Assembly: GCA_023251095.1 (NCBI GenBank)
Contig: JAHEZL010000003.1
Span: 124,001-188,000, forward strand
Length of the DNA: 64,000 bases
Direction: 5' to 3'
Source of the DNA: Flavobacteriales bacterium
Lineage (GTDB): Bacteria; Bacteroidota; Bacteroidia; Flavobacteriales_C; GCA-002722245
A program made the position numbers and the translations under genes. Below the pieces are notes generated by a model, which saw only the letters and a program-made list of their open reading frames with translations, did not search any database and had not been told where the DNA came from. Positions 1 to 64,000 of the stretch are shown piece by piece (within the stretch, counting starts at the first letter, position 1; each line of letters opens with the position of its first letter).

Positions 1-888
1 ACTATACAAACAGTGGAGGCATTGAAGAAAAACTATCTTGTAGCCGATAGTCAATTAATAGTTTATTCCGATGCTCCTTCTAAAACAGAACATGAAGCAG
101 GAGTAAAAGAAGTACGGAATTTCCTCACTACCATCAGTGGATTTAAAAACGTGAAAATTATATCACAATCCGAAAACAAAGGTTTAGCCCGATCAATTGT
201 AGAGGGAGTCACTGAACAAGTTGAAATTTATGGAAAGGTCATTGTGCTGGAAGATGATTTAATTACTTCGCCTTATTTTTTGCAGTATATGAATGCTGCG
301 TTAGTACTGTACCAAGATGATCTGCAAGTGATGCAGGTTTCGGGCTACACTTGGCCACTAAAGAAAAGATCAGTAAATACTTGCTTTTTGCAATTTGCTT
401 CCTCATGGGGTTGGGCAACTTGGAGCAGAGCATGGAAGCACTTGAGCATGGATACTGACGTTCATATTGAAAAAATAACTAAAAGGAATGCGATTACTCA
501 TTTTAATTTTGACAATGGAATGGGGTTTTTCGAGCATTTGTTGCTTAATAAAGCAGGTACCATGAATACCTGGGCCGTGAAGTGGTATGCCAGTATGTTT
601 TTACAGGACGGACTCTGTTTATTTCCCGATAAAACTTTGGTGAAAAACATTGGCCATGATGGCAGTGGAGAAAACAGTAAACGCAATAAACTTTTTATAG
701 ATCAAGAGGTTTGCAATAAACAAATTTCTGTGCGTAGAATAGCCGTTAAAGAAGATAAGGCTACTAGGAATCTTGTTTCGTCTTTTTTTAAATTAATGAA
801 TGGAACTCCCTCGTCGGGTCAGGTTTTACGGAATAAAATCCGAGATAAAATCAAATATGAATACAGGAAAATTATTGGTAAAAAATAG
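1..888 (+). CDS. Family 2-type glycosyltransferase, 5' end cut by the window
   Basis: The reading frame is open from base 1 (codons for T-I-Q-T before the GTG at 13), so the true start lies upstream and the N-terminal nucleotide-sugar fold is partly missing. What remains has the acidic metal-binding segment VLEDDL about 75 residues in, followed by the motif SSWGWATWSRAW, typical of a glycosyltransferase group often annotated as GT2 or HlpA-like. It probably transfers a sugar during synthesis of a surface polysaccharide or glycan, on the cytoplasmic side of the membrane. It converges on an FkbM-type methyltransferase gene, a common companion in glycan loci. The donor and acceptor sugars cannot be told from the sequence. 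Confidence 0.8.
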   Translation, partial: TIQTVEALKKNYLVADSQLIVYSDAPSKTEHEAGVKEVRNFLTTISGFKNVKIISQSENKGLARSIVEGVTEQVEIYGKVIVLEDDLITSPYFLQYMNAALVLYQDDLQVMQVSGYTWPLKKRSVNTCFLQFASSWGWATWSRAWKHLSMDTDVHIEKITKRNAITHFNFDNGMGFFEHLLLNKAGTMNTWAVKWYASMFLQDGLCLFPDKTLVKNIGHDGSGENSKRNKLFIDQEVCNKQISVRRIAVKEDKATRNLVSSFFKLMNGTPSSGQVLRNKIRDKIKYEYRKIIGKK

Positions 889-909
889 AAGGTCAGAATC
901 TTATTTCTT

Positions 910-1641
910 TTACCAGGATTTGCTTGTTCTCAAAACACCATTGCTTTTCACAAATACAGCATCAAATTGTCCCAATGCTGAATCACTTGGTCTTCTTTGA
1001 AAGCCCGCGAAATCATATAAACTGTATCCTTTTTCATGCATGAATTGGATGACTTTTATGAATTCAGGCATTCCCGGATGTAGATCAAATTCAAAAAGAT
1101 TACACTCAATGATGAAAATTTCTGTTTTCCCGAAAATTTTATCGGCGCCACCTAAAACTTCAAGTTCAAAGCCTTGCACATCAATTTTAACCAAATCAGG
1201 TACAGGGATTTTGTTTTCAGATATCAGATGATTAATGGAGGTGATGGTGAGTGTTTCAGTTCCTTTGGATATGCCAACAGGTACGTCTTTTCCTAAAAAA
1301 GTAGACCCTTCGAGGTCGCCGAATTTAGTAATGTTTCGTGTTTCATTATTTGAACCTAATCCTACTGAAAAGTATTGATCAGAAGGGAAGTCGGCGCAAT
1401 GTTTTTTTAAGAAGGGTTCCATTTCAGGAAGAGGATCGAAAAGATGACAGGCAGCAGAAGGGAAATATGTTTTTAAGTCTCTCGACCATTTTCCTTTGTG
1501 GGCACCTATATCCAATACATTTTTTATTGTTACCGGTTTAGTCGTTAGAAATTTCATAAACCCATCCATCAGCCACTGACAGGATGCTTCGTAGTAGATG
1601 TTTTTAAAACTGTTTTTTTTATTTTTTTCGGTAAGAAACAT
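910..1641 (-). CDS. FkbM family methyltransferase
   Basis: This is a 243-residue SAM-dependent methyltransferase. The SAM-binding glycine loop VLDIGAHKGKWS lies near residue 42, and the FkbM signature VKIDVQGFELEVLGGA is in the middle of the protein. Members of this family O-methylate sugars or polyketides. Beside a glycosyltransferase the likely substrate is a sugar of a surface glycan, which is inference. There is no signal peptide, so it is cytoplasmic. The gene is convergent with the glycosyltransferase, with only 21 bases between their stop codons. It is complete and of normal family length. Confidence 0.85.
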   Translation of the reverse strand: MFLTEKNKKNSFKNIYYEASCQWLMDGFMKFLTTKPVTIKNVLDIGAHKGKWSRDLKTYFPSAACHLFDPLPEMEPFLKKHCADFPSDQYFSVGLGSNNETRNITKFGDLEGSTFLGKDVPVGISKGTETLTITSINHLISENKIPVPDLVKIDVQGFELEVLGGADKIFGKTEIFIIECNLFEFDLHPGMPEFIKVIQFMHEKGYSLYDFAGFQRRPSDSALGQFDAVFVKSNGVLRTSKSW

Positions 1642-1728
1642 ACACGGTCTATTAGTATTATGGTCTGCTATCGTTATTTAAGGACAACGAATTTATATAA
1701 AAAATTATAAAGATAGGGTACCCTTAGC

Positions 1729-3009
1729 TTAAGTCTTTCTTTTCTTTTTCTTAGCTGCCGGAAACAATACATTGTTCAAAATGAGGCGGTAGCCCGGTGA
1801 ATTGGGGTGTAATTTTAAATCGGTAGGAGGATCACCAACATGATGCGTGTGATCTTCGGGATCGTGGCCGCCATAGAAGGTCCAGGTGCCATTGCCAAAT
1901 TCTCCGTGAATGTATTTTGCCGAATTTAAAGAAGGTGTTTCTCCCATCACCAAAACGTCGGAGCGTAAATATTCTTTGCGGAAGGAAGTGGTTTGTCCCA
2001 TAAAACCTTTGATGACTTTAACGTGATCCTGACACAGCATGGTAGGCACCTGATCCCATTTTGCAGAGAAATCAAATAAAGTAAAAATGTCTTTTTCTTC
2101 TCCGTACATCGTCACAAAATCAGAGTGTTCGTTGGTAGCGTCAATATTAGAAAACTCATATACCGAAGGGTTTTCCTCCAGCGTATAATTTTTAAAAGCA
2201 AAGCCGTTGGTGTAGTTTAATTTACTTTGGTTGTTGGGATCTATCGGATCACCGTCGAACATTACATCGCAGATATCTGTGTTTTCTGCAGCCAGAGCGA
2301 TGTCGTAAGAATCGGTTGCAGCGCACATGGCAAACATGAATCCGCCGCCGGCTACAAATTCCCTTATTTTTTTTGCTACCGCCAGTTTCATTTGCGATAC
2401 TTTGGCAAAACCGAGTCGTGTGGCCATGGCTTCGGTTAAGCTTTGGGTTTCCTGGTACCAGGCCTGATTTCTGTAACTCGACCAGAACTTACCGTACTGT
2501 CCCGTAAAATCTTCGTGGTGCAAATGCAGCCAGTCGTAAAGAGGCAAGGCTCCATTTACAATTTCTTCATCGTAAACCACATCGTATTTTATTTCGGCGT
2601 AGGCCATCACCAGTGTTACCGCATCATCCCAAGGTTGTTTATTTTTTGGAGAGTACACTGCTACTTTAGGTGCTTTCTCCAGTTTTACTACATCGGCGTT
2701 GTATTCTGGATTAGCAATTTCCAAAAGGATGGCGTTGTATTTTACCTCGGGAATAATTTCATAACTCACACCTCTGATGAGGCATTCATTTTCAAGGGTG
2801 GTGGAATGTACCATGGCAAAACTTCCGCCGCGGTAGTTGAGGCACCAGTCGATTTCTACATTTTTTGTGAGCGACCAATAGGCTATTCCATAGGCTTTCA
2901 AATGATCTCTTTGCGTATTGTCCATCGGAATAAAGAGGTACGCTGCAAAAGAGCTGTTGGCCAACAGAAGAAAAAAGAGAGGTAATATTTTTTTAAAAGG
3001 GACTTTCAT
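1729..3009 (-). CDS. Secreted class I glutamine-amidotransferase-like protein of unknown function
   Basis: The ATG at 3009 gives a clean signal peptide (MKVPFKKILPLFFLLLANSSFA), so I prefer it to the ATG at 3027; either start overlaps the end of dnaB. The mature protein has a strand VAVYSP near residue 116, YDVVYDEEI near 142, and GGGFMFAMCAATDS with Cys229 placed like the nucleophile of a GATase1/ThuA fold. Near the C-terminus is GTWTFYGGHDPEDHTHH, resembling the ThuA-type GHDP histidine segment. The tail is lysine-rich. From memory, relatives are often labelled asparagine synthetase B, but none of that enzyme's hallmarks is present: it has a signal peptide rather than an N-terminal Cys nucleophile, and no PP-loop SGGxDS. 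A periplasmic hydrolase is a reasonable guess; the substrate is unknown. Confidence 0.6.
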   Translation of the reverse strand: MKVPFKKILPLFFLLLANSSFAAYLFIPMDNTQRDHLKAYGIAYWSLTKNVEIDWCLNYRGGSFAMVHSTTLENECLIRGVSYEIIPEVKYNAILLEIANPEYNADVVKLEKAPKVAVYSPKNKQPWDDAVTLVMAYAEIKYDVVYDEEIVNGALPLYDWLHLHHEDFTGQYGKFWSSYRNQAWYQETQSLTEAMATRLGFAKVSQMKLAVAKKIREFVAGGGFMFAMCAATDSYDIALAAENTDICDVMFDGDPIDPNNQSKLNYTNGFAFKNYTLEENPSVYEFSNIDATNEHSDFVTMYGEEKDIFTLFDFSAKWDQVPTMLCQDHVKVIKGFMGQTTSFRKEYLRSDVLVMGETPSLNSAKYIHGEFGNGTWTFYGGHDPEDHTHHVGDPPTDLKLHPNSPGYRLILNNVLFPAAKKKKRKT

Positions 3010-4498
3010 CACCGTTCCATTCATCATTCATTCTTGATGATCGCGTCATTGTAGATGGTCCGCCACTTTCACCGGCTGTAATAACATTAAACTGATTGGA
3101 ATCCAGATCTTCAAATTTCGCGAGTGTATCGATGAAACGCAGCGGAATGTTTTTTAGTCCACCATTTCTGTGTTTGGCTACAATAACTTCACCGATTCCT
3201 AAAAGTGAATTTCCATTTTCGTCTTCGTTGATTTTGTAGTATTCGGGACGGTAAAGGAACATTACCATATCGGCATCCTGCTCAATCGCACCCGATTCAC
3301 GTAAGTCGGAAAGTTGCGGACGCTTATCGCCACCGCGGGTTTCCACCGCTCTACTCAACTGAGAAAGTGCAATCACCGGAACGCCTAATTCTTTCGCGAT
3401 ACTTTTCAATGATCGTGAAATGAAAGAGATTTCCTGCTCACGGTTTCCACCGCCTTCACCACCTGCAGTCATTAATTGGAGATAATCGATAATGATTAAT
3501 CCTAAGTTATGTTGCTGTTTTAAACGTCGTGCTTTTGCGCGCAACTCAAAAATAGAGAGGGCAGGAGTATCGTCGATGAATAAAGGGGCTTCAGAGATTT
3601 TTGAAACTTGTTTGTTCAATTGTTCCCATTCATGCTCTTTTAAAGTTCCTTTTTTTAACTTCTCTGCAGAAAGTTGAGTTTCTGTAACCATCAGCCTTGT
3701 CACCATTTGTAAGGCGGTCATCTCTAGCGAAAAAATAGCTGTTGGAATGTTAAACCTCACAGAAGTATTTCTGGCTACAGAAAGTACGAAAGCTGTTTTT
3801 CCCATACCCGGTCTTGCTGCCAGAATCAATAAATCGCCCGGCTGCCATCCTGAAGTCAGTTGGTCTAATTCGGCAAAACCCGATGGAACACCGTTCACAC
3901 CTTCACCTTTTTCACCTGCTTTTTTAATTTGTTCTTTGGCTTGCTTGATTAAGGTCGCCATGCTATCGTAGTTCTTACGGATATTCCCTTCGGCTACCTG
4001 AAATAGATTTTTTTCTGCAGTATCGAGCAAAGTAAATACATCAGTAGTTTCGTCGTAAGCATCCCGAATGGTATCAGAAGAAATACGAATCAATTCCCTT
4101 TGAATGTGTTTTTGCGAGATGATACGGGAGTGGTATTCAATATTGGCGGCCGATGAAATGCGGTTGGTGAGTTGGGTTAAAAAGTAAGCGCCGCCTACCA
4201 TTTCCAGTTCACCTGTTTTTTGCAATTCATTTTTTACCGTGAGTAAATCGATGGGTTCCGATCTTTGGAACAAGCGCTGAATAGCAGCGTAAATTCTGTT
4301 GTGCGCGTCTTTGTAAAAAGAGTCGGGTTGTAAAATATCAATTACATTGGTGAGTGCGTCTTTCTCCAGCATTAAAGCGCCTAATACAGCTTCTTCCAAA
4401 TCAACAGCCTGAGGTGGTACTTTGCCGTGTTGTTCCTCCATTGTAAGAGAAGTCACACGTTTTTTTAAGCCTGTCTTTCTATCACGAATCTTGTCCAT
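2993..4498 (-). CDS. dnaB: Replicative DNA helicase DnaB
   Basis: This is the hexameric 5'-3' helicase that unwinds DNA ahead of the replisome and recruits primase. The N-terminal domain (about residues 20-125, starting PPQAVDLEEAVLGALM) is followed by a RecA-like ATPase with Walker A ARPGMGKTA near residue 235 and Walker B LIIIDYLQLM. After these come the arginine-rich DNA-binding and sensor segments SQLSRAVETRGG and DLRESGAIEQDAD. At 501 residues it is normal length with no intein. Its 3' end overlaps the start of the downstream exported protein by 17 bases. The region upstream, toward accA, contains a large hairpin. Confidence 0.97.
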   Translation of the reverse strand: MDKIRDRKTGLKKRVTSLTMEEQHGKVPPQAVDLEEAVLGALMLEKDALTNVIDILQPDSFYKDAHNRIYAAIQRLFQRSEPIDLLTVKNELQKTGELEMVGGAYFLTQLTNRISSAANIEYHSRIISQKHIQRELIRISSDTIRDAYDETTDVFTLLDTAEKNLFQVAEGNIRKNYDSMATLIKQAKEQIKKAGEKGEGVNGVPSGFAELDQLTSGWQPGDLLILAARPGMGKTAFVLSVARNTSVRFNIPTAIFSLEMTALQMVTRLMVTETQLSAEKLKKGTLKEHEWEQLNKQVSKISEAPLFIDDTPALSIFELRAKARRLKQQHNLGLIIIDYLQLMTAGGEGGGNREQEISFISRSLKSIAKELGVPVIALSQLSRAVETRGGDKRPQLSDLRESGAIEQDADMVMFLYRPEYYKINEDENGNSLLGIGEVIVAKHRNGGLKNIPLRFIDTLAKFEDLDSNQFNVITAGESGGPSTMTRSSRMNDEWNGDESPF

Positions 4499-4588
4499 AC
4501 GCTGTGTTTAAAGTAACTTTTGCCGTTGAGTGAGCATGTAAAGATGAGGAAAAAAGAGGAAAGTTCAAATGGGGAATTATAAACAATT

Positions 4589-4672
4589 GTCTGAACCTTG
4601 ATTCACTTGATTAAAAGATTATCTTGATAGTACATCCTTGAATCCTTTCATCAAGTGAATCAAGATTCAGAC
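4589..4672. repeat. Large stem-loop between accA and dnaB
   Basis: The arms at 4589-4610 and 4651-4672 are inverted complements at 21 of 22 positions and are separated by a 40-base loop. The core is CTTGATTCACTTGA. It starts 7 bases downstream of the accA stop codon (minus strand) and upstream of dnaB. There is no T-tract next to either arm, so a simple intrinsic terminator is not shown. It may be a transcript-end stabiliser or a member of a dispersed palindrome family. Confidence 0.7.
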
Positions 4673-4678
4673 GATAGA

Positions 4679-5641
4679 CTATTCCTCAATCACAACACCC
4701 ATTGCACAGAATTTTTCAATTCTTTTTTCAATGCGTTTGTCGACTTTCATTTTTTTGAGTTTTGCCAGGTGAGTCACAATGGCTTCCTTAACGTATTTGC
4801 ATGCTTCAGGAACGTTAGAATGCGCACCGCCAACAGGTTCTTTGATGATACCGTCGATGAGTTTGTTCTTCAGCATATCTTTCGATGTAAGCTTCAAAGC
4901 TTCAGCAGCGGTTTCTTTGTGATCCCAGCTTCTCCATAAAATGGAAGAGCAGGATTCAGGAGAAATAACAGAGTACCAGGTGTGCTCCAGCATCAATACC
5001 ACATCACCCACACCAATTCCCAAAGCACCGCCTGATGCACCTTCACCAATGATGATGCAAATAATAGGCACTTTGAGCTGAGCCATTTCAAATAAATTTC
5101 GGGCGATGGCTTCCCCTTGTCCGCGTTCTTCCCCTTCCAATCCCGGATAAGCTCCTGGAGTGTCAATTAAACAAACAACGGGACGGTTGAATTTTTCTGC
5201 CATTTTCATCAGTCGCAAAGCCTTGCGGTAGCCCTCAGGATTTGGCATCCCGAAGTTTCTGTACTGACGCATTTTAGTGTTGATTCCTTTTTGATGTCCG
5301 ATGAACATGATGCCTTCGCCGTTGATGCTGGCGAGTCCGCCAACGAGGGCTTTGTCATCACGAACATTTCGATCGCCGTGCAATTCAATGAATGAATCTT
5401 TGTCGCACATGCCATCAATATAGGCCAGTGTATACGGACGCTCAGGGTGACGCGACACCAATACTTTTTGCCAGGCCGTTAAATTGGAATACAATTCCTT
5501 TTTGGTTTCTATTATCTTTTTCTCGATATCTTTTATGGTACCTGATGCATCAACACCGCTGATAACTTCAATTTCCTTAGCTTTTTCCAAGTGCTCGTAA
5601 AGATCAGCAATGGGCTTTTCGAATTCTAAAAATGTAATCAT
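4679..5641 (-). CDS. accA: Acetyl-CoA carboxylase, carboxyltransferase subunit alpha
   Basis: AccA pairs with AccD to move the carboxyl group from biotin-BCCP to acetyl-CoA, making malonyl-CoA for fatty-acid synthesis. The protein is 320 residues, standard for the family. It has the N-terminal coiled segment, the central [17 protein letters not shown], the crotonase-like core [22 protein letters not shown] and [15 protein letters not shown], and the ending region [16 protein letters not shown]. accD and accBC are not in this window. A good Bacteroidota-type promoter lies directly upstream at 5661-5689. The gene is divergent from the oxidoreductase at 5744. Confidence 0.97.
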
Positions 5642-5660
5642 ACTAAATTCGTTTGGGGGG

Positions 5661-5689
5661 CAAATATAGCAAATTGTTTAATGTGCAAA
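5661..5689 (-). promoter_or_regulatory. Probable Bacteroidota sigma-factor promoter of accA
   Basis: Read on the minus strand, TTTG (5689-5686) is followed 17 bases later by TATATTTG (5668-5661). This is an exact match to the TANNTTTG -7 element of the phylum's housekeeping promoters. The -7 element ends 19 bases before the accA ATG, giving a short leader. Confidence 0.6.
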
Positions 5690-5743
5690 GTTTAGTAGGG
5701 CAACTTCAATGAAATTGAGGAAGATCCATTAGATTTGTCAAGT

Positions 5744-6712
5744 ATGAAAGCAATTGTAAACACCATATACGGTCCGCCGGAAGTTCTTCAATTAAAAGAA
5801 GTAGAAAAACCATTTCCCAAAGACAACGAAGTACTTATTAAAATTCATGCAACAACGGTAAATCGTACCGATTGCGGGTTTCGCAAGGCAGAATATTTTG
5901 CCGTGCGTATAGTTGGCGGACTTTTTAAACCCAAAAACAAAATTTTAGGAACCGAATTATCTGGAGAGATAGAAGCCGTTGGTAAAAATGTGAAAGAATT
6001 TAAAGTGGGCGATGCTGTTTTTGGATTGAGCACTTTCAAGTTTGGAACTCATGCCGAATACATTTGTATGGACGAAAAGAAGTCGATAGTTACCAAACCA
6101 AAAAACTTTTCTTACAATGAATCTGCTGCAGTTTGCGAAGGATTGATGCTGGCCTATAACTACATCGGTAAAATTGATTTCAAGAAAAATCCGAAAATAT
6201 TAATCAACGGTGCGTCGGGTTCTATAGGTTCTGCAGCAGTTCAGCTGGCGAAATATTATGGTGCGGATATCACTGCTGTTTGTGGTACTAAAAATTTAGA
6301 GTTGATTAAGTCCTTAGGTGCCAATGAAGTGATGGACTATACTAAAGAAGATTTTACTCAAAATGGACAATTGTACGATGTAGTGCTGGATGCTGTTGGG
6401 AAAAGTACTTTTTTCAAGTGCAAAAAAATCATGAAACCGGGTGGCGTTTATTTTTCTTCGGAACTCGGACCCTGGTCGCAAAATGTTTGGATGGCTTTGT
6501 GGACTCCATTGTTTAGTAATAAAAAAGTAAAATTCCCCATTCCTACCGATAGTAAAAAAGACATGAGCTTTTTTAAAAAATTGATTGAGGATGGGCATTA
6601 CCGGGCAGTTATCGACAGAGTTTATTCTCTGGAACATATTGTGGAGGCTACAAAATATGTAGAAACTGGTGAGAAAACCGGAAATGTGGTGATAACTTTG
6701 GATCACAATTAA
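5744..6712 (+). CDS. Zinc-independent MDR-family NAD(P)H oxidoreductase (quinone-oxidoreductase type)
   Basis: This is a medium-chain dehydrogenase/reductase of 322 residues from the ATG at 5744; an upstream TTG at 5735 would add three residues. The GroES-like N-terminal domain contains GTELSGEIEAVGKNVKEFKVGDAVFG. The Rossmann domain has the NADP-binding pattern INGASGSIGSAAVQLAKYYG. No structural zinc cysteine cluster is visible, which fits the quinone oxidoreductase branch, where the substrate is usually a quinone or enone. It is cytoplasmic. ispE starts 9 bases downstream, so the genes are probably co-transcribed, but no functional link is evident. Confidence 0.85.
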   Translation: MKAIVNTIYGPPEVLQLKEVEKPFPKDNEVLIKIHATTVNRTDCGFRKAEYFAVRIVGGLFKPKNKILGTELSGEIEAVGKNVKEFKVGDAVFGLSTFKFGTHAEYICMDEKKSIVTKPKNFSYNESAAVCEGLMLAYNYIGKIDFKKNPKILINGASGSIGSAAVQLAKYYGADITAVCGTKNLELIKSLGANEVMDYTKEDFTQNGQLYDVVLDAVGKSTFFKCKKIMKPGGVYFSSELGPWSQNVWMALWTPLFSNKKVKFPIPTDSKKDMSFFKKLIEDGHYRAVIDRVYSLEHIVEATKYVETGEKTGNVVITLDHN

Positions 6713-6721
6713 TATTGAATA

Positions 6722-7528
6722 ATGATAGTACACCCCAACGCTAAAATCAATCTCGGATTAAATATTGTGAGAAAACGCGACGACGGTTTTCACGATATTG
6801 AAACCGTTTTTTATCCTATTCCATTGAATGATGTGATGGAAATTACGCGTGATAAAAAAACTTCTTTTATCGCTTCGGGGATTGATATACCAAGCAATGG
6901 CGGAGATAATTTAGTGATGAAAGCGTATTCGTTGTTGAAACAGGATTTTGAATTGGAAGAACTTAAAGTTCATTTGCTTAAAGTGATTCCGATTGGTGCC
7001 GGATTGGGCGGTGGATCTGCCGATGCGGCGTTTATGCTGAAAGCTTTGAGAGATTATTGTCGTTTGCCTTTAAGCAATGATCAACTTAAAACTTACGCTG
7101 CAAAATTAGGCAGCGATTGTTCTTTCTTCATTGATAATCAAGCTTCGTATGCTTGGGGAAGAGGAGAATTGATGAAGCCTTTGGATTTGTGGTTGAAAGG
7201 TTATCACTTGCTTTTGGTTTACCCTAATTTACACATTAGCACAGCTCAAGCTTATTCACGTGTTACGCCAAAAGCACCACCTATCAATGTTCAAGATGTT
7301 GTTACTTTACCCCTAGAAGAATGGAAAGATAAACTCACCAACGACTTTGAAATTTCCGCTTTTGAAATTTATCCTGAATTAAAAAAACTGAAAGATGATT
7401 TGTATGCAATGGGCGCTACTTATACTTGTATGAGCGGTAGTGGCTCTTCTTTCTTTGGGATTTTTAAAGAGCAAAAAGAATTAAATAACGAAATGAAAAA
7501 GTACTCACATTGGTGGGTGGAACTATAA
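6722..7528 (+). CDS. ispE: 4-diphosphocytidyl-2-C-methyl-D-erythritol kinase
   Basis: IspE phosphorylates CDP-methylerythritol at the 2-hydroxyl in the MEP pathway to isoprenoid precursors. It is a GHMP kinase of 268 residues. The N-terminal PNAKINLGLNIVRKRDDGFHDIETVF is characteristic, as is the ATP-binding loop IPIGAGLGGGSADAA near residue 95. The C-terminal GHMP motif is MSGSGSSFFGIF. It is complete and ends 16 bases before era. Its presence shows that the organism uses the MEP route. Confidence 0.95.
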   Translation: MIVHPNAKINLGLNIVRKRDDGFHDIETVFYPIPLNDVMEITRDKKTSFIASGIDIPSNGGDNLVMKAYSLLKQDFELEELKVHLLKVIPIGAGLGGGSADAAFMLKALRDYCRLPLSNDQLKTYAAKLGSDCSFFIDNQASYAWGRGELMKPLDLWLKGYHLLLVYPNLHISTAQAYSRVTPKAPPINVQDVVTLPLEEWKDKLTNDFEISAFEIYPELKKLKDDLYAMGATYTCMSGSGSSFFGIFKEQKELNNEMKKYSHWWVEL

Positions 7529-7544
7529 TCCCTATTTTTACCCC

Positions 7545-8423
7545 ATGGCACATAAAGCAGGATTTGTAAATATTGTAGGAAGTCCCAACGTTGGTAAATC
7601 AACTTTGATGAACCAATTGGTTGGAGAAAGATTATCCATTATCACCTCAAAGGCGCAAACTACGCGCCATCGCATCATGGGAATTGTGAACGGTGAAGAT
7701 TTTCAAATCGTTTATTCCGACACTCCGGGCATTATGAATCCCAAGTACAAAATGCAGGAGGGAATGATGAATTTTGTGAATTCAGCTTTATCTGATGCCG
7801 ATATATTTTTGCTAATTACGGATGTTGAAGAGAGCGAACCCGAAAATCAAAATTTGTGGGATAAGATCGTGAAATCAGAGGTTCCGAAATTACTCATCAT
7901 CAATAAAATCGATTTAATAGATCAAAAAAAGCTGGAAGACCTCGTTGAAAAATGGGCGCAAAAAATTCCGGGAATTAATATTTTACCTGTATGCGCGCTG
8001 GAGGGATTGAATACAAAATTCTTGTTAGACTGGATTTTGAAAAATCTTCCTGAATCTCCTCCTTACTTCGATAAAGACCAACTGACAGATAAACCCGAGA
8101 GATTTTTTGCTTGCGAAATAATCCGCGAAAAAATCTTATTGAACTACGATAAAGAAATTCCTTACAGCGTTGAAATAGAAGTAGAGGCTTTCAAACGCGA
8201 GAAAAAAATCACAAGAATTTCTGCGATCATTTATGTGGCCCGTGATTCTCAAAAATCAATTATCATAGGCCATCAGGGTAGTATGCTTAAAAAAGTAGGT
8301 ACGGCTGCCCGCATTGAACTGGAAGAGTTTTTACAGGAAAAAGTTTTTCTGGAAATGCACGTTAAGGTTCAAAAGGAATGGCGCAGTGACGACAAGCAAT
8401 TAAAAAGATTTGGATACCTTTAG
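7545..8423 (+). CDS. era: GTPase Era
   Basis: Era is an essential GTPase that binds the 3' end of 16S rRNA and helps 30S maturation. The G1 motif GSPNVGKST is near residue 12, the switch/G3 motif SDTPG near 59, and the G4 motif NKID near 121. The C-terminal KH RNA-binding domain contains IIIGHQGSMLKKVGTAARIELE. At 292 residues it has the typical length. It is followed 3 bases later by the gldA-like gene, so the two are almost certainly in one transcript. Confidence 0.96.
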   Translation: MAHKAGFVNIVGSPNVGKSTLMNQLVGERLSIITSKAQTTRHRIMGIVNGEDFQIVYSDTPGIMNPKYKMQEGMMNFVNSALSDADIFLLITDVEESEPENQNLWDKIVKSEVPKLLIINKIDLIDQKKLEDLVEKWAQKIPGINILPVCALEGLNTKFLLDWILKNLPESPPYFDKDQLTDKPERFFACEIIREKILLNYDKEIPYSVEIEVEAFKREKKITRISAIIYVARDSQKSIIIGHQGSMLKKVGTAARIELEEFLQEKVFLEMHVKVQKEWRSDDKQLKRFGYL

Positions 8424-8426
8424 GCC

Positions 8427-9137
8427 ATGTCGATTTCAATCCATCATATCACTAAATTATACGGTCAGCAAAAAGCGCTGAACGATGTTTCTTTCAATAT
8501 TTCCTCTGGAGAGATAGTTGGTTTCCTTGGTCCGAATGGCGCGGGAAAATCAACATTGATGAAAATTATTTGTTGTTATCTTCCTCCGTCCGAAGGAAAT
8601 ATAAAAGTGTGCGGTTTGGATGTGATGGAGCAAGCTATGGAAGTGCGCAAAAAAGTGGGTTATCTTCCCGAGCACAATCCGCTTTACCTGGATATGTACG
8701 TGAAAGAATATCTGGAATTCGTGGGCAAGTTTTACCACGTGAAAAATTTGAAAAACCGTGTCGGGGAAATGGTGGAGATGACAGGGCTCACTGTTGAACA
8801 AAACAAAAAAATCGGACAATTGTCCAAAGGATACCGTCAGCGTGTGGGATTGGCGCAAGCCATTATTCATGATCCCGAAGTTTTAATTTTAGATGAACCC
8901 ACCACAGGTTTGGATCCTAACCAGCTTTCTGAAATTCGTACACTGATCAAAGAGCTCGGAAAAAATAAAACCGTAATGCTGTCTACTCATATTATGCAGG
9001 AGGTTGAAGCGATTTGTGAACGGGTAATCATCATCAATAACGGTAAAATTGCGGCCGATAATTCCATCTCCCAAATTCTTGAAAAAGGAGAGACTCTCGA
9101 AAAAGTTTTCCAGAACTTAACAAAAGCAGTAAAATAA
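8427..9137 (+). CDS. gldA: ABC transporter ATP-binding protein, GldA-like
   Basis: This is an ATPase subunit of an ABC transporter. Walker A is GPNGAGKST near residue 36, the signature is LSKGYRQRVGLAQA near 133, Walker B is VLILDEPTTGLDP, and the H-loop is STHIMQEVE. The opening residues and the overall pattern resemble GldA, the ATPase of the Gld gliding-motility ABC transporter. It is 236 residues, shorter at the C-terminus than the roughly 300 residues I recall for Flavobacterium GldA. The permease genes gldF and gldG are not nearby. It could instead serve another ABC-2 exporter, so the symbol is tentative. Confidence 0.7.
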   Translation: MSISIHHITKLYGQQKALNDVSFNISSGEIVGFLGPNGAGKSTLMKIICCYLPPSEGNIKVCGLDVMEQAMEVRKKVGYLPEHNPLYLDMYVKEYLEFVGKFYHVKNLKNRVGEMVEMTGLTVEQNKKIGQLSKGYRQRVGLAQAIIHDPEVLILDEPTTGLDPNQLSEIRTLIKELGKNKTVMLSTHIMQEVEAICERVIIINNGKIAADNSISQILEKGETLEKVFQNLTKAVK

Positions 9138-9144
9138 TTTCTTA

Positions 9145-9169
9145 TTGGAAATTAATCTTTGTTTATTTG
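9145..9169 (+). promoter_or_regulatory. Possible promoter of metK
   Basis: TTG at 9145-9147 precedes TTTATTTG at 9162-9169, which is one mismatch from TANNTTTG, with a 14-base spacer. That spacer is shorter than usual, so this is a weak call. The gap between gldA and metK is only 70 bases and contains no SAM-riboswitch-like structure. Confidence 0.3.
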
Positions 9170-9207
9170 CAGCACAATTAAAAAAATCAATTAACAAAAC
9201 ATAAAAA

Positions 9208-10473
9208 ATGGCTAATTACTTATTTACTTCCGAATCAGTTTCCGAAGGGCACCCGGACAAAGTTGCCGACCAAATCTCTGATGCTTTGGTAGACGAATAT
9301 TTAAGAAGAGATCCTGCTTCCAGAATCGCTTGCGAAACTTTAGTAACTACAGGTTTAACTGTTTTGGCTGGTGAAGTAACTTGTAACGGTCACTTCGATC
9401 AACAAGAAATTGCACGTAACGTAATTAAAAGAATTGGCTACAATAAAGCTGAATATATGTTTGATGCCGATTCTTGCGGTATCATTTCTGCTATCCACGG
9501 TCAGTCTCCTGATATCGCTCAAGGTGTTGATGTAAATGCTGGTTTGCACGCTGAACAAGGCGCTGGTGACCAGGGAATGATGTTCGGATACGCTACCAGC
9601 GAATCTGCGAACTACATGCCATTGGCTTTGGACATCGCTCACAAATTGTTATTGGAATTGGCTGCTATCCGTAAGGAAGGCAAACAAATGAAATATCTTC
9701 GCCCGGATGCTAAATCTCAGGTGACTATTGAATACAACGATAAAAATCAACCGGTAAGAATTGATACTATCGTTATTTCAACACAACATGATGACTTCGA
9801 CAAAGAAGACAAAATGTTGAAGAAAATTGCAACAGACATGAAAGCGATCTTGATGCCAAGAGTTCTTTCTAAATTGTCTGCTGCTAACAAAAAATTATTC
9901 GGTAAAGACATCATCTACCATATCAACCCAACTGGTAAATTCGTAATCGGTGGTCCTCACGGTGATACTGGTTTAACCGGTAGAAAAATCATCGTTGATA
10001 CTTACGGTGGAAAAGGAGCTCACGGTGGTGGTGCTTTCTCTGGAAAAGATTCATCTAAAGTTGACCGTTCTGCAGCTTATGCTACACGTCACATCGCTAA
10101 AAACTTAGTGGCAGCTGGTGTTGCTTCTGAAGTTTTGGTTCAAGTGGCTTACGCAATTGGTGTTGCTAAACCGGTTGGTTTGTATGTAAATACTTACGGA
10201 ACTGCGAAAGTGAATTTGACTGATGGTGAGATCGCTATTAAAATCGCGAAATTATTCGATATGAGACCAGCTGCTATCATTGAGCGTTTTGGTTTGAGGT
10301 ATCCAATCTTCGGTTTAACTGCAGCTTATGGCCACATGGGAAGAGATTCTTATGAGCAAGAGGTTGAGTTGTTGTACAACGGTAAAAAAACCAAGAAGAA
10401 AGTTACTTTCTTCGGATGGGAGAAATTGGATTATGTTGAGAAAATCAAAAAAGAATTTTCAATTAAGAAATAA
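9208..10473 (+). CDS. metK: S-adenosylmethionine synthase
   Basis: MetK makes SAM from methionine and ATP. The start [24 protein letters not shown] is diagnostic and carries the catalytic His of GHPDK. Further family motifs are [13 protein letters not shown] near residue 120 and the glycine-rich [25 protein letters not shown] near 270. Length is 421 residues, typical for Bacteroidota. Codon use looks more biased toward preferred codons than in the neighbours, in keeping with high expression. A strong intrinsic terminator follows at 10496. Confidence 0.98.
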
Positions 10474-10495
10474 TTGATCTGAGAATTTTTCTTGT

Positions 10496-10528
10496 AGAGG
10501 CGCAAAATTTTGCGCCTCTTTTTTTTTG
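10496..10528 (+). terminator. Rho-independent terminator of metK
   Basis: A perfect 24-base palindrome at 10496-10519 (half-site AGAGGCGCAAAA) runs directly into a T-tract reaching 10527. It lies 23 bases after the metK stop codon. Confidence 0.9.
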
Positions 10529-10537
10529 TTGTATGCT

Positions 10538-10650
10538 CCGTTCAGTTTAGCGAAGCGTAACTGGACGGAATTTTTTCTTGAAGCTTTCAGCTTCTTGATG
10601 AAAGATATAATCTTTAAGAAAAGATTCCGCGAAGTTGAAAACTTCGCGGA
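10538..10650. repeat. Two further hairpins between metK and the M16 peptidase gene
   Basis: The first has arms at 10538-10547 and 10559-10568 (CCGTTCAGTT with AACTGGACGG, one G:T pair) around an 11-base loop. The second has perfect 11-bp arms at 10626-10636 and 10640-10650 (TCCGCGAAGTT and its complement) with a GAA loop. They occupy the gap between convergent genes together with the metK terminator. Neither has a T-tract. Confidence 0.65.
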
Positions 10651-10699
10651 GCCGGTGAACGATACTCATTTGGATTGGTAATTCATTACACTCTCATCA

Positions 10700-11935
10700 T
10701 TACCTATTAAAATAAGTCACACTACTCATCATCTTTTCATCAAAAATTTCATTTGAAATTTCCAGTATTTGATTGGCGGTGATCTTTTCAATTTTATTGT
10801 AAATCTGTTTTACGGAATCTACTTTTCCGTAGGTCACCAAACTTTTTCCGTACGCTAACATAAGCCCCACACGGTTTTCGTTAGCAAGAGTGATTTGTCC
10901 GAGGATTTGTTCTTTGGCAGATTTAAGTTGGAGAGGAGTGAGTTTTTTATCGCAGAATTTTTTCAATTCCTTTTTTACCAGTTCAATGGTTTTGTTGAGG
11001 TTCTTTTTATCGGTTCCGAAATAAATACTGAAAATTCCGGTGTCGCTGTACGGACTGTAATTGGCCTCGATGTTATAGGTGAGTCCGTGCTTTTCGCGAA
11101 TCTCCAGGTTGAGTCGCGAATTCATCGCCGGTCCGCCCAAAAGATTCGTCAATAAAACCAAAGGAGTTTTACGATCATCTTGCAAAGAATAAGCGGCATT
11201 TCCTAAAATATAATGACTCTGATTGGTTTCAGGTTTTTCTGTTTTATGAGAATTTACAGCGGGTACAGCAGGAATTTTATTTTCATGGGTATCTGCAATC
11301 ACATATTTCCCAAAATATTTTTCCAGCTTTTTTTTCAGTTCTTGTGTTGAAATATTTCCAATGCTGCTGATGACCACATTGTTGCGTGTGTAGTGTTTTT
11401 TGATGAAATTTTGAATGTCGCTTTTGGTGAATTTCTGCAGTGATTTTTTGGTACCTAAAATGTCTCTTCCCATTGCGTGCTTTGGGAAAAGCAGTAATTC
11501 AAATTCATCAATGATCATATCGGGCGGACTGTCCTGATACGATTTTATTTCATCTACAATCACAATTTTTTCTTTCTCCAATTCTTTGGAAGGAAAAGTA
11601 GAATTGAAAAAAATATCGGCCAGCAAATCTATGGAGCTATCCAAGTGTTTTTGCAGGAAAGAGGCGAAAACACAGGTGTCTTCCTTTGTTGTATACGCAT
11701 TCAATTCACCGCCAACAGCATCTATCTGATTTAAAATATGAAAAGCTTTTTTTGTTTTGGTGCCTTTAAAAATTACGTGCTCGATGAAGTGAGCGAGTCC
11801 GTGTTCATAAGTGGTTTCATCGCGTGAGCCTGCATTGGCAATGATGCCGAGATGGGCAACATTACTGTATGGAAATTCCTGATGAATAACTTTTAATCCA
11901 TTCGACAATTGAAATATTTCAAATTCTTTTATCAT
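10700..11935 (-). CDS. M16 family zinc metallopeptidase (single-unit)
   Basis: This is a pitrilysin/insulinase-family protease of 411 residues. The inverted zinc motif HxxEH is at His49-Phe-Ile-Glu52-His53, and the third ligand Glu129 lies in VIVDEIKSY, 76 residues later, as in active family members. The inactive C-terminal half follows, with the pattern GGPAMNSRLNLEIREKHGLTYN. No signal peptide is visible, so it is probably cytoplasmic, although some relatives are exported. Its start codon overlaps the stop of the GldN-like lipoprotein gene by 4 bases, so it is the last gene of a four-gene operon. The substrate is unknown. Confidence 0.9.
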   Translation of the reverse strand: MIKEFEIFQLSNGLKVIHQEFPYSNVAHLGIIANAGSRDETTYEHGLAHFIEHVIFKGTKTKKAFHILNQIDAVGGELNAYTTKEDTCVFASFLQKHLDSSIDLLADIFFNSTFPSKELEKEKIVIVDEIKSYQDSPPDMIIDEFELLLFPKHAMGRDILGTKKSLQKFTKSDIQNFIKKHYTRNNVVISSIGNISTQELKKKLEKYFGKYVIADTHENKIPAVPAVNSHKTEKPETNQSHYILGNAAYSLQDDRKTPLVLLTNLLGGPAMNSRLNLEIREKHGLTYNIEANYSPYSDTGIFSIYFGTDKKNLNKTIELVKKELKKFCDKKLTPLQLKSAKEQILGQITLANENRVGLMLAYGKSLVTYGKVDSVKQIYNKIEKITANQILEISNEIFDEKMMSSVTYFNR

Positions 11936-12480
11936 TCTGTTTCAGGTTTGTGCTCGTCAAAATAAATCCAGAACAAAGCGGTAAGTCCGCGTACTTCTCC
12001 TGCTTCATCAAAAGTTTTTACGAGCGGACAAACGGCTATCACTTCTTTACTGAAATGATTCGTCGCTTCATCGTAATACCAGCGTTCTTTGAATTTAACG
12101 TGGGTTACTCCATCGTAGTTAAATTCATGGACAATTGGAATCATTTTCGATTCTCCTGTATCAGGATTTGTATCATATACTGTATCGTTTTTCGATTTGA
12201 TGACTGCAATTTCTTCTGTTGTCATTAATCTTTCTCCTTTGGGAACAGGTAGATAAGCTTTTATTTTTCCTTCGAAAACCCCGCCAATCCATTCTTCCAG
12301 AATTTCTTTTCTTTTGTCGGCAGATAAGGCTTCCACTTCAAACGTTGTTTCTTCTGCCAAAGGATCGCCGATAAAAGCGTTGTAATTTATTTCTTCTGTG
12401 ATCACTTCTCCTCTTTTTTCGGGAGAGGTGGAACAGCCTAAAAAGGTGATTAGAGTAGCGAAGAGAGTAACACGAATCAT
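11932..12480 (-). CDS. GldN/PorN-like lipoprotein
   Basis: This is a 182-residue lipoprotein with the lipobox FLGC (Cys16). The body resembles the conserved part of GldN/PorN, the periplasmic T9SS protein that binds GldK/PorK. It has the segments EEWIGGVFEGKIKAY, DTVYDTNPDTGE, VHEFNYDGVTHVKFKERWYYDE and the C-terminal EVIAVCPL...EVRGLTALFWIYFDE. The resemblance is from memory of the family pattern and was not aligned. Unlike GldN it is a lipoprotein, and no gldK, gldL or gldM is adjacent. It overlaps lhgO upstream and the peptidase gene downstream by 4 bases each. It could act in T9SS or be a divergent paralogue. Confidence 0.6.
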   Translation of the reverse strand: MIRVTLFATLITFLGCSTSPEKRGEVITEEINYNAFIGDPLAEETTFEVEALSADKRKEILEEWIGGVFEGKIKAYLPVPKGERLMTTEEIAVIKSKNDTVYDTNPDTGESKMIPIVHEFNYDGVTHVKFKERWYYDEATNHFSKEVIAVCPLVKTFDEAGEVRGLTALFWIYFDEHKPETE

Positions 12481-13691
12481 AGTAGTTTTTTCTTTTTAAT
12501 TTCTTCCACGATATGTCGGCCAATAGCTAAAGAAGCTGTAGCTGCAGGTGATGGCGCGTTTAAAACGTGAACATGTTTTCCTTTGAATTCAATTTTAAAA
12601 TCGGCAATCATTTTTCCTTGTGCATCGAGGGCCTGTGCGCGCACTCCTGCACGTGCGGGTTGAATATCGTCCAGTGTTAAATCCGGAATTAATTTTTGTA
12701 AGGATTTTAAAAACAAGTCTTTTGAAAAAGCACGTTTATATTCTTGCAGTCCTTGTCGCCAATGGTTTTTAAACAAGATCCAGGTTCCTTTGTAAGTGAG
12801 GGAATCCATGGTGTCTTTTAAATTAAATGCGGTACGGGTATAACCTTCGCGTTTGAAAGAAAAAACAGCATTCGGTCCACATTCCACGCTGCCATCTATC
12901 ATGCGCGTGAAGTGAACGCCCAGGAAAGGAAAATCAGGATCGGGCACAGGATAAATTAAATTTTTCACTTTCTTTTTTCCTTGTTCGCTGAGTTCATAAT
13001 AATCGCCACGGAAGGGAACTATTTTCATTCCCGGATCGAGTTTATCTTTTTTAGCAACACGGTCGCCTTGCAGTCCTGCGCAAGCAATAACGATATTTCC
13101 GTGAACTATTCTTTTGTCGGTTTTAACCGATGAGAATTTTTTCCCTTCGTGAATTTTTTTGCATTCTTCTCCTAAAAAAACTTTGTTTTTCGGATTGGCT
13201 TTTTCAACCAACTCCCCTAGTTTTTTACAAACATCTTTATAGTTGATGATGCCTGAGCTAGGCACCCATATTCCTTCAATACCTATGCAATAAGGTTCAA
13301 TTTCACTGATGCGTTTTGCATCAATTTTTTCAATTCCGGGAACAGCGTTGGCTACTCCGTTTTGAAAAATTTTATCGAGATTTTTTAATTCTTTTTCTTC
13401 GGTGGCCACAATTATTTTTCCACAGATGTCGTGAGGAATATTTTGTTCACGAGCAAAAGCCACCATTTCTTCTTTCCCCTCCAAACACAAAATGGCTTTT
13501 TTGGAACCCGGTGTATAATACAAGCCCGAGTGCAGCACTCCCGAATTGTGACCGGTTTGGTGTTCACCCAATTCCTTTTCTTTTTCAATCACGGCAATAG
13601 AAAGATCGGGAAATTGTTTAGTGAGCTGATAGCCCGTGGCCAATCCCACAATTCCTCCGCCTATGATTACGATATCAAATTTTTGTTCCAT
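12477..13691 (-). CDS. lhgO: L-2-hydroxyglutarate oxidase
   Basis: This is an FAD-dependent oxidase/dehydrogenase that turns L-2-hydroxyglutarate into 2-oxoglutarate, passing electrons to oxygen or the quinone pool. The N-terminal dinucleotide-binding motif VIIGGGIVGLATGYQL is followed by the family pattern GEHQTGHNSGVLHSGLYYTPGS. The C-terminus carries PARAGVRAQALD and HVLNAPSPAATASLAIG. Its 404 residues match the family. It overlaps the upstream MFS transporter gene by 17 bases and the downstream lipoprotein gene by 4, so translation is probably coupled. A metabolic link to its envelope neighbours is not obvious. Confidence 0.9.
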   Translation of the reverse strand: MEQKFDIVIIGGGIVGLATGYQLTKQFPDLSIAVIEKEKELGEHQTGHNSGVLHSGLYYTPGSKKAILCLEGKEEMVAFAREQNIPHDICGKIIVATEEKELKNLDKIFQNGVANAVPGIEKIDAKRISEIEPYCIGIEGIWVPSSGIINYKDVCKKLGELVEKANPKNKVFLGEECKKIHEGKKFSSVKTDKRIVHGNIVIACAGLQGDRVAKKDKLDPGMKIVPFRGDYYELSEQGKKKVKNLIYPVPDPDFPFLGVHFTRMIDGSVECGPNAVFSFKREGYTRTAFNLKDTMDSLTYKGTWILFKNHWRQGLQEYKRAFSKDLFLKSLQKLIPDLTLDDIQPARAGVRAQALDAQGKMIADFKIEFKGKHVHVLNAPSPAATASLAIGRHIVEEIKKKKLL

Positions 13692-14949
13692 TTCTTTGGG
13701 CTTCTCTTTGTGTTATTTTCAATAGAATAATAGCAGTCAAAAATAATATGGAAAGTGATAAAATCCCATATTGTGATTGACCATTGGAGAACCATGCGAT
13801 GAATCCGGTAAGGAAGGTTCCGATGGTAATGGCTACTTTTTCAGCGATGTCATAAAAGCTGAAGAAGGAGGCGTGGTCATGTGTTTCAGGTAATATTTTT
13901 GAAAAGGTGGAGCGGGCAAGGGCTTGTACGCCTCCCATGCAGAGTCCCATTAATGATCCAAGGAGATAAAATACTTTCGGATCTTTAATGAAAACAGCTG
14001 AAAGACAAATGGCAGTAAATATGATCAGAGGAAAAAACAGAGCGTTAAAATTTCCTTTGACCCTAGATATTTTTGCGGTCAGCCAAGCTCCTAAAATGCC
14101 CATTCCCTGCATTAAAAGAATGATGACAATGAGATCGGATGTTTCCATTTTTAAATTATTCAATGCGAAGAGCGGAGCTATAACAATGAGTGTTTGTAAG
14201 CCCATACTGATGAAAAAATAAGTAGTAATGAATTTTTTAAGAAGGGCATTATCTTTTATTTGCTTCCACACTTTTTTTAATTCTTGGATACCATGTTTGA
14301 AAGATTGGGAGAGTGATGTTTTTAAAACTTCATCTTTCGGTAGATGTTTAAAAGTGTATTGCGAAAATCCCAGCCACCATACACCTACAGATATAAAGCC
14401 TATAGCATATACTTGCAGTTCATGTTCACTGAAGATTTTTGAAGCAGCAATGATTAAGATCAGCAAGACGGTACTTCCTGCATAGCCTGCCGAAAATCCC
14501 AGGGCGCTGAGTTTGTCCTGTTGTTCGCGCGGTGCAATTTCGGGAAGATAGGCATTGTAAAAAACCAAAGACCCCGAAAATCCTATTAAGGCAAGGGACG
14601 AACCAATGATGCCTACTTCTATGTGGTTTTTATCAAAGAAGTACAAAGAACAACAAGCCAATGCACCGATGCAGGTAAAGAGTCGCATGAAGAATTTTTT
14701 CTTGCCGTTATAGTCGGCAATACCGCTTAATATCGGCGACAGAATAACCACGCAGGCAAAAGCAAGAGAAGTGGTGATTTGAAACAATACCTCTTTATTG
14801 CTGAACTGAATGCCAAAAACGGTTGATCCGTTGGGAACAATGCTATTAAAAAGAATAGGAAAAATAGCGGTATTGATAATGAGATAATACGCCGAATTGG
14901 CGCAATCAAAAACCACCCAGCCTTTTTGTTCTTTGGTCAATTCAGACAT
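13675..14949 (-). CDS. UMF1-type MFS transporter
   Basis: This is a 424-residue inner-membrane protein with about twelve hydrophobic segments. The start KGWVVFDCANSAYY is typical of the Atg22/UMF1 branch of the major facilitator superfamily. The loops ADYNGKKKFFMRLF and GGVQALARSTFSKILPE are also family-like. The substrate is unknown; relatives in yeast export amino acids from the vacuole. It is first in the operon running down to the M16 peptidase at 10700. Confidence 0.85.
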   Translation of the reverse strand: MSELTKEQKGWVVFDCANSAYYLIINTAIFPILFNSIVPNGSTVFGIQFSNKEVLFQITTSLAFACVVILSPILSGIADYNGKKKFFMRLFTCIGALACCSLYFFDKNHIEVGIIGSSLALIGFSGSLVFYNAYLPEIAPREQQDKLSALGFSAGYAGSTVLLILIIAASKIFSEHELQVYAIGFISVGVWWLGFSQYTFKHLPKDEVLKTSLSQSFKHGIQELKKVWKQIKDNALLKKFITTYFFISMGLQTLIVIAPLFALNNLKMETSDLIVIILLMQGMGILGAWLTAKISRVKGNFNALFFPLIIFTAICLSAVFIKDPKVFYLLGSLMGLCMGGVQALARSTFSKILPETHDHASFFSFYDIAEKVAITIGTFLTGFIAWFSNGQSQYGILSLSILFLTAIILLKITQREAQRNGTKI

Positions 14950-14989
14950 GCAGGAAAGGTAAAATTAAAAGCGGAGAGTCGGAAGATAA

Positions 14990-15025
14990 TCAAACAAAAA
15001 AAGTCTCAAATTGCTTTGAGACTTT
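14990..15025 (-). terminator. Rho-independent terminator of the 15183-15740 gene
   Basis: On the minus strand an 11-bp perfect stem (AAAGTCTCAAA, positions 15025-15015 with 15010-15000) with a 4-base loop is followed by a T-rich run (complement of 14990-15000). It lies 158 bases past the stop codon at 15183. The stretch between (15026-15182) holds no recognised feature. Confidence 0.7.
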
Positions 15026-15182
15026 CGCGATTCTTTAAATTTGGATAGTCAGATTTAACGTTACCATTAAATGAGAGCTTCTAAAGAATGGGGCGCAAAT
15101 TTACAACTAAAATCCTGTTCCCAAAAATAAATTTTGGTGTTTTAAAATGTAAATCACTTATAATGTAGTAAATACAAGGGTT

Positions 15183-15740
15183 TTAACCTACCAGCTTGTA
15201 TTTGCCTAAAACGTCTTCCCAGTTCCATACAAAATTCTGACTCACTTCACTCAATGCTTTCATCACCACCGGATTTGGAGCATTTAATCTTTGAAAATGG
15301 TCGATTTGAAAACGGTTCAAACCGTATTTATAAAAAACTGCTTTTGAAATTACTTTCTCCAGTTCATCGGTAGGTGATTTCAATTGTGCTATAAACGCCT
15401 CGTAATTGTTGATGTTTTCCAAAGTTTCATCTTCACTTCGTCCTTCTAAAGAGGCAATGAACTCATCGATGATGAGTAATCTCATGCGGTTCAATTGTTC
15501 GGAAGGGAAATATTTTTTGAGGTTGTATAAATTGGCAGCAAATACAATATATAAGAACCATTCCACCTGATTAGGAGATATTTTCGGGGATTCTTTAAAA
15601 TCCGGACCGTCGTTGATATATTCGGCTAATGTTGGAAAACCTTCGAGAGCAGTAGTGTTGATGGTATTTACAAAAACCTGCGCGATTTTTTCTTCTTTCA
15701 GTTTCTTTTTCCCGAATAAAGTAGAAAACATATTTTTCAA
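15183..15740 (-). CDS. Conserved hypothetical protein
   Basis: This is a 185-residue soluble protein that I do not recognise. It starts MKNMFSTLFGKKK, is mostly helical by composition, and has no signal peptide, membrane segment or catalytic motif that I can see. Its base composition matches the neighbours. It is a single-gene unit with its own -7 promoter element at 15767-15774 and a terminator on its 3' side. It is divergent from secDF. The conserved-looking block is QVEWFLYIVFAANLYNLKKYF near residue 58. No function is proposed. Confidence 0.75.
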   Translation of the reverse strand: MKNMFSTLFGKKKLKEEKIAQVFVNTINTTALEGFPTLAEYINDGPDFKESPKISPNQVEWFLYIVFAANLYNLKKYFPSEQLNRMRLLIIDEFIASLEGRSEDETLENINNYEAFIAQLKSPTDELEKVISKAVFYKYGLNRFQIDHFQRLNAPNPVVMKALSEVSQNFVWNWEDVLGKYKLVG

Positions 15741-15766
15741 GTTTTTGGGGTCGCCCCTTGTTTGAA

Positions 15767-15774
15767 CAAATATA
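15767..15774 (-). promoter_or_regulatory. -7 promoter element of the 15183-15740 gene
   Basis: TATATTTG on the minus strand is an exact match to TANNTTTG, 26 bases before the ATG. A convincing -33 element at the right distance is not visible; the nearest TTG is 25 bases away. Confidence 0.4.
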
Positions 15775-15885
15775 TGTGCAGGGGTTAAGAAATCTTTATC
15801 AATTGTTCAGAAGTTATTAACGCGATGGAGTTAATAGCCTGTGAAATAAGGGGTTTTAAGTGTATGACATTGCCTTTTTTTATAG

Positions 15886-15917
15886 TTTGTTAAATCCTTT
15901 CCTATATTTTATATTTG
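15886..15917 (+). promoter_or_regulatory. Promoter of the secDF-tatA operon
   Basis: TTTG at 15886-15889 and TATATTTG at 15910-15917 are separated by 20 bases. Both elements and the spacing match the Bacteroidota housekeeping promoter. The ATG of secDF is 32 bases further on. Confidence 0.75.
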
Positions 15918-15949
15918 CGCCTCTTATAATAATTCTGATATAATAGATT

Positions 15950-18900
15950 ATGCAAAATAGCGGTGTCATTAAGTTTTTAACCATTGTTCTGGTGGTAGTA
16001 TGTATTTACGAACTTTCATTTACGTTTAAGTCGAGAAGTGTTGAGCAGGAAGCCCGCAATCAGGCTGCCGGAAATGCAAGCAAATATCGAGATCTCATCA
16101 AAACAAAAGAAAGTGAAGTTGTATTTAATTTCATCGGTGCAGAGTATACTTATAAAGAGTGTAAGGAAAGAGAAATCAATTTGGGTCTGGATTTAAGAGG
16201 TGGTGTTTCCGTAACACTTGAAATTGCTCTGGAAAATCTGATTCAGCAAAATGCTGGTCCGAACGTGGACAAGCCTGATTTCAAAAAAGTATTGGCAAAA
16301 GCCAGAGAACTGAAACTTCATTCACAGGATAATTTTGTTGAAGTATTTTACGATGCTTTCCTGCAATTGAAAGATGCAAAGGAAATTCAAGCCGATAAAT
16401 TGGTTTCATTGATCAAAAACAGAAACAATGCCGATAAATTAGCTGATGCTGCTACAGATGCTGATGTGAAAAAATATTTGTTGGGTTATGCCGATGATGC
16501 GATTGAAGAGTCTTTTAAAGTATTAAGAACAAGGGTTGCTCAATTCGGAATTGCTCAACCGTCTATTAAAAGAGTAGGGAATTCAGGAAGAATCATGGTG
16601 GATTTGCCGGGTGTGGAAGACATCGAGCGTGTTAAAAAAGTATTGCAGGGTTCTGCGCAGCTGGAGTTTTGGGACACCTACAGTCCTTTGGATTTGAAAG
16701 AAGGAATATTTTTAAGCGACAGAGAAGCCAATCTTTTAGAGTTGGTTAAAAAAGAATCAGGTGCTGCCGATACTGCTAAAAAAGCAGAAGCCGACAAAGC
16801 AAAACAAGCCGACAATGCACTTATTGATAACATTGTAAATAGCGGAGCTGCTGCTACGCCTGATACTGCAAAAACTGCAAAAGCGGATACTGCTGCAAAG
16901 AAATCTCAAAAAGACGAAGCGCTTGAGCATCCTTTATTAACTGCTTTGCATTGGGAATCTAAAATGCAGGGATTGGTTGCCATCTCTGATACAGCGAAAG
17001 TGCGCCAATATATGATGTTGGGAAAAACAAAAGGCTTATTGCCTAGAAATTTAGAGTTGGGATGGAGCAATGATGCTGAAGAAATAGAAGGTAAAAATTA
17101 TCATTTCATTTATTTTTTAAGAGGCGGACAAGATGGTGCTGCCGGATTGAAAGGCGATGTAATCAAACGTGCAGTTGCCGAGAACGATCAAAATTCAGGA
17201 GCTCCTGTGGTTTCTTTGGATTTCAATACAACAGGTATTTCCGATTGGGCGAATCTTACTAAAATTTCATCTGAAATGCGCCGACCGATTGCTATTGTGA
17301 TGGACGGTTTAGTTTTCTCTGCTCCGGTGGCAAGAGGTGAAATATCTGAAGGAAGAACACAGATTTCAGGCGGTGCCGATAAAAATCCGAACTGGAACTA
17401 TGATTTAGCTACAGTTTTAAATGCGGGTCGTTTTCCTGCTCCGGTACATATAGTAGAAGAAGCTTATGTGGGTCCGTCTTTAGGACTTGAGGCAATTCAG
17501 GCCGGTGTATTGTCGTTCATCGTTGCTATTTTATTAGTGTTGGTTTATATGGCCTTCTATTACGGACAAGCGGGATGGATTGCTAACGTTGCGCTCTTTG
17601 TGAACATGTTCCTTATTTCAGGGGTGTTGGCAGCTTTCCCAACGGTTTCCTTAACCCTTCCGGGTATCGCGGGTATCGTGTTAACCATAGGTATGTCGGT
17701 AGATGCCAACGTATTGATCTTTGAAAGAATCAGGGAAGAGCTCAGAGCCGGTAAAGGCTTGAAGCTCGCTATCGACGATGGATACAAGCATGCCATGACG
17801 GCCATTGTGGATACCAACTTAACCACAACTATTACCGGTTTAATCCTTTGGTATTTCGGATCTGGTGTGGTAGAAGGTTTTGCTCAAACCTTGGTAATCG
17901 GGGTGATCACGTCATTCTTCTCAGCAATTTTTGTATCGCGTTTGATCTTTATGGCTTTGATGAAGAAAGACAGAATATTGACTTTCGGTACCAAACTCAC
18001 CAACACTTTCCTGGTTGGAGTGAAGTACAGAATTATGGAAAACAGAAAAAAAGCTTACATCTTCTCTATATCATTAACCATACTTGCTTTAGTGGCTTTT
18101 GCTACCCGCGGCTTTGATTTTGGTGTTGATTTTACAGGTGGTAGAAGTTATACTGTTCGTTTAGAGAAATCGGCTCCGGTGGATGAAATCGCCACTTCTG
18201 TAAGTCAGTTTTTTGTTGACGATAAAGGGAATAAAATGATTCCTGAAGTCAAACAATATGGAGATGACAATCAGTTTGCCATCACTACAAAATATTTACA
18301 CGGATTAACAGGCGACAGCGCAAGCTTGGCTGTTGAAACAGCTTTGTACAACGGATTGAAACCGTATATCACTGCAAACATGACTTATAAAGATTTTGCA
18401 GGAGATAATGAACAAAAAACAGTAGGGGTGATGAATGCCAATACAGTAGGCGCCGAGATTGCAGATGACATTAAAATATCGGCCATGTGGGCAGTAACTT
18501 TCTCCTTGTTGGGTATCTTCTTATATGTGGCTTTCCGATTCAGAAAATGGTCTTTCGGTATTGGTGCATTGGTTTCGCTCTTCCATGACGTTGTGATTGT
18601 AATGGGTGTGTTCTCTATCTTTCACGGTATTTTCCCTTTCTCACTGGAATTGAATCAGCATTTCATTGCGGCTTTGCTCACAGTGTTAGGTTACTCTATC
18701 CATGATACGGTGGTGGTTTTCGACAGAATTCGTGAATACAAAGGATTATATCCTAAGAAAGATCCTGTTGATTTGGCTAACTCGGCTTTGAACAGTACTT
18801 TCGGACGAACCATCAATACCTCTATGACCATCTTTGTGGTGTTGCTGGCGATCTTCATCTTTGGCGGTGAAACAATTCGTGGATTCTCTTTCGCGTTGTT

Positions 18901-18997
18901 AATCGGTATCGTGATCGGAACTTACTCTTCATTGTTTGTGGCAACACCAATATATGTCGACTTAGAACTCAGATCACTTAAAAAGAAAGATGAGTAG
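15950..18997 (+). CDS. secDF: Fused protein translocase subunit SecDF
   Basis: SecD and SecF are fused into one 1015-residue inner-membrane protein that uses the proton-motive force to pull exported proteins through SecYEG. After the first membrane helix comes the SecD hallmark INLGLDLRGGVSVTLE near residue 83. Next are the large P1 periplasmic domain (with an unusual Ala/Lys/Asp-rich insert near residues 265-325), then VGPSLGLEAIQAG and the RND-type helices with SVDANVLIFERIREEL. The SecF half begins near residue 690 with GFDFGVDFTGGRSYTVR and ends SIHDTVVVFDRIREYK. The charged insert looks flexible and low-complexity. Its stop codon overlaps tatA by 8 bases. Confidence 0.97.
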   Translation: MQNSGVIKFLTIVLVVVCIYELSFTFKSRSVEQEARNQAAGNASKYRDLIKTKESEVVFNFIGAEYTYKECKEREINLGLDLRGGVSVTLEIALENLIQQNAGPNVDKPDFKKVLAKARELKLHSQDNFVEVFYDAFLQLKDAKEIQADKLVSLIKNRNNADKLADAATDADVKKYLLGYADDAIEESFKVLRTRVAQFGIAQPSIKRVGNSGRIMVDLPGVEDIERVKKVLQGSAQLEFWDTYSPLDLKEGIFLSDREANLLELVKKESGAADTAKKAEADKAKQADNALIDNIVNSGAAATPDTAKTAKADTAAKKSQKDEALEHPLLTALHWESKMQGLVAISDTAKVRQYMMLGKTKGLLPRNLELGWSNDAEEIEGKNYHFIYFLRGGQDGAAGLKGDVIKRAVAENDQNSGAPVVSLDFNTTGISDWANLTKISSEMRRPIAIVMDGLVFSAPVARGEISEGRTQISGGADKNPNWNYDLATVLNAGRFPAPVHIVEEAYVGPSLGLEAIQAGVLSFIVAILLVLVYMAFYYGQAGWIANVALFVNMFLISGVLAAFPTVSLTLPGIAGIVLTIGMSVDANVLIFERIREELRAGKGLKLAIDDGYKHAMTAIVDTNLTTTITGLILWYFGSGVVEGFAQTLVIGVITSFFSAIFVSRLIFMALMKKDRILTFGTKLTNTFLVGVKYRIMENRKKAYIFSISLTILALVAFATRGFDFGVDFTGGRSYTVRLEKSAPVDEIATSVSQFFVDDKGNKMIPEVKQYGDDNQFAITTKYLHGLTGDSASLAVETALYNGLKPYITANMTYKDFAGDNEQKTVGVMNANTVGAEIADDIKISAMWAVTFSLLGIFLYVAFRFRKWSFGIGALVSLFHDVVIVMGVFSIFHGIFPFSLELNQHFIAALLTVLGYSIHDTVVVFDRIREYKGLYPKKDPVDLANSALNSTFGRTINTSMTIFVVLLAIFIFGGETIRGFSFALLIGIVIGTYSSLFVATPIYVDLELRSLKKKDE

Positions 18998-19235
18998 TTT
19001 ACTTTTTCTGTCTCCCAGCGGTGGCGAAATAATGCTTATTTTGCTGGTGGTATTGCTTTTGTTCGGTTCAAAAAACATCCCTGATATCGCAAGAAATTTA
19101 GGGAAGGGCATCAGGGAGATCAAAAATGTAACAGGCGAAATTCAAAATGAAATTCGCAAGGGCATGAGTGAAGAAAAAAAACAGGTGCAGGATATCGCCG
19201 ATGAAATCAAAAAGGATGTAGATAATACACTTTGA
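18990..19235 (+). CDS. tatA: Twin-arginine translocase subunit TatA/E
   Basis: This is an 81-residue Tat pore-forming subunit. A short membrane helix (EIMLILLVVLLLFGSK) is followed by the FGSKNIP hinge and the amphipathic helix ARNLGKGIREIK, then a charged tail. TatA oligomers let folded proteins cross the inner membrane. The gene begins inside the end of secDF, so the Sec and Tat components are translationally coupled. tatC is not in the window. Confidence 0.9.
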   Translation: MSSLLFLSPSGGEIMLILLVVLLLFGSKNIPDIARNLGKGIREIKNVTGEIQNEIRKGMSEEKKQVQDIADEIKKDVDNTL

Positions 19236-19258
19236 TTTTTAGTAGGTGATTCCACTTA

Positions 19259-19289
19259 TTTGTTTGATAAAAAATAATTAATACATTTA
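19259..19289 (+). promoter_or_regulatory. Probable promoter of the PorE-like gene
   Basis: TTTG at 19259-19262, a 19-base spacer, then TACATTTA at 19282-19289, one mismatch from TANNTTTG. It lies 33 bases before the ATG at 19322, so this gene may be transcribed separately from secDF-tatA. Confidence 0.45.
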
Positions 19290-19321
19290 ACTCGGTTCTT
19301 AAGACTTAAAAAAAACATCAT

Positions 19322-21403
19322 ATGAATAAGATTTCAGGCTTTGCATTGGTAGTGGTAATAGGACTTTCAGCGTTTCTTTCAGGTTGTTTGAGTTCTAACG
19401 GTGAGGGAGATGAGAATTTCAAAAAAGGCTACTGGAATAAAAGTATTGAGCTTTATAAAGCTGAAATCCCTAAAACAAAAGATAAGGCTGAGGCTGCTGC
19501 AAAAACTTATAATCTGGCTTTCGCTTACTTCCAGATCAAAGATTACAAACAAGCTATTCAATGGTTTGAAAATGCAGAAGCTGCAAAATATGGTGAAGCA
19601 CACCCTGAATTGTTATACTACCTTGCCGAATCTCACAAAGCAAACTGCGATTACGAAAAAGCATTAGTGAAATTCAACGAATACAAAGAAAGAGTTCCTA
19701 ATGACAAAAAAGCGATTAACGGAGCTAAGTCTTGTGAACTGGCGATGGAATGGCAAAAAAATCCAACCCGTTACAAAGTAGAAAACGTAGTTCAGCTGAA
19801 TTCACCAAATGATGATGCAACTCCTGCATACACTTCAAAAGACAACAAAGAAATTATTTTTTATTCTTACCGTAGCGGAGCTACAGGTAAAGGAGAATCA
19901 GAAATCTTAGGTCAGGATTTCCCGGATTTATATGCTGCTTCTCTTGATAAAAAAGGAAAATGGAGTACTCCTGCCTTGTTAGGGCCTGAGGTGAACTCTG
20001 AATTTACTGAAGGGGCGCCTATTATGGATTCTAAATATGGTACTTTGTATTTTTCTCGTTGTGGCGGTAATCCTAAAGAAACCAAGGCACAAGGTTGCCA
20101 GATTTATGAAGCTAAAAAAAATGGAGCTGGTTTTGGTCCTGCTATCGTAATTCCGATTGCTGCCGATTCATTAGCTGTTGCTCAACCGGCTTTAAGTAAC
20201 GATAATAAAATCATGTATTTCACTTCCAATATGCCGGGCGGACAAGGTGGAAAAGATTTATGGTATGTTACTTATAATAAAAAAGACAATGTTTGGGAAA
20301 AACCAACCAACATGGGCCCTGAAGTCAATACTCCGGGTGATGAGATGTTCCCGTATATTCATGCTGATGGTACTTTGTACTTCAGCTCAAACGGTCATGT
20401 AGGTATCGGTGGTTTCGATTTGTTCAAGGCTGCTAAATCACAAGATGGTTTCGGTCCGGTGATCAACCTTAAAGTTCCTTTGAACTCTTGTGGTGATGAT
20501 ATCGCTATTACTTTCGAAGACAAAGCTGAGCGTGGATATATTACTTCTAACAGAGATGGCGGAAAAGGAAAACTGGATATCTGGTCTTTCGTTCTTCCTA
20601 AACTGGAGTGTAAAGTAAAAGGATTGGTGGTTGATCAGGACACAAAAGAAATTGTTCCGGGTGCCAGAGTTTATTTAGTGGGCAGCGACGGTTCTCAGGC
20701 AGAAACTGTAGCCAATGCTGACGGAGGATATCAATTTGATTTGATCGTAAATGTAAACTATGAATTAAGCGCTGCTTCTGATATGGTTCATACAGATGGA
20801 GATTTTATCAAAAAAGGTAAAAAGAAATATTTGTCATCCATCACTAACCTGGTTTCCTGTGTGGATTTATTAGAGTCGAAAGTATTTGATGTGAGCATTG
20901 AACTACCTCCTGTTAAATTTGGTGTGGTTGAGTTGCCAAACATTGAGTACGAATACAAAAAATGGGATTTGAAACCGGAATCAAAAATTATTTTGAGAAC
21001 TTTCTACCAAGAGGTTTTGGCTAAAAATGCTACTGTAACCATCGACTTAGGATCACACACCGACTTTAGAGGTAGCGAACCTTCTAATCAGGTTTTGGCT
21101 CAAAAAAGAGCACAGTCTGCGGTTAACTATTTAATTGAATTAGGAGTTAATCCTGATAGATTGATAGCAACCGGATACGGTGAAAGCAAACCTAAAATGA
21201 TCAGTCCCGAAAACTTCAAATATGTGCCGGCTAAGTATCAGGCTAACTTCCCGATCGGCACTCTTTTGGATGAAAAATATATTACTTCTTTGAAATCGGA
21301 AGAATTAAAAGAAGCTGCTCACCAGTTGAACCGTCGTACAGAATTCAAGTTTATCTGTTTTGATTGGGCTCCGGGCAAAAAAGCAGATTGCACCAATAAA
21401 TAG
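19322..21403 (+). CDS. PorE-like outer-membrane lipoprotein (TPR, beta-propeller, CRD, OmpA)
   Basis: This is a 693-residue lipoprotein with lipobox LSGC (Cys22). Domains in order are: TPR repeats at about 28-150; WD40/PD40-like blades at about 155-425 (for example TSNMPGGQGGKDLWYV and SSNGHVGIGGFDLF); a carboxypeptidase-regulatory-like fold at about 428-500; and an OmpA peptidoglycan-binding domain at about 560-690 (HTDFRGSEPSNQVLAQKRAQ). This is the same order as PorE, a T9SS-associated protein of Porphyromonas that links the complex to peptidoglycan. Bacteroidota often have several such paralogues, so the T9SS role is likely but not proved. It is next to secDF-tatA and ends in a terminator. 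Confidence 0.8.
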   Translation: MNKISGFALVVVIGLSAFLSGCLSSNGEGDENFKKGYWNKSIELYKAEIPKTKDKAEAAAKTYNLAFAYFQIKDYKQAIQWFENAEAAKYGEAHPELLYYLAESHKANCDYEKALVKFNEYKERVPNDKKAINGAKSCELAMEWQKNPTRYKVENVVQLNSPNDDATPAYTSKDNKEIIFYSYRSGATGKGESEILGQDFPDLYAASLDKKGKWSTPALLGPEVNSEFTEGAPIMDSKYGTLYFSRCGGNPKETKAQGCQIYEAKKNGAGFGPAIVIPIAADSLAVAQPALSNDNKIMYFTSNMPGGQGGKDLWYVTYNKKDNVWEKPTNMGPEVNTPGDEMFPYIHADGTLYFSSNGHVGIGGFDLFKAAKSQDGFGPVINLKVPLNSCGDDIAITFEDKAERGYITSNRDGGKGKLDIWSFVLPKLECKVKGLVVDQDTKEIVPGARVYLVGSDGSQAETVANADGGYQFDLIVNVNYELSAASDMVHTDGDFIKKGKKKYLSSITNLVSCVDLLESKVFDVSIELPPVKFGVVELPNIEYEYKKWDLKPESKIILRTFYQEVLAKNATVTIDLGSHTDFRGSEPSNQVLAQKRAQSAVNYLIELGVNPDRLIATGYGESKPKMISPENFKYVPAKYQANFPIGTLLDEKYITSLKSEELKEAAHQLNRRTEFKFICFDWAPGKKADCTNK

Positions 21404-21425
21404 CGTAATAATTTTATATATGGTA

Positions 21426-21459
21426 AAGCATCCCTATTTTTGGGATGCTTTTCATTTTT
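21426..21459 (+). terminator. Terminator after the PorE-like gene
   Basis: A 9-bp stem AAGCATCCC/GGGATGCTT (21426-21434 and 21442-21450) with a 7-base loop is followed by TTCATTTTT. It ends just before the purM ATG at 21466, which argues against the upstream ATG at 21445 as the purM start. Confidence 0.75.
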
Positions 21460-21465
21460 AATACA

Positions 21466-22638
21466 ATGACACAAGATTCAAGATATAAACTGCGCGGGGT
21501 TTCGGCTTCAAAAGAGGATGTTCATGCTGCAATTAAAAATGTAGACAAAGGAATTTATCCAAGAGCTTTCTGTAAAATCGTTCCTGATATTTTAGGCGGC
21601 GATGAAAAATATTGCAACATCATGCATGCCGATGGTGCCGGAACGAAATCATCTCTGGCTTATTTGTACTGGAAAGAAACCGGTGATTTATCTGTTTGGA
21701 GAGGTATTGCCCAGGATGCGGTCATCATGAATATTGATGATTTGCTATGCGTAGGCGCAACAAATGGAATTTTGTTGTCCTCTACCATAGGAAGAAATAA
21801 AAGCCTGGTTTCCGGCGAAGTAATTTCTGCCATCATCAACGGAACAGAAGAAGTGTTGCAGGATTTAAGAGACAATGGCATCGGTATCTATTCTACAGGC
21901 GGTGAAACAGCTGATGTGGGGGATTTAGTGAGAACGCTAATTGTGGATTCCACTGTGACCTGCCGAATGAAACGCGAAGATGTGGTGACGAATGAAAAAT
22001 TCAAAGGAGGACAAGTAATTGTTGGCATGGCCTCTTTCGGTCAGGCCAGCTACGAAAAAGAATACAACGGCGGAATGGGTAGTAACGGATTAACCTCTGC
22101 GCGTCACGATGTTTTCAATAAATTATTGGCGAAAAAATATCCTGAAAGTTTTGATCCGGGTGTTCCTGAAGATTTGATTTATTCAGGTAAATACAATTTA
22201 ACAGATACTAAAGATGGCGTGCCGACCAACATTGGTAAATTAGTTTTATCACCAACACGCACTTATGCTCCTGTAATGAAAAAAGTGCTGGAAGAATATC
22301 GTTCGGTGATTGGTGGATTGGTGCATTGCAGCGGTGGTGCACAAACCAAAGTACTGCATTTTATCCAGGATTTAAAGGTGGTGAAAAACAACCTTTTTCC
22401 ATTGCCTCCGCTCTTCAAAATCATTCAGGAAGAAAGCGGTACTTCATGGGAAGAAATGTACAAAGTGTTCAACATGGGACACCGCATGGAAGTTTACATC
22501 GACGAAAAATATGCGCAAGGCATTATTGATATAGCTAAGAGTTTTAATATCGACGCGAAAGTGATTGGTTACTGTGAATCGTTCACGGGCAAGCAAGTGC
22601 AGGTGGAATCAGCGTTCGGAAAGTTTATTTACGGTTAA
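21466..22638 (+). CDS. purM: Phosphoribosylformylglycinamidine cyclo-ligase (AIR synthase)
   Basis: PurM closes the imidazole ring, turning FGAM into AIR in purine synthesis with ATP. The start at 21466 (MTQDSRYKLRGVSASKEDVH) is chosen because an ATG seven codons upstream lies inside the previous gene's terminator hairpin. Visible family features are HADGAGTKSSLAY near residue 53, the metal and ATP segment DAVIMNIDDLLCVGA near 88, STGGETADVGD near 143, and GGLVHCSGGAQTKVLHF near 285. It has 390 residues, like other Bacteroidota PurM proteins. It is followed 4 bases later by prfA. Confidence 0.95.
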   Translation: MTQDSRYKLRGVSASKEDVHAAIKNVDKGIYPRAFCKIVPDILGGDEKYCNIMHADGAGTKSSLAYLYWKETGDLSVWRGIAQDAVIMNIDDLLCVGATNGILLSSTIGRNKSLVSGEVISAIINGTEEVLQDLRDNGIGIYSTGGETADVGDLVRTLIVDSTVTCRMKREDVVTNEKFKGGQVIVGMASFGQASYEKEYNGGMGSNGLTSARHDVFNKLLAKKYPESFDPGVPEDLIYSGKYNLTDTKDGVPTNIGKLVLSPTRTYAPVMKKVLEEYRSVIGGLVHCSGGAQTKVLHFIQDLKVVKNNLFPLPPLFKIIQEESGTSWEEMYKVFNMGHRMEVYIDEKYAQGIIDIAKSFNIDAKVIGYCESFTGKQVQVESAFGKFIYG

Positions 22639-22642
22639 GATC

Positions 22643-23728
22643 ATGAAGGATTTATTAGGCAAATTACATAGCATTAAGTTACGTTACGATGAGGTAGGGG
22701 AGCAGTTGACTGTTCCCGATGTCATCAGCGATCAAAAGCGCTACACCCAATACAGCAAGGAATACAAAGAATTAAAACCTTTGGTAGATGCTTACGAAGA
22801 GTTTAAAAATGTAACCGATAATATCGAGTCGTCCAAAGAACTTTTGAAAACCGAAACCGATCCCGATTTTATTGAAATGGCAAAGGCGGAATTGTATGAG
22901 CTGGAAGCCCGAAAAAATCAGATGGAAGAAGATATTAAGTTCATGCTGATTCCCAAGGATCCGGAAGATAACAAAAATGCAATTATTGAAATTCGCGCCG
23001 GAACCGGTGGCGATGAGGCTTGTATTTTTGTGGAAGATATTTACCGTATGTACACCATGTTTTTCAAAAACAAAGGCTGGCAGGTGGAATTGATTAACTC
23101 CAATCCGGGTGGAACAAAAGGACTCAAGGAAATTTCAATGAGTATTACCGGTGAAAATATTTACGGTGAGCTGAAATTTGAATCGGGTGTGCACCGCGTG
23201 CAACGTATTCCTGAAACGGAATCACAAGGCCGTGTGCATACTTCTGCGATTACTGTGGCCATCTTGCCTGAAATTGAAGAAGTGGATTTCGTCCTCAATA
23301 TGGGCGACGTTAAAAAAGATACTTTCCGTGCATCGGGAGCAGGTGGTCAGCACGTTAATAAAACGGAGTCGGCCATTCGTTTAACGCATTTACCTACAGG
23401 GACTGTGGTGGAGTGTCAGGACGGTCGTTCACAACACAAAAACTTTGAACAGGCGCTCTCTGTTTTACGTGCGCGTTTGTACCAGGCAGAAGCCGATAAA
23501 TTGCATGCAGTGCGTGCAGCACATCGTAAATCATTGGTTTCTTCTGGTGACAGATCTGCAAAGATCCGTACCTACAATTATCCGCAGGGACGTATCACCG
23601 ATCACCGCATCGGAAAAACAATTTACAATCTTCCGGCTTTCATGAATGGCGATATCGACGATATGATTGAATCATTGAAAGTGGCTGAAAATACTGAGAA
23701 ATTAAAAGAAGGAACGGGTACGTTCTAA
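22643..23728 (+). CDS. prfA: Peptide chain release factor 1
   Basis: RF1 releases the finished chain at UAA and UAG codons. The ATG at 22643 (MKDLLGKLHSIKLRYDEV) gives the family length of 361 residues; a longer reading from 22565 would run back into purM. The codon-recognition tripeptide is P-E-T in HRVQRIPETESQGRVHTS, corresponding to the PxT of RF1. The catalytic GGQ is in SGAGGQHVNKTESA near residue 235. No frameshift element is present; programmed frameshifting belongs to RF2. pyrF follows after 6 bases. Confidence 0.96.
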   Translation: MKDLLGKLHSIKLRYDEVGEQLTVPDVISDQKRYTQYSKEYKELKPLVDAYEEFKNVTDNIESSKELLKTETDPDFIEMAKAELYELEARKNQMEEDIKFMLIPKDPEDNKNAIIEIRAGTGGDEACIFVEDIYRMYTMFFKNKGWQVELINSNPGGTKGLKEISMSITGENIYGELKFESGVHRVQRIPETESQGRVHTSAITVAILPEIEEVDFVLNMGDVKKDTFRASGAGGQHVNKTESAIRLTHLPTGTVVECQDGRSQHKNFEQALSVLRARLYQAEADKLHAVRAAHRKSLVSSGDRSAKIRTYNYPQGRITDHRIGKTIYNLPAFMNGDIDDMIESLKVAENTEKLKEGTGTF

Positions 23729-23734
23729 TGCAAG

Positions 23735-24553
23735 ATGACACGACAAGAACTCTTTCAAAACATAATTCAAAAAAAATCTTTTCTCTGTGTTGGTTTAGAT
23801 CCCGACATCAAAAAAATCCCGAAATTCCTTCTTGATTTTGAAGATCCTATTTTTGAATTCAACAAAAGAATCATCGACGCAACAAAAGATTTTTGCGTTT
23901 CATACAAGCCAAATACTGCGTTTTACGAGGCTTTGGGCGAAAAGGGTTGGGAGAGTCTGCGCAAAACTTTAGAGTATATTCCAAAAAATATTTTCACCAT
24001 CGCCGATGCTAAACGTGGCGATATAGGCAATACTTCTCAATTGTATGCGAAAGCATTTTTTGAAAATCTCAATGCCGATTCTTTAACTATCGCTCCCTAC
24101 ATGGGCGAGGATTCCGTGAAGCCTTTTATGTATCCGGGGAAATTTGTGATTGTTTTAGGACTCACTTCTAATCCCGGTGCTGCCGATTTTGAAATGCTGT
24201 ATTTACAGGATGGAACACAGTTGTTTGAAAAAGTTCTTCAAAAAACTTGTGAGTGGGGAACTGCCGATAATCTCATGTTTGTAGTAGGTGCCACACGTCC
24301 GCAAATGCTGGAAAAAGTTAGAGCAATAGCGCCAGAACATTTTCTTTTAATTCCCGGTGTTGGTGCACAAGGAGGTTCGTTAGCAGATGTTTTTAAATAT
24401 GGTGCAACTTCACAAGCCGGCTTATTAATCAATGCTTCCCGCAGTATTATTTATGCTTCCACCGGAAATGATTTTGCTGAAAAAGCAGGAGAAGAAGCAA
24501 TGAAATTGCAAGGAGAAATGGAAGTTTTGTTGCGTTCTAAAAAACTAATTTAA
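23735..24553 (+). CDS. pyrF: Orotidine-5'-phosphate decarboxylase, type 2
   Basis: PyrF decarboxylates OMP to UMP, the last step of pyrimidine synthesis. The 272-residue protein starts with CVGLDPDIKKIP and carries the catalytic Asp-Lys-Asp pattern in FTIADAKRGDIGNTS near residue 90. This form of the motif and the length mark the long type 2 (subfamily) enzyme. The phosphate-binding region is LIPGVGAQGG followed by NASRSIIYAS. It is last in the purM-prfA-pyrF transcript, so purine, pyrimidine and translation genes are combined. A long palindrome follows at 24558. Confidence 0.95.
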   Translation: MTRQELFQNIIQKKSFLCVGLDPDIKKIPKFLLDFEDPIFEFNKRIIDATKDFCVSYKPNTAFYEALGEKGWESLRKTLEYIPKNIFTIADAKRGDIGNTSQLYAKAFFENLNADSLTIAPYMGEDSVKPFMYPGKFVIVLGLTSNPGAADFEMLYLQDGTQLFEKVLQKTCEWGTADNLMFVVGATRPQMLEKVRAIAPEHFLLIPGVGAQGGSLADVFKYGATSQAGLLINASRSIIYASTGNDFAEKAGEEAMKLQGEMEVLLRSKKLI

Positions 24554-24557
24554 TTTC

Positions 24558-24624
24558 CCCACAGATTTCACAGATTTACGCAGAGAGAAATTTAAAATCA
24601 GTGGAGATCTGTGAAATCTGTGGG
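24558..24624. repeat. Perfect 18-bp inverted repeat between pyrF and the DUF2851 gene
   Basis: The arms CCCACAGATTTCACAGAT (24558-24575) and its exact complement (24607-24624) flank a 31-base loop. The left arm starts 4 bases after the pyrF stop. Similar CACAGATT-type palindromes are, from memory, scattered between genes in several bacterial genomes. There is a short A-run but no T-tract after the right arm. Confidence 0.75.
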
Positions 24625-24679
24625 AAAAAATTCTATCTTCGTTTCAACTAAACATTCTGAATAAGAAAAAATTTATTTA

Positions 24680-25978
24680 ATGCAAGAAAAGGTGCTTCAC
24701 TATTTGTGGAAGTATCGGCTATTTGACGCGTCTGACCTGCATAGCGGCGATGGGCAGAAGCTTGAAGTGTATTCCGTCGGGACCCACAATACGGATAAAG
24801 GCGGTCCCGATTTTTTGAATGCGCACATCAAAATTGGCGATACTCACTGGTATGGAAATATTGAGCTTCATCTCAAAAGTTCCGATTGGATTTTACATCA
24901 ACACCACTCTGATTCAAAATATGAATCGGTGATATTGCATGTGGTGTGGGAAGCCGATAAACTCATTTATACAAAATCAGAAAAACCTTTGCCTTCTCTG
25001 AATTTGAGGGTTTATGTGCCTCCGAAAATATTGGAATGCATGGAGGGTTTTTCTTCCTCTTCCGAAGTGATTGCCTGTAAAGGGTTGCTCTCTTCCGTTC
25101 CTGAATTGAAAAGAAAAATATTTCTCGACAGTATTTTAATTGATCGCATTCAACGCAAAAAAAATATTTTAAAAAGTGATTTTTTGCGTTTGAATAAAAA
25201 CTGGGACCACCTTACTTTACTATCCATTGCAAAGGTTTTGGGTTTACAGCACAATAGCGATTCTTTTGAAGGATTGATTGCTTCTTTGCCTATTGAAGTG
25301 TTGTATAAAAACAATGACAATGAGATTTTTCTGGAAGCTATTTTGTTCGGACAAGCGGGATTTTTAACAGAAAATTATCAGGATAAATATCCTTCGATGT
25401 TAAAGGAGAATTTTATTTTTCTTCAAAAAAAACACGAATTGAATCCGCTCCGTTTTTCGCAATGGCAATGGTTTCGTATTCGTCCCGCTTCTTTTCCTTC
25501 CTTGCGAATAGCACAATTGTCGGGGTTTTTATTGAATCGTCACAATTTTTTTTCGGAGCTCACAAAGATCTCTTCCATAAAAGAGTTTTATTCTTATTTC
25601 ACATTTCCGCTCTCTAAATATTGGGAAAACCATTATCATTTTGATCAGCTCACGACAAAACAAAACCATCAGCTCACTCATGAAATTATCGATAAAATTA
25701 TCATCAATGCCTTGGTGCCTCTTTTGTTTTTAAGAGCGGAATTGAATTCGGAAGCAGATTTAAAAGAAAAGGCACTTTCTTTTTTAGGAGAATTAAAGCC
25801 GGAAGACAATAAAATTCTGAATCGCTGGCAAAATGCCGGAATAGCGTCGGAAAGTGCCATGGATTCCCAGTCGCTGATAGAGTTGTACAATGAGTTCTGC
25901 TCTCAAAAAAAATGTTTAAATTGCGCTATCGGACATTCGATTTTTAAAAACGCACATAACCATGCTGGAACGATTTAG
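24680..25978 (+). CDS. DUF2851 family protein
   Basis: This is a 432-residue protein of a family found mainly in Bacteroidota whose function is, as far as I know, not established. Recognisable blocks are the start QEKVLHYLWKYRLFD, GGPDFLNAHIKIGDTHWYGNIELHLKSSDW near residue 40, and VILHVVWEAD. The latter segments carry conserved acidic, His and Glu-x-His residues reminiscent of nuclease-like folds, but I cannot show activity. It is cytoplasmic. The last 17 bases overlap the PspC gene. It opens a run of closely spaced genes reaching 31215. Confidence 0.85.
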   Translation: MQEKVLHYLWKYRLFDASDLHSGDGQKLEVYSVGTHNTDKGGPDFLNAHIKIGDTHWYGNIELHLKSSDWILHQHHSDSKYESVILHVVWEADKLIYTKSEKPLPSLNLRVYVPPKILECMEGFSSSSEVIACKGLLSSVPELKRKIFLDSILIDRIQRKKNILKSDFLRLNKNWDHLTLLSIAKVLGLQHNSDSFEGLIASLPIEVLYKNNDNEIFLEAILFGQAGFLTENYQDKYPSMLKENFIFLQKKHELNPLRFSQWQWFRIRPASFPSLRIAQLSGFLLNRHNFFSELTKISSIKEFYSYFTFPLSKYWENHYHFDQLTTKQNHQLTHEIIDKIIINALVPLLFLRAELNSEADLKEKALSFLGELKPEDNKILNRWQNAGIASESAMDSQSLIELYNEFCSQKKCLNCAIGHSIFKNAHNHAGTI

Positions 25979-26186
25979 AAATATTATTGAAGTAAGCGTA
26001 TTTGGAGTTTGTTCTTTTTGGGGAAGTAAATTGGGTATTGAAACCAGCAGAATCAGAATTTTCTTTATTTACATTTCCTTTCTCACTTTGGGATCTCCGG
26101 TAGTCATCTATTTGTTAATGGCGTTTTCGCTGGAGTACAAGAGATGGTTCAATAGTTTTAAAAGAAGAAATATCTGGCATTTGTAA
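25962..26186 (+). CDS. PspC-domain small membrane protein
   Basis: This is a 74-residue protein with one PspC-like domain: an N-terminal amphipathic part (GVCSFWGSKLGIETSRIRIFFIYISFL) and one clear membrane helix (TLGSPVVIYLLMAFSLEYK). PspC proteins sense or respond to inner-membrane stress. There is no DUF or LiaF-like extension, so it is a minimal form. It overlaps the DUF2851 gene by 17 bases, and this pairing suggests that the two are made together. Confidence 0.75.
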   Translation: MLERFRNIIEVSVFGVCSFWGSKLGIETSRIRIFFIYISFLTLGSPVVIYLLMAFSLEYKRWFNSFKRRNIWHL

Positions 26187-26196
26187 TTGATATAAA

Positions 26197-27123
26197 ATGA
26201 AGATGAAAATTGTAATTACGGGATCAAACGGTTTATTGGGACAAAAACTTTTGTATTTACTCAAGAACAGAAAAGAAGTTGAAATTTTTGCATTGGCCCG
26301 CGGCGAAAATCGTTTGCCGGCGGATAAAGGATATACCTACGAAGCCGTTGATATCGGTGAAGAGAAGGAAGTAGAGCAAGTGATGGCAAAAATTCAACCT
26401 GATGTTATTATCAATACTGCTGCCATGACCAACGTGGATATTTGTGAAAGCAAACGCGAAGAATGCTGGAAAGCAAATGTGGATGCAGTAAAATATTTAA
26501 CCAAAGCTGCCGAGAAATATAATTCACATTTGATTCATGTTTCCACTGATTTTATTTTCGATGGAAATCCCAATGCCAAACGGGAGCGTTACCTCGAAGA
26601 TGATTTTCCTAATCCGGTAAATTATTACGGCGATTCAAAACTGGCTGCTGAGAGCATAGTGAAAAAATCCAATTGCAAATGGGCCATTGCCCGCACCAGT
26701 TTAGTTTACGGTATTGGTGTGAATATGAGCAGAACCAATATTGTACTGTGGGCAAAAGGAGAATTGGAAAAAGGAAAACAAATTAATGTGGTGGATGATC
26801 AGTTTCGTTCTCCCACTCTGGTAGAAGATTTAGCTCAGGCTTGTGTGTTGATTGCCGATAAACAGGCCGATGGGGTTTTCCATATTTCAGGAAGAAATTA
26901 CATGAGTATTTACGACATGGCTCTGCAAATTGCGGAGTTTTATAATTTTGATCCGTCGTTGGTAAAGTCTGTTAACACAGGTGCTTTGAAGCAAGCTGCG
27001 GTTCGTCCGCCTAAAACAGGATTTATTATTGATAAGGCTTGTTCGGTTTTGGGTTACCATCCGCATTCCTTTGAAGAAGGAATTATGATTTTAGATCATC
27101 AAATGAAAATAATGCCGAAGTGA
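26197..27123 (+). CDS. NAD(P)-dependent SDR reductase, RmlD-like
   Basis: This is a 308-residue extended short-chain dehydrogenase of the dTDP-4-dehydrorhamnose reductase (RmlD) type. The N-terminal cofactor loop is VITGSNGLLGQKL, with INTAAMTNVDICE near residue 70 and the catalytic YxxxK as YYGDSK near 148. The last part includes DDQFRSPTLVEDLAQA. No other rhamnose genes are nearby, so it may act on a different nucleotide sugar. An internal ATG at 26203 is an alternative start. The next gene's GTG start overlaps its stop codon. Confidence 0.8.
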   Translation: MKMKIVITGSNGLLGQKLLYLLKNRKEVEIFALARGENRLPADKGYTYEAVDIGEEKEVEQVMAKIQPDVIINTAAMTNVDICESKREECWKANVDAVKYLTKAAEKYNSHLIHVSTDFIFDGNPNAKRERYLEDDFPNPVNYYGDSKLAAESIVKKSNCKWAIARTSLVYGIGVNMSRTNIVLWAKGELEKGKQINVVDDQFRSPTLVEDLAQACVLIADKQADGVFHISGRNYMSIYDMALQIAEFYNFDPSLVKSVNTGALKQAAVRPPKTGFIIDKACSVLGYHPHSFEEGIMILDHQMKIMPK

Positions 27124-28664
27124 AAAGAGTATTATTTCTCCTCATAATATTTCTCCCCTTGTTTTCTTTCGCACAGGAAAAAACCACTTTGCGTAAAGTG
27201 AACGAAGCTATTGTAAATACCTTCACTCCTGTTTCAGATACAGTCACGTATTATTTCTTTTACGAAGTTCCTTTTCTCGGATTTTCAATTCCGCTGATTT
27301 TAATTTGGTTGGTGGTGGGAGCCTTGTTTTGTACGGTTTACATGAAGTTTGTCAATATCAGAGGATTCAAACATGCCATCAATATTGTGCGTGGTAAATA
27401 TGATTTCCCCGGAAAGAAAAAAGACGGATCGGCAGTCACCGGCCAGGTTTCGCATTTTCAGGCTTTAACCGCTGCGCTCTCCGGAACCATCGGTTTGGGA
27501 AATATTACCGGTGTTGCTGTAGCCATTGCTATTGGCGGTCCGGGCGCTACTTTCTGGATGATAATTGCGGGGATACTGGGCATGTCGTCCAAATTTGTAG
27601 AATGTACTTTAGGCGTGAAATACAGAAATGAAAATGCCAACGGTAGTGTTTCAGGCGGACCGATGTATTATCTCAGCAAAGGATTTTCTAACAGAGGAAT
27701 GGCCGGATTAGGAAAGATTCTGGCTGTATTTTTTGCGATAATGTGTGTGGGTGGTTCCTTAAGCGGAGGCAACATGTTTCAGGTCAATCAGGCCAGAGTG
27801 CAGTTTCAAAGCCTGTCGGGAATTTTCGGCAGCTTCTGGCAAACGGAAGACGGGGCATTGTTGTTTGGAGTCATCATAGCTGTATTAACAGGTGTGGTGA
27901 TCATAGGCGGAATAAAAAGTATTGCGCGTGTTACCGATAAACTGGTGCCTTTTATGTGCGCCTTATATGTGATTTCCGCACTCATCATTTTAGGGTTTTT
28001 CTATGATAAAATTCCATCAGCTTTTAAATTGATTTTCAACGGCGCATTAAATTTTGAGGCGGGGATAGGTGGTGCGGTGGGGGCCATGATTCAGGGTTTT
28101 AAGCGTGCCGCGTTTTCCAACGAAGCGGGAATTGGTTCTGCTGCCATTGCGCATTCGGCGGTGAAAACTGATGAACCTGTCACCGAAGGATTGGTTTCTT
28201 TACTGGAGCCTTTTATTGATACCGTTGTGATTTGCACCATGACCGCTTTGGTTTTGGTAGTTACCGGAACCTACAATCACCAGGGAGTGCAGGGCGTTGA
28301 AATGACGGCCGAAGCTTTCCACAGCGTTTTCGGTTATTTGGGAAATATCATTTTAACGATTGCAGTTTTGTTATTTGCCTTTGCCACCATGATTACCTGG
28401 AGTTATTACGGATTGAAATCATGGGGTTATCTTTTTGGAGAAAATATATACATGAAGAATCTCTATAAAATAATTTTTTGTGCCTTTGTGGTGGTGGGCT
28501 CTGTGTTGTCGCTGGATAATTTAGTCGGCTTGTCCGATGCTTTGATTTTTGCCATGGCCATTCCCAACATGATAGGATTGTATGTGATGGCGCCTGAAAT
28601 AAAACGAGACCTAACAATTTTTTTAGCCCGCATAAAATCGGGTGAGATTAAGCCTTATAAATAA
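27120..28664 (+). CDS. Alanine/glycine:cation symporter (AGCS family)
   Basis: This is a 514-residue inner-membrane transporter that takes up alanine or glycine with sodium or protons. The GTG start overlaps the upstream stop codon by 4 bases. An N-terminal signal-like helix ending FSFAQ is followed by a periplasmic segment, then about ten membrane helices. AGCS signatures are ALTAALSGTIGLGNITGVAVAIAIGGPGA (split across residues 118-145), GGPMYYLSKGF near 175, and the segment KRAAFSNEAGIGSAAIAHSA near 328. The cleavable-looking leader is an extension often seen in this phylum. Confidence 0.92.
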   Translation: MKRVLFLLIIFLPLFSFAQEKTTLRKVNEAIVNTFTPVSDTVTYYFFYEVPFLGFSIPLILIWLVVGALFCTVYMKFVNIRGFKHAINIVRGKYDFPGKKKDGSAVTGQVSHFQALTAALSGTIGLGNITGVAVAIAIGGPGATFWMIIAGILGMSSKFVECTLGVKYRNENANGSVSGGPMYYLSKGFSNRGMAGLGKILAVFFAIMCVGGSLSGGNMFQVNQARVQFQSLSGIFGSFWQTEDGALLFGVIIAVLTGVVIIGGIKSIARVTDKLVPFMCALYVISALIILGFFYDKIPSAFKLIFNGALNFEAGIGGAVGAMIQGFKRAAFSNEAGIGSAAIAHSAVKTDEPVTEGLVSLLEPFIDTVVICTMTALVLVVTGTYNHQGVQGVEMTAEAFHSVFGYLGNIILTIAVLLFAFATMITWSYYGLKSWGYLFGENIYMKNLYKIIFCAFVVVGSVLSLDNLVGLSDALIFAMAIPNMIGLYVMAPEIKRDLTIFLARIKSGEIKPYK

Positions 28665-28670
28665 AATTGG

Positions 28671-29519
28671 ATGAACTATCCTTTTCTTTTTGCACGAAAA
28701 GAAAGAAAGGGTTTGTATGTACTGCTCTTGCTTTCTGTTGTATTTATTGTCGGGAAATTTTATTTCTTCCCGGCACCCGCCGCTATTGTGGGTAATTCAA
28801 AGATGGAAAAGCCGCTTGAAAAAAACATACCGCTTTATAAAACCCCATTGAATTCTTTTGATCCTAATCAACTCAAAGCTTCGGAATGGCTGGCGCTCGG
28901 ATTGGATCAGAAAGTTGCTGCGCGAATAGAAAAATATATTTCAAAGGGCGGACATTTTTATGAAGCAAAAGATTTATTGAAGATGTATGGTATGGATACT
29001 TCTTTTTACAAAAAAGTGGAAAGTAAAATCTACATTGCTGCCCAAGAAAAAAAGGAAAATAAATTTGAAAAGAAAACATATCCTTCAAAAACCTATGCCC
29101 CTTACGAAAAGAAAGTAAAACCCATTGTTGAAATAAATGGAGCTACCCCCGAACAGCTCGTTGAAGTAGACGGAATAGGAGAGAAGCTGGCTGCCCGAAT
29201 TATTAAATATCGCGATTTGCTGGGTGGATTTGTGCGCAAAGAACAATTGCTAAAAGTATATGGAATGGATTCGGTCAACTATGCTAAAATTCAAAATCAG
29301 ATTTCGGTTGATGCCTCATTGGTGCAGCGTATTGATGTAAATAAGGCAAGCATGGAAGAACTTTCTAAAGTGAAGTTTGTTGGTGTTAAACGCGCAAAAG
29401 CCATTCTTGCTTACCGACAACAACATGGTGATTTTTCATCCTTAAAAGATTTGCTGAAAACACAGGTTATCTCTGATTCTATTTTATATTTGATTGAACC
29501 ATATATCCAGCTCAAATGA
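28671..29519 (+). CDS. Membrane-anchored helix-hairpin-helix protein (ComEA-like repeats)
   Basis: This 282-residue protein has one membrane helix near residues 17-34 and three helix-hairpin-helix units. The first (LGLDQKVAARIEKYISKGG) is at about 75-120, the second (VDGIGEKLAARIIKYRDLLGG) at about 160-205, and the third (VKFVGVKRAKAILAYRQQHG) at about 228-275. Such repeats bind DNA without sequence preference; ComEA uses them to capture DNA during uptake. Here the domain would face the periplasm if the N-terminus is cytoplasmic. The gene overlaps apt by 4 bases. A role in DNA uptake is possible but not shown by its neighbours. Confidence 0.85.
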   Translation: MNYPFLFARKERKGLYVLLLLSVVFIVGKFYFFPAPAAIVGNSKMEKPLEKNIPLYKTPLNSFDPNQLKASEWLALGLDQKVAARIEKYISKGGHFYEAKDLLKMYGMDTSFYKKVESKIYIAAQEKKENKFEKKTYPSKTYAPYEKKVKPIVEINGATPEQLVEVDGIGEKLAARIIKYRDLLGGFVRKEQLLKVYGMDSVNYAKIQNQISVDASLVQRIDVNKASMEELSKVKFVGVKRAKAILAYRQQHGDFSSLKDLLKTQVISDSILYLIEPYIQLK

Positions 29520-30043
29520 TAGCCGATAAAATAAAAAAAACAGTAAGGGATATTCCCGATTTTCCTAAACCGGGAATTATTTTCAAAGACATTACTCCGC
29601 TTTTAATCGACTTTAAATTAAGAGAAGAATTGATTGATGCCTTTGCCGAAAAGCTCAAGCATCTAAAAATTGATGCATTGATAGGCGTGGAGAGTCGAGG
29701 TTTTCTATTTGGTATTCCGCTCGCCAACCGTTTGGAAATTCCTTTCGTTCCTGTGCGCAAAGCCGGAAAACTGCCTTACAGCACTTACAAAGTTTCTTAT
29801 GATTTGGAATACGGTCAGGCAGAAGTTGAAATACACTCTGATGCTATTCACAAGGGAAGCAGGGTTTTTATTCACGACGATTTACTGGCAACAGGTGGAA
29901 CGGCGGGTGCCGCCGCCCAGCTGGTTGAAAAAATGGGCGCTGAGGTAGCTGGCTTCGGATTTATCATTGAACTCTCCTTTTTAAAAGGCAGGGAAAATTT
30001 ATTGCAGTATAGCCATAACATAATTTCCTTAGCGACGTATTGA
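29516..30043 (+). CDS. apt: Adenine phosphoribosyltransferase
   Basis: Apt salvages adenine to AMP using PRPP. The 175-residue protein opens with VRDIPDFPKPGIIFKDITPLL, contains the PRPP-binding loop VFIHDDLLATGGTAGAA near residue 121, and has the adenine-specific stretch GVESRGFLFG near 60. Length and motifs are standard. It overlaps the HhH gene by 4 bases and is followed by the acyl-CoA dehydrogenase gene after 32 bases. Confidence 0.95.
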   Translation: MIADKIKKTVRDIPDFPKPGIIFKDITPLLIDFKLREELIDAFAEKLKHLKIDALIGVESRGFLFGIPLANRLEIPFVPVRKAGKLPYSTYKVSYDLEYGQAEVEIHSDAIHKGSRVFIHDDLLATGGTAGAAAQLVEKMGAEVAGFGFIIELSFLKGRENLLQYSHNIISLATY

Positions 30044-30075
30044 GCCATAAGTCATTCATAATTCAAAACCACACT

Positions 30076-31215
30076 ATGGATTTTAGCCACAATGAAAACC
30101 AAAAGATGATTGCGCAAATGGTGCGTGATTTCGGACAAAAAAACATTCTTCCAAACAGAAATCACTGGGACGAAAAACAAATTTTTCCTGTGGAGTTGTT
30201 CAAACAAATGGGAGAACTCGGATTGATGGGCGTTTTGGTTCCTACTGAATATGGTGGTTCGGGCTTTGGTTATTTTGAATACGTAACAGCGATCACTGAA
30301 GTTTCTAAAATTTGCGGTGGTATCGGTTTATCCATGGCGGCTCACAATTCATTGTGCACCAACCATATTTTATACTTCGGTTCAGAAGAACAAAAACAAA
30401 AATATCTTCCAAAATTAGCTACTGCCGAATATATCGGAGCCTGGGGTTTAACAGAACCAAGTACGGGTTCCGACGCAGGAAACATGAGAACCACTGCGGT
30501 TAAAGATGGTGATCATTGGATCATCAACGGATCAAAAACTTTTATTACTCATGGTATTTCCGGAGATGTAGTTGTACTCATGACCCGCACCGGAAAAATG
30601 GGAGAAAAAAACAATGCAACGGCTTTCATTATTGATAAAGGAACACCGGGTTTTACTACCGGTAAAAAAGAAGATAAGCTTGGAATGCGCGCTTCGGAAA
30701 CTGCCGAATTGATTTTTCAGGACATGCGTATTCCTGATTCCTGCAGAATGGGAGAAGTAGGCAGCGGATTCAAACAAGCTTTGGCGATATTGGATGGCGG
30801 CCGAATTTCCATTGCATCTCTTGGTTTAGGAATCGCAAAAGGCGCTTACGAAGCAGCTTTAAAATATTCAAAAGAAAGACAACAGTTCGGGAAATCTATT
30901 TCTGAATTTCAGGCCATTGCTTTTAAACTGGCCGATATGGCTACAAAAATTGAAGCTGCAGAATTATTGATTTTCCATGCTGCTTATCTCAAAAATAATC
31001 ATCTTCCGGTTTCTAAAGAATCGGCTATGGCGAAATACTATTCTTCTGAAATTGCAGTAGAAGTAGCCAATGACGGTGTTCAGATTTTTGGCGGATATGG
31101 ATACATTAAAGATTTTCCGGCAGAGAAATTTTACAGAGATGCTAAGCTTTGTACTATTGGAGAGGGAACTAGTGAGATTCAAAAAGTGGTGATCAGTAGG
31201 GAGATATTGAAATAA
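30076..31215 (+). CDS. Acyl-CoA dehydrogenase
   Basis: This FAD enzyme introduces a 2,3-double bond into acyl-CoA in fatty-acid or amino-acid breakdown. The ATG at 30076 (MDFSHNENQKM) is preferred to the TTG at 30040; it gives 379 residues, the usual length. Motifs are AWGLTEPSTGSDAGNM near residue 120, the FAD segment SKERQQFGKSISEFQA near 265, and the C-terminal GGYGYIKDFPAEKFYRD...IGEGTSEIQ. The Glu in that last motif is the usual catalytic base. It probably forms the end of the run starting at 24680. A 50-bp inverted repeat follows. Confidence 0.93.
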   Translation: MDFSHNENQKMIAQMVRDFGQKNILPNRNHWDEKQIFPVELFKQMGELGLMGVLVPTEYGGSGFGYFEYVTAITEVSKICGGIGLSMAAHNSLCTNHILYFGSEEQKQKYLPKLATAEYIGAWGLTEPSTGSDAGNMRTTAVKDGDHWIINGSKTFITHGISGDVVVLMTRTGKMGEKNNATAFIIDKGTPGFTTGKKEDKLGMRASETAELIFQDMRIPDSCRMGEVGSGFKQALAILDGGRISIASLGLGIAKGAYEAALKYSKERQQFGKSISEFQAIAFKLADMATKIEAAELLIFHAAYLKNNHLPVSKESAMAKYYSSEIAVEVANDGVQIFGGYGYIKDFPAEKFYRDAKLCTIGEGTSEIQKVVISREILK

Positions 31216-31237
31216 CACTCACTCACTTACGTCATCA

Positions 31238-31370
31238 CTCCCTACGTCATTGCGAAATTTTTGTACTCAAAAATGAAGCAACCTCATTATGAGTTGGATT
31301 TAAAATCAAAAAAGTATGTAATGAGTTTGCTTCATTTTTGAGTACAAAAATTTCGCAATGACGTAGGGAG
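31238..31370. repeat. Long inverted repeat, copy 1 (between convergent genes)
   Basis: The arms at 31238-31287 and 31321-31370 match at 49 of 50 positions and enclose a 33-base loop. The arm core contains TACGTCATTGCGAAATTT and AAAAATGAAGCAA. The same arm, in the opposite orientation, occurs at 40656-40792. It lies between the stop codons of the acyl-CoA dehydrogenase and MFS genes. The TACGTCAT motif also appears just before the left arm at about 31229. Confidence 0.9.
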
Positions 31371-31376
31371 CGTAAG

Positions 31377-32615
31377 CTACTCCTCAATAAAATCTAAATC
31401 CTTCCCGAAAGTCTCCTCAATATTTCTCAGGCAGATAAAGGCCACTATAAAGAGCAATGCACCAACACCAACAATGGAAGAGAGTGCTGAAAATCCAAGC
31501 ATAGATTTACACAAGCCAATTAAAAGAGTAGTGAGAATCAATGAGCCTCTCACAAAATTTGGAGCAGTGGTGGTTACCGTTGAGCGGATATTGGTTCCGA
31601 ATAATTCCGATGCAGTGCTCATGAATACTGCCCAGTAGCCCGTACATAATCCAAGGAAGAAGGTGATGGTGTAAAAGGTGGTGAGCGATTGGTGCCCGAA
31701 TAAAAAGTAAGAGCAAACACAGAGAAAGGTCATTATTAAAAAGATCAAAATGGTTTTCTTTCTGCTTTTAATTATCTGACTGATCCATCCGCTCAGAAAA
31801 TCCCCAATGGTTAATCCCGCAAAAGCAAAAGTTACCGCTGTTCCTGCCTTTGGTAAATCTGTCATCCCCATGGCCTTTGCTGTTTCAGGGGAAAAGGTCA
31901 CCAAAATTCCTATCACATACCAGATGGGAAATCCTGTGGCTATGATGCTGAAATATTTATAAGCGGTTTTTCGCGATGAAAATAAAGAGAAGAAATTTCC
32001 TTTGCTCACTCCGCTTTCGGCCACATGTGAATACATTCCCGATTCGTAAATTCCTATGCGAAGCAAGAGTAAAGCGAGTCCCATGGCACCACCGAGGTAG
32101 TAAGAATGTCGCCAATTGTCTAAAAATTCCCCTGAGATGCCCGCCACCACAGCTCCAAAAACACCCACTGTAGCCACTATCATTGTTCCGTAACCCCTTT
32201 TGTCCTTGTGCATGCTTTCACTTACCAGAGTGATTCCTGCGCCTAATTCTCCCGCCAAACCGATGCCTGCTAAAAATCTGCAAATAGTGTACATAGGAAT
32301 AGTATCTACAAAACCGTTGGCAATATTGGCCAGGGAATACGTTAAAATGGATCCGAATAAAACCGATAATCTTCCTTTTTTATCGCCCAGTATTCCCCAA
32401 AAAATTCCTCCCAGTAACATTCCCGCCATCTGCCAGTTCAGCAATGACTCCCCTACGGTTTTTATTTCATCCGGTCCCAAGCCCAAATCCGTTAAACTGG
32501 CTTTGCGAACTACTCCAAAAAGAATCAAATCATAGATGTCGACAAAGTAGCCCAAAGCCGCTACAATCACAATCATGTAGGTGTTTTTAGATGTTTTTAC
32601 AGAGTCGGATGTCAT
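31377..32615 (-). CDS. MFS transporter
   Basis: This is a 412-residue inner-membrane protein with about twelve hydrophobic helices. The major-facilitator loop GILGDKKGRLSVLFGS near residue 75 matches the G-x-x-x-D-[RK]-x-G-R-[RK] signature. RFLAGIGLAGELGAGITLVSE follows near residue 113, as in the metabolite:H+ or sialate/aromatic-acid symporter branches. The substrate cannot be told. It is a single-gene unit convergent with the acyl-CoA dehydrogenase gene and divergent from the long-helix gene at 32791. Confidence 0.85.
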   Translation of the reverse strand: MTSDSVKTSKNTYMIVIVAALGYFVDIYDLILFGVVRKASLTDLGLGPDEIKTVGESLLNWQMAGMLLGGIFWGILGDKKGRLSVLFGSILTYSLANIANGFVDTIPMYTICRFLAGIGLAGELGAGITLVSESMHKDKRGYGTMIVATVGVFGAVVAGISGEFLDNWRHSYYLGGAMGLALLLLRIGIYESGMYSHVAESGVSKGNFFSLFSSRKTAYKYFSIIATGFPIWYVIGILVTFSPETAKAMGMTDLPKAGTAVTFAFAGLTIGDFLSGWISQIIKSRKKTILIFLIMTFLCVCSYFLFGHQSLTTFYTITFFLGLCTGYWAVFMSTASELFGTNIRSTVTTTAPNFVRGSLILTTLLIGLCKSMLGFSALSSIVGVGALLFIVAFICLRNIEETFGKDLDFIEE

Positions 32616-32710
32616 AGTTTCTTTTTGATTCAGATGGCCTCAAAAATATAATTATTTTCCAGAGTAGCCCTAGCTTTTTTTGATATCCTGTTGATAAAAA
32701 TCAAACGATG

Positions 32711-32743
32711 TTGCGGAGGTAGGATTTGTATGTGGTATATTTG
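32711..32743 (+). promoter_or_regulatory. Promoter of the long-helix gene at 32791
   Basis: TTG at 32711-32713 and an exact TATATTTG at 32736-32743 are separated by 22 bases. Transcription would start near 32750, which is after the ATG at 32749 and supports the ATG at 32791 as the true start. Confidence 0.55.
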
Positions 32744-32790
32744 TAAATATGACAGACTTTACTTCGTTTAATTTTAAATCATTTTTTAAA

Positions 32791-34113
32791 ATGAAAACAA
32801 CCGGCAAATATCGATTTATAGCCATTTGTATACTGATGGCAGGAATGTTTTTCGTTCCAATATCTACACAGGCTCAAAGCACAAATTTTAAAACTGAAGC
32901 TGCTGCCAAGAAAAAGAAATTGCAGGAAGAAGAGGCTAAAAAAGCAGCTGAAAGAGAGCAAAAGAAAAAGGAATATGATGCTCAGCTGAAAAAGCAAAAG
33001 GAATTAGAAAAAGCTAAAAAAGCGCAGTTAGAAGCGCAAATCAAAATAGAGGAAGAAGCCAAAAAAAAGGCCGATGAAAAGCAAAAAGCGGATATGGCTC
33101 TTCAATTGAAAAAAATAAAAGAGGAACAAAGAATCAAAGCAGAAAAAGACGCCATCGCTTTAAAACAAGAGGCTTACAAAGCACAGCAGGCAAAAGAGGA
33201 AGCTGAAAAACAGGAACAGTTGAAAGCTCAGCAAATTAAAGAACAACAAGCTTTAGATGCTATCGACAAACTTTACAAAGACAAAATTGAACAACAAAAC
33301 AAACAGGCGCAGCATGATCAGGAAATGTTCAATAAAGAAAAGGAGGCTTTGGAAAAACAAATGAAAGCAGCCGAGGAGGCAGCACAAGACAGATTAAAAA
33401 AAATGAAGGAATACGATGAAGCCAAGAAGAAAATTCAGGGGGATCTCGACAATAACAGTTTAGACAAAAGCAAAAAGGAAACCGAAGAACAGGCCCGTGC
33501 CAGAAAAGAACTGGAGCTGAAAAAACTCAACGATAAAATTGCTAAAGAAAAAGAATTGATAGAAAGCAAAAAGCGCAGTGCCGAAGAGGAAGCTAAATTG
33601 CTGGAGATTCAAAAGAAAGAGCTGGAGTTAAAAGCTAAAATCGCAAAATTTAATGAGGAATCGAAGTTAGCTGCTAAAAAAGAAGAGGAAGATTATCAGC
33701 GCCAATTGGCAGAAGAACAGGAGAAAATTAAATTAAGAATTGAAGCTCAAAAATTCAGAGAAGCTCAAAAGCAAAAGGATAAAGAGCTGAAAGAAAAATT
33801 TGAAGCTGAGGAAAAAGCAAAACTGGAAGCGGCAGAAAAAGCAAAAAAAGATAAGGAAGCGGAAGAAAAAAAATTAGCTGATGAGAAAGTTGCTGCTGAA
33901 GCGGCTAAAGCAAAAGCTGAAGAAGAACGTAAAAAACAAAACGAAGAGAAAATTAAAAAAGCAGAAACAAGTGTAACCGATCAGGAGAAAAAATTTCAGG
34001 AAATGAAGGAGGCAGAAGAAAAAGCGAGGTTGGAGCGTGAAAGAATAAGAAAAGAAAAACTCAAACAACTGCAGGACGAAGCGGATAAGCTAAAGGAAAG
34101 CGAGACGAAATAA
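32791..34113 (+). CDS. Exported long-helix (Lys/Glu/Ala-rich coiled-coil) protein
   Basis: The ATG at 32791 gives 440 residues with a clear signal peptide (MKTTGKYRFIAICILMAGMFF to about STQAQ). The remainder, from about residue 35 to the end, is one almost unbroken highly charged helix of Lys, Glu, Ala and Gln. It resembles the periplasm-spanning part of TolA, but no TolA C-terminal domain or membrane anchor is present. It has its own promoter and a strong bidirectional terminator. It resembles the central part of the protein at 50060-52252. The function is unknown; a periplasmic spacer or scaffold is a guess. Confidence 0.7.
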   Translation: MKTTGKYRFIAICILMAGMFFVPISTQAQSTNFKTEAAAKKKKLQEEEAKKAAEREQKKKEYDAQLKKQKELEKAKKAQLEAQIKIEEEAKKKADEKQKADMALQLKKIKEEQRIKAEKDAIALKQEAYKAQQAKEEAEKQEQLKAQQIKEQQALDAIDKLYKDKIEQQNKQAQHDQEMFNKEKEALEKQMKAAEEAAQDRLKKMKEYDEAKKKIQGDLDNNSLDKSKKETEEQARARKELELKKLNDKIAKEKELIESKKRSAEEEAKLLEIQKKELELKAKIAKFNEESKLAAKKEEEDYQRQLAEEQEKIKLRIEAQKFREAQKQKDKELKEKFEAEEKAKLEAAEKAKKDKEAEEKKLADEKVAAEAAKAKAEEERKKQNEEKIKKAETSVTDQEKKFQEMKEAEEKARLERERIRKEKLKQLQDEADKLKESETK

Positions 34114-34148
34114 AAAAAAGGAGCGAATATCATTCGCTCCTTTTTTTT
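34112..34148. terminator. Bidirectional intrinsic terminator
   Basis: A stem of eight A:T pairs plus GGAGCGAAT/ATTCGCTCC (34112-34128 and 34132-34148) has a 3-base loop. A-rich and T-rich sides give a U-tract in either direction. It lies between the convergent long-helix and prohibitin-like genes. Confidence 0.9.
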
Positions 34149-34165
34149 GTTTTAAAACATAAAGA

Positions 34166-34951
34166 CTAATTGGTGGTATTCAGCAGATGCGTTTTTCCAT
34201 CCGTGATAATGATTTTAGAATTTGGTGAATTCACCAGTGTTTTCAACATTTCAATCTGGTTGTAATCCAACTGTTTTTGTGTGATCGATTCGCTGATGAT
34301 CAACTGTGATTTTTTGATCCCTTCCGCTTCAATTACTTTTCTTTCCGCTTCTTTTTGAGCTTGTTGAATGATGTACTCCATTTTTAAAGCCAATTGTTCT
34401 GCATTCACTTTTTCCTGAATGGCTTGAACCATTTGCGGAGGAAGAATGATGTCTTTTAACAATACTGCATCGATAACAAATCCATGTTTGGAAATGTGAT
34501 CTGTCAGCTCTTCTGCAATCGCTCTTTCTACTTTATTTCTTTCGGTTGCATACAATTCTTTGGCAAAATAACGGGAGCTGATTTCACGGGCTGTTGCTCT
34601 GAAGTTACTCAACACCATTACTTCTTCGTAGTTGGTTCCGAACTTGGTATAAACACTTTGAACGGAATCCGGATTAAGATGGTAGAGTAAGCTGATTTCG
34701 GCATTCACACTCAATCCTTCTTTGGTTGGTAAAGGCAATACGTTGAAAACTTCAACCGTTTGAATATTGATCAAAACAACTTTACTTACAAAGGGATTGT
34801 ACCAACGCAGTCCTTGAGTGTTAGGCTTTCCGATAATTTTACCGAGAGTTTGTTTAATTCCCATTTCACCGGGATGAACAACAACGCATTGTTGTAAGAA
34901 CAGAGCCAGAGCGATGAGCATTGGCGCCATAAATAAAGTTTTGTTTCGCAT
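34166..34951 (-). CDS. Prohibitin-like SPFH/Band 7 lipoprotein
   Basis: This 261-residue SPFH-domain protein starts with a hydrophobic leader ending LFLQQC, a non-standard but plausible lipobox (Cys22). Then comes VVVHPGEMGIKQTLGKIIG, the opening strand of the prohibitin/Band 7 domain. The domain runs to about residue 190 (LKDIILPPQMVQAIQEKVNAEQ) and is followed by a helical EAERKVIEAEGIKKSQ segment. Such proteins form large ring assemblies at membranes and often support quality-control proteases. If lipidated, it would sit in the periplasm. No NfeD-type partner is adjacent. Confidence 0.85.
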   Translation of the reverse strand: MRNKTLFMAPMLIALALFLQQCVVVHPGEMGIKQTLGKIIGKPNTQGLRWYNPFVSKVVLINIQTVEVFNVLPLPTKEGLSVNAEISLLYHLNPDSVQSVYTKFGTNYEEVMVLSNFRATAREISSRYFAKELYATERNKVERAIAEELTDHISKHGFVIDAVLLKDIILPPQMVQAIQEKVNAEQLALKMEYIIQQAQKEAERKVIEAEGIKKSQLIISESITQKQLDYNQIEMLKTLVNSPNSKIIITDGKTHLLNTTN

Positions 34952-35276
34952 AGTTTGAGTTTTTAATATAGGATATAAATATATTAATAAAGTTACAGGA
35001 GCGATTGTTTTTTACTTTTTCCTTGATGAAAAAGTAACAAAAAATCAAGAGCTAAGACCTGCTTCAGCCCGCGTCGAAAAATTTTTACGGCCTGATGCCT
35101 AAAATTTTTCTCCCGCCACCGCCGGCCCGCATCTTGGCTCGGGCCTTCGCACCAAGTTAGTGGCCCATTCTTTGAAGTCCATTTTATTGAACATGGTTGG
35201 TAGGTAGTGCACTTCTCCCTTTGATAAAAGGGAGAGTGCGAAGGGATTCTGTGTGATGGCAGAGGGATTTATATTT
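34952..35276. other. 325-base intergenic region with hairpins and a locally GC-rich block
   Basis: No convincing gene is present. A hairpin with arms TTACTTTTTC (35012-35021) and its complement (35028-35037) is followed by AAAAAATCAAG. A GC-rich block spans about 35062-35175 and is unlike the surrounding DNA. A second hairpin CTCCCTTT/AAAGGGAG (35215-35222 and 35227-35234) lies near the thiolase gene. Together these look like a mosaic of dispersed intergenic repeats of a kind I recall from other Bacteroidota. Small reading frames on the minus strand (35099-35290) have no family resemblance and are probably not genes. Confidence 0.5.
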
Positions 35277-36455
35277 CTAGCAATTCTCAATCACCATTGC
35301 CGAAGCACCGCCGCCGCCATTACAAATCGCTGCAGCACCTATTTTTCCGTTGTTTTGTTTTAATACATTGATTAATGTAACAATGATTCTCGCACCTGAA
35401 CATCCCAGCGGATGTCCCAATGAAACCGCTCCGCCGTTGACATTTACTTTAGCGGCATCCAAGCCCATTTTTTGAATATTCACCAAACCTACTACAGAGA
35501 AGGCTTCATTCAATTCAAAATAATCCACATTTTTTATGTTCATTTTTACTTTGTCCAAAGCTTTAGGAAGGGCCAGTGATGGCGCAGTGGTGAAACATTC
35601 GGGAGCATGAGCTGCATCGGCAAAACTTACAATTTTAGCGAGGGGTTTAATTCCCAATTCATCTGCTTTTTCTTTGCTCATTAAAACCAGTGCTGCGGCG
35701 CCGTCATTCAACGTGGAAGCATTGGCGGCTGTGACTGTTCCGTCTTTTTCAAATACTGGTTTGAGGGTTGGAATCTTATCAATTTTAACATTGGTGTATT
35801 CTTCGTCTTCTTTGATGAAAGTGGAATCTCCTTTTTTAGAAGGGATTTCAACGGGTACTATTTCATCGTTGAATTTTCCTTCTTTCCATGCTTTGGCTGA
35901 ACGTGCGTAGGATTCAATAGCGAAAGCATCTTGTGCTTCTCTTGTGATATTACATTCCTTGGCGCACATATCCGCTGCGTTGCCCATGTGGTATTGTTTG
36001 TACACATCGGTGAGTCCATCTTTTACCAATCCGTCAATCATTTTTGCATCGCCGAGTTTAGCGCCAAAACGCGCTTTATCAAGGTAATACGGCACTGCCG
36101 ACATGTTTTCCATTCCGCCTGCAACTACAATATCGTTATCACCTAACATAATAGATTGAGCCGCCAACATAATGGCTTTCATTCCCGATGCACACACTTT
36201 ATTTACTGTGGTAGATGGAGTAGCATTGCTTAATCCCGCAAAGATCGCGGCTTGTCGCGCAGGTGCTTGTCCGAGGTTGCCCTGCAAAACATTTCCCATA
36301 TACACTTCCTGAACCAGTTTGGGATCCAATCCGATTTTATCTATTGCACCTTTGATGGCTGTTGCGCCTAATTTCGTTGCTGATATATTGGACAATGCGC
36401 CCCCGAAACTTCCCAGTGGGGTTCTTACGGCTGAAACGATGTATACTTCTCTCAT
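35277..36455 (-). CDS. Acetyl-CoA C-acyltransferase (thiolase)
   Basis: This is a 392-residue thiolase that joins or splits acetoacetyl-CoA or longer 3-ketoacyl-CoA. The nucleophile Cys is in VNKVCASGMKA near residue 88, the catalytic His in NGGAVSLGHPLGCSGARI near 345, and the second Cys in AAICNGGGGASAM near 377. The length and the start VYIVSAVRTPLGSFGGAL are typical of the biosynthetic-type acetyl-CoA acetyltransferases. The gene stands alone and is divergent from the Coq4-motif gene. The preferred chain length is not evident. Confidence 0.93.
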   Translation of the reverse strand: MREVYIVSAVRTPLGSFGGALSNISATKLGATAIKGAIDKIGLDPKLVQEVYMGNVLQGNLGQAPARQAAIFAGLSNATPSTTVNKVCASGMKAIMLAAQSIMLGDNDIVVAGGMENMSAVPYYLDKARFGAKLGDAKMIDGLVKDGLTDVYKQYHMGNAADMCAKECNITREAQDAFAIESYARSAKAWKEGKFNDEIVPVEIPSKKGDSTFIKEDEEYTNVKIDKIPTLKPVFEKDGTVTAANASTLNDGAAALVLMSKEKADELGIKPLAKIVSFADAAHAPECFTTAPSLALPKALDKVKMNIKNVDYFELNEAFSVVGLVNIQKMGLDAAKVNVNGGAVSLGHPLGCSGARIIVTLINVLKQNNGKIGAAAICNGGGGASAMVIENC

Positions 36456-36497
36456 GGTTGATTAGATTGATTTTCGCGTGATACGGGAAAGAGAAAA

Positions 36498-36525
36498 TTT
36501 GGTTCGGCGATATTTTTTACATTTA
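36498..36525 (+). promoter_or_regulatory. Probable promoter of the Coq4-motif gene
   Basis: TTTG at 36498-36501, a 17-base spacer, then TACATTTA at 36518-36525 (one mismatch to TANNTTTG). It ends two bases before the ATG at 36528, so the ATG at 36546 would be the first one inside the transcript. Confidence 0.4.
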
Positions 36526-36545
36526 CGATGCAATTAGGAAATGTG

Positions 36546-37145
36546 ATGAATAATAAAACACCAAGGGAATTACTGAATCAGTTTTACATTGACAATCATC
36601 TTGGAGCGGATGGTGGAAATGCAAGTTCAAGTGTGAAAATAGAGATGAACAGATATTTCTATTTTTATATTCCCAATTTTGACGCACGACGCAAAGCGGT
36701 GATCAAGCACGACATTCATCATCTATTGACAGGCTATACAACAGAACTTAAAGGTGAAAGTGAAATAAGTGCATGGGAGATTGCTTCAGGGTGCAAAAAA
36801 TATCGAGCTGCTTTTTTTATCAATTTGAGTGGATTTATGATTAGTTTTTGGATCAACTTTCGCGGAGCATTGAAAGCATTTTCCCGCGGCCGAAAAACAA
36901 AAAACCTTTATTACGATGAGTTTTCCACTGAAGAGGCTTTGGATATGACTATTGATGAATTGCGTGTATTGATGCGATTGGATCAATATCCAAAGGAAGT
37001 AAAGCCTTCTTTTACGGATGTGTTGTTGTTTTTGGCTTTCACATTATTTGGCGGATTGTATTCTCTTCTGTTAATGGTACTTTTGCCTTTTATTATTTTG
37101 TATTCAATAACCATAACTCTAGGTCAAAGAAAACAGAAGGTGTAG
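36546..37145 (+). CDS. Membrane protein with a Coq4-type HDxxHx11E motif
   Basis: This is 199 residues from the ATG at 36546 (six more from 36528). The promoter position favours the later start. Residues His55-Asp56-x-x-His59, 11 residues, then Glu71 (in KHDIHHLLTGYTTELKGESE) exactly fit the metal-binding HDxxHx11E motif of Coq4, a ubiquinone-pathway protein. Overall similarity beyond this region is low by eye. There is one hydrophobic stretch near residues 88-102 and a strong one or two near 165-195, so it is membrane-attached. Bacteroidota normally use menaquinone, so a ubiquinone role is doubtful. It is followed after 14 bases by another small membrane protein. Confidence 0.6.
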   Translation: MNNKTPRELLNQFYIDNHLGADGGNASSSVKIEMNRYFYFYIPNFDARRKAVIKHDIHHLLTGYTTELKGESEISAWEIASGCKKYRAAFFINLSGFMISFWINFRGALKAFSRGRKTKNLYYDEFSTEEALDMTIDELRVLMRLDQYPKEVKPSFTDVLLFLAFTLFGGLYSLLLMVLLPFIILYSITITLGQRKQKV

Positions 37146-37159
37146 TATTAATTTGTAAA

Positions 37160-37648
37160 ATGGAAAAACAAATTTTATTTACGGAAAGTCAGGGGTTTAA
37201 GCAATGGTGGTTGCTTGCACCATTGATAGTGATTAACGGAGTTTTTGTTTTTGCAATAATTAGTGAACCGGATAAATTAATTGAAATAGTTTTTCCTTTT
37301 GCACTCGTGTTATTGATTACAATTGGCTTAGCAATTTCTCGTTTAAATACTCAAATAAAAGAGGATGGAATTTATGTTCGTTTTTTCCCATTTCATAGGT
37401 CTGTCAAGCATTTTACCTGGGATAAATTTAAAACCTTAAGTGTTCAGCAATATAGCCCTTTGGTGGATTATGGCGGTTGGGGTTTAAGAATAGCGGCATT
37501 TACAGGAAAAGGAAAAGCATATACTGTGTCGGGTGATCGCGGATTGCAAATCGTGTTCACTGACGATAAAAAACTAATGATAGGAACTCAAAAGGTGGAA
37601 GAGATGAAGGATGTTTTGAAGAAGTTAGGAAGATTATCGGAACAGTAG
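37160..37648 (+). CDS. Small membrane protein with a PH-like C-terminal domain
   Basis: This 162-residue protein has two membrane helices (about 15-34 and 41-60) and a soluble beta-rich part. The latter includes GIYVRFFPFHRSVKHFTWDKF, YGGWGLRI and AYTVSGDRGLQIVFTDDKKLMIGTQK. The pattern resembles bacterial PH-like membrane proteins; DUF6141 comes to mind but was not checked. It probably forms a pair with the Coq4-motif protein 14 bases upstream. No enzymatic motif is visible. Confidence 0.65.
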   Translation: MEKQILFTESQGFKQWWLLAPLIVINGVFVFAIISEPDKLIEIVFPFALVLLITIGLAISRLNTQIKEDGIYVRFFPFHRSVKHFTWDKFKTLSVQQYSPLVDYGGWGLRIAAFTGKGKAYTVSGDRGLQIVFTDDKKLMIGTQKVEEMKDVLKKLGRLSEQ

Positions 37649-37670
37649 TGTCAGATTTTCAATCTGACAC
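37648..37670. repeat. Short perfect hairpin between convergent genes
   Basis: The 10-bp arms GTGTCAGATT and AATCTGACAC (37648-37657 and 37661-37670) have a TTC loop. The hairpin begins at the last base of the upstream stop codon and precedes the rsmD 3' end. No T-tract follows on either strand, so it may stabilise transcripts or be a repeat unit. Confidence 0.55.
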
Positions 37671-37704
37671 AAAAATTAAAGCGAGGTTCAATCGCATTTG
37701 TAAA

Positions 37705-38247
37705 TTAGGATTGTACCACCTCAAACATACTAAAATTCACATGCCCATAATTCCTATGCCACGCAAAATGTTCTTCTCCTGAAAAGCTTATTTCTTTTGG
37801 ATGCTCTACGACCAGCCATCCGCCTTCCTTTAAAATTCCGGCATTAAAAATCAAAGCAGGAATGGTTTTTAAATGAGGTAATTCATAAGGTGGATCTGCA
37901 AAAATAATATCGAATTTTTTGCCTTTGTTTTGTTCCACCCATTTGAAAACATCGGCTTTCATGATGCGCGGAGAGATGCCTAAGACTTCAGAAGTTGTTT
38001 TGATGAAGTCGCAGCATTTAAAGTTTTGTTCAACGCAGGTAATGTCGCTAACACCGCGCGATGCAAATTCAAAAGTGATGTTTCCCGTGCCCGTAAATAA
38101 ATCCAGAACCGCTAAATTTTCAAAGTCGAAATTGTTGTTGAATACATTGAAGATGGCTTCTTTGGCCTGATCGGTAGTGGGACGCGTTGGTAAATTATTG
38201 GGTGGTGAAAATCTTCTTCCTTTAAATTGTCCGCTGACTATACGCAT
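37705..38247 (-). CDS. rsmD: 16S rRNA (guanine966-N2)-methyltransferase
   Basis: RsmD methylates G966 in the 30S P-site region. The 180-residue protein begins MRIVSGQFKGRRF and has PTTDQAKEAIFNVF. Its SAM loop is VLDLFTGTGNITFEFASRG, and the catalytic N6/N2 motif is FADPPYELP. Length and order are standard. It overlaps the end of the DUF3822 gene by 10 bases, an arrangement I recall from many Bacteroidota. Confidence 0.93.
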   Translation of the reverse strand: MRIVSGQFKGRRFSPPNNLPTRPTTDQAKEAIFNVFNNNFDFENLAVLDLFTGTGNITFEFASRGVSDITCVEQNFKCCDFIKTTSEVLGISPRIMKADVFKWVEQNKGKKFDIIFADPPYELPHLKTIPALIFNAGILKEGGWLVVEHPKEISFSGEEHFAWHRNYGHVNFSMFEVVQS

Positions 38248-39113
38248 AGGTACTGACTGAAATGTGAGAAGTAAAAATAAGGATTTATGCTGTTGAGTTC
38301 ATAACCCAATTTGTACGGACTCGTTTTCAGGATCCATGAACTTTTTTTGAAATATTTTAAAAGAATTTCGTGGATGGCCGAATTTTTTTCTACTTCACCG
38401 GTAAGGTAAACCGGCGTGTTGGCGGCGCTGATCTTCATTTGCTCCAGCGTATAAAAGGTGTAGTATAAAAAGTCTTCAGTGGTTTCAACAGGATGCGTGG
38501 TGAAGAGTTTTAATTGTCCATTTTCAAACACTACGATATCGTAGAAATCAGAATGTATGTTTACAAAAATCAAAGGTTCTTTTTCCGATTTGAATAAGTT
38601 GTGCAGCGACAAATAAGTAGGGACAACGTGGGGTAAATATTCAATGTTTTCGAACTGATTGTCCATTAATTTTTTCAAAGTAGCCGGTACTGCAAACACA
38701 GCATAAGCATTTAAAAAATTAATTTCTTTGCTTACTACCACATCGTTTTCATCAAGGGTGCAGCTGGTAGATAAATAATCGGCAGCTTTATCTTTTTCAA
38801 ATAATGGAGATGGAATCAATACAAATTTGGGACTCACCACCGATAAACTAATCTTTTGGAATTTACGGTTTAGTTGGAGCGGGGAAGATGTAAAAAGCGT
38901 TTGAAGTTTGTCGTTATCGAATTCGTAATACTCGTTGTTGAGGTTGGTCGTTTGAAAGCCTAAAATTTCATTTTCACGGGCATCAAACAAATGCGTTTTG
39001 ATTAAAGCGTTTTCCACTTCAATGTGCAATTGCAATTCCTCCGACGGGATTTGAAGCATGCGCTTGTCGATGATTTGCAGCTCCTTCACTTTATTGATAA
39101 CTTCGGCTTCCAT
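38238..39113 (-). CDS. DUF3822 family protein
   Basis: This is a 291-residue cytoplasmic protein of a family largely restricted to Bacteroidota and commonly placed beside rsmD. Its order of strands, with PLIFVNIHSDFYDIVVFENGQLKLFTTHPV near residue 185 and PVYLTGEVEKNSAIHEILLKYF near 240, recalls the actin-like (PilM-type) ATPase fold. The family has, as far as I know, no demonstrated function. It is divergent from the RecD-like helicase gene, with 79 bases between them. Confidence 0.85.
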   Translation of the reverse strand: MEAEVINKVKELQIIDKRMLQIPSEELQLHIEVENALIKTHLFDARENEILGFQTTNLNNEYYEFDNDKLQTLFTSSPLQLNRKFQKISLSVVSPKFVLIPSPLFEKDKAADYLSTSCTLDENDVVVSKEINFLNAYAVFAVPATLKKLMDNQFENIEYLPHVVPTYLSLHNLFKSEKEPLIFVNIHSDFYDIVVFENGQLKLFTTHPVETTEDFLYYTFYTLEQMKISAANTPVYLTGEVEKNSAIHEILLKYFKKSSWILKTSPYKLGYELNSINPYFYFSHFSQYLCV

Positions 39114-39192
39114 GTTTGCGCTAATTTACGACTTAATTTGTTTCGTAAAACTAAGCGACACAAGTTAATTTAATGTTAATCGTCTTTTAATT

Positions 39193-40620
39193 TTGAAGGA
39201 TAAAATCATATACAACTTAGGACATCAGCCTACTTCCGGTCAAGCTGAGCTGATGGATCTGTTGATTGAGTTTTTATCGGGAACGATGCATCGGCCTACG
39301 TTTATCCTTCGCGGATACGCCGGTACTGGGAAAACATCACTGATCAGTGCTTTCATCAAAACCATTCAGGAATATAAAATTTCATCGGTGTTGTTAGCGC
39401 CAACTGGAAGGGCTGCCAAGGTTTTGAGCGGCTATTCGGAGCGACCGGCTTATACTGTTCACAAAAAGATTTATTTCAATGAAACGAAGGATGGCGTAAG
39501 CAGATTTACCTTGCAGAAAAACATTCATAAAAACACTGTGTTTTTTGTTGATGAGGCTTCTATGATAGCCAATTCAGGTGGATTAGGTGGTTCCTTTGTA
39601 AGCAGAGGAGGAAGCTTGCTGGAAGATTTGGTGTGTTATGTTTTTGATGGAGAAAATTGTCGTTTGATATTTATTGGTGACACCGCACAGCTCCCGCCGG
39701 TAGGGATGGAGGTGAGTGTGGCGCTGGATAAAAACTATCTGGAAAAATACATCGGCTTAAGTGTTTTCGATTATGAATTGACGGAAGTGGTGCGACAATC
39801 TGCACAATCGGGAATACTCTACAATGCCACTAAAATCAGGGATCAGCTGAAAGAAAAGTTGCCGGGTTATCCCGCTATTGAATTGAATGATTTCCCTGAC
39901 ATTGCTTCTATCAACAGCTCTGAAGTAGAAGAAATTTTATCGGATGCTTACGGAAAAGTAGGGGTGGAGAAGGCGATAGTGATTTGTCGCTCTAACAAAA
40001 TGGCTAATCAGTTCAATCAGCAAATCCGGTACCGCATCCGCTGGCAGGAAGATGAAATTGCTTCGGGCGATTATTTGATGGTGGTGAAGAACAATTATTT
40101 CTGGCTGGGAGATGAAAGCAAAGCGGGCTTTATCGCCAATGGCGATATGGTTTATGTGGAGCGCGTGATGAAGTTTGAAGAGAAATACGGTTTTCGTTTT
40201 GTGAACCTTCAAATCCGTTTGGTGGATTATCCGGGAGAGCCTGAGCTAGAAGTGAAAATAATGCTGGATACACTCATGACTGATGCACCGGCGCTGACCA
40301 AAGAACAGTCGAAACTCTTTTCGGAAAACGTCCACGGAGATTATCTTTTAAAGGGATCTTACAAAACAAAAATCAAGGAAGAATTGAAAAAAGATCCTTA
40401 CTACAACGCCTTGCAAGTGAAATTCGGATATGCCGTTACTTGTCACAAATCCCAAGGCGGACAATGGGATTACGCTTTTGTGGTACAAGGATATTTAACC
40501 GATGAAATGGTGAATGTGGAATATTTAAGATGGTTGTATACTGCCATTACCAGAGCTTCCAAGAAATTATATTTTGTGAATTTCAGCGAGAAATTCTTTG
40601 AGAATGTTTTGGAGGATTGA
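39193..40620 (+). CDS. RecD-like superfamily 1B DNA helicase
   Basis: This is a 475-residue ATP-dependent 5'-3' helicase of the short RecD2/Dda-like type common in Bacteroidota. Walker A is RGYAGTGKTSL near residue 44, Walker B VFFVDEASMI, motif III FIGDTAQLPPVG near 160, and motif V/VI VTCHKSQGGQWDYAFV and YTAITRASKKLYF near the end. The start is a TTG at 39193; no ATG or GTG lies upstream in frame, and the next Met (residue 21) would cut into the domain. It probably acts in repair or recombination. A 50-bp inverted repeat lies after it. Confidence 0.88.
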   Translation: MKDKIIYNLGHQPTSGQAELMDLLIEFLSGTMHRPTFILRGYAGTGKTSLISAFIKTIQEYKISSVLLAPTGRAAKVLSGYSERPAYTVHKKIYFNETKDGVSRFTLQKNIHKNTVFFVDEASMIANSGGLGGSFVSRGGSLLEDLVCYVFDGENCRLIFIGDTAQLPPVGMEVSVALDKNYLEKYIGLSVFDYELTEVVRQSAQSGILYNATKIRDQLKEKLPGYPAIELNDFPDIASINSSEVEEILSDAYGKVGVEKAIVICRSNKMANQFNQQIRYRIRWQEDEIASGDYLMVVKNNYFWLGDESKAGFIANGDMVYVERVMKFEEKYGFRFVNLQIRLVDYPGEPELEVKIMLDTLMTDAPALTKEQSKLFSENVHGDYLLKGSYKTKIKEELKKDPYYNALQVKFGYAVTCHKSQGGQWDYAFVVQGYLTDEMVNVEYLRWLYTAITRASKKLYFVNFSEKFFENVLED

Positions 40621-40655
40621 TTCATCTAACGCGTCATTCCCCCACAACGTCATCA

Positions 40656-40792
40656 CCCAGTACGTCATTGCGAAATTTTTGTACTCAAAAATGAAGCAAA
40701 CTCATTATACTCATTCCTTGTTTTTTTAATTACTTAGCCAATATGAGGTTGCTTCATTTTTGAGTACAAAAATTTCGCAATGACGTACTGGG
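40656..40792. repeat. Long inverted repeat, copy 2 (between convergent genes)
   Basis: The arms at 40656-40705 and 40743-40792 match at 49 of 50 positions and enclose a 37-base loop. Forty-four or more arm bases are the same as in the copy at 31238-31370. The single arm mismatch is at the same place, but with the two variants (GCAACCTCAT and GCAAACTCAT) on swapped arms. This means that copy 2 lies in the opposite orientation. Extra CGTCAT motifs precede it at about 40632 and 40648. Confidence 0.9.
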
Positions 40793-40816
40793 GGTATGAT
40801 GCACTTTGGGGATGAA

Positions 40817-41818
40817 TTATGGTTGAGACAATATCGCTTTCAAAATCAACTCCGCATCTTTCTCATCATTCGTGTTGGAAAGAATAACTATCGTCCTTGC
40901 TTTATTGTATGAAATGAGTGAATTGTATCCCGGTTCATGTCCGGTATAGGTGACAGGAGCTTTGGTAATGCCGTCCAAATATTTCGCTAAACTTTCAGCA
41001 TTGGCATAAATATGATGGTGGCCCATAGTTCCATCGGAATATTTAAATCCGAAATCTTGGAGCGATTCCTCGACAGACATTTGCGCAAGATCAGTTTTCC
41101 TGTGTCCTGAAGCCCTCAATGACATTGGTGTGTATTGAAGATCACTGTTCGCTACAATTTTTGAATTCGGGTATTTTGCTGCTGTCATTTCATTGATGGT
41201 TGTTTCGTAGGGTTTGAAATACATCAGTTCTATGAGGTAAGCCAGAACAATATCATTGGTGTTGCATTGCACTGATTTCTCTCCGGGATTGAATTCTAAA
41301 GCAGGTTTAAATTTTATAAGGATATTAACAATATCAGTATTGGTGATGTTTTTTGCTTTGTCTTTCAGTTTAATGTTTTCATCATCATAAATGTATCTGT
41401 GATACAATTTAAGGTAATTGGAAGGCAGGCCTGACCTTTGGTTGAGTAAATGCTCAATGGTAATGGCTTTGTAAGGAAAGTCAGGAATGTAGTTAGCTAC
41501 AGAAGAATCGGCAGAGATTTTATTGTTTTTAATGAGATCGTAAATGGCTTCTCTGGTGAAGAAGGAACTCAGCTCACCAATTTCCAACAACATGTTTTTA
41601 TTTATTGGAATTTGCAAAGGATAATTCATCCATCCTTTGCTAAAAGAATAAATCAAGGAATCATATTTGATGATAGCCACTTGTCCCGAAAATTGCGGAG
41701 CAGCTTTAATGATCAATGAATCCAGAGTTTGGGCTTGAATAGAAAAAGTGAAAAACAAAAAGGTCACAGCGAAAAAACGCTGTGACCTTTTGATGATGTT
41801 TTTTGAAATTTGTGTCAT
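40817..41818 (-). CDS. Exported serine-hydrolase-fold (beta-lactamase family) protein lacking the catalytic Ser and Lys
   Basis: This 333-residue protein has a signal peptide ending FSIQAQ. The fold of the class C beta-lactamase/serine hydrolase family is recognisable from ITIEHLLNQRSGLPSNY near residue 118 and the C-terminal TYTGHEPGYNSLISY. The SxxK motif is replaced: where relatives read G-S-x-S-K-x-F-T, this protein reads G81-E82-L83-S84-S85-F86-F87-T88. The Tyr of the YxN motif is also missing (VQCNTND). It is therefore probably a non-catalytic binding protein. Its start codon directly follows the stop of the OmpA-domain gene upstream, so the two are coupled. A relative with intact motifs is at 45986. 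Confidence 0.75.
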   Translation of the reverse strand: MTQISKNIIKRSQRFFAVTFLFFTFSIQAQTLDSLIIKAAPQFSGQVAIIKYDSLIYSFSKGWMNYPLQIPINKNMLLEIGELSSFFTREAIYDLIKNNKISADSSVANYIPDFPYKAITIEHLLNQRSGLPSNYLKLYHRYIYDDENIKLKDKAKNITNTDIVNILIKFKPALEFNPGEKSVQCNTNDIVLAYLIELMYFKPYETTINEMTAAKYPNSKIVANSDLQYTPMSLRASGHRKTDLAQMSVEESLQDFGFKYSDGTMGHHHIYANAESLAKYLDGITKAPVTYTGHEPGYNSLISYNKARTIVILSNTNDEKDAELILKAILSQP

Positions 41819-44143
41819 CTATTGAAACACTACTTCCATTTCAACTCTTCTGTTTTTCTGTCTTCCTTCAGGAGTTTTGTTATCGGCAATTGGTTTTGTA
41901 GAACCATAGAATTCTACAATAATTCTGCTGATGTCAACTCCTTTTTCAGATAAGTATTTCGCAACGGCTTCTGTTCTGTCTTTAGATAATTTCAGGTTCT
42001 TTTTAGCATCACCTGCATTATCCGTATGTCCTGCAACACGCAATTTCCATGTAGGTTTTTTCACCAACAATGCCGCCAACTCATCCAAAGAAGTGAAAGA
42101 TTCTGCTTTGATAATGGCTTTTGAAGTTTCAAATTCCAGGTTTTGGAAAGCAGTATTTAAAATTTCCTCTTCTTCTTTTTTCAATTCCGGACAACCTTTG
42201 TTAGATGCAGGTCCGGCTGTTTTCGGACATTCATCTTCTTTGTCGATTACACCGTCTCTGTCTTCGTCGCCGAAAGGACAACCTTGGTTTTCAATCGGTC
42301 CCGCTTCAGTAACGCAGCTATCCTGATTGTCATACAATCCGTCTTTGTCGGTGTCAGGACAACCGTTGTGCTCTTTCGGTCCGGCCAGATCAGGACAAGA
42401 ATCTAATTTATTGATGATAGAATCTCCGTCGTTGTCAGGACAACCATTGAATTTAATCAATCCTTTTTCGTCAGGACACTCATCTTTTTTGTCGATGACT
42501 TTATCACCGTCTCTATCCGGACAGCCGTAGAATTCTTTCAATCCCGGCTCTGTCGGACAGTCGTCTTTTTGGTCTTCAATACCATCTTTATCTGTATCAG
42601 GACAACCTTTGAATTCTTTTACACCGGGGATTTTCGGACAAACATCGTCCTTATCAGGAATGCTGTCACCATCGGTATCAGGACAACCTTTGAAAGCCCA
42701 TAAACCTTTAACATCATCGCAGATATCCACTTTGTCGGAAACATGGTCATCATCACCGTCACTTTTCTTGTAGTGTAGAGAAGAAACTTTAACTCCGAAA
42801 AACACATCCATGCCCTGGGTGTTTAGAAACAAAGGATTCAAAGAGCTGGTGCCCACAAAGAAAGGACCTATCATGGCGCTGGCTCCTATTTTATATCCTG
42901 TTGTTGTGTTGTAGCTCATTGGCACATACAATCCGAACCATTTGTAATCCCAACGAGGAGCGATAGAGTAGGTGCTGGTTTCGTGGATTTGATTTGCATT
43001 AGCGCTAAAGCGGAAAGCCTGATAAGCTGTGAAATTCACAAAGAAAGTTTTCCAGATATGGTAATCTACCTGAAAAGAGAACACGGTTGGTAAACTCATG
43101 TTATAAGTTGCAGGAACTGCAGTAGTGGTGAAAGATGCAGATAAGATACTGTCAATCTGAACCGGATTGGTTGGATTTAATCCCTGAGCTTTCCAGTGGC
43201 TGATGGTTGGATTAAAATCCTTGCTGTAAGTACCGCTTTTATAAGTAATGGCACCAACATCCAATAAGGAAGCACCAATTCTTAATTTGTATTTGTTTTC
43301 GTCTCTGGATGCATTTTGTACGCCATCCATTTCGTAAGTGTATTTTTCGCTGTGAGGTCTCCATTCGTAAACAAAGCCGATGTCACCTCCCAAACCTAAA
43401 GCCGCTCCTGCAGCAAAGGGATTAAACATACTTGCACCCGGATTTTCTAAGCCTGCCGAATGTCCGTAAGAAAATCTATCGCCTACTAATGACACGGTTG
43501 AATCGGCTTCAACAGTAATTTGTGTTGGGTGTATGTCAACATGTGTTTCAGCAATTCCTTGTAGTAATTTAAGTCGGAGACCACCTTTAAAATAATGGTG
43601 TTTGGTGCGGTAGATCTCTCTTCCGTAAGACACACCGTATTCAGCCCACGCCATGGTTTTTATGTTTATACCCTTGTTTACCAAAGCCAATCCCCAAATC
43701 TGAGGATCAGTATATTGTTGGTAAATGGTTTGAATTAATTTAGGATCAACATCATCAATATTCATCATAAAACGAACCTTTGATGTAAAGGCAAAGGAGT
43801 TTTTTTCGTTTGCCGTGAACATGAAAGAGGGGCCGAGTATTTGTGTGGACGTAAATATTGATTTAGGCGCGCTGCTGGTGTCATTGTCCAGATAAATGTA
43901 TTTAAAAGAAGGATTGTTGATGTCGGTTAAAAACCCCGGTTTCATTATGAAATAGTTGTTTTGAACGTTTGTGTTAGCGCCTAGCAGGAGGATGTCTAAT
44001 TTATAGCGGTTGTCCACAATGGATGCGGGTTGTAAATCAATACCGTTAACACCTGAATAGTTACTGTTCAGATAGCCTGAAAAGTCTTGTGCTTTTGAAG
44101 TAAGAGAAATTACTACAAAGAGTAAGAGGATTATTTTTTTCAT
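41819..44143 (-). CDS. Outer-membrane protein: DUF5723-like barrel, TSP3 repeats, OmpA domain
   Basis: This is a 774-residue exported protein (signal peptide ending SLTSKAQ). The first 450 residues, beta-strand-rich with SNYSGVNGIDLQPASIVDNRYKLDI at the start, look like a DUF5723-type outer-membrane barrel. Residues about 460-650 hold seven or so thrombospondin type 3 calcium-type repeats, such as CPDTDGDSIPDKDDVCP. The C-terminal OmpA domain, about 660-774, contains VAGHTDNAGDAKKNLKLSKDR for peptidoglycan binding. It would bridge the outer membrane and cell wall. It is coupled to the catalytically dead hydrolase at 40817. Confidence 0.82.
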   Translation of the reverse strand: MKKIILLLFVVISLTSKAQDFSGYLNSNYSGVNGIDLQPASIVDNRYKLDILLLGANTNVQNNYFIMKPGFLTDINNPSFKYIYLDNDTSSAPKSIFTSTQILGPSFMFTANEKNSFAFTSKVRFMMNIDDVDPKLIQTIYQQYTDPQIWGLALVNKGINIKTMAWAEYGVSYGREIYRTKHHYFKGGLRLKLLQGIAETHVDIHPTQITVEADSTVSLVGDRFSYGHSAGLENPGASMFNPFAAGAALGLGGDIGFVYEWRPHSEKYTYEMDGVQNASRDENKYKLRIGASLLDVGAITYKSGTYSKDFNPTISHWKAQGLNPTNPVQIDSILSASFTTTAVPATYNMSLPTVFSFQVDYHIWKTFFVNFTAYQAFRFSANANQIHETSTYSIAPRWDYKWFGLYVPMSYNTTTGYKIGASAMIGPFFVGTSSLNPLFLNTQGMDVFFGVKVSSLHYKKSDGDDDHVSDKVDICDDVKGLWAFKGCPDTDGDSIPDKDDVCPKIPGVKEFKGCPDTDKDGIEDQKDDCPTEPGLKEFYGCPDRDGDKVIDKKDECPDEKGLIKFNGCPDNDGDSIINKLDSCPDLAGPKEHNGCPDTDKDGLYDNQDSCVTEAGPIENQGCPFGDEDRDGVIDKEDECPKTAGPASNKGCPELKKEEEEILNTAFQNLEFETSKAIIKAESFTSLDELAALLVKKPTWKLRVAGHTDNAGDAKKNLKLSKDRTEAVAKYLSEKGVDISRIIVEFYGSTKPIADNKTPEGRQKNRRVEMEVVFQ

Positions 44144-44285
44144 TTGTAAAAAGTAAAGTAAAACCCGATTTATGAGTTGCGAAGATAAAAAAAAATGGAT
44201 ACTGAAACAGGGTTCAGGGCAAAAACAGTTTAAGCCAAGAGATTCGTTATAAAGGGCCTGGCGTTATAAAACGGAAACAGGCAGC

Positions 44286-45935
44286 TTACTTTATCAGTTT
44301 TCGGATTTGAGAAAGTCGTTTTTTGTGGTAATCGATATCTTTCGTCATTTTCTCCACTTTCTCCAAAAGATCTACCAGCATTGGGTTGTCTTTTTTCGTG
44401 TGTTTGAAAAAGCCGAGGTTGTTTTCAAATTTCGCTTTTTCTTCTTCCAGTTTTGAAATTTGATCTTTGGAATAGTACAATTCTTTGTTCAGGAGATCAA
44501 CATTATTGATTTCCTTATATGCGGCTATTTTAATGGCAAAACGCAGATCGAGAATTTCTTTTTTGTCCATTCCTGTTGCGCTGAGCTTTTCAAGCACCTT
44601 TTCATTAAAGAGGTTGTTGGCATCAACAGAAAGATTTCTAACGTGGTCATCCAGTAAATACCATTGTTTGATAATGTTGAGGACTTCCTCTTTATCGTTG
44701 GTATTTTGCAGCTGATCAATGAGGTTTTTCTTTCCGGAAAGAGATTGTTCAATGTTTACTTTTTCCTGATCTTTTGTTTTTCTCAATTCAACAAAAAATA
44801 GGTTGCAGGTATCCTGAAATTTTTTCCAGAGTTTCTGTTCGTCGCGGGGATGGGCTTGTCCGATATTTTTCCAGTTGCGTTGCAGCTGAGTAAGCATTCG
44901 CGTTTTTTCTTCGTTGCCTCCTTTGGTGTCGGCTACAATCTGAGCAGCTTTATCGCAAAGATTTAATTTTTCATTTTTGTTTTTTTTGTGTTCGTCTTTC
45001 AGTGATTCATAAAAAGCTGATTTTTCTTTGAAAAACTGATCACAGGCCGCTTTATATTTGTCCCACAGAGCAGAAGAATCTCCTTTTGGAACATGGCCGG
45101 TTTGTTTCCATTCTTTTTGTTTTTCAATGATTAAATCGGTTTTTGCTTTCCACTGTCTTTCCTTTGTTGTAGGCTCCTCAACAAGGTTTGTGATAAAGCT
45201 GAGGATAGCTTCTTTTTTAGTGAGGTTTTCTTTTTCCTGGTTTTTTGAAGCTTCTTTTTTCTCGGCCAGTTTATCAATTACCTTTTGAGAGCTATCTTTA
45301 AATTTCTGCCAGAATTCATCCTGAGATTCTCTTTTCACCGGACCGGTATCGAACCATTTTTTTTGAAGTACGCGAAAGCTGTCTCCTAAATTATTTTCCT
45401 TGCTGAGTAATTCGGTGAGTTGGGTGAGTATTTCCTCTTTTATTTGCTGATTGCGTTTAAAATCGTGGTCTTTTATCGCTTTGTATAAATTGAGATTGTA
45501 ATTAAAATCTTCCAACAACTTATGGAATTGTTGATTCAATTGGCGTACGGAAGAAGAGTTGTTGTCATCAATCACACTCCATTCATTTTGAAGCTCTTTC
45601 TTTATCTGAATGGCTTTGCCGATTTCCTGTTCGTTTTGAATAAGGTCTTGTAATCGGGCAACCAGAGTTTTTTTTGCACTAACAACCTCTTCTTTTTTCT
45701 TGTCGGCTGCAGCTTTTTCGTTCGACAGCTTGATTTGAAAGTGATTGATTAGTTTTTCGAATTCTGTTTTTTGGGCAGCCAGAATTTCTTTTGAAGGATT
45801 TTCTTCCTCGCTGTTTTCAATAGCGGCGGTGCTTTCCAGGAATTCGTTCTTTAATGATTCTATCGTGTTTTCCTGTCCGATCAAAGAGTCGGACGCAAGG
45901 ATAGTCTCAATTTTTTTTAAAATTTCGTTGGTCAT
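44286..45935 (-). CDS. DUF349 domain protein
   Basis: This is a 549-residue helical cytoplasmic protein with at least four DUF349 repeats. Each is centred on a Trp-x-x-x-G or similar pattern followed by W/F-x-x-F: KKWFDTGPVKRESQDEFWQKF near residue 190, KEWKQTGHVPKGDSSALWDKY near 270, RNWKNIGQAHPRDEQKLWKKF near 350, plus a weaker first copy near 130. The biochemical role of the family is, as far as I know, not established. It stands alone between the envelope genes and has no signal peptide. Confidence 0.85.
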   Translation of the reverse strand: MTNEILKKIETILASDSLIGQENTIESLKNEFLESTAAIENSEEENPSKEILAAQKTEFEKLINHFQIKLSNEKAAADKKKEEVVSAKKTLVARLQDLIQNEQEIGKAIQIKKELQNEWSVIDDNNSSSVRQLNQQFHKLLEDFNYNLNLYKAIKDHDFKRNQQIKEEILTQLTELLSKENNLGDSFRVLQKKWFDTGPVKRESQDEFWQKFKDSSQKVIDKLAEKKEASKNQEKENLTKKEAILSFITNLVEEPTTKERQWKAKTDLIIEKQKEWKQTGHVPKGDSSALWDKYKAACDQFFKEKSAFYESLKDEHKKNKNEKLNLCDKAAQIVADTKGGNEEKTRMLTQLQRNWKNIGQAHPRDEQKLWKKFQDTCNLFFVELRKTKDQEKVNIEQSLSGKKNLIDQLQNTNDKEEVLNIIKQWYLLDDHVRNLSVDANNLFNEKVLEKLSATGMDKKEILDLRFAIKIAAYKEINNVDLLNKELYYSKDQISKLEEEKAKFENNLGFFKHTKKDNPMLVDLLEKVEKMTKDIDYHKKRLSQIRKLIK

Positions 45936-45985
45936 GATTATAACTTACTGTTGCTAAATTTATTAGAAAACATCCGAATATAAAA

Positions 45986-47173
45986 TCATTCGGCAAATAA
46001 ATTTACCAGCTCATCCACATGGAAGAAGCTGCCGCGAATAGAATTGGAGAGAATAATGATGGTACCGTGTGCTTCGGGAACCCTTATGAATAATGATTTG
46101 TAGCCCTTCCACCAACCGCTGTGATATACTATTTGTTTAAAATTTTCATTGCTGCGCAATCTCCATCCCAATCCATAGGATCCGCCATGTGTTTCTGCTT
46201 TTTCATGTGGAGTGAAGGCAATATCCAGTAAACGTTTGGGTACCAGCTTGCAATCGTAGAGGGCCTGATCAAATTTCAGCAAGTCGTAAACATTGGAATA
46301 CATTCCTTTGTCGCCCACTACTCCGTCAAGGTAATCATAGTAAAGCGGGCGTAGGTCTCCAAGATGTCCGTAGGTAGCATTGATCAGTTCGGTTCTGTTT
46401 TGATTATTAAAAATACGGGTGTTTTCCATACCTGTCGGCAGGAAAATAGAATCACGCATGTATGTTTCGTAAGGCATTTTTGAAATGTGTTCAATGATAG
46501 AGGCCAGTACTAAATAATTGGTGTTGTTGTAATAAAAATGGGAATTCGGTCGCGCACTTTTAACGCCATGCTCTTTAAACAATCTCAAAACATCCTGATT
46601 GGTAATACTTCCTTCGGTATAGCCCCAGTGTTCATCGGTAAAGTACATGTAGTTGGGTAAGCCTGAGAAATGGGATAAAAGCATTTCAACGGTAATGCCG
46701 GGAAAGCTGAATTCGGGCAGTATTTGATTGACGGTGTCGGTTAAAGCTAACTTCCCCTGACTGATTAATCTGAGGATAGCGAAAGAGGTGAAAGGTTTTG
46801 TTGCCGATGCCAGTTGAAAAGTGGAAGTCATGCAAATACTGTCGTTTTTACGTTTGTAGTTGCCTAAACCTTGGCATGATTCGTAATAAATATTATCGTC
46901 CTTGGCGATGAGGATGGTTCCGCTGAAAAAACTATTGTCGAGATGATTTTCAAAAAACTCTTTTATTTTTCGGGCCATGGCACTGTCAACGGGTACCGGC
47001 TCATGAAATACGGGCACTTCTTCTATGTCTGATTTTCTAGTGTTTGAGGCAGTTCCGGTAGCGGATTCTTCGCCACAAGAAACTACAAATAAGCACATGA
47101 AAAACAGTGCCGATGAAAGGATGATTTTATTAAAAAACAGAATTCTATTAATACCTTTGCTCAAGTGGAACAA
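45986..47173 (-). CDS. Serine hydrolase lipoprotein (class C beta-lactamase family)
   Basis: This 395-residue lipoprotein has lipobox VVSC (Cys33). The start is a TTG at 47173; an in-frame TAA lies three codons upstream, and the next Met falls inside the signal peptide. The active-site SxxK is intact as Ser123-Ala-Thr-Lys126 (LASATKPFT). YNN follows in SHFYYNNTNYL near residue 223, and the HxG-type motif is YHSGWWKG near 365. Family members act as D,D-peptidases, esterases or beta-lactamases. The anchored periplasmic location fits peptide or cell-wall substrates, but the activity is not determined. It is a paralogue of the defective copy at 40817. Confidence 0.87.
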   Translation of the reverse strand: MFHLSKGINRILFFNKIILSSALFFMCLFVVSCGEESATGTASNTRKSDIEEVPVFHEPVPVDSAMARKIKEFFENHLDNSFFSGTILIAKDDNIYYESCQGLGNYKRKNDSICMTSTFQLASATKPFTSFAILRLISQGKLALTDTVNQILPEFSFPGITVEMLLSHFSGLPNYMYFTDEHWGYTEGSITNQDVLRLFKEHGVKSARPNSHFYYNNTNYLVLASIIEHISKMPYETYMRDSIFLPTGMENTRIFNNQNRTELINATYGHLGDLRPLYYDYLDGVVGDKGMYSNVYDLLKFDQALYDCKLVPKRLLDIAFTPHEKAETHGGSYGLGWRLRSNENFKQIVYHSGWWKGYKSLFIRVPEAHGTIIILSNSIRGSFFHVDELVNLFAE

Positions 47174-47218
47174 TATTTGTTAATTCACATCGGTAAATCT
47201 AAATCATAAAATTTTCAG

Positions 47219-48613
47219 ATGAAAAGCATTTACTTTTATTTTACTATCGTTTTGATGTTAATAATTTTTGGCTGTAACGGTTCGAAAAGCTTAACAAAAA
47301 AAGGTAGCAAGCTCTCAGAAGCGGGCATGTACAAAGAAGCTTCTGAATATTTTATGCGTGCTTTGTCCGCCCGACCTGATTATGTGGATGCGCAGGTTGG
47401 ATTGAAATTCAGTGGACAAAAAGCAATTGATGCTCAGGAATCTGCTTTTTTTCAGGCGTATACCGGCGGTGATAAAAAAACTGCGGTATATACTTATCTC
47501 GATATGAAAAATTTCAGAGACAGGGTGCTGGCAATGAAAGTTGAAGTAAGTTATCCTGCTCAGTACGAAGATGATTTCCAGCAGGTGAAAGGCGAATATC
47601 TCGATGAAAGATTTGCTCAGGCGAATACGCTTTTAGGAAATGAGGATTTCGGAAGTGCTGAAGTTATTTTCAATGAAATCATTCAGATTCAACCCGATTA
47701 TAAAGATGTAGAATCGCTTAAAAAATACGCGCACATTGAACCTATATACAGGAAAGGTGTGGAGGCAATGAAAAGAGAGAAAAACCGACAAGCCTATTAT
47801 TCTTTTCAAAGTGTAGTGCAGCAGCAGGAAGACTACAAAGATGCAAAGTCGCTGATGCAGCAGGCTTTGCAGGAGGCGCAGTACACTGTTGCTCTTCTTC
47901 CCTTTGAAAATGTGAGTTATGAAAGAGGTGCTTCCGATAATATTTCGGCAAAAGTTTTGAATGATGTATTGCAAAATAAAGGGCCTTTTTTAAAAGTAAT
48001 CGACCGTCAGAATCTGGATTTTTTGCTCAAAGAACAAAAGCTGGCCATGATTGGTGTGGTGGATGAAAATACTGCTGCCAATGCAGGAAATATCATTGGC
48101 GCAAAAGCGGTGCTGATTGGAAAAGTATTGGAGGTTAAAGTATCGGAATCACCTGTGATTTCACAAAGAATCAAAGGTTATGAATCTTATCTGATCAGAA
48201 AACTGAACACGCAAACCGGACAATATTACAACGAAACTGCTTACAAAAAAGTGATTTACACCGACTATTCAGGCAGCCGACAAGTAAGCTGTTCTTTTCA
48301 GTACAAGCTGATATCGGCTGAAACAGGCGAGATTTTGCTTTCTAATATTGTGTCGCATACAGAAAGCAGTAACGTTCATTATGCCTATTATGATGGTGAT
48401 TACAACTTGTTGTGTCCGGGCACGTGGCAATCGCAAACACAAAGCAGCACAGGAGATGTCATTCATAATGGATTTTTTGAGAAACAGCAACTGGCTGCTC
48501 TTTTTAAGGCCTCCAAAGTATTGGCGTCTAAAGATGCTTTGTTGTCCACTATTTACGATAAAATAGGCAGTACTGCTGCCAGAGCTGTTTATAGCTATAA
48601 TCCTGAAAACTGA
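47219..48613 (+). CDS. TPR lipoprotein with a CsgG-like domain
   Basis: This is a 464-residue lipoprotein with lipobox IFGC (Cys19). TPR-like helical repeats (GSKLSEAGMYKEASEYFMRAL, GNEDFGSAEVIFNEIIQIQPDY) fill about residues 25-215. From about 220 comes a CsgG-type domain: VALLPFENVSYERGASDNISAKVLNDVL, then FLKVIDRQNLDFLLKEQKL and AKAVLIGKVLEV. CsgG forms the outer-membrane channel for curli export, and CsgG-like lipoproteins occur in other envelope machines. It starts a probable operon with the LPP20-like gene (1-base overlap) and the long-helix gene. No other curli genes are nearby. Confidence 0.75.
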   Translation: MKSIYFYFTIVLMLIIFGCNGSKSLTKKGSKLSEAGMYKEASEYFMRALSARPDYVDAQVGLKFSGQKAIDAQESAFFQAYTGGDKKTAVYTYLDMKNFRDRVLAMKVEVSYPAQYEDDFQQVKGEYLDERFAQANTLLGNEDFGSAEVIFNEIIQIQPDYKDVESLKKYAHIEPIYRKGVEAMKREKNRQAYYSFQSVVQQQEDYKDAKSLMQQALQEAQYTVALLPFENVSYERGASDNISAKVLNDVLQNKGPFLKVIDRQNLDFLLKEQKLAMIGVVDENTAANAGNIIGAKAVLIGKVLEVKVSESPVISQRIKGYESYLIRKLNTQTGQYYNETAYKKVIYTDYSGSRQVSCSFQYKLISAETGEILLSNIVSHTESSNVHYAYYDGDYNLLCPGTWQSQTQSSTGDVIHNGFFEKQQLAALFKASKVLASKDALLSTIYDKIGSTAARAVYSYNPEN

Positions 48614-50001
48614 TGATGAGAATTTTTACCATAGGTTTATGTCTTTTTTTTGTAGCCTGTACTTCAGCAAAGAAAACTGAAAGCGCTGATAACAAAAGTG
48701 AAAATAAAACGATGCCCGAGTGGGTGAATATTCGACCGATTTCTACCGAATATTATATAGGTATAGGTTCTGCTTCTAAAAAAAACTTCCCTTCCGATTT
48801 TCGTGAAGCTGCCCGAAAAAATGCTTTGAATAATTTAGCCGGTGAAATTTCGGTCACCATTTCTTCGCAGTCGGTATTGTCGCAACTGGAAACCGATAAT
48901 AAATACAAAGAAGACTTTCAACAAAACATACGGGTGAATGTAAATCAGCAAATTGAAGGATTTGATGAAGTGGATACTTATGAAAGCAAAGATTTTTACT
49001 GGACTTACTATCGCTTATCCAAAGCCGATTATCTGGAGCGCAAACTCAAACAGGTAAAAGATGCAGTGAATCAGGGGAAAGATTTTTTAATCAAGGCCCG
49101 TGAGTATAAAAATCTAATGCGATATAAAGAAGCCTTGTTGGCTTATATATCCGGAATTGATAAAATCACTGCTTATCTCGATCAATCGCTGGAAACCGAT
49201 TTGGACGGCCAGAAGATATATCTGGGAAATGAGCTTTTTAACGGCTATCGTTCTTTGTTGAATCAAATAGTAATTGATGCCGAGGTGGAGGTTTACCGCA
49301 TTAAAATGGGAAATTCAGGGAGCATTAAGTTTTCAGTGAAAACTTCCGATGGAAAGGCTTTGGTTGGAATTCCCATTACAGTAGAGGTAAAAAAACGCTT
49401 GCATTCATACTCTGATATGGTTTCTGATGCTTCAGGAATGTTAACTGTGGATATAGGCAAGGTATCACGACAAACGGTGGAGCAGTATATCAACGTGCAG
49501 GTAAATATTAAACAGCTGATTAAAGAGGCTTCAGTAGGATCCGTTGTTACAAAGGTTTTAGGTACTGTAAATACTTCTCCTGAAAAAATAAATATTGAGG
49601 TTCAGCCGGTGTTTGTATTGATTAAATCGGTGGAAAAAAATAACGGACAAACTTTGTCCAAAACGATGCTGGATCTGGCCTTGAGAGAAGGATTGGCTGC
49701 AAATGGTTTTATTGCTGTGAGTGCCATTGAAAAAGCCGATTTGATTGTAGAGATCTCAGCTGAATCAACCGATGCGGGAGTGGTGAGTGAGATGAACACG
49801 CAGTTTTATTCTTCTACTTTAAATGCAATTGTTGTTTTTAAAAACAAGAGCACTTCTAATGAAATTTTTCAAACCGGATTGCATTCTATAAAAGGAGCGC
49901 AGCTTTCTTTTGAAAAAGCATCGGAAGACGCTTACATCAAAGCATCCAAAAAAATGAAATTGTCAGTGGTGGATGATTTCGTTAAAGTCTACTCTGAATA
50001 G
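48613..50001 (+). CDS. LPP20-like lipoprotein
   Basis: This is a 462-residue lipoprotein with lipobox FVAC (Cys16); the first ATG overlaps the preceding stop codon by one base. The N-terminal part MPEWVNIRPISTEYYIGIGSASK near residue 34, followed by AARKNALNNLAGEISVTISS, matches the LPP20 family (Helicobacter LPP20, Vibrio FlgP). A central domain near 230-300 resembles an immunoglobulin-like fold (GSIKFSVKTSDGKALVGIPITVEV). The C-terminus has ADLIVEISAESTDAG and resembles a CsgG/LpoB-type alpha-beta fold, which is tentative. Together with the gene upstream it suggests an outer-membrane lipoprotein complex. Confidence 0.72.
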   Translation: MMRIFTIGLCLFFVACTSAKKTESADNKSENKTMPEWVNIRPISTEYYIGIGSASKKNFPSDFREAARKNALNNLAGEISVTISSQSVLSQLETDNKYKEDFQQNIRVNVNQQIEGFDEVDTYESKDFYWTYYRLSKADYLERKLKQVKDAVNQGKDFLIKAREYKNLMRYKEALLAYISGIDKITAYLDQSLETDLDGQKIYLGNELFNGYRSLLNQIVIDAEVEVYRIKMGNSGSIKFSVKTSDGKALVGIPITVEVKKRLHSYSDMVSDASGMLTVDIGKVSRQTVEQYINVQVNIKQLIKEASVGSVVTKVLGTVNTSPEKINIEVQPVFVLIKSVEKNNGQTLSKTMLDLALREGLAANGFIAVSAIEKADLIVEISAESTDAGVVSEMNTQFYSSTLNAIVVFKNKSTSNEIFQTGLHSIKGAQLSFEKASEDAYIKASKKMKLSVVDDFVKVYSE

Positions 50002-50059
50002 AAATTTTCCTTATTTTTATCCGGGCTAGCATTTTTATAATTTCTGTTTTTGTAAATCA

Positions 50060-52252
50060 ATGAACTTGAATTTTTTCAGATCAATCGTTTTTGTTTTATT
50101 GACTTTTTTGTCGCTGACTTTATCTGCTCAGGACAAAACCCTTGAGCTTGTTGGTTTTGCTAAAGACAAAGGCCGACCGGTTGCAGGGGTTCACATCACC
50201 GTTTTTAACGGAGCAACCCTCGTTACCGAATTTACCACCACCGCCAACGGTCGCTATGAGTTATATCTTGAGTACAATAGAGATTTTAAAGTAGTTATTG
50301 AGAAAGACGGTTATGTGAAGGAAACCATGACGGTGAATACTCAGCTTCCCGAAGGTGTTAAAGTAGAAGACATGTCGATGGACGTATATTTAAAAATGTA
50401 TGCTTTCCCAAAAGACGGTTCCACTTTAACTTTCGATGAGCCCGTTGCAAAAGTGTTTTTTCAGGATGATGTACAGGCTTTTGATTATGATTTGAGTTAT
50501 GAAAAAAACATCAAGGCCAAGCTGGATGAGATGGAGAAAAAGATTGACGATAAAAATAAAGTCACCGATGCGGCTAAGAAAGATCAGGGAGATGCCGCCT
50601 CTAAAGCTGAGTTTGATAAAAAGAAAGCCGAGCAGGATGCTTTGAAAGAGGCAGCTGTGAAGGCTCAGGCTGATGCTCAGGCAAAAGAGGCCGAGTCAAA
50701 AAAGAAAGAAGAGGCCGACAAAGCCAAAGCTGAAGCAGATCGTTTACTTGCTCTGGAATCCAAACAAAAAGAAGATGCTGCCAATAAATTAGCGGCTGAA
50801 GAAAAAGCCAAACGTGATGCAGAATTATTGAAAATAGCCGCAGAAAAAGAAAAACAAAAATTAGAAGCTGAGGCTGCCAAAAAGAAAGCTGACGAAGAAG
50901 AGCGTAAAGCAAAGGAAGAGCAGCTTAAAATGGAATCCGCTAAAAAACAATTAGAAGTCGAGAAAGCGTTACTTGAAGAACGAAAAAAACAAGAGGAAGA
51001 AGAACGCATCAATGCCGAAAAAGCGCAGGAAGCTGCCCGTTTAGCGGAAGAAGAAAAGAAAGAGAAAGCAGCAGCGGAAGAAGTTAAACGTAAACAAGAT
51101 CAGGAAGCAGCAATCAAAGCAGCTGAAGCAAAAATCAAGGCTGAGAAAGAAGCAGAGCTGGCTAAAAAAGCAGAAGCAGAGAAAAAAGCAAAAGAAGAAG
51201 AAGAGAAAAAACTGTTGGCGAAAGCAGCTGAAGAAACCAGATTGGCTGAAGAAGCGCGTAAAATTGCCGACGCTGAAAAAGCAAAAGCCGAAGCGCAGCA
51301 GAAACAAGAAGAAGAAACCCGTAAAGCTGTTGAAGCGGCTCGCTTGAAAAAACTGGAAGTAGAAGCTAAAGTGAAAGAACAGGCAGAAGAGCTGGCGAAA
51401 TTGGAAGAGGTTAAAAAAGCGCGTGAGGCGCGTGAAAAAATTGAGGCGGAACAAAAACGAGTGGAAGAAGAAAAAAACAAACAGGCTGAAGAGGCTGCCC
51501 GACTCAAAGTTATTGCCGATGCCAGAGCAAAAGCAGAGCAGGATTCTATTCGCAGCGTTCAACTGGCTTTGAGTAAAAAACAGGCAGAAGAAGAAACCGC
51601 AAAAGCTGCGGAAGCCAAACGTAAAGAGGAAGAAGCAAAAAAATCTGCTGAACTTGCAGCTGTTAAGGCAGCGGAGGAAAAAGCAAAAGCCGATCTGGCT
51701 CAAAAATCTGCCGATGAAGCTGAAAAAAAACGTAAAGATGAGGAGGCTCGTGCTGCTATTGCCGAAGAAAACGCCCGTAAAGCAGCTGATCTCGCCAATG
51801 CAAAAGCAGCAGAAGAAAAAAGATTATCGGAGCTGAAAGCTTTGCGACAAAAAGCAGTGGCCGACAGTATGGCACAGGTGACCATTCAGGAGGAAGTAGC
51901 TAAAAAAGCGGCTGAAGCTGAAAGAAAAAAGAAGGAAGAAGCTATTGCTAAGTACAAAGAAAAATTACAGCAGGATCAGGCTACTATTGTTAAAACTACG
52001 GAGACTAAGGAAGTTGATTTTACCAACAAAGAGCAAAAAGAACAGTATTTATCGGAGCTCGCTCAAAAATATCCCGAAGGTATAACCCGTGAAACCGTAA
52101 CGGAGGCCAAAAGAGTAATCAATAAAGTAATTGTGGTGAAAGCAGGTAAAGCCGATGAATACAAAGAAGTAAAGTATAGCTACGGTGGGGTTTACTATTT
52201 TAAAAATGGCACTTCGATTACTGCCAATGCCTATACCAGTGAAACAAAATAA
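50060..52252 (+). CDS. Exported protein with CRD domain and very long charged helix
   Basis: This is a 730-residue exported protein with a signal peptide ending LSLTLSAQ. Residues about 27-110 form a carboxypeptidase-regulatory-like beta-sandwich (GFAKDKGRPVAGVHITVF and TTTANGRYELYLEYNRDFKVVIEKDGY). From about 165 to 650 the chain is an almost uninterrupted Ala/Lys/Glu-rich helix that could span several tens of nanometres if fully extended. A short C-terminal domain near 660-730 contains YPEGITRETVTEAKRVINKVIVVK and YSYGGVYYFKNGTSI. It follows the LPP20-like gene by 58 bases. The architecture suggests a periplasmic linker; the role is unknown. Confidence 0.7.
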   Translation: MNLNFFRSIVFVLLTFLSLTLSAQDKTLELVGFAKDKGRPVAGVHITVFNGATLVTEFTTTANGRYELYLEYNRDFKVVIEKDGYVKETMTVNTQLPEGVKVEDMSMDVYLKMYAFPKDGSTLTFDEPVAKVFFQDDVQAFDYDLSYEKNIKAKLDEMEKKIDDKNKVTDAAKKDQGDAASKAEFDKKKAEQDALKEAAVKAQADAQAKEAESKKKEEADKAKAEADRLLALESKQKEDAANKLAAEEKAKRDAELLKIAAEKEKQKLEAEAAKKKADEEERKAKEEQLKMESAKKQLEVEKALLEERKKQEEEERINAEKAQEAARLAEEEKKEKAAAEEVKRKQDQEAAIKAAEAKIKAEKEAELAKKAEAEKKAKEEEEKKLLAKAAEETRLAEEARKIADAEKAKAEAQQKQEEETRKAVEAARLKKLEVEAKVKEQAEELAKLEEVKKAREAREKIEAEQKRVEEEKNKQAEEAARLKVIADARAKAEQDSIRSVQLALSKKQAEEETAKAAEAKRKEEEAKKSAELAAVKAAEEKAKADLAQKSADEAEKKRKDEEARAAIAEENARKAADLANAKAAEEKRLSELKALRQKAVADSMAQVTIQEEVAKKAAEAERKKKEEAIAKYKEKLQQDQATIVKTTETKEVDFTNKEQKEQYLSELAQKYPEGITRETVTEAKRVINKVIVVKAGKADEYKEVKYSYGGVYYFKNGTSITANAYTSETK

Positions 52253-52301
52253 GTCTATTTCAGTATAGGTTCATATTCAAAAAAATATAGAATCTCAGCA
52301 T

Positions 52302-53924
52302 ATGGACGAATCCTTTAAAAAGAACGAAGACAAAATGAAGCTTTTGGTGTCAGAAATGAACCAGAAGCTTTTAAGTGTTATGCCGTCAAAGAAAGCGGTA
52401 GATAAGCTGCATGAAAAAGGAAAGCTGAGTGCACGCGAAAGAATTGATTTGTTGCTCGATAAAGATTCACAAACCATAGAAATAGGTGCTTTTGTAGGAG
52501 ATGGAATGTACGCTGAGCACGGCGGTTGTCCTGCCGGAGGTGTAGTAGTGGTAGTTGGGAAAGTTAGCGAAAAACAATGCGTGGTAGTGGCCAACGATGC
52601 CACGGTAAAAGCCGGCGCATGGTTCCCGATCACAGGAAAAAAGAATTTGCGTGCACAGGAAATAGCAATGGAAAATCGTTTGCCGATTATTTATCTCGTT
52701 GATAGTGCAGGCGTTTATCTTCCGATGCAAGACGAAATATTTCCGGATAAAGAACACTTCGGAAGAATTTTCAGAAATAACGCAATTATGTCGTCCATGG
52801 GAATTCCGCAAATAGCGGCCGTAATGGGAAGTTGTGTTGCGGGAGGCGCTTATTTGCCGATCATGTCGGATGAATCGCTCATCGTAAAAAAAACAGGAAC
52901 TATATTTTTAGCAGGATCATATTTAGTGAAAGCAGCCATTGGTGAAGATGTGGACAATGAAACTTTAGGCGGATCAAAAACACATTGCGAAATTTCGGGC
53001 GTGACCGATTACGAGTGTGAAAACGATACAGAGTGTTTGAATAAAATCAGAGATCTCGTAGATAAATTCGGAAGTTTCGATTTGGCCGGTTTCGACAGAA
53101 AAAAAGCCGCAGCTCCAAAAGAGAAAGAAAAAGAATTGTACGGAATTTTTACTTCCGCTTCCAATAAACCACACAATGTAAAAGACATTATTGCGCGTTT
53201 GGTCGACGGTTCTAAATTTGAAGAATACAAAGAAGGATTTGGTAAAACCATTGTGTGCGGCTATGCTCGCATTGATGGCTGGGCGGTGGGAATTATTTCC
53301 AATCAGCGCGGTATCATTAAAACAACAAAAGGTGAAATGCAGTTTGGTGGAGTGATTTATTCCGACTCTGCCGACAAGGCTTCGCGTTTCATTATGAATT
53401 GCAATCAGAAAAAAATTCCTTTGGTTTTTCTTCAGGATGTTACAGGTTTTATGGTGGGTTCCCGATCGGAACAAGGCGGTATCATTAAAGATGGAGCTAA
53501 GCTGGTGAACGCTGTTGCGAATTCTGTTGTTCCTAAATTCACTATCGTGATTGGAAATTCTTTTGGTGCAGGAAATTATGCTATGTGCGGAAAGGCTTAT
53601 GATCCCCGCTTAATCGTTGCATGGCCAACTGCGCAAATTGCGGTGATGGGTGGTGAACAAGCAGCCAAAGTTTTGTTGCAGATTCAGGTTGCAACAATGA
53701 AAGCAAAAGGCGAAGAAATTGATAAAACCAAAGAAGATAAAGTGTTTGCTGAAATAAAAGCGAGATATGAAGCGCAAACTTCTCCGTATTACGCAGCAGC
53801 GCGATTGTGGGTAGATGCCATCATTGATCCGTTGGATACGCGCAAATGGATTTCACAAGGTATTGAGGCTGCAAATCATTCGCCCATTACAAAACAATTT
53901 AGTGTAGGGGTAATTCAAACTTAA
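52302..53924 (+). CDS. Acyl-CoA carboxylase, carboxyltransferase beta subunit (methylcrotonyl-CoA carboxylase-like)
   Basis: This 540-residue carboxyltransferase accepts CO2 from biotin onto an acyl-CoA. Motifs are GKLSARERIDLLLD near residue 42, VDSAGVYLPMQDEIFPD near 137, and AAVMGSCVAGGAYLPIMSDES near 173. The C-half has FLQDVTGFMVGSRSEQGGIIKDGAK and GNSFGAGNYAMCGKAYDPR. The GNYAMCG stretch and the overall order resemble 3-methylcrotonyl-CoA carboxylase beta more than propionyl-CoA carboxylase, but the substrate is unproved. The biotin-carrying alpha subunit is not adjacent. An NTF2-like gene starts 1 base after its stop codon. Confidence 0.88.
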   Translation: MDESFKKNEDKMKLLVSEMNQKLLSVMPSKKAVDKLHEKGKLSARERIDLLLDKDSQTIEIGAFVGDGMYAEHGGCPAGGVVVVVGKVSEKQCVVVANDATVKAGAWFPITGKKNLRAQEIAMENRLPIIYLVDSAGVYLPMQDEIFPDKEHFGRIFRNNAIMSSMGIPQIAAVMGSCVAGGAYLPIMSDESLIVKKTGTIFLAGSYLVKAAIGEDVDNETLGGSKTHCEISGVTDYECENDTECLNKIRDLVDKFGSFDLAGFDRKKAAAPKEKEKELYGIFTSASNKPHNVKDIIARLVDGSKFEEYKEGFGKTIVCGYARIDGWAVGIISNQRGIIKTTKGEMQFGGVIYSDSADKASRFIMNCNQKKIPLVFLQDVTGFMVGSRSEQGGIIKDGAKLVNAVANSVVPKFTIVIGNSFGAGNYAMCGKAYDPRLIVAWPTAQIAVMGGEQAAKVLLQIQVATMKAKGEEIDKTKEDKVFAEIKARYEAQTSPYYAAARLWVDAIIDPLDTRKWISQGIEAANHSPITKQFSVGVIQT

Positions 53925-53925
53925 G

Positions 53926-54396
53926 ATGTCTAATCAGGAACTCATTCAAAAATTTTATACTTCCTTTCAAAATAAGGATTACAAAGGCATGCAGGATTGT
54001 TATGCCGATACCGCTACTTTTTCCGACTCTGTTTTTAAAAACCTTGATGCCAAAAAAGTAAAGGCCATGTGGCACATGCTCGTGTCGGGTGGAAAGGACA
54101 TGAAACTCACGTTTTCCAATGTTCATGCCGATGAAAATTCAGGTTCCTGTGATTGGGTGGCGGAATATACTTTTTCACTCACAGGAAATAAAGTGATCAA
54201 TCGCATTCATGCTGAATTTAAATTCAAAGAGGGTAAAATCATTTCTCATCAGGATGCTTTTAATTTTTACAAATGGGCGCGTCAGGCTTTTGGATTAAAA
54301 GGATTTTTCTTTGGCTGGACGAACTGGTTTCAGGAAACGATTCAAAACAAATCGGCAGATAAATTGCAGGTATTTATTGAAAAAAAGGGAAACTAA
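53926..54396 (+). CDS. NTF2-like (SnoaL-type) protein
   Basis: This 156-residue soluble protein of the cone-shaped NTF2-like fold starts with the typical helix LIQKFYTSFQNKDYKGMQDCYAD. It continues with ATFSDSVF and strands ending HAEFKFKEGKIISHQDAFNFYKWARQAFG. Family members may be enzymes (isomerases, cyclases) or simple binding proteins. It is coupled to the carboxylase gene, so a link to acyl-CoA metabolism is possible. Confidence 0.78.
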   Translation: MSNQELIQKFYTSFQNKDYKGMQDCYADTATFSDSVFKNLDAKKVKAMWHMLVSGGKDMKLTFSNVHADENSGSCDWVAEYTFSLTGNKVINRIHAEFKFKEGKIISHQDAFNFYKWARQAFGLKGFFFGWTNWFQETIQNKSADKLQVFIEKKGN

Positions 54397-54442
54397 TTTT
54401 TTTGAAAATTGTTTAAGTAGTACACGCTGCTAAAACAATTTT

Positions 54443-55336
54443 ATGAATAAAAAGCTACTTGTATTGTCTTTATTGTCGGCTCCGGCAATTATTTTATTTA
54501 CTTCAGGAACTTTGAATTCTTACGGACAATCGGGGATGACTGGCAGTCCGGGAGAATACACCTGTTCTGTTAACGGCTGTCACGGTGCGGGAAGCGGAGG
54601 TGTGGCAAATAACACCGGTCCGGGTAGTTTAGTGATTTCAACCAATCCGGCTTTTATTAATAATGAATATGTACCCGGTACAACCTATCATGTTTCGGTG
54701 GTGGTAAGTGAGAGCGGTAGGCAGTTGTTTGGGTTTTCTTTTGAAGCGCTGGATAACAGCGGCAGTACTAATTTGAATACCGATAATACTGCTGGCTCCA
54801 TTGCTATCACAGATGCTACCCATACCCAAAAAACAATGTATAATTACTTTTCAGGAAGAACGAATGTGATGCATACAAAGAATGGTGGTTTTTCTCAAAA
54901 CGCAATGTCATTTAATTTTGATTGGGTTGCACCTACTTCCGGAACAGTGAATATGTATGCCGTCGGTTTGGCTACCGATTATAACGGGACGAATAGTGGA
55001 GGGGATAATGTTTACAATAAATCTTTTAAACTAACTGCTAATTCAGGTGTGGGACTCTCTGCCATTGATGTAAATAATTTTTCTGTACAAATATTTCCTA
55101 ATCCGGTAAATGATGTGTTATCTTTGAAGCTCAATTTACTTTCAGAAAAGCAACTTTCAGTGGCTTTGTATTCCTTAGAAGGAAAGTTGTCAAAAACACT
55201 TTTGAACCAAAAAGTACCTGAAGGATTAATTAATCAATCTTTTTCAATCAATGATATTTCACAGGGGGTTTACTTGTTGAAAATAGTATCGGCTGACGGA
55301 GAGATTAATCACACACAGAAAATCATTGTAAAATAA
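54443..55336 (+). CDS. T9SS type A cargo with choice-of-anchor V (Reeler-like) domain and CX4CH motif
   Basis: This is a 297-residue secreted protein. After the signal peptide comes GMTGSPGEYTCSVNGCHGAG, with Cys41 and Cys46-His47 forming CX4CH, and then a beta-rich domain of the choice-of-anchor V type to about residue 205. The last 80 residues form a type A T9SS sorting domain (FSVQIFPNPVNDVLSLKL and ISQGVYLLKIVSADGE). It would be exported by Sec, then by T9SS to the cell surface. A heme-like CX4CH motif is visible but heme binding is not shown. A hairpin (54405-54442) abuts its ATG. Confidence 0.85.
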   Translation: MNKKLLVLSLLSAPAIILFTSGTLNSYGQSGMTGSPGEYTCSVNGCHGAGSGGVANNTGPGSLVISTNPAFINNEYVPGTTYHVSVVVSESGRQLFGFSFEALDNSGSTNLNTDNTAGSIAITDATHTQKTMYNYFSGRTNVMHTKNGGFSQNAMSFNFDWVAPTSGTVNMYAVGLATDYNGTNSGGDNVYNKSFKLTANSGVGLSAIDVNNFSVQIFPNPVNDVLSLKLNLLSEKQLSVALYSLEGKLSKTLLNQKVPEGLINQSFSINDISQGVYLLKIVSADGEINHTQKIIVK

Positions 55337-55345
55337 ATAGACAAA

Positions 55346-56536
55346 GTGAGAAAATTATTTGCGTTAATTGTATTAAGTGTAGGATCGGTTTTTACTGCAA
55401 GCGGTCAGGGTGGCGTTACTTATATTTATAATTATGACTGGTCGGTTATAACGGGAGATCCTTCGGGTGTAGCGAAAAATGATTCGGGAAATGTTTTTGT
55501 AACGGATTACACTGATAATAGTGTTCAGAAATATGCGTCGGATGGAGGTTTTAATTTGCGATGGGGAACCCCCGGCAGCGCTAACGGCCAACTCAGTCAG
55601 CCGGTAGGTATAGCCGTTGATACTTCAGGATATGTTTATGTGACAGAGAGAGGGAATAACAGGGTTCAGAAATTCAGTACAACAGGAACTTACATCACAC
55701 AATGGGGAAGCACCGGAACCGGTGACGGACAGTTTAATTTCCCTTGTGGAATTGCTTTGGATGCTCTGGGTAATGTATATGTAACCGACAATGGAAATAA
55801 CCGGGTTCAGAAATTTACTTCGTCAGGAGTGTACATCACGCAATGGGGAGTTTTTGGAACTGCTGCCGGACAGTTTTCATCGCCCGGTGGAATTGCGGTT
55901 CATGCCGATAGTGTTTATGTGATAGACGGGAACAACCGACTTCAGAAATTTTCTACAACAGGAGTTTATATCACTGAATGGGGTGCCCCCGGGCAATTTC
56001 ATATTCAGCCTGCGCAGGGAGGAATAGTTTACAATGTATTGGGTGTAAGCAAAACCGGAGATGTTTTTGTTGCCGACAATGGTGATTATAATGTTAAAGT
56101 ATATACTTCATCGGGTAATTTCATTACTCAATGGGGAACTCAGGGAAATGGCGCCGGACAATTTAATAATCCTATAGGTGTGGCTGTTGATAGTGTAGGG
56201 CGGGTATTTGTGATAGATAAAAATAACAGCGCTGTATCTGTTTTTAACGTTGATCCATCAGGTGTAGAATCTTTGCAGTATGCGGCAAAAACTTTTGTTT
56301 ATCCTAACCCTGCTTCAGAAAGTATTATGCTTCAAATTTCGTCTACAGAAAATGCAAATGCTGTTGTAGGCATTTATGATGTACTGGGGCAAAAAATTTG
56401 GAGTGAAAATATGTCGTTGGTCAACGGACAAAATAAAATCACTTTGTCAACACAAGACTTGTGTAATGGGCTTTATCTGGTGAAAATAAGTTCAGATTCT
56501 TTGCAAAGCTCATTTCCATTGGTGATTCAGAGGTAA
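55346..56536 (+). CDS. T9SS type A cargo with NHL-repeat beta-propeller
   Basis: This 396-residue exported protein has a GTG start (MRKLFALIVLSVGSVF, signal peptide ending TASGQ). Five to six NHL repeats form a propeller from about residue 35 to 300, for example QPVGIAVDTSGYVYVTERGNNRVQKF and NFPCGIALDALGNVYVTDNG. The C-terminus carries a type A sorting domain (FVYPNPASESIMLQISSTE, CNGLYLVKISSDS). It is probably displayed on the surface or released by T9SS. It lies 9 bases behind the preceding cargo gene. NHL propellers bind proteins, RNA or glycans; the ligand is unknown. Confidence 0.88.
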   Translation: MRKLFALIVLSVGSVFTASGQGGVTYIYNYDWSVITGDPSGVAKNDSGNVFVTDYTDNSVQKYASDGGFNLRWGTPGSANGQLSQPVGIAVDTSGYVYVTERGNNRVQKFSTTGTYITQWGSTGTGDGQFNFPCGIALDALGNVYVTDNGNNRVQKFTSSGVYITQWGVFGTAAGQFSSPGGIAVHADSVYVIDGNNRLQKFSTTGVYITEWGAPGQFHIQPAQGGIVYNVLGVSKTGDVFVADNGDYNVKVYTSSGNFITQWGTQGNGAGQFNNPIGVAVDSVGRVFVIDKNNSAVSVFNVDPSGVESLQYAAKTFVYPNPASESIMLQISSTENANAVVGIYDVLGQKIWSENMSLVNGQNKITLSTQDLCNGLYLVKISSDSLQSSFPLVIQR

Positions 56537-56621
56537 GTACCAAAGATTCTCCTCTTTTAAAATTTGTTTTTATTTTTAGGGCGCTTAATTAAACGAGTCG
56601 CCTGACTCAAAAACAAATTTT

Positions 56622-57167
56622 ATGGATTTAATGATCATTCAAAAAAACATTTTTGAAATACGCGGACAGCGTGTTATGCTTGATTTTCAATTGGCTCAAT
56701 TGTACAATGTTGAAACAAGAATTTTAAAACAAGCGGTAAAAAGAAATTTGTATCGATTCCCACCTGATTTTATGTTCGAACTCAATAAGGACGAGGTGGA
56801 GAAGGTGGTATCACAAATTGTGATACCTTCTAAAAAACATCTTGGTGGTGCAATTCCTTTAGCATTTACTGAACATGGAGTTGCAATGTTATCCAGTGTT
56901 TTAAAAAGTAAAAGAGCCGTTGAAGTAAACATCTCTATCGTTCGTGCTTTTATCCTGTTAAAGCAATACAATAACAATTTTAGGTTCTTGCAAAAACGCA
57001 TTGATGAGCTGGAAAACAAGTTCAATACAAAAATCGAAAACATCAATGAAGTGATAGAACTCTTATTGGCACAGCCCCAGCCTGAACTTGAACCGAAGGT
57101 GAAGAAAGCACCAAAAAGAAAAATGATAGGGTTTAAATTACCGAAGAAAACTAAGCGGAAATCTTGA
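56622..57167 (+). CDS. ORF6N domain protein
   Basis: This is a 181-residue protein of the phage-related ORF6N (KilA-N neighbour) DNA-binding family. The domain covers about residues 5-95 (IFEIRGQRVMLDFQLAQLYNVETRILKQAVKRN, FPPDFMFELNKDE, PLAFTEHGVAMLSSVLKS). A coiled segment near 118-145 and a very basic C-terminus follow. Such genes are frequent accessory genes in Bacteroidota chromosomes and probably came from phages. It contains a perfect palindrome inside its coding sequence (56807-56827), and a related one overlaps its stop codon. An alternative ATG is at 56631. Confidence 0.85.
   Translation: MDLMIIQKNIFEIRGQRVMLDFQLAQLYNVETRILKQAVKRNLYRFPPDFMFELNKDEVEKVVSQIVIPSKKHLGGAIPLAFTEHGVAMLSSVLKSKRAVEVNISIVRAFILLKQYNNNFRFLQKRIDELENKFNTKIENINEVIELLLAQPQPELEPKVKKAPKRKMIGFKLPKKTKRKS
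56807..56827. repeat. Perfect palindrome inside the ORF6N gene
   Basis: Arms GGTATCACAA and TTGTGATACC are separated by one central A. The sequence encodes part of VVSQIVIP. A similar sequence lies at 57166-57186. Confidence 0.7.
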
Positions 57168-57186
57168 GATCACAAATTGCGACCTC
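57166..57186. repeat. Imperfect palindrome overlapping the ORF6N stop codon
   Basis: Arms GAGATCACAA and TTGCGACCTC match at 8 of 10 positions around a central A. It shares ATCACAAATTG with the palindrome at 56807-56827, 339 bases upstream. Confidence 0.55.
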
Positions 57187-57289
57187 CAAGTAGTTAATGC
57201 TTTGAAGGTGAAGATTTCTTTTAAGGTGGAGTTGATGGGGATTTGACAAACGATTTAGTAGATTTACAGAGTTGAAAAATCCTTTGTTA

Positions 57290-58006
57290 ATGAACACAAA
57301 ATTCTTTTTCTGCTTAAGTGTTTTAATAGCTGCCTTTTCGTGTAATGAAGATACTTCGGTAAATATCAGTAATGAAGTATCGAAAAATAATGTTCAAGTT
57401 AGTTCGGTGGTCAGTGATTCGATAGAATGCTCTTTTGATAATGAAGTACTTTCTTTGGGAGAGGGAATTGTCATTGTTCCTGAAAAATTTGAAATATTCA
57501 ATGACAGTTTGCTGACCGATACATTTTCGGCAAAAAACATGTATTCCGATAATTGCAGTGGTATTTGCTCAAAGTTTTATAAGCCGGATTATGGTATTAT
57601 GCATTTTGTCTGTCTTAGAAAAACAAAAAATGCATATGAAATCATAGTTAATCAATCAGAGATAAAATATTTTCCTAAAACGACAGAGTACATATTTGAA
57701 AATTGGAATGATTATATTATTAATTCTTACGGAATAAGAAGAAAGAAAGAGCAGCCACTCATGCAATTTCCTGAAGAAAGCTCAGATACATTATTGGTCC
57801 CTAATGGGTATGATATGTTTTGTCCAATTGAAATAAAAAAGGATTGGGTTAAGGTTAAATGTGACTGCTTTTATAATGAGGAGCAAAATGAACAGACTGG
57901 GGAACCCTGCAGTTCTTATATAAATAAGTGTAAAAATCCTTTAACAGGTTGGATACGTTGGAAAAAAGGAAGTCAATTACTCGTTGATATTTTTCTGCTG
58001 CCGTAA
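57290..58006 (+). CDS. Lipoprotein of unknown function
   Basis: The ATG at 57290 (MNTKFFFCLSVLIAAFSC) is preferred over the upstream TTG at 57272. It gives 238 residues with lipobox AFSC (Cys18). The body has several cysteines (NCSGICSKFY, VKVKCDCFY, EPCSSYINKC). The C-terminus, GWIRWKKGSQLLVDIFLLP, resembles an SH3-like end seen in some Bacteroidota lipoproteins. I do not recognise the family. Its AT content looks slightly higher than that of the neighbours, and it sits beside the phage-like ORF6N gene, which may mean acquired DNA. Confidence 0.65.
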   Translation: MNTKFFFCLSVLIAAFSCNEDTSVNISNEVSKNNVQVSSVVSDSIECSFDNEVLSLGEGIVIVPEKFEIFNDSLLTDTFSAKNMYSDNCSGICSKFYKPDYGIMHFVCLRKTKNAYEIIVNQSEIKYFPKTTEYIFENWNDYIINSYGIRRKKEQPLMQFPEESSDTLLVPNGYDMFCPIEIKKDWVKVKCDCFYNEEQNEQTGEPCSSYINKCKNPLTGWIRWKKGSQLLVDIFLLP

Positions 58007-58079
58007 TCTTCTTCATTACTTTTCAACACTCCTTTTCTTCCACCTCTTTCTTCCGTATTTTTAAACCTTCAACTCCGCT

Positions 58080-61000
58080 ATGTATTTAATCTTCGATACC
58101 GAAACAACTGGTTTGCCGCGTAACTGGAATGCTCCGATTACAGATACCGACAACTGGCCGCGTTGCGTGCAAATTGCCTGGCAATTGCACGATGATATGG
58201 GAAGATTGGTGGAGCACAAAGATTATCTGATTCGTCCCGAAGGTTTTAATATTCCTTTTGATGCGGAAAGAGTTCACGGAATTTCAACGGAATTAGCCGA
58301 AGAGCAAGGTGTGGATTTGCAAATGGTGCTGGAGGATTTCAATCGCGCTTTATCGCTTTGTAAATTTGTAGTGGGACAAAATCTCGGTTTCGACCTTAAA
58401 ATCATGGGTTGTGAATTGCACCGGAAAAACGTGCAATCTTCATTGTTAGAAAAACCTGTTTTAGATACATGTACAGAAATAACAGCAACGATGTGTCAGT
58501 TGCCGGGCGGACGAGGCGGGAAATTCAAACTGCCAACTTTAACGGAATTGCACTTTCATTTATTCGGACAAAAATTTGAAGAGGCCCACAACGCTACTGC
58601 CGACGTGGAAGCAACAACACGTTGCTTTTTTGAATTGCTGCGTTTAGGCTATTTTCCTACGCAACAATTACAAGCGCCGGAATCTTATTTAGAAGCTTTT
58701 CAAACTTTCAATACTTCTGCGATTGCACTCGCAGGATTGCAACACGTCAACCTGAAAGAAGAAAGCGAAAAAGTAAAAAAACAGAAATCGAAAGGGGAAG
58801 TTAAAGAGGAAGTTGAAATTGATTCTTCTGTTTTAATTGATGTTCCTTTTTCACATTTACACAATCACACACAATATTCAATTCTGCAATCTACAACGGA
58901 AGTAGAAGATCTGGTGAAAAAAGCTGCCGACATGAATATGCCGGCTGTGGCCCTCACTGATTTGGGGAATATGATGGCGGCTTTTGATTTTGTGACGGCT
59001 CTCAAAAAACACAACGACAACATCGCCAAACAAAAAAAGGAAGCCGAAGAAAAAGGAGAACCTTTCACAAAAAACTTTCTCAAAGGTATAGTAGGTTGTG
59101 AGTTTCATGTTTGTAAAGACAGAAAAAACAAAACGGTAAAAGACAATGGTTATCAGATTCCGATGATAGCTAAAAATAAAAAAGGCTATCACAATTTAGC
59201 CAAACTTTCTTCCTCGGGATTCATTGAAGGATCGTACTATGTGCCGCGTATCGATAAGGATGTTTTACTGCAATTAAAATCGGATATTATTGTTTTCACC
59301 GGCGGACTCAAAGGTGAAATTGCCGACCTGATTTTAAACGTTGGTGAGCGTCAGGCAGAAGAAGCTTTTTTGTGGTGGAAGGAACAATTCGGTGATGATT
59401 TTTATGCGCAACTCACTCGTCACGGACTAGAAGAGGAAAACCGTGTAAACGATACGCTGCTTAAGTTTTGTAAAACGCATGGTGTAAAATATTTTGCGGC
59501 CAACGAAACTTTCTATCTCAATAAAGAAGACGCCAATGCGCACGATATTTTGCTGTGCGTAAAAGAAGGTGAAAAGAAAAGTACACCCATCGGACGAGGC
59601 AGAGGTTTTCGTTACGGTTTCCCCAACGATGAATATTATTTCAAGTCGCAGGAAGAGATGAAAACTCTTTTCAAAGACTTACCTGAAGCGATTATTACCA
59701 CTAATGAAATTGTAGATAAAATTGAATCTTACAAATTGGCTGCAGATGTTTTACTGCCTAAGTTTGAGATTCCCGAAGAATTTAAAAATCCGGAAGATAT
59801 AGCAGATGGCGGTAAGCGCGGTGAAAATGCGTACTTACTTTTTCTCACCAATGTTGGCGCGAAAAAACGCTATCCTGAAATCACTTCCGAAATTCAGGAG
59901 CGTTTGACTTTTGAATTGGATACAATTGCAAAATCCGGTTATCCGGGATACTTTTTAATTGTTCAGGATTTCATTGCAAAGGCTCGTGAAATGGGTGTTT
60001 CGGTGGGGCCGGGTCGTGGTTCTGCTGCGGGATCAGCGGTGGCGTATTGCACGGGAATCACCAATGTTGATCCGATTAAATACGATTTACTTTTTGAGAG
60101 ATTCCTGAATCCGGAAAGGGTTTCATTGCCCGATATTGATATTGACTTTGACGATGAGGGCCGACAAAAAGTGATTGATTACGTGATCAATAAATACGGA
60201 TCGAGTCAGGTGGCACAAATTATTACCTACGGTACAATGGCCGCCAAATCATCGATTCGGGATACCGGAAGAGTTTTGGATTTGCCTTTGTTTGATACCG
60301 ATCGTATTTCCAAGTTGGTGCCGAATATGAAGCTCAACAAACTGTTCTCCATGGATGAAAAGCAGTTGAAAGAGGCTTTGAATGGTGATGAGGTGGAGAT
60401 GGCAAAACGCTTGAAAGAAATTTACGGGAAAGATGATTTGGAGGGACAAACTTTGCGTCAGGCAAGGATTTTAGAAGGTTCAGTTCGTAATACCGGCATT
60501 CATGCTTGCGGTGTTATCATTACGCCGAGCGACATTAGAGAATTACTTCCTGTAGCAACGGCAAAGGATTCCGAGATGTGGTGTACGCAGTTTGACAACT
60601 CGGTGGTGGAAAGTGCGGGCCTCCTTAAAATGGACTTTCTCGGATTAAAAACTTTAACGCTCATTAAGGATGCTATCGTGATTATTAAAGATCGTCACGG
60701 CATTCAAATAGATATTGATGAAATTCCTTTGGATGATGAACTGACGTACAAACTTTTCCAAAAAGGTGAAACGGTTGGAATTTTCCAGTATGAGTCGCCC
60801 GGTATGCAAAAGCATATGAAGGATTTGAAACCTACGGTGTTTGCGGATTTGATTGCCATGAATGCTTTGTATCGTCCGGGTCCGATTGAATATATTCCTT
60901 CCTTTATCAAAAGAAAACACGGTGTGGAAGAAATCACTTATGACCTCGCCGACATGGAAGAATACCTCAAGGAAACTTACGGTATCACGGTGTATCAGGA

Positions 61001-62444
61001 GCAGGTGATGTTGCTGTCGCAAAAGCTGGCGGGCTTTACCAAAGGTGAAGCCGACGTTTTGCGTAAGGCGATGGGAAAAAAACAACGCGATGTGTTGGAT
61101 AAAATGCGTCCGAAATTTATTGAGAAAGGAAAAGCAAAAGGTCATGGGGAAACTCAGCTCGCGAAAATATGGAAAGACTGGGAAGCCTTTGCTGCCTATG
61201 CTTTCAATAAATCGCATTCTACCTGTTATGCTTTAATTGCGTATCAAACGGCTTATTTAAAAGCACATTATCCGGCCGAATATATGGCGTCGGTGTTGAG
61301 TAACAATATGAATAACATCAGCGAGGTGACTTTCTTTATGGAAGAGTGCATGCGCATGGGAACTCCTGTGTTGGGGCCCGATGTAAATGAGTCGGTGTAT
61401 AAATTTACGGTGAATACAAGTGGTGCTATCCGTTTCGGATTGGGAGCGATAAAAGGAGTAGGGGAAGGTGCTGTGGAATCCATCGTTGATGAAAGAAAAA
61501 AGAACGGAGCCTTCAAAAATATTTTTGATATGACCAAGCGCATCAACCTGCGCGCGGCAAACAAAAAGTGCATGGAAAACTTAGTGTTGGCGGGTGGTTT
61601 CGATTGTTTCAAAGGAACGCATCGCGCACAATATTTTTTCAAAGCGAATGAAAAAGATTCTACTTTTTTAGAGAAGTCGATTAAGTACGGATTGCAATTA
61701 CAAAACGATGAAGGCTCACATCAGCAATCTTTGTTTGGTGCTGAAAGTGCTGTGGATTTACCCGTTCCGCCAATTCCGAGATGCGAAGAGTGGTCGAATA
61801 TTCAGGCGTTAAATCAGGAAAAGGAAGTGGTTGGAATTTTTATTTCCGGACATCCTTTAAATGATTTCCGTTTGGAAATCGACAATTTTGTGAACAGTAA
61901 TTTCCAGCAGGTGAACGAAGATTTGATGCGTTATAAAAATCGCGATTTGTCTTTTGCAGGTGTTGTTACAGAGGTATCGGAGAAAGTAAGTAAAAATGGA
62001 AATCACTTCGGGATTCTGGCCATGGAGGATTACACAGCGTCGTACAAGTTTTTCCTTTTTGGTGAAGATTATCTCAAGTACCGTCGCTATTTAGTGATGG
62101 GATCTTTCCTTTATATTAAAACAAAAGTTCAGCCGCGTAAATTCAATCAGGATGAAATGGAGTTGAAGGTGAACAACATTGAATTGCTTTCTGATTTGCG
62201 CGAGAAGCTGGTGAAATCAATTACTTTGAGGCTCGATATTAAAAATTTAACGGAGAAATATTTAGAAGAACTCACTCAGCTTTTCGAGAAGCATCCGGGG
62301 GAGTGCCGCATTAAATTCAACGTGGTTGATCCCATCGAGAAAATTACGATTGAAATGCCGTCGCGCACAAAAAAAATCAATTTGAATAATGATTTCATCA
62401 GTGAGGTGAAAAAGAAATTTCAGTTGGAGTTGAAGATTAATTAA
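58080..62444 (+). CDS. dnaE: DNA polymerase III alpha subunit with N-terminal proofreading exonuclease
   Basis: This is the 1454-residue replicative polymerase. Residues 1-190 form a DnaQ-like DEDDh 3'-5' exonuclease: FDTETTG (Asp6, Glu8), VVGQNLGFDLK near 100 and HNATADVEATTR near 178. A charged linker follows, then the PHP domain from about 257 (FSHLHNHTQYS). The polymerase core has VSVGPGRGSAAGSAVAY near 640 and the catalytic PDIDIDFDDEGR near 683. A helix-hairpin-helix region and an OB fold (LSFAGVVTEVSEKVSKNG, near 1290) complete it. Unlike PolC, the exonuclease is at the N-terminus and not inserted in PHP. The gene is complete. Confidence 0.93.
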   Translation: MYLIFDTETTGLPRNWNAPITDTDNWPRCVQIAWQLHDDMGRLVEHKDYLIRPEGFNIPFDAERVHGISTELAEEQGVDLQMVLEDFNRALSLCKFVVGQNLGFDLKIMGCELHRKNVQSSLLEKPVLDTCTEITATMCQLPGGRGGKFKLPTLTELHFHLFGQKFEEAHNATADVEATTRCFFELLRLGYFPTQQLQAPESYLEAFQTFNTSAIALAGLQHVNLKEESEKVKKQKSKGEVKEEVEIDSSVLIDVPFSHLHNHTQYSILQSTTEVEDLVKKAADMNMPAVALTDLGNMMAAFDFVTALKKHNDNIAKQKKEAEEKGEPFTKNFLKGIVGCEFHVCKDRKNKTVKDNGYQIPMIAKNKKGYHNLAKLSSSGFIEGSYYVPRIDKDVLLQLKSDIIVFTGGLKGEIADLILNVGERQAEEAFLWWKEQFGDDFYAQLTRHGLEEENRVNDTLLKFCKTHGVKYFAANETFYLNKEDANAHDILLCVKEGEKKSTPIGRGRGFRYGFPNDEYYFKSQEEMKTLFKDLPEAIITTNEIVDKIESYKLAADVLLPKFEIPEEFKNPEDIADGGKRGENAYLLFLTNVGAKKRYPEITSEIQERLTFELDTIAKSGYPGYFLIVQDFIAKAREMGVSVGPGRGSAAGSAVAYCTGITNVDPIKYDLLFERFLNPERVSLPDIDIDFDDEGRQKVIDYVINKYGSSQVAQIITYGTMAAKSSIRDTGRVLDLPLFDTDRISKLVPNMKLNKLFSMDEKQLKEALNGDEVEMAKRLKEIYGKDDLEGQTLRQARILEGSVRNTGIHACGVIITPSDIRELLPVATAKDSEMWCTQFDNSVVESAGLLKMDFLGLKTLTLIKDAIVIIKDRHGIQIDIDEIPLDDELTYKLFQKGETVGIFQYESPGMQKHMKDLKPTVFADLIAMNALYRPGPIEYIPSFIKRKHGVEEITYDLADMEEYLKETYGITVYQEQVMLLSQKLAGFTKGEADVLRKAMGKKQRDVLDKMRPKFIEKGKAKGHGETQLAKIWKDWEAFAAYAFNKSHSTCYALIAYQTAYLKAHYPAEYMASVLSNNMNNISEVTFFMEECMRMGTPVLGPDVNESVYKFTVNTSGAIRFGLGAIKGVGEGAVESIVDERKKNGAFKNIFDMTKRINLRAANKKCMENLVLAGGFDCFKGTHRAQYFFKANEKDSTFLEKSIKYGLQLQNDEGSHQQSLFGAESAVDLPVPPIPRCEEWSNIQALNQEKEVVGIFISGHPLNDFRLEIDNFVNSNFQQVNEDLMRYKNRDLSFAGVVTEVSEKVSKNGNHFGILAMEDYTASYKFFLFGEDYLKYRRYLVMGSFLYIKTKVQPRKFNQDEMELKVNNIELLSDLREKLVKSITLRLDIKNLTEKYLEELTQLFEKHPGECRIKFNVVDPIEKITIEMPSRTKKINLNNDFISEVKKKFQLELKIN

Positions 62445-62445
62445 T

Positions 62446-62473
62446 AAAAAACAGCCCCGTTTTCGCGAGGCTG
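62446..62473 (-). terminator. Terminator of the T9SS cargo gene at 62501
   Basis: On the minus strand the stem CAGCCTCG/CGGGGCTG (one G:U pair) with loop CGAAAA runs into TTTTTT. It lies 27 bases past the stop codon at 62501 and ends beside the dnaE stop, so it may work for both convergent genes. Confidence 0.65.
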
Positions 62474-62500
62474 CCACTTACTCATTAGAATAAATACCAT

Positions 62501-63472
62501 TTACAACTTAATCAATTTGAATTGACTTTGTTGTTGATCATGGTAAACCTTTACAAAGTAAAGTCCGCTTGTAATCTCTGTTCCGGAGAAAGAAATATTA
62601 TTAGTGTTGTAGTAAGTTTTCACAAGTCGGCCATTGCTATCGTAAATTGTAATTTGCTCGAGTGTTTGTGAAAAATTCAATTCATCATTTACAGGGTTCG
62701 GATAATATTGAATCGCAGCAACTTCCTGATTTTTTAAGGAAGTAGGCATTTCACTATTGTTGTACATAACAGTTTTTGTTAGAGAATTATCATCCCATGC
62801 AATAGAAAACAAAGGTATTTTGCTGTTTTGGGTATACCAGTCGTAAGAGATTTCTACTATTTTATTGCTCCAGCTTCCTCCGATGCCTCCGGCAGATTCT
62901 GTAATACTGTCGATTGTTACCAATCGTAGCACAGAAAAAGTTCCGGTGGACAATTTCAAAGTGCCGTAAGCATCTGCGGTCACAGTAGATTTAGTGCTTT
63001 GAGAGTAAGCACCTATATTGAGGAGCGCATCATCTGTATAAGAATCACCAAAAGTAAAAGGGTAAACTGCGTAAAGAAGGTAATCAGTATATTCGACATA
63101 GCTTGTGTCCTGAGGAAAACCCAGTGCTATTGCTTGTAGGGAATCATTACTCGTTTGAAAAAACATGCTTCCGTCTACATCATTAATATCTAGAAAAATA
63201 TCGGCTCTTCCGTTTAAAGTATCGGTAAATAAAGATTGGTTTACCGACTTCCACGCATAATTGTTTTCTATTCCTTGCAGGTTCAAGGATGAAAAATCCC
63301 AGCTAACATTTGCACCGGAATTCCCTTCATTTACATTGTTGTTGCTGAACTCAATCACTTTAAAATGATCTCCTGCCACAGGCATGTTTTTTCCTTTAGT
63401 CAGCTGAATTTGTGTCATTGCAGGAAGCGTCAGCATAAGCGACAATCCCAATAATTTCAATTTAGTTTTCAT
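62501..63472 (-). CDS. T9SS type A sorting-domain protein
   Basis: This is a 323-residue exported protein (signal peptide MKTKLKLLGLSLMLTLPAMTQ). A beta-rich body has no family I recognise, with WDFSSLNLQGIENNYAW near residue 58 and GTFSVLRLVTIDSITES near 176. The last 75 residues form a type A sorting domain (IQYYPNPVNDELNFSQTL, ITSGLYFVKVYHD). It is presumably delivered to the cell surface or outside by T9SS. The next gene upstream on this strand is also T9SS cargo, 110 bases away. Confidence 0.82.
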   Translation of the reverse strand: MKTKLKLLGLSLMLTLPAMTQIQLTKGKNMPVAGDHFKVIEFSNNNVNEGNSGANVSWDFSSLNLQGIENNYAWKSVNQSLFTDTLNGRADIFLDINDVDGSMFFQTSNDSLQAIALGFPQDTSYVEYTDYLLYAVYPFTFGDSYTDDALLNIGAYSQSTKSTVTADAYGTLKLSTGTFSVLRLVTIDSITESAGGIGGSWSNKIVEISYDWYTQNSKIPLFSIAWDDNSLTKTVMYNNSEMPTSLKNQEVAAIQYYPNPVNDELNFSQTLEQITIYDSNGRLVKTYYNTNNISFSGTEITSGLYFVKVYHDQQQSQFKLIKL

Positions 63473-63582
63473 AGTCTACTTTGGTTTTGGTTAGTATAAA
63501 AAACACAAAGCAGATTGTTCCCGGATAAAAGATAAATAAGTTAAGTAAGTGCGAATAAACAAAAAATGAAATTTATAGCGAC

Positions 63583-64000
63583 TTAATAAAGCACTGTTAC
63601 TCTCCCTATTTTTTCTTTTGTTATTTTTTTTCCGTCGCCTTTGTTAATGCTGTAAAAGACCTTCCATACATAAACATCCTGTTGCACCAACTGTCCGTTG
63701 TAAGTGCCATTCCAGCCATTGTTGAAATTATCCGACTCGAATATTTTTTCGCCCCAGCGATTGAAAACCATCAGGCGGAAATCATCTATGAAGTTTCCTT
63801 CGGCTTTGAATATTTCATTTTTATTATCGCCGTTCGGAGTGAAAGCATTTGGAATAAACAAAGTGGATTCGCAGTATTCAGTCAGTGTGATTTCATCTTT
63901 TGAAGTACACTTGCCTAGTGTGATGCTGAGGGTGTAAGTTCCTTTTTCTTTTACTTTAATGGCATTGCCGTTGTTGCCGTTGCTCCATGTGTAGGTGTAC
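63583..64000 (-). CDS. T9SS type B cargo protein, C-terminal part (cut by the window)
   Basis: The reading frame stays open on the minus strand to the window edge, so only about 139 C-terminal residues are visible. The end is a gliding-motility-associated type B sorting domain: LFIPNAFTPNGDNKNEIF, MVFNRWGEKIFESDNFNNGWNGTYNG and the closing GRVTVLY. Before it lies a PKD/immunoglobulin-like strand pattern (TYTWSNGNNGNAIKVKEKGTYTLSI), usual in large multi-domain surface adhesins of this phylum. The N-terminal part and total size are unknown. Confidence 0.9.
   Translation of the reverse strand, partial: YTYTWSNGNNGNAIKVKEKGTYTLSITLGKCTSKDEITLTEYCESTLFIPNAFTPNGDNKNEIFKAEGNFIDDFRLMVFNRWGEKIFESDNFNNGWNGTYNGQLVQQDVYVWKVFYSINKGDGKKITKEKIGRVTVLY

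Follow-up and report, generated by a model that had tools for sequence, protein, structure and literature searches.

Three consecutive, intact ORFs on the forward strand, encoding the products here termed P1 (47219-48613), P2 (48613-50001) and P3 (50060-52252), are located within the window, by which we mean the entire 64,000-nucleotide stretch of DNA that was analysed. The ORFs for P1 and P2 overlap by a single base (TGATG), P3 begins after a gap of 58 bases, and all three products are predicted to be exported. This layout agrees with a first-pass annotation of the same DNA, which further proposed that the three proteins assemble into one outer-membrane complex with P1 as a pore, P2 as a ring and P3 as a periplasm-spanning rod. 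The features relevant to our assessment of this proposal are listed below, with coordinates given for the window unless another contig is named.

45986..47173, minus strand: divergent PF00144 (beta-lactamase/PBP-type) serine hydrolase lipoprotein (Pfam E 1.8e-42)
47162..47188, plus strand: 27-bp block CAAGTGGAACAATATTTGTTAATTCAC separating P1 from the divergent hydrolase, near-invariant in five genomes of the genus
47166-47180, plus strand: sigma-54-like -24/-12 element TGGAAC-N5-TTGT upstream of P1, inside the 27-bp block
47219..48613, plus strand: P1, a lipoprotein with a TPR/helical N-terminal half (residues 20-220) and a CsgG-fold C-terminal half (222-460), from Pfam, AlphaFold2, Foldseek and the lipobox
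47882..48598, plus strand: segment of P1 with the CsgG/HpaA fold, including a long beta-hairpin (residues 303-366) that is not amphipathic, from DSSP of the model and a hydrophobic-face test
48613..50001, plus strand: P2, a lipoprotein with LPP20, Ig/macroglobulin-like and C-terminal CsgG/HpaA-like domains, from Pfam, AlphaFold2, Foldseek and phmmer
48715..49017, plus strand: LPP20 domain of P2 (residues 35-135; PF02169, E 4.6e-12)
49582..49995, plus strand: C-terminal CsgG/HpaA-like domain of P2 (residues 324-461), from the secondary-structure order of the model and Foldseek
50060..52252, plus strand: P3, with a signal peptide, a CRD-like domain, a predicted single charged helix of about 490 residues and a C-terminal domain; judged to lie outside the conserved set
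Contig C42, 4060-4638, minus strand: P0 in the window's genome (G000), far from P1-P2

Domain composition of the encoded proteins

As the first-pass annotation had recognized, P1 carries TPRs followed by a CsgG-like domain (PF03783, E 1.6e-9, 37.8 bits versus a cut-off of 20.8), and the cysteine of its lipobox (Cys19) is invariant. The match spans only positions 33-99 of the 210 in the CsgG profile, leaving the membrane hairpins uncovered. An AlphaFold2 model of P1 (mean pLDDT 88) produced Foldseek matches in the PDB to HpaA, GNA1162, CsgG, PelC and FlgT (E 5e-5 to 1e-3), and thus both its profile score and its CsgG-type fold place P1 in the CsgG (PF03783) fold family. The models of P1 and P2 were built from just eight to nine related sequences, and the global fold matches are weak. 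Their low query TM values of approximately 0.2-0.25, which are normalised by these multi-domain queries, are to be read as fold assignments and not as precise superpositions.

Each subunit of a CsgG-type secretion channel contributes two amphipathic membrane beta-hairpins, and these are absent from P1. With E. coli CsgG as the control, the hydrophobic-face score of the P1 hairpins does not exceed 1.6-2.0, versus 3.2-4.2 for the channel protein, and the fraction of amphipathic 9-mers is 0.10-0.33 versus 0.61-0.67. Moreover, Lys, Tyr and Asn abound on both faces of P1's long hairpin, with no alternation of hydrophobic residues along it. P1 is thus unlikely to form a beta-barrel pore, a candidate function that we have rejected, and it is better compared with soluble CsgG-fold lipoproteins such as HpaA, GNA1162 and LpoB.

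P2 provides the single match to PF02169 in the genome (46.6 bits versus a cut-off of 25.9) and has an invariant lipobox cysteine (Cys16), in accord with its initial description as an LPP20-type lipoprotein. Foldseek searches with its AlphaFold2 model (mean pLDDT 82, with the LPP20 region poorly resolved at residues 81-112) yielded matches to HpaA, CsgG, C5 MG4 and an LPHT-ring chain, and its C-terminal domain was assigned from matches to HpaA, CsgG and GNA1162. The Ig-like and C-terminal CsgG/HpaA-like domains had been overlooked by the first-pass annotation. The likeness between the C-terminal domains of P1 and P2 rests on predicted structure, because a comparison of the corresponding sequence profiles aligned the signal peptides alone.

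P3 carries a Sec-type signal peptide, a CRD-like domain whose CarboxypepD_reg match (29.9 bits) falls slightly below the cut-off of 32.3, a segment of 494 residues (178-671) that is free of Pro and Gly, and a previously unnoticed C-terminal domain of about 75 residues. Residue pairs at i,i+4 in the long segment are of opposite charge in 140 instances and of like charge in only 10, and no heptad periodicity is evident, a pattern that matches what would be expected of a single charged alpha-helix. The CRD-like fold and the long charged helix were thus correctly noted at the outset. However, a helix of about 490 residues would measure approximately 74 nm, far exceeding the width of the periplasm, which argues against a periplasm-spanning rod.

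Conservation of the P1-P2 pair and its unlinked partner

A set of 247 evenly sampled Bacteroidia genomes was used to assess co-inheritance, and P2 is present in 52 of these. In 41 of those 52 genomes, which represent 13 families, P1 immediately precedes P2, and both genes occur in 48 genomes of the sample (Fisher 1e-38, a value that is inflated, like the others given below, by kinship of the sampled genomes). Within the window's family, the two genes overlap or touch in all nine genomes in which both were compared. Given that the pair persists across families at about 25-40% protein identity, the pairing reflects more than chance. P1-P2 is an ancient, operon-like gene pair of outer-membrane-type lipoproteins.

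P3 does not share this conservation. Its gene adjoins P1-P2 in five of five genomes of the window's genus, whereas in all four genomes of the sister genus the P3 orthologue resides on another contig and P1-P2 are still together. The C-terminal domain of P3 defines a multicopy family in 113 of the 247 genomes that is weakly associated with P2 (inflated Fisher p 0.005). Members of this domain family have a common C-terminal domain and very different helix lengths, and they include a protein of as many as 1926 residues in the window's genome. No conserved promoter-like block was seen in the P2-P3 gap in the window's genus, where co-transcription of P2 and P3 is possible.

On the basis of synteny and family distribution, we have rejected P3 as a third component. 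The neighbourhood survey therefore upheld one part of the proposed three-gene complex, the co-occurrence of P1 and P2 across 13 families, and not the other, since adjacency of P3 does not extend beyond the window's genus. The notion of a single complex of pore, ring and rod drew on the close spacing of the three genes on one strand in five genomes of that genus, and on the Pfam CsgG match of P1. Yet this match misses the membrane hairpins, the corresponding P1 segments are not amphipathic, P3 belongs to a largely independent family that is unlinked in the sister genus, and its helix would be too long, such that we regard this model as highly improbable.

Inspection of P2 neighbourhoods revealed a recurrent additional neighbour, P0, which is a short (~190-residue) LPP20-like lipoprotein. 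Searches of the same 247 genomes with a P0 protein profile identified this gene in 57, including all 52 that carry P2 (inflated Fisher 4e-48). Outside the window's family, P0 lies no more than 6 kb from P2 in 35 of 44 genomes, and in two families (f11 and f14) it adjoins P2 where P1 is not beside them. P0 was missed by the first-pass annotation because in this genome it lies outside the window. Comparison of P0 with the LPP20 domain of P2 gave a profile probability of 88% (E 2.8e-6, 141 columns). Against PF02169 itself, the best P0 member scores 25.5 bits, slightly below the cut-off (25.9), and the P0 of the window's genome has no Pfam match. A lipobox is found in nearly all members of the set. 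The true third partner of P1-P2 is P0, not P3.

Bacteroidota lipoproteins that are exported to the cell surface bear acidic residues after the lipid-bearing cysteine (PMC5080379). At positions +2 to +6 following the lipobox cysteine, acidic residues occupy 0 of 95 positions in P1, 2 of 50 in P0 and 13 of 115 in P2, and thus none of the three carries the acidic signal of a surface-exposed lipoprotein. By the published rule, the near absence of the signal from P1 and P0 and its scarcity in P2 lead to the prediction that all three proteins face the periplasm from the outer membrane, a placement that, for P1, also runs counter to a pore.

A sigma-54-like element upstream of P1 and P0

The 27-bp block between P1 and the divergent hydrolase gene varies hardly at all among five genomes of the window's genus, though protein identity falls as low as 52%. 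The promoter-like element that it contains was overlooked by the first-pass annotation. The TTG start assigned to the hydrolase (47173) lies within this block and may have been placed too far upstream. A relaxed form of the motif, TGG[AC]A[CT]-N5-TTG, occurs upstream of P1 in 10 of 10 genomes of the family and upstream of the unlinked P0 in all five family genomes examined. Among 340 upstream regions of the family loci there are 12 matches, every one of which precedes P1 or P0. The sister genus retains the P1 motif amid differing surrounding bases, in two cases as the full TGGAAC-N5-TTGCA.

The published sigma-54 consensus is TGGCAC-N5-7-TTGCT (PMC12316311), and the window's genome encodes RpoN. 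A sigma-54 promoter of the form TGGCAC-N5-TTGC places GG and GC ten bases from each other. All P1 and P0 elements retain the GG-N10-G spacing, and the complete GC is limited to two genomes for P1 and to one for P0. Because the -12 element is mostly TTGT or TTGA rather than TTGC, we describe control by sigma-54 as a likeness only. In a wider scan of 971 genes (~1.23 Mb, or about one third of the window's genome), the relaxed motif produced six matches versus one to seven in shuffled sequences. Since this is near the background level, we make no claim for a wider regulon beyond P1 and P0. The motif is essentially absent upstream of P1, P0 and P2 in other families. A gene in the window's genome for a fusion of GH3 and PF00144 domains carries a strict sigma-54-like site.

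Published work on Bacteroidota ties sigma-54 to genes of stress and of protein quality control (PMC12316311), and the element is present at both unlinked loci. These observations would fit a scenario wherein the periplasmic lipoproteins belong to a general response to envelope stress and act independently, being co-regulated and co-inherited but forming no physical complex. However, the adjacency of the P1, P2 and P0 genes across many families and the LPP20-type domains of P2 and P0 are more typical of a complex, and we judge such independence to be unlikely.

The divergent PF00144 hydrolase, which shares its intergenic region with P1 and precedes it in 10 of 10 genomes of the family (both genera), is relevant to a different proposal. 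P1 might be a fused LpoA/LpoB-like activator (TPR plus LpoB fold) that spans the wall to reach a penicillin-binding protein, P2 and P0 being the accessory members of a set that activates peptidoglycan synthase. This hydrolase has PBP4B/AmpH-like similarity, P1 exceeds the LpoB Pfam cut-off (23.9 versus 22.3 bits) and scores weakly against the NCBIfam LpoB model, and the GH3-PF00144 fusion with its strict site was also counted in favour. Conversely, the NCBIfam score of 14.5 bits is far from the equivalog cut-off of 110.55, CsgG, HpaA, GNA1162 and PelC rank above LpoB among the folds resembling P1, and conservation of the hydrolase beside P1 does not extend beyond the window's family. We also know of no LPP20 partner for LpoB. 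On balance, an activator set of this kind appears distinctly unlikely.

Relation to known systems and a proposed role

A close comparison is with the operon of H. pylori that encodes HP1454 and HP1456 (Lpp20), which are the best solved relatives of P2 (HP1454, 4kzs; phmmer E 0.0013) and of P0 (Lpp20, 5ok8; E 0.064, which alone is not significant). Like P2 and P0, these are lipoproteins or secreted proteins with LPP20-type domains, and they are encoded in one operon. Unlike the H. pylori operon, the Bacteroidia arrangement features the TPR-CsgG fusion of P1 and the Ig-like and CsgG/HpaA-like domains of P2. HP1454 and HP1456 interact with the disk protein FlgP, and cells from which hp1456 has been deleted are motile with a normal flagellar motor (PMC11756786). 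Given that the motor is intact without HP1456, proteins of this kind may serve purposes other than the motor in H. pylori as well. No FlgP or FapH partner was found in the current analysis.

FlgO, FlgP and FlgT form the H-ring of Vibrio (PMC6375700). This ring (LPHT ring, 8z5n; FlgT, 3w1e) likewise combines LPP20-type and CsgG/TolB-N-type periplasmic outer-membrane proteins, and Foldseek matched P1 to FlgT and P2 to an LPHT-ring chain. However, Pfam scans of the main ORFs in the window revealed no flagellar families, P1 and P2 have no FlgO or FlgT Pfam match, and the domain fusions differ. The curli channel CsgG shares its fold with P1, but P1 lacks the amphipathic membrane hairpins, is fused to TPRs and has no CsgA/B or CsgE/F families nearby in the same scans, as had been noted for both systems initially. 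LpoB, GNA1162, HpaA and PelC have in common with P1 a small alpha/beta fold and anchoring as outer-membrane lipoproteins, although none, to our knowledge, is both fused to TPRs and partnered by an LPP20 protein. Our search of the open literature uncovered no publication linking LPP20 to CsgG proteins in Bacteroidota and nothing relevant on LPP20 in Bacteroidetes or Flavobacterium. Judged from the gene families seen in the window, the system is neither flagellar nor curli, and it excludes P3.

In known systems, LPP20 folds (FlgP disks) and CsgG-type folds (CsgG, PelC and FlgT) build rings. We therefore favour, at a probability of about one half, a model wherein P1, P2 and the unlinked P0 are periplasm-facing outer-membrane lipoproteins that act jointly as an anchored scaffold or ring. 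By analogy with FlgP disks, the LPP20 domains would oligomerise beneath the outer membrane, as might the CsgG-type folds by analogy with the rings of CsgG, PelC and FlgT, and the TPRs of P1 could dock a partner. In the window's family, to which the sigma-54-like element is confined, RpoN may switch on the P1-P2 and P0 genes. Stabilising the outer membrane, or else an envelope machine, is the most likely role.

A broader and more tentative proposal is that the three lipoproteins (TPR-CsgG, LPP20-Ig-CsgG and short LPP20) constitute a non-flagellar ring or disk beneath the outer membrane of many Bacteroidia that one lineage has organised as a dedicated sigma-54 regulon, and that one older outer-membrane scaffold gave rise both to flagellar H-rings and to the Lpp20 operon of H. 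pylori. We consider this possible, though less likely than not.

Flagellar motors and secretion channels are the main settings in which LPP20 and CsgG-fold lipoproteins have been described. The wide conservation in Bacteroidia of a set with these folds, away from flagellar clusters, suggests that such ring-forming folds have a general function at the outer membrane, and the set supplies concrete genes, a partner (P0) that is invisible to single-locus reading, and a testable promoter.

The hydrolase gene beside P1 and a related fusion

The neighbour of P1, the lipoprotein with TPRs and a CsgG fold, is retained across the family, in each of its two genera.

45986-47173 (-), PF00144 hydrolase, in divergent orientation to P1
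L220:16785-19736, GH3 and PF00144 fusion protein, elsewhere in the same genome

Because the proposed TTG start of the hydrolase falls within the conserved promoter block, its true start may lie further inside the gene. Approximately 55 nt upstream of the fusion gene is a strict sigma-54-like site (TGGAACTTCTTTTGCA), which could represent an additional target or a chance occurrence.

P1 in relatives and a second cluster type

L041:977-2405, P1 of a related Lake Pavin MAG
L143:3456-8722, L144:6495-12015 and L145:7839-10912, second-type clusters of CsgG-TPR and P2-like proteins in other Bacteroidia

The reading frame of the Lake Pavin P1 is split in two around codon 69, which may reflect either an assembly error or inactivation. 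In the second-type clusters, the domain order of the CsgG-TPR protein is reversed, and a protein resembling P2 (the LPP20 lipoprotein) comes after it, preceded in two of the three by additional exported proteins. P0, a short LPP20-like lipoprotein, adjoins two of the three.

The P3 terminus and a GldN-like gene

11935-12480 (-), small protein of 182 residues with a GldN Pfam match
52013-52252, C-terminal domain (~75 residues, without a Pfam family) of P3, the exported charged-helix protein
L056:270-6050 (G000:C42), another locus in this genome of the protein family with this domain

GldN is a component of type IX secretion and gliding; the GldN-matching gene has one for a DAO-family oxidoreductase on one side and one for an M16 peptidase on the other. 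The P3-type domain forms the terminus of an exported-protein family found throughout the Bacteroidia (matches in 113 of 247 genomes, frequently in multiple copies), whose charged helices are highly variable in length; the longest such protein in this genome has 1926 residues.
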